Below are positions 1 through 7,245 of a DNA stretch of 7,245 nucleotides, piece by piece. The notes below the pieces were generated by a model. The model worked only from the letters and a program-made list of their open reading frames with translations. It was not told the origin of the DNA and did not search any database. The position numbers and the translations under genes were made by a program. Source of the stretch: JAUXIQ01 sp030620925 [NCBI: Nitrospinota bacterium] (lineage in GTDB: Bacteria; JAUXIQ01); contig JAUXIQ010000093.1 in assembly GCA_030620925.1 (NCBI GenBank), positions 1 to 7,245 of the forward strand, read 5' to 3'. The first letter of the stretch is position 1. Every line of letters begins with the position of its first letter.

Positions 1-2
1 CC

Positions 3-599
3 GCTTCGGAATTTATGGCGGTAGCGACCAGCCAAACCGTGATTTCAGGGTTAGAGATAGAGGCGGGGTCTCTGGAAGGCTATCTTTTTCCCGAGACGTA
101 TTACTTTACCTACGGCACAAGCTCCAGAGAGATAGTAGATACCATGATTGGCGGCCTGGAGAAGAACTATGAGTCTGCTTTTTACCTGAGAGAAAAAGAG
201 CTTTCCATGAGCAAACATCAAATCCTGACGCTGGCTTCCATAATAGAGGAGGAAGCGAAAAAAGAAGATGAGCGCTCTCTTATCTCCGGCGTGTTCCATA
301 ACAGGCTCAAGCGCGGGATGCTCCTCCAGGCAGACCCCACCATCAGATATGCAATGGGCGGATTCAAGGGACCAATCGAGGAGGATATGCTGAAGACCCC
401 CTCCCCATACAATACCTATCTTCATGCGGGGTTGCCCCCCGGCCCCATATCAAACCCCGGCCTGCCCTCCATAAGAGCGGCGCTCTATCCCGCCCCTACC
501 TCCTACCTCTATTTCGTGGCCCTGGAGGACGGCACACATAAATTTTCAAACACTCTGAAAGAACACAACCGGGCGGTCCACTCACTGCGCGAGAAGTAG
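3..599 (+). CDS. mltG: Endolytic murein transglycosylase MltG, C-terminal part (5' end outside window)
   Basis: MltG is a membrane-anchored periplasmic or extracytoplasmic lytic transglycosylase that cleaves nascent glycan strands and so sets their length. The reading frame is open to the left edge of the window, so the ATG at 15 is internal and the real start lies upstream. 198 residues are visible, against roughly 330-380 for typical family members, so the N-terminal membrane anchor and LysM-like subdomain are missing only because of the window boundary. Seen here: the family motif EGYLFPETY (about 75-101), the catalytic segment LASIIEEEA with the presumed catalytic Glu at codon 246-248 (equivalent to Glu218 of E. 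coli as I recall it), then VFHNRL, LQADPTIRYA and the C-terminal block YNTY...GLPPGPISNPG. All family blocks are intact. It stops at TAG 597-599 and a promoter follows, so it is probably the last gene of its own operon. Confidence 0.95.
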   Translation, partial: ASEFMAVATSQTVISGLEIEAGSLEGYLFPETYYFTYGTSSREIVDTMIGGLEKNYESAFYLREKELSMSKHQILTLASIIEEEAKKEDERSLISGVFHNRLKRGMLLQADPTIRYAMGGFKGPIEEDMLKTPSPYNTYLHAGLPPGPISNPGLPSIRAALYPAPTSYLYFVALEDGTHKFSNTLKEHNRAVHSLREK

Positions 600-635
600 A
601 GAGAGGCTAAATTGCTTATGAAATCGGCTATTTCC

Positions 636-665
636 TTGTTTTTAACCCGCAACGAATGATATATT
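636..665 (+). promoter_or_regulatory. Predicted sigma-70-type promoter with extended -10 upstream of the DUF502 gene
   Basis: There is a -35-like TTGTTT at 636-641, an 18-nt spacer, and an extended -10 TGATATATT at 657-665 (hexamer TATATT at 660-665). Transcription would begin near 672, leaving a leader of about 50 nt before the TTG start at 721. It sits in the gap after mltG. The -35 is only moderate, but the TGn element can compensate for that. This is a prediction from motif matching only. Confidence 0.45.
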
Positions 666-707
666 AAAACAGACAAAAATAGTACGGATGTAAAACCGTT
701 TGTCGAC

Positions 708-714
708 AGAGGAG
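708..714 (+). promoter_or_regulatory. Shine-Dalgarno site deciding the DUF502 start
   Basis: AGAGGAG at 708-714 lies 6 nt before a TTG at 721. A longer in-frame start, TTG at 700, has no purine-rich site upstream, and this Shine-Dalgarno sequence would fall inside its coding region. The start at 721 is therefore preferred. Confidence 0.75.
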
Positions 715-720
715 TCGATT

Positions 721-1413
721 TTGGCTTTAGGTATACGCCGTAAGCTTAGAAATACTTTCATTGCCGGCCTGCTGGTCCTCATACCCACGGCCATAACCAT
801 ATACGCCTTCTATTTCGTCTTCTCCAAACTGAACAATCTGCTCACCTTGCCCCGGCTCACGAAGATAGTGAACCTATTCGGCCTGGAGCTCCCCGCCTCT
901 TTCGATATTCCCTTCCTGAGCTTCTTCGCTACCATAATCCTGATCTTCCTGGTGGGCCTGTTTACGACCAGCTACGTTGGGAAGAAGATAGTAGAATCCC
1001 TGGAGAAGGCCCTGGACAAAGTACCCCTGTTCAGGACTATCTATCAGGCATCCAAAAACATTATGGAAGCGCTGGCCGACCCGGAGAAGAATTCCTTCAG
1101 GCAGGTGGTGCTGCTCGAATACCCCAGGAAGGGTATCTACGCCGTGGGGTTTGTTACCAGAGACGCCCCCGCCGGGATAGACGAACTGAATAAAGAGGAC
1201 CATCTGGTAAACGTATTCGTCCCCACCGCCCCCAACCCCACTTCAGGTTTCCTGGTGATACTGCCCAAAAAAGAGCTGTTACCCTTGAATGTGAGCGTAG
1301 AGGAAGGGTTTCGACTCATTATATCAGCGGGAACGATTTCACCCGACGATATCCGCGTTCTATCTTCCGAGATCGGCAAGCCGGAAAGTAGCAGCTCCGA
1401 AAAGACTCAATAG
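721..1413 (+). CDS. DUF502 family integral membrane protein
   Basis: A 230-residue protein starting at TTG 721, chosen from the Shine-Dalgarno site at 708-714. It belongs to the DUF502 family, found widely in bacteria and related to the plant COV (continuous vascular ring) proteins; its molecular function is not known. Visible features: a basic N-terminus (GIRRKLRN), a first transmembrane helix at about residues 12-34, a second at about 63-84, and then a soluble C-terminal domain. That domain carries the family blocks VPLFRTIYQASKNIMEA (about 101-117) and VFVPTAPNPTSGFLVILPKKEL (about 165-186), and the late block EEGFRLIISAG (about 194-204). The tail (about 218-230) is Ser/Glu-rich and looks disordered. 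It appears to be monocistronic: a predicted promoter precedes it and a long gap with its own promoter follows. Family assignment is confident; no function can be inferred from the context. Confidence 0.9.
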   Translation: MALGIRRKLRNTFIAGLLVLIPTAITIYAFYFVFSKLNNLLTLPRLTKIVNLFGLELPASFDIPFLSFFATIILIFLVGLFTTSYVGKKIVESLEKALDKVPLFRTIYQASKNIMEALADPEKNSFRQVVLLEYPRKGIYAVGFVTRDAPAGIDELNKEDHLVNVFVPTAPNPTSGFLVILPKKELLPLNVSVEEGFRLIISAGTISPDDIRVLSSEIGKPESSSSEKTQ

Positions 1414-1703
1414 GCTTACCCTGCAAAAGACCCCATACAGCAAAAATCCCGCTTTTTTCTTTATAGAGCCATGCCTCGAAGGCTCCCGATCGCAATTATT
1501 TACCGTTTGATTTCGTGCTCGACGTGAAAAATATCGTTAACGGGTGGTTATTCTTGAGGACGCGGGAGAGCCCGGCCCGGGTTTGCTTAAAATGGTGCAG
1601 CAGAGTTCTCCGAAGCGAGGCGCACGGAAAAAGGTTTTTACCAGAGAAAAATAGCGCGTTTGAGGGGAATATTGCGCACGATCCTTAAACCAAATGATAA
1701 TGT
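1414..1703 (+). other. Intergenic region with no recognisable gene
   Basis: Some 290 bases without a supportable gene on either strand. What can be seen: a T-rich run at 1453-1462 after a very weak AGC/GCT hairpin (1439-1453), which might be a poor terminator for DUF502; the inverted pair GAGCC 1466-1470 / GGCTC 1481-1485, with an alternative inner stem GCCT/AGGC at 1473-1483; the palindrome CGTTAACG at 1535-1542; a GC-rich hairpin CGGG-AGAG-CCCG at 1563-1574; and two copies of GCGCACG at 1620-1626 and 1674-1680. One frame is open from 1467 to 1688, but it has no Shine-Dalgarno site and no familiar protein motif. It could hold a longer 5' leader or a small RNA, but nothing here identifies one. 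Confidence 0.5.
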
Positions 1704-1734
1704 TTTACCCCTATACTTTTCTGTATGTTATATT
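1704..1734 (+). promoter_or_regulatory. Predicted extended -10 promoter for the archease-amrB-amrS operon
   Basis: An extended -10 TGTTATATT lies at 1726-1734 (hexamer TATATT at 1729-1734). A weak -35, TTTACC at 1704-1709, is separated from it by a 19-nt spacer. The predicted start of transcription is near 1741, about 40 nt before the chosen archease start. The position matters: it lies inside the hydrophobic N-terminal extension that a start at 1694 would give, so that extension would not be transcribed from here. Confidence 0.45.
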
Positions 1735-1780
1735 GAATATCAGAGCGGTTTTACGGTTGTTGCCCATTAATCAAAATGGG

Positions 1781-2212
1781 ATGGGCCACGAGGTGCGCAA
1801 AAAATACAGTATAATGGATGTTACAGCCGACATCGGCATAATTACGTCTGCACAAAGCTTGAAAGAGTTGTATGAGAACGCCGCGTTTGCTCTTTTCGAT
1901 ATCATGTGCGACGGGGGAGAGGTGAGACGGGAGGTTGAGGCGGAGGTTATTGTGGAGGGGGATGATGCCCCGTCAACGATGGTAAACTGGCTTAACGAGC
2001 TGCTATTTATTTTTGAGACGCGCTCCCTGCTCATGGTGGACTTTAAGGTTTTCAGCGCAGACTCCGCCCAGGTTAAGGCAAGGGTCGGTGGCGAAGAGTT
2101 TGACCCTTCGAGACACAAGGTGGCCAGGCATGTGAAAGCAGTAACCTACCATCGCCTCAAGGTTATGCAGACGGAAGGGGGTTGGGAGGCGGAAATACTT
2201 TTAGACATATAG
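1781..2212 (+). CDS. Archease family protein (RtcB tRNA/RNA ligase cofactor family)
   Basis: A 143-residue protein of the archease family (MTH1598/TM1083 fold). Characterised archeases are small metal-binding proteins that help the RNA ligase RtcB form its guanylate intermediate and turn over. Seen: the N-terminal block KKYSIMDVTADIGI (residues 7-20), SLKELYENAAFALFDIM (26-42), the WLNELLFIFET segment (70-80), H112, VKAVTYHRL (118-126) and a C-terminal LLDI whose Asp (142) is typically conserved. One departure is that the usual DHTAD motif reads DVTAD, with Val14 in place of His. Start: ATG 1781 gives the normal family length. An upstream ATG at 1694 would add 29 hydrophobic residues alien to the family and crosses the predicted promoter. 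GTG 1793 and ATG 1814 are alternatives, and no strong Shine-Dalgarno site settles the choice. It heads a five-gene run (34 nt to amrB). No rtcB lies in the window. Confidence 0.88.
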   Translation: MGHEVRKKYSIMDVTADIGIITSAQSLKELYENAAFALFDIMCDGGEVRREVEAEVIVEGDDAPSTMVNWLNELLFIFETRSLLMVDFKVFSADSAQVKARVGGEEFDPSRHKVARHVKAVTYHRLKVMQTEGGWEAEILLDI

Positions 2213-2232
2213 CTATACATTGCCATGGTTTC

Positions 2233-2240
2233 AGGGAGGT
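2233..2240 (+). promoter_or_regulatory. Shine-Dalgarno site deciding the amrB start
   Basis: AGGGAGGT at 2233-2240 is a near-perfect site 6 nt before ATG 2247. An in-frame TTG at 2220 would place this site inside the coding region and add nine residues not typical of the family, so ATG 2247 is taken as the start. Confidence 0.85.
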
Positions 2241-2246
2241 TCAGGC

Positions 2247-3050
2247 ATGGGAAGAAAACCGGCAGTAGCTGACGCCTTTTACCTCGCTTCTTCCGACCTG
2301 TTGAAGACCCAGGTGAGCGGGTTGGTGGAGGAAAACCTGGAGAAGGATGAAGTGGTGGGAATAGTTTCACCGCACGCGGGGTTCGTCTATTCAGGGAATG
2401 TAGCGGGCGCCGTCTATTCAAGGATAACCCTCCCGGAAACCGTAATCCTCCTGGGGCCCAATCATACCGGATACGGCCCTGCCGTATCCATCATGGCGGA
2501 GGGAAGCTGGGAAATGCCCTTAGGGGAGGTAGAGGTGGATTCGGCCACCGCCCGCAGGCTGCTCGAGCGGTCATCAGCCTTCGATGAAGACCAATCGGCG
2601 CATACGTCAGAACATTCTCTGGAGGTGCAGATTCCCTTCATCCAGCATTTCACGTCGGAATTTAAGATCGTCCCCATTATCTTTATGCACATGTCTCTGG
2701 AGCGTTGCGAGGAGTTGGGCCTGGCTCTGGCCGGGGTCATAAAAGGAGGGGACAAGAAGGTCCTTTTGGTAGGCAGCACTGATATGACCCACTTCGAGCC
2801 GCATGAGACGGCTGTGGAGAAAGACAGGATGGCCATCGACTGCATCCTGGCGCTAGACCACAGGGGCCTCTACGAGACGGTTATCGGGGAGGGCATCACC
2901 ATGTGCGGTGTAATACCCACGACGGTCATGCTGGCAGCCTGTAAGGAACTGGGGGCGTCTGAGGCGCACCTGGTGAAATATCAGACTTCAGGAGACGTCA
3001 GCGGAGACTTTGACAGCGTGGTGGGCTACGCCGGTGTATTGGTAAGCTGA
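2247..3050 (+). CDS. amrB: Memo-family protein, AmmeMemoRadiSam system protein B
   Basis: A 267-residue member of the Memo family, whose fold resembles class III extradiol (LigB-type) non-haem iron dioxygenases; human MEMO1 is the eukaryotic relative. The bacterial gene is a component of the AmmeMemoRadiSam set, whose reaction is not established to my knowledge. Seen in order: the N-terminal block RKPAVADAFY (3-12, usually AVAGxFYP), SPHAGFVYSG (41-50) with His43, LLGPNHTGYG (68-77) with His73, SEHSLEVQIPF (121-131), VGSTDMTHFEP (175-185) and ITMCGVIP (217-224) with Cys220. His43, His73 and Cys220 correspond to the metal-site residues His49, His81 and Cys244 of human MEMO1 as I recall them, so the site looks intact. 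The protein is the stand-alone Memo domain, with no fused AMMECR1 domain. It sits 34 nt after the archease gene and 43 nt before amrS, and was probably co-transcribed with both. Confidence 0.93.
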   Translation: MGRKPAVADAFYLASSDLLKTQVSGLVEENLEKDEVVGIVSPHAGFVYSGNVAGAVYSRITLPETVILLGPNHTGYGPAVSIMAEGSWEMPLGEVEVDSATARRLLERSSAFDEDQSAHTSEHSLEVQIPFIQHFTSEFKIVPIIFMHMSLERCEELGLALAGVIKGGDKKVLLVGSTDMTHFEPHETAVEKDRMAIDCILALDHRGLYETVIGEGITMCGVIPTTVMLAACKELGASEAHLVKYQTSGDVSGDFDSVVGYAGVLVS

Positions 3051-3070
3051 AAACCCGGGCGGTTTTGCAG
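3047..3070 (+). repeat. Inverted repeat (hairpin) over the amrB stop codon
   Basis: CTGAAAACC (3047-3055) can pair with GGTTTT-G-CAG (3061-3070) across a 5-nt loop CGGGC, with one bulged G at 3067. The core AAAACC/GGTTTT is perfect over 6 bp. The amrB TGA (3048-3050) lies inside the left arm. There is no T-run after the stem, so it is not a canonical terminator. It may be an mRNA stability or attenuation element between amrB and amrS, or chance. Confidence 0.45.
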
Positions 3071-3078
3071 TTTATGAT

Positions 3079-3088
3079 AGGGGGGTGA
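3079..3088 (+). promoter_or_regulatory. Shine-Dalgarno site deciding the amrS start
   Basis: A purine-rich run AGGGGGGTGA (3079-3088) resembles AGGAGGTGA and is 5 nt before TTG 3094. A GTG at 3085 overlaps the site itself and so is unlikely to be the start. The TTG start gives an N-terminus MKEAMLYEK, which is the usual beginning of this family. Confidence 0.7.
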
Positions 3089-3093
3089 GTGCC

Positions 3094-4104
3094 TTGAAAG
3101 AGGCCATGCTTTACGAAAAAATGGGGGAAGGAAACGTTCGCTGCAACCTGTGTTCCCACAGGTGCCTCATTCATGAGGGTGAAACGGGAATATGCGGGGT
3201 GCGGGAAAATACTGACGGCGCCCTCTATACCCATGTTTACGGTAAGGCCATCTCCACCAACATAGACCCCATCGAGAAGAAGCCCCTCTTCCATTTCTAT
3301 CCCGGAACCCCGATACTCTCCATAGCCACCGTGGGCTGCAACTTCAAGTGTATGCACTGCCAGAATTTTGACATATCGCAGATATCCAGGGATAAAAAAT
3401 CGATCATCGGACGGGATTTGATCCCCCGGCAGGCGGTGGCCCTGGCTGAGGATAATGGCTGCACAAGTATATCTTACACCTACACCGAGCCCACCATCTT
3501 CTTCGAGTATGCATACGAGACCGCAAGCCTGGCGCACCGGAAGGGAATGAAGAACGTCTTCGTCACCAACGGGTATATGACGGAGGAAGCACTGGATACC
3601 ATCGAGCCTTACCTGGACGCGGCCAACGTGGATTTAAAAGGTTTCAGCGAAAAGTTCTATAAGACGGTCTGCGGAGGCAGGCTGGAACCCGTGCTGGACA
3701 CCCTGAGGCGTATGGTGGCCAGGGGCATCTGGGTGGAGGTGACCACGCTGGTAATCCCCTACTATAACGATTCTCCCCGGGAGCTCCGCTCAATAGCGGA
3801 GTTTATTCATGATGAGCTGGGGGCTTCGGTCCCCTGGCATATAAGCCGGTTCCACCCAGCGTATAAGCTGACTGAGAGCGTCAGGACGCCGGTTGAGACG
3901 ATAAGCGAGGCGCGCCGGATGGGGTTGGAGACGGGGCTCGAGTATGTCTATACTGGAAACGTGCCCGGCGACGAGGGCGAGAACACCTTCTGTCCCTCCT
4001 GCGGGCAGGTGGTCATAGGGCGTTACGGCTATCACGTGCAGAAGTATAATATAGAAAATTCATGTTGCAATAAATGCGGGGCGTCAATAGCCGGCGAGTT
4101 CTAG
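3094..4104 (+). CDS. amrS: Radical SAM protein of the AmmeMemoRadiSam system
   Basis: A 336-residue cytoplasmic radical SAM enzyme, related to pyruvate formate-lyase activating enzymes. It is expected to hold a [4Fe-4S] cluster and cleave S-adenosylmethionine; its substrate is not known. Seen: an N-terminal cysteine set Cys17, Cys20, Cys24, Cys34 (CNLCSHRC...GICGVR), the AmrS-type block KPLFHFYPG (63-71), the cluster motif GCNFKCMHCQN with Cys82, Cys86 and Cys89 (CX3CX2C), then SYTYTEPTIFFEY, VFVTNGY, ANVDLKGF, and PWHISRFHP before the C-terminus. The C-terminal tail has two further pairs, CPSC (300/303) and CNKC (325/328), that look like a small metal-binding ribbon common in this subfamily. 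All family parts are intact. The TTG 3094 start is chosen from the Shine-Dalgarno site. It directly follows amrB, which is the usual partner. Confidence 0.94.
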   Translation: MKEAMLYEKMGEGNVRCNLCSHRCLIHEGETGICGVRENTDGALYTHVYGKAISTNIDPIEKKPLFHFYPGTPILSIATVGCNFKCMHCQNFDISQISRDKKSIIGRDLIPRQAVALAEDNGCTSISYTYTEPTIFFEYAYETASLAHRKGMKNVFVTNGYMTEEALDTIEPYLDAANVDLKGFSEKFYKTVCGGRLEPVLDTLRRMVARGIWVEVTTLVIPYYNDSPRELRSIAEFIHDELGASVPWHISRFHPAYKLTESVRTPVETISEARRMGLETGLEYVYTGNVPGDEGENTFCPSCGQVVIGRYGYHVQKYNIENSCCNKCGASIAGEF

Positions 4105-4152
4105 GGGGATTGTCTCTATAAAACCAGGAACAACATTTTACGGGGGCGTTCT

Positions 4153-4806
4153 ATGGAATACATAAGGACGGGAAATCTGGTAAAAGGTTTTTTCTCGGGG
4201 AAGAGGGATATCGTTGTCCCTTTGATTATCAGCGTGGTGGTGCATGGGCTGATAATATATTTTATCGTCGCCGGTGGCCCGAATGTCCCCGGGCAGAACG
4301 GTAAGCTTTACGCTGGTAAAAAATTGACCATGGCCGAAGATTTCGTGGTGGGTCAATCCAACCTGCTGTTGGGGAGACTCTCAGATAGGCTGTCTAAAAT
4401 CCGAAATTCTTCCAAGGGCGATGCAGCCCTGGAATGGTCGCTGGACAGCATGCCGGTCAAAATAACTTCCGCTTCCAAGGTCGCGGGACTCAAGTTGGTG
4501 AAGATCAAGCTGGCAAAGCTGGGAAAGAAAAACGGCGAAGATAGCTACGACGTAAACATGAGGGTTTATACTACTTCTGGGAGAGTTTTCGACGATATAC
4601 TTCTGCTTTCCCACATGGTGGGAGACGCGACGCTGCACAGCAAATTCACGACGGATAAATTGGTCATCTACGTGAAGGATAAGAAGACCTCCGGCGCTGC
4701 CCGGTTCAGCGTATCCACCAGGGAAGCCAGGAGGTTTTACCTTAGAAGAATTACCCCCAACGAATTCCTTATAGACGCCGCCGTTCAAGAGGTAAATGAC
4801 TGGTAA
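4153..4806 (+). CDS. Hypothetical single-pass membrane protein with TonB-like N-terminal anchor
   Basis: I do not recognise this 217-residue protein. It starts at ATG 4153 with GGGGG (4142-4146) 6 nt upstream. Residues 1-19 are basic and polar (MEYIRTGNLVKGFFSGKRD). Residues 20-40 form one transmembrane helix, giving an N-in/C-out topology by the positive-inside rule. Inside the helix is Ser27-Val-Val-Val-His31-Gly, which matches the Ser-x3-His-Gly pattern of the TonB anchor (Ser16/His20 in E. coli TonB). The rest (about 41-217) is soluble, has no cysteine, and carries a Gly/Pro/Asn linker (41-50), a segment rich in Leu and Lys around 110-125, and a C-terminal region that looks beta-rich. It lacks a Pro-rich spacer and a recognisable TonB C-terminal domain, so it is not called TonB. 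It is 48 nt after amrS and 30 nt before the M20 gene, so it is probably in their operon. It could be a lineage-specific envelope protein. Confidence 0.7.
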   Translation: MEYIRTGNLVKGFFSGKRDIVVPLIISVVVHGLIIYFIVAGGPNVPGQNGKLYAGKKLTMAEDFVVGQSNLLLGRLSDRLSKIRNSSKGDAALEWSLDSMPVKITSASKVAGLKLVKIKLAKLGKKNGEDSYDVNMRVYTTSGRVFDDILLLSHMVGDATLHSKFTTDKLVIYVKDKKTSGAARFSVSTREARRFYLRRITPNEFLIDAAVQEVNDW

Positions 4807-4836
4807 ATACTGTTAAAAAATAGTGGAGGCCGAACA

Positions 4837-6045
4837 GTGAGTGAATGGAACCAGGGGCTGAGAGAGGAGATAAAATCCAGGGCCGGGAGTCTCACCGACA
4901 AGGTGACGGAGATCAGGCGCGACTTTCACCGGAACCCCGAGCGCTCGAAGCGCGAGGAGCGCACGTCGGACATCGTGGCTCAACATCTGGAGTCGCTGGG
5001 CATAGAAGTCAAACGCTGCACCGGCAATTACGGCGTCATAGGCACCCTGAGGTGTGCTTCTGATGGAAAGACGGTGGGCCTGAGGGCGGATATGGACGCC
5101 CTGAAGCTTCAAGAAGAGACGGGCCTGCCTTTCGCCTCACAGGTGGACGGCGTCATGCATGCCTGCGGGCACGACGCCCACACCGCGATGCTCATGGGCG
5201 TGGCCAAGACGCTGGTATCCGTTAAGGACAAGCTGAAGGGCAACGTCAGGTTCCTCTTCCAGCCTTCGGAAGAGGCGTTTCCCGGGGGCGCCCTGGGGAT
5301 GATCGAGGAGGGGGCCATGGAGGACCCTCATGTGGATGCGGTATTTGCCTGGCATGTCATGTCCAACCTGCCTCAGGGTCAGGTCGGCCTGCGCACGGGG
5401 CAGATCATCGGGGGCGTCACGGCGGTGAATATACACGTCAAAGGTGTGGGGGGGCATTTCTCCTCCCCTCATCTGGCGGTGGACCCCATCGTCATAGCCG
5501 CCAACGTATTGGTGGCCCTGCAATCGGTCATGACCAGACAGGTGGACCCCATGGAATCCGCCGTTCTAACCTTCGGCACCATCTCCGGCGGCACCAGGGA
5601 CAACGTTATCGGGCAGGAGGTCATCATCAGGGGTAACCTGGGGGCGATGAACGACCAGCTTCGCTATCAACTATCGGAGGGAATAGAGGGATGCGCCAGG
5701 AGCGTGGCCGAGAGCATGGGAGGTTCGGCGGAAGTAAAGCTCTGGCATGGTTACCCCACAACAGAAAACGAAGCCGGGATGACCGAGTTTACACACCGGA
5801 TTATGCTCGAGGAACTGGGTGAAGAAAGCGTGGTGGAAATGGACCGGGTGCTGGGCGGGGAGGATTTCTCCTACTTCCTGCAAAAAGCTCCGGGCGCCCT
5901 CCTTCGGCTGGGTGTATGGGATATGGATAAACACTCCGAACCCACGCACCACCATCACCCGGAATTCGATCTGGATGAGAGGGCCCTCCCAATGGGTGTG
6001 GACCTGCTGGCGCAGGTGGCGGCCAGATATTTGCTCGTCGATTGA
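4837..6045 (+). CDS. M20 family metallo-amidohydrolase (M20D, aminoacylase/hippurate hydrolase-like)
   Basis: A 402-residue protein starting at GTG 4837, with TGGAGG (4824-4829) 7 nt upstream. It belongs to the M20D group of two-metal hydrolases (N-acyl-amino-acid and IAA-amino-acid hydrolases, hippurate hydrolase, carboxypeptidase-like enzymes), which cut amide bonds of N-acylated amino acids or small peptides. Seen: RRDFHRNPE (27-35), LRADMDAL (82-89), MHACGHDAHT (107-116) with Cys110 and His112, FQPSEEA (141-147) with the catalytic Glu145 and metal-ligand Glu146, AWHVMSNLPQGQVG (171-184) with His173, the dimerisation-domain GVGGHFSSPHLAVDPI (203-218), LGGEDFSYFL (339-348) and the late His region THHHHPEFD (370-378). 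The expected ligand set is complete and the length is normal. There is no signal peptide, so it is probably cytoplasmic. The substrate cannot be told from sequence. It is the last gene of the run; a terminator begins just after its stop codon. Confidence 0.93.
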   Translation: MSEWNQGLREEIKSRAGSLTDKVTEIRRDFHRNPERSKREERTSDIVAQHLESLGIEVKRCTGNYGVIGTLRCASDGKTVGLRADMDALKLQEETGLPFASQVDGVMHACGHDAHTAMLMGVAKTLVSVKDKLKGNVRFLFQPSEEAFPGGALGMIEEGAMEDPHVDAVFAWHVMSNLPQGQVGLRTGQIIGGVTAVNIHVKGVGGHFSSPHLAVDPIVIAANVLVALQSVMTRQVDPMESAVLTFGTISGGTRDNVIGQEVIIRGNLGAMNDQLRYQLSEGIEGCARSVAESMGGSAEVKLWHGYPTTENEAGMTEFTHRIMLEELGEESVVEMDRVLGGEDFSYFLQKAPGALLRLGVWDMDKHSEPTHHHHPEFDLDERALPMGVDLLAQVAARYLLVD

Positions 6046-6078
6046 GGGCCGTTGCATGAAAGATACCACGGCCTTTTT
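6046..6078 (+). terminator. Intrinsic terminator after the M20 gene
   Basis: GGCCGT (6047-6052) pairs perfectly with ACGGCC (6068-6073), extended by a G-U pair (6046/6074), across a 15-nt loop, followed by TTTTT at 6074-6078. It begins directly after the TGA stop at 6043-6045 and would end the archease-to-M20 transcript. Confidence 0.8.
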
Positions 6079-6080
6079 AC

Positions 6081-6110
6081 TTGACACAATTTTAAGCACT
6101 TGATTATATT
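6081..6110 (+). promoter_or_regulatory. Strong predicted sigma-70 promoter for tatA-rel
   Basis: A perfect -35 TTGACA at 6081-6086 is followed by TGATTATATT at 6101-6110. This reads either as an extended -10 (TG at 6101, TTATAT at 6104-6109, 17-nt spacer) or as TATATT at 6105-6110 with an 18-nt spacer. Transcription should begin near 6117. It starts only two bases after the T-run of the preceding terminator. It is the best promoter match in the window. Confidence 0.75.
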
Positions 6111-6128
6111 GAGTAAAATAAGGAAAAA

Positions 6129-6163
6129 CAAGGGTTCTTGGGCCGTTGAGGAAGTGGTTCTTC
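6129..6163 (+). repeat. Two small tandem hairpins in the tatA leader
   Basis: GGTTCTT occurs twice, at 6133-6139 and 6156-6162. Each copy sits in a short hairpin: CAAG-GGTT-CTTG (6129-6140) and GAAG-TGGTT-CTTC (6151-6163). Both place GGTT in the loop and CTT in the 3' arm. The stems are only 4 bp, so this may be chance, but the repeated arrangement in a 5' leader is noted. Confidence 0.3.
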
Positions 6164-6173
6164 AGCGTTTCGC

Positions 6174-6197
6174 CAATTTTCGGAGACGTGAAAATTG
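6174..6197 (+). promoter_or_regulatory. Inverted repeat enclosing the tatA ribosome binding site and start codon
   Basis: CAATTTT (6174-6180) and AAAATTG (6191-6197) are perfect 7-bp complements around a 10-nt loop CGGAGACGTG. The likely Shine-Dalgarno GGAG (6182-6185) lies in the loop, and the TTG start codon (6195-6197) is the base of the 3' arm. Folding would occlude the start codon of tatA. The stem is AT-rich and so weak, which would suit a condition- or temperature-sensitive switch, but no regulation is shown by the sequence itself. Confidence 0.45.
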
Positions 6198-6422
6198 TTT
6201 GGCGGAAATGAGTTAGTTTTAATAATAGTCGCGGGGCTTCTTATTTTCGGGATCAAAAACGCTCCCCGAATCGGTTCCAGTTTGGGCAAGAGCATACAGA
6301 GTTTCAAACGGGCGTCGAAGGGCGCGGACGAAATAGATATTACTCCTATTGCCTCCGGCAAAGAGGAAGACGAGAAGGGAAGGGAACAGGAAACCGGCGA
6401 TGCCGGCGGTGGGCAGGAATAG
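6195..6422 (+). CDS. tatA: Twin-arginine translocase subunit TatA/TatE family protein
   Basis: A 75-residue TatA-type protein, the pore-forming or membrane-weakening subunit of the Tat pathway that exports folded proteins carrying twin-arginine signals. Layout: a short N-terminal stretch MFGGNE; one short transmembrane helix at about residues 7-19 (LVLIIVAGLLIFG) ending in the family Phe-Gly hinge at residues 18-19; an amphipathic helix (about 25-42, PRIGSSLGKSIQSFKRASKG); and an acidic, Gly-rich, probably disordered tail (44-75). The start is well constrained: an in-frame TGA at 6189-6191 lies just before TTG 6195, and any later start would cut the transmembrane helix. GGAG at 6182-6185, 9 nt upstream, is a usable though distant Shine-Dalgarno site. 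The usual FGPKKLP is FGIKNAP here. No tatC is in the window. It abuts rel with no gap and has its own strong promoter. Confidence 0.92.
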   Translation: MFGGNELVLIIVAGLLIFGIKNAPRIGSSLGKSIQSFKRASKGADEIDITPIASGKEEDEKGREQETGDAGGGQE

Positions 6423-7245
6423 ATGATACACCTGGAAGACATCATTGATAAAGTCGAATCCTATTATCCCCAGGCAGATGTAGACAGCATCTGGAACGCC
6501 TACATGGTCTGCGCCAAGGCTCATCGCGGGCAGATGCGCAAGTCGGGGAGCGCCTATCTATCTCATCCTCTGGAAGTAGCCTACATTCTGGCCCAACTCA
6601 GGATGGACCCCACCACCGTAGCCGCCGGCCTGCTCCACGACATAATAGAAGACACCTCCATGAAGACCGAGGAGCTTCGTGAGTATTTCGGCGAAGAAGT
6701 AACGCAGCTCGTGGATGGAGTCACCAAGTTGACGAAGATGGACTTCAGCAGCAACGAAGAGCAGCAGGCGGAGAATTTCAGAAAGATGATTTTAGCCATG
6801 GCCAAGGATATCAGGGTCATCATCATCAAGCTGGCCGACAGGCTCCACAACATGCGCACTCTTGATCACCTTCCCGAGCATAAATGGCGGCGGATAGCCG
6901 GGGAGACGCTGGACATCTACGCTCCCCTGGCCAACCGGTTGGGAATAGGCTGGATAAAGTATGAGCTGGAAGATGCCGCTTTCAAACATCTCTGGTCTGA
7001 GGAATACCAGGAGATAAAGAGAAAGGTTTCGGCAAAACTGGAAGAGCGAAATGCGTATGTAAGTAAAATCACCGAAATAGTCTCCAAGGAAATGGAGAAC
7101 TCAAATATTAAAGGCCATATCGCAGGTAGATCAAAGCACTTTTACAGTATATTCGAAAAGATGAAGCGCCAGGATATAAGCTTCGAGGAAGTTTACGATC
7201 TTGTGGGTATCCGCGTCATCGCTTTTGCAATGCCCGACTGCTATA
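6423..7245 (+). CDS. rel: Bifunctional (p)ppGpp synthetase/hydrolase, RelA/SpoT family (3' end outside window)
   Basis: The first 274 residues of a long RelA/SpoT homologue (family length about 720-780); the frame runs off the window edge without a stop. These cytoplasmic enzymes make and destroy (p)ppGpp in the stringent response. The N-terminal HD hydrolase domain looks active: Arg39, His48, His72-Asp73 and Glu76-Asp77 (LLHDIIEDT), Asp139 and Asn143 (LADRLHNMR) all match the Rel of Streptococcus equisimilis with a constant offset of five (Arg44, His53, His77/Asp78, Glu81/Asp82, Asp144, Asn148, from memory). The synthetase domain begins with GRSKHFYSIFEKM and EVYDLVGIRVI; Arg236 and catalytic Asp259 match Arg241 and Asp264 with the same offset. 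Both activities are therefore expected. The TGS, helical, zinc-finger and ACT regions are outside the window. ATG 6423 directly follows the tatA TAG (TAGATG), with AGGAA at 6415-6419 inside tatA, which suggests translational coupling. Confidence 0.95.
   Translation, partial: MIHLEDIIDKVESYYPQADVDSIWNAYMVCAKAHRGQMRKSGSAYLSHPLEVAYILAQLRMDPTTVAAGLLHDIIEDTSMKTEELREYFGEEVTQLVDGVTKLTKMDFSSNEEQQAENFRKMILAMAKDIRVIIIKLADRLHNMRTLDHLPEHKWRRIAGETLDIYAPLANRLGIGWIKYELEDAAFKHLWSEEYQEIKRKVSAKLEERNAYVSKITEIVSKEMENSNIKGHIAGRSKHFYSIFEKMKRQDISFEEVYDLVGIRVIAFAMPDCY

Follow-up and report, generated by a model that had tools for sequence, protein, structure and literature searches.

What brings the gene for an RNA ligase activator into close file with a Memo-like protein, a radical SAM enzyme, an uncharacterised protein and an amidohydrolase? 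The arrangement is found in a Nitrospinota bacterium (GCA_030620925.1), on contig JAUXIQ010000093.1 (C268 in this genome), which is exactly the 7245 bases of the stretch analysed here, referred to as the window. Five genes follow one another on the + strand: archease (1781..2212, 143 aa), a single-domain AmrB or Memo-like protein (2247..3050, 267 aa), the radical SAM protein AmrS (3094..4104, 336 aa), ORF4 (4153..4806, 217 aa) and an M20-family amidohydrolase or carboxypeptidase (4837..6045, 402 aa). The gaps between them are 34, 43, 48 and 30 nt, and this layout, first described in a sequence-only reading of the DNA, is borne out by the open reading frames and the family matches. AmrS has an alternative GTG start at 3085, which would make its gap 34 nt. 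The start of archease is uncertain, as its frame runs open back to an ATG at 1694. The shared direction says little by itself, because the contig's nine genes (mltG, DUF502, the five, tatA and relA/spoT) all lie on the + strand.

Most likely the five are transcribed together as a single unit, a prediction from the short gaps and from what follows the M20 gene. Here there is a credible intrinsic terminator, as had been proposed: a hairpin at 6044..6078 (+) with a U run, an outer stem of 9 bp, a predicted folding energy of -13.1 kcal/mol and a z score of -2.97, which 3 of 200 shuffled sequences equal. A simple terminator scan with a loop limit of 8 does not list it. The extended -10 promoter proposed ahead of archease fares less well. 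The exact site (TGTTATATT) is present at 1726..1734 (+), but the motif with at most one mismatch occurs 7 times in the window against 8.1 expected, making this a weak, chance-level match, and a two-hexamer promoter scan lists nothing upstream of archease.

The archease assignment is straightforward, with a PF01951 score of 139.9 bits against a cut-off of 25. Archease activates the RNA ligase RtcB, and Desai et al. 2014 (PMC3973293) name the residues needed for activation in Pyrococcus horikoshii. Aligned to structures 4n2p and 1jw3, the window protein keeps D12, K117, D141 and the C-terminal Ile in P. horikoshii numbering, with an offset of one residue between the structure entry and the numbering of the paper; in 1jw3 this last residue is Leu. 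At the conserved His9 position the window protein has Val, a difference that is shared with MTH1598 and is not decisive for membership. The archease-RtcB tRNA splicing operon (PMC3973293) resembles the window in that archease stands in a tight co-directional group, and the window genome likewise has RtcB and keeps most of the RtcB-activation residues in its archease. It differs in that the window rtcB lies on another contig, as an unlinked, full-length gene at C109:2881-4185, while AmrB, AmrS, ORF4 and M20 follow archease instead. RtcB is found within 1.5 kb in 85 of 140 other archease loci. Among the RtcB genes, two have an in-frame UGA at the catalytic cysteine; no SECIS element was among the Rfam family matches near them up to E 5.

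Two of the five genes had been assigned to the AmmeMemoRadiSam system (AmrA, AmrB and AmrS). The window AmrB (321.4 bits for TIGR04336, cut-off 26; 253.1 bits for Pfam Memo; also aligned to human MEMO1) and AmrS (383.7 bits for TIGR04337, cut-off 220) both pass, and they are adjacent. Memo and AMMECR1, the family of AmrA, have human relatives. To our knowledge, neither the substrate of AmrS nor the chemistry of these proteins has been settled. The label needs correcting all the same: AmrA is absent from the locus, AMMECR1 being found in this draft genome only at C289:1430-1909, and the window AmrS falls outside the group of AmrS proteins seen beside AmrA or AmrB. In a tree of 108 rows it belongs to a second clade of 87 rows (SH-aLRT 99), which also holds all 8 archease- or RtcB-linked AmrS rows. 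The clade is recovered as 28 of 44 rows with support of 100/100 in a smaller tree, whose bootstrap had not settled and which leaves out 64 of the 108 rows (two long branches, the partial archease-linked L166, and 61 rows lacking such neighbours, dropped to shorten the run). The window AmrS also carries the motifs of this second, stand-alone or "type 2" clade, for which PWH is characteristic. Among the rows seen, the window is the only one where a second-clade AmrS stands beside AmrA or AmrB, and neither neighbour occurs in any of 80 named AmrS loci, 45 of which break off less than 3 kb away to one side. Most of the clade (78 of 87 rows) has neither archease nor RtcB within 3 kb. A type-2 AmrS is also present in Geomonas limicola (L120), where the 17 kb read contain no archease.

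The fold model of AmrS points to a family of activating enzymes. Its nearest solved structure is the pyruvate formate-lyase (PFL) activating enzyme (Z 24.9), followed by NifB (18.8). In the Foldseek/VIA list, where a missing family is not thereby excluded, PFL activase comes first and many radical SAM enzymes follow, including the RNA-modifying RlmN and TYW1. The CxxxCxxC cluster motif of radical SAM activases is present in the AmrS sequence. AmrS differs from the PFL-activating enzyme in an extra N-terminal Cys motif and a C-terminal CxxC...CxxC segment, and its 56 bits against TIGR02493 (PFLA) fall far below the equivalog cut-off of 231.75. Taken together, tree, motifs and model show an AmrS from a sister clade of the proteins that accompany AmrA and AmrB, itself mostly without them, with a fold modelled as PFL-activase-like.

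Does this kind of AmrS belong with archease? The pair, often with RtcB, recurs in six lineages besides the window. AmrS lies within 1.1 kb of archease on the same strand in 3 of 140 archease loci (G265, G086 and G360) where 0.30 are expected (P 0.0035), an expectation scaled to the 140 loci because the 80-genome sample included known positives. From the AmrS side, archease and RtcB are both within 3 kb in 5 of the 80 named loci, in four distinct lineages: L068 in Latescibacterota, L080/L081 in Nitrospirota, L125, and L138 in Aminicenantes. Counted as four independent cases, these compare with about 0.16 expected (P 2e-5), assuming one archease per genome of 3 Mb. The link is kept in all four genomes of one family, f210, to which G265 belongs, across three genera and with differing gaps; three archease genomes from other families of the same phylum show no AmrS link in the stretches read. 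The local order varies. The two genes diverge in L080/L081 and have another gene between them in L068, L166 and L170 (the last being the same AmrS as L125), and in the window AmrB stands between them and RtcB is absent. Where genes were called (78 of the named AmrS loci), the only neighbours to recur across four phylum labels are rtcB, archease and nadA, with nadA tying with the other two; the labels are NCBI names, seven of them set by hand. In a ranking of gene clusters near archease, AmrS, found in 3 bacterial families, ties with two other clusters, while RtcB, gyrase A and a large cluster of ABC-ATPases rank higher. The counts are small and near the noise of that ranking. The samples were chosen by hand (71 genomes for the RtcB search, and the 80 genomes). 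Absences are incomplete, as contig ends leave 60 of the 140 archease loci with less than 18 kb and the 45 cut AmrS loci with under 3 kb to one side. A 37-bit AmrS match in L257 was not counted as AmrS, and the archease places G228, G341, G175, G238, G291, G312, G176 and G029, together with the weakest unlisted ones, were left out.

No comparable tie was found for the other three genes. AmrB is near archease in 0 of 140 loci, and a conserved archease-AmrB pair can be rejected. ORF4 matches nothing in Pfam at E <= 1, falls far short of the cut-offs in its NCBIfam matches and has no solved relative, so that it could not be matched to a known protein; it shows one N-terminal hydrophobic stretch, and its single-sequence model (pLDDT 42.5) is useless. 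Relatives at E <= 0.001 occur in 3 of 385 other genomes, and in the stretches read none is near archease, AmrB or AmrS. The M20 protein scores 358.1 bits for TIGR01891 and 394.3 bits for the CpsA model, under its cut-off of 500. A relative directly adjoins archease in one of 140 loci (G198) and lies within 9 kb in 2 of 140, which in our judgement, made without a control, is about the ordinary or chance level for such a common family. M20 was therefore dropped as a regular archease partner, and the suggestion that it accompanies archease finds no clear backing. The five-gene set occurs in no other locus examined and looks private to this lineage, because AmrB is near archease in none of the 140 loci and ORF4 relatives and M20 have no steady tie to it.

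The reading we favour, and which seems on balance probable, is that this operon-like unit couples the activator of RtcB with a radical SAM enzyme of the stand-alone clade, PFL-activase-like in fold, the two probably sharing in the business of RNA end healing and ligation. Archease would activate the RtcB encoded elsewhere in the genome, as its family and residues indicate and as the literature describes. Since the second AmrS clade recurs beside archease-RtcB in unrelated lineages, a pathway shared with RtcB-archease is probable: the type-2 AmrS probably works alongside the pair, perhaps as a modifier of some RNA or protein on which their pathway acts. For AmrB, ORF4 and M20 the likeliest role is that of companions specific to this lineage, with no conserved link to archease. 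The RNA-linked part of the original proposal is worth testing for archease and AmrS. That proposal was to fail if the adjacency were seen only in close relatives, which is the case for archease-AmrB and ORF4, whereas archease and AmrS meet in several phyla, together with RtcB. A doubtful but serious possibility is that co-directional housekeeping genes were simply brought together in one lineage, archease working with RtcB, AmrB and AmrS with AmrA, and ORF4 and M20 alone, with archease-AmrS elsewhere a matter of coincidence and local synteny. The uniform strand of the contig, the missing ties of AmrB, ORF4 and M20 and the level ranking of AmrS all suit it; the excess over expectation in both samples, the persistence of the link in the three f210 genera despite differing gaps, and the single clade of every archease-linked AmrS argue against it. 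Should chance explain the link, nothing about the window would be unusual.

It is decidedly unlikely that the locus is an AmmeMemoRadiSam locus to which archease was added by accident. The family scores and the AmrA elsewhere in the genome fit this, as do AmrB-AmrS neighbours in 12 other places (picked for near coordinates) and AmrS within 1.5 kb in 2 of 29 AmrB loci, but the window AmrS has the motifs of the stand-alone clade and sits among proteins whose named loci lack AmrA and AmrB, cut as many of these are. A true five-gene pathway is most unlikely; in it AmrB and AmrS would modify an RNA or peptide, archease act as chaperone, ORF4 as membrane anchor, and M20 trim the product. It draws on the short gaps, the common terminator and the order gyrA-archease-M20 in G198 (51 nt gap), and is opposed by the lack of a second such set, by the no more than ordinary presence, in our judgement, of M20 relatives near archease, and by the ORF4 relatives, which precede Ppx/GppA in two of three genomes; for the peptide-modifying role once suggested with M20, support was not found. 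A narrower form of the favoured RNA-ligation reading, speculative and rather unlikely, makes the type-2 AmrS a dedicated RtcB-archease partner whose modification falls on an RNA end, on a tRNA or on the ligase itself, AmrB having joined the unit in the window lineage. Such a partner might, for example, keep the active-site cysteine of RtcB usable, a residue described as oxidation-prone in human RTCB (PMC12263435). If true, this would give the AmmeMemoRadiSam radical enzymes their first testable pathway. The split of AmrS into an AmrA/AmrB-linked and a stand-alone clade, with the archease-RtcB neighbourhood, already turns a vague guess into something testable.

An Rfam search of the window gave no RNA element at gathering score. 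The strongest promoter-like site of the window, a predicted sigma-70-like promoter with 11/12 matches at 6081..6110 (+), lies directly after the terminator, ahead of tatA, and would serve the next unit (tatA and relA/spoT).

The window spans the entire contig C268 (7,245 bases) and has nine genes, every one of them on the + strand: first mltG (partial) and DUF502, then archease (1781-2212), amrB (2247-3050), amrS (3094-4104), ORF4 (4153-4806), an M20 amidohydrolase gene (4837-6045), tatA and relA/spoT (partial). The contig comes from a 2.5-Mb draft genome (445 contigs, 89% complete), which is the sole member of its phylum in the genome set; the 40 listed relatives share the domain with it and nothing narrower. 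The sequence-only reading took the genes from archease to M20 as one transcription unit, hinting at an RNA-linked or peptide-modifying pathway. That they form a real gene group is borne out, with gaps of 34, 43, 48 and 30 nt and, downstream of M20, a closing hairpin that has an outer stem of nine pairs and a U run. The top promoter-like site of the window follows immediately after this hairpin, ahead of tatA, and the 3' border therefore looks credible. The 5' border does not: the extended -10 element claimed before archease matches exactly, yet motifs of this kind, with up to one mismatch allowed, are as frequent in the window as in shuffled sequence.

The five-part pathway fails on adjacency as far as this was followed. 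Around 140 archease genes, up to 9 kb were fetched per side and scanned with profiles built from the loci. AmrB, present in 274 of 386 bacterial genomes (archease is in 167, the window's own counted), was found near archease in 0 of the 140 loci, 60 of which are truncated where their contig stops. In one locus (genome G198, order gyrA-archease-M20) archease is adjoined by a relative of the M20 gene, and one further locus has such a relative 3 kb away, which was judged unremarkable for so common a family. Relatives of ORF4 at E ≤ 0.001 number three among the 385 other genomes (G214, G072 and G349), and the stretches read around them showed no archease, AmrB or AmrS nearby. The G214 relative (locus L314) is found between cinA and a Ppx/GppA gene and that of G072 (L315) directly before a Ppx/GppA gene. 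It is possible that the Ppx/GppA phosphatase is a partner of ORF4's unnamed membrane family.

What survives, weakly, is the tie between archease and AmrS: unrelated lineages show the pair more often than random placement predicts, and the AmrS always comes from one clade. Of the 140 loci, 85 have RtcB within 1.5 kb of archease and five have AmrS, three of them (in genomes G265, G086 and G360) on the same strand and within 1.1 kb, with RtcB after archease in all three; in G265 amrS and archease even overlap. Random placement over the 140 loci would give 0.30 cases within 1.1 kb (3 seen, P 0.0035), 0.20 within 0.5 kb (2 seen, P 0.017) and 1.43 within 8 kb (5 seen, P 0.016). When gene clusters near archease are ranked by bacterial families (117 loci with gene calls), RtcB comes to 48, gyrase A to 18, an ABC-ATPase cluster to 4 and AmrS to 3, tying with two other clusters, which taken alone is a weak signal. 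Gyrase A stands behind RtcB only: 24 of the 117 loci, from 18 families (e.g. L151 and L156), have it no more than 1.5 kb from archease. The rtcB of G360, at 2554-4026 of locus L170 where it adjoins archease and AmrS, is interrupted in frame by a TAA outside the active site, either because the gene is broken or through an error in sequencing. PCMT is a protein repair methyltransferase and RtcA an RNA 3'-phosphate cyclase; both are found in G086 (locus L166), where a co-directional row of AmrS (truncated where the contig stops), a small PD-(D/E)XK-type gene, archease, RtcB, PCMT and RtcA makes the fullest RNA-repair cluster with AmrS among the loci examined.

Seen from AmrS, the best 80 of 224 loci by similarity to the window's AmrS, from named genomes, include five with both archease and RtcB within 3 kb: L068 (Latescibacterota), L080 and L081 (Nitrospirota, divergently oriented), L125 (its AmrS identical to that of G360) and L138 (Aminicenantes). 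Neither AmrA nor AmrB was found in these 80 loci, 45 of which have a contig end less than 3 kb away on one side. The only clusters within 3 kb of AmrS in four phylum labels (78 loci) are rtcB, archease and nadA, and since nadA ties with the other two, clade-wise synteny can reach four labels. Within one lineage the link is kept: in family f210, which contains G265, amrS directly precedes archease in 4/4 genomes of three genera, with rtcB after archease in three and the contig of the fourth ending there. The three archease genomes from other families of the same phylum showed no amrS link over the sequence read, which was short for one of them, and 2/9 genomes of the phylum are without archease. 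In locus L343 (genome G386), amrS-archease-rtcB is closely followed by CRISPR genes, which encode Cse1 and a CT1975-like Cas protein.

In a tree of 108 AmrS proteins, the window belongs to a clade of 87 (SH-aLRT 99), recovered at 100/100 in a 44-row tree. Every one of the eight archease/RtcB-linked rows (six lineages) is in this clade, and its other 78 rows have neither of the two genes within 3 kb; all 13 AmrA/AmrB-linked rows fall outside it. The archease label calls for six changes on the larger tree and five on the smaller, at least three of them by well-supported branches, so it was gained several times, or else retained and lost repeatedly. A PWH motif is invariant in 40 aligned members of this stand-alone clade; the other kind has P(L/V/I)HF in the nine rows compared. 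Some genomes carry both, e.g. G265, where L302 has an AmrS next to AmrB-AmrA and L155 has one next to archease-RtcB. Among the rows examined, the window's is the only stand-alone AmrS next to AmrB; AmrA of this genome is on contig C289. The window's genome also has a second, longer Memo-domain protein of 407 aa (766-1986 of L289, contig C18), with about 110 extra N-terminal residues for which Pfam gives no family at E 0.001. The AmrS structure model (pLDDT 96) comes nearest to pyruvate formate-lyase activating enzyme (Z 24.9 over 225 residues), above NifB (18.8) and the RNA-modifying RlmN (16.4) and TYW1 (15.7).

Burroughs et al. 2019, in J Biol Chem, is reportedly the main analysis of Memo contexts; among the papers listed in our literature search none connects AmrS or Memo with archease or RtcB, and an earlier mention in that analysis is possible. 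PMC7159879 refers to the analysis. RtcB is an RNA ligase activated by archease (PMC3973293), and it is present in 70 of 71 genomes selected for carrying both archease and AmrB, the window's own included. Here rtcB is full-length on contig C109, with no archease adjoining. In the alignment, the window's archease retains the positions of Asp12, Lys117, Asp141 and the C-terminal Ile; that of His9 is Val, likewise in MTH1598. Given an RtcB elsewhere in the genome and the activation positions kept, this archease most likely serves RtcB in trans. From the neighbourhoods we infer that archease and AmrS would most likely act in the orbit of RtcB-archease RNA ligation.

Two of the 386 genomes, in a motif scan with one mismatch allowed, have an RtcB gene in which the codon for the catalytic metal-binding cysteine (DIN-C-GVR) is replaced by an in-frame TGA: G214 (contig C68, 2985-2987 of L177) and G150 (contig C13, 5630-5632 of L290). 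The frame stays open for 382 codons after the TGA in both, and they are candidates for natural selenocysteine RtcB, of which the papers listed in the literature search showed no case; in P. horikoshii RtcB, selenocysteine was engineered at this site in 2014 (PMC4150793). The hairpin after the TGA has an apical GGUCU and z -3.1 in G150; in G214 it is not beyond chance (z -1.0). It is weak evidence, since the corresponding stretch of the ordinary Cys-RtcB in the window's genome folds well too (z -2.3). In three further genomes (contigs G208:C36, G183:C50 and G174:C209), RtcB matches in two pieces, both inside a single open frame some 1,000 codons long, as would be expected if RtcB contained an intein.
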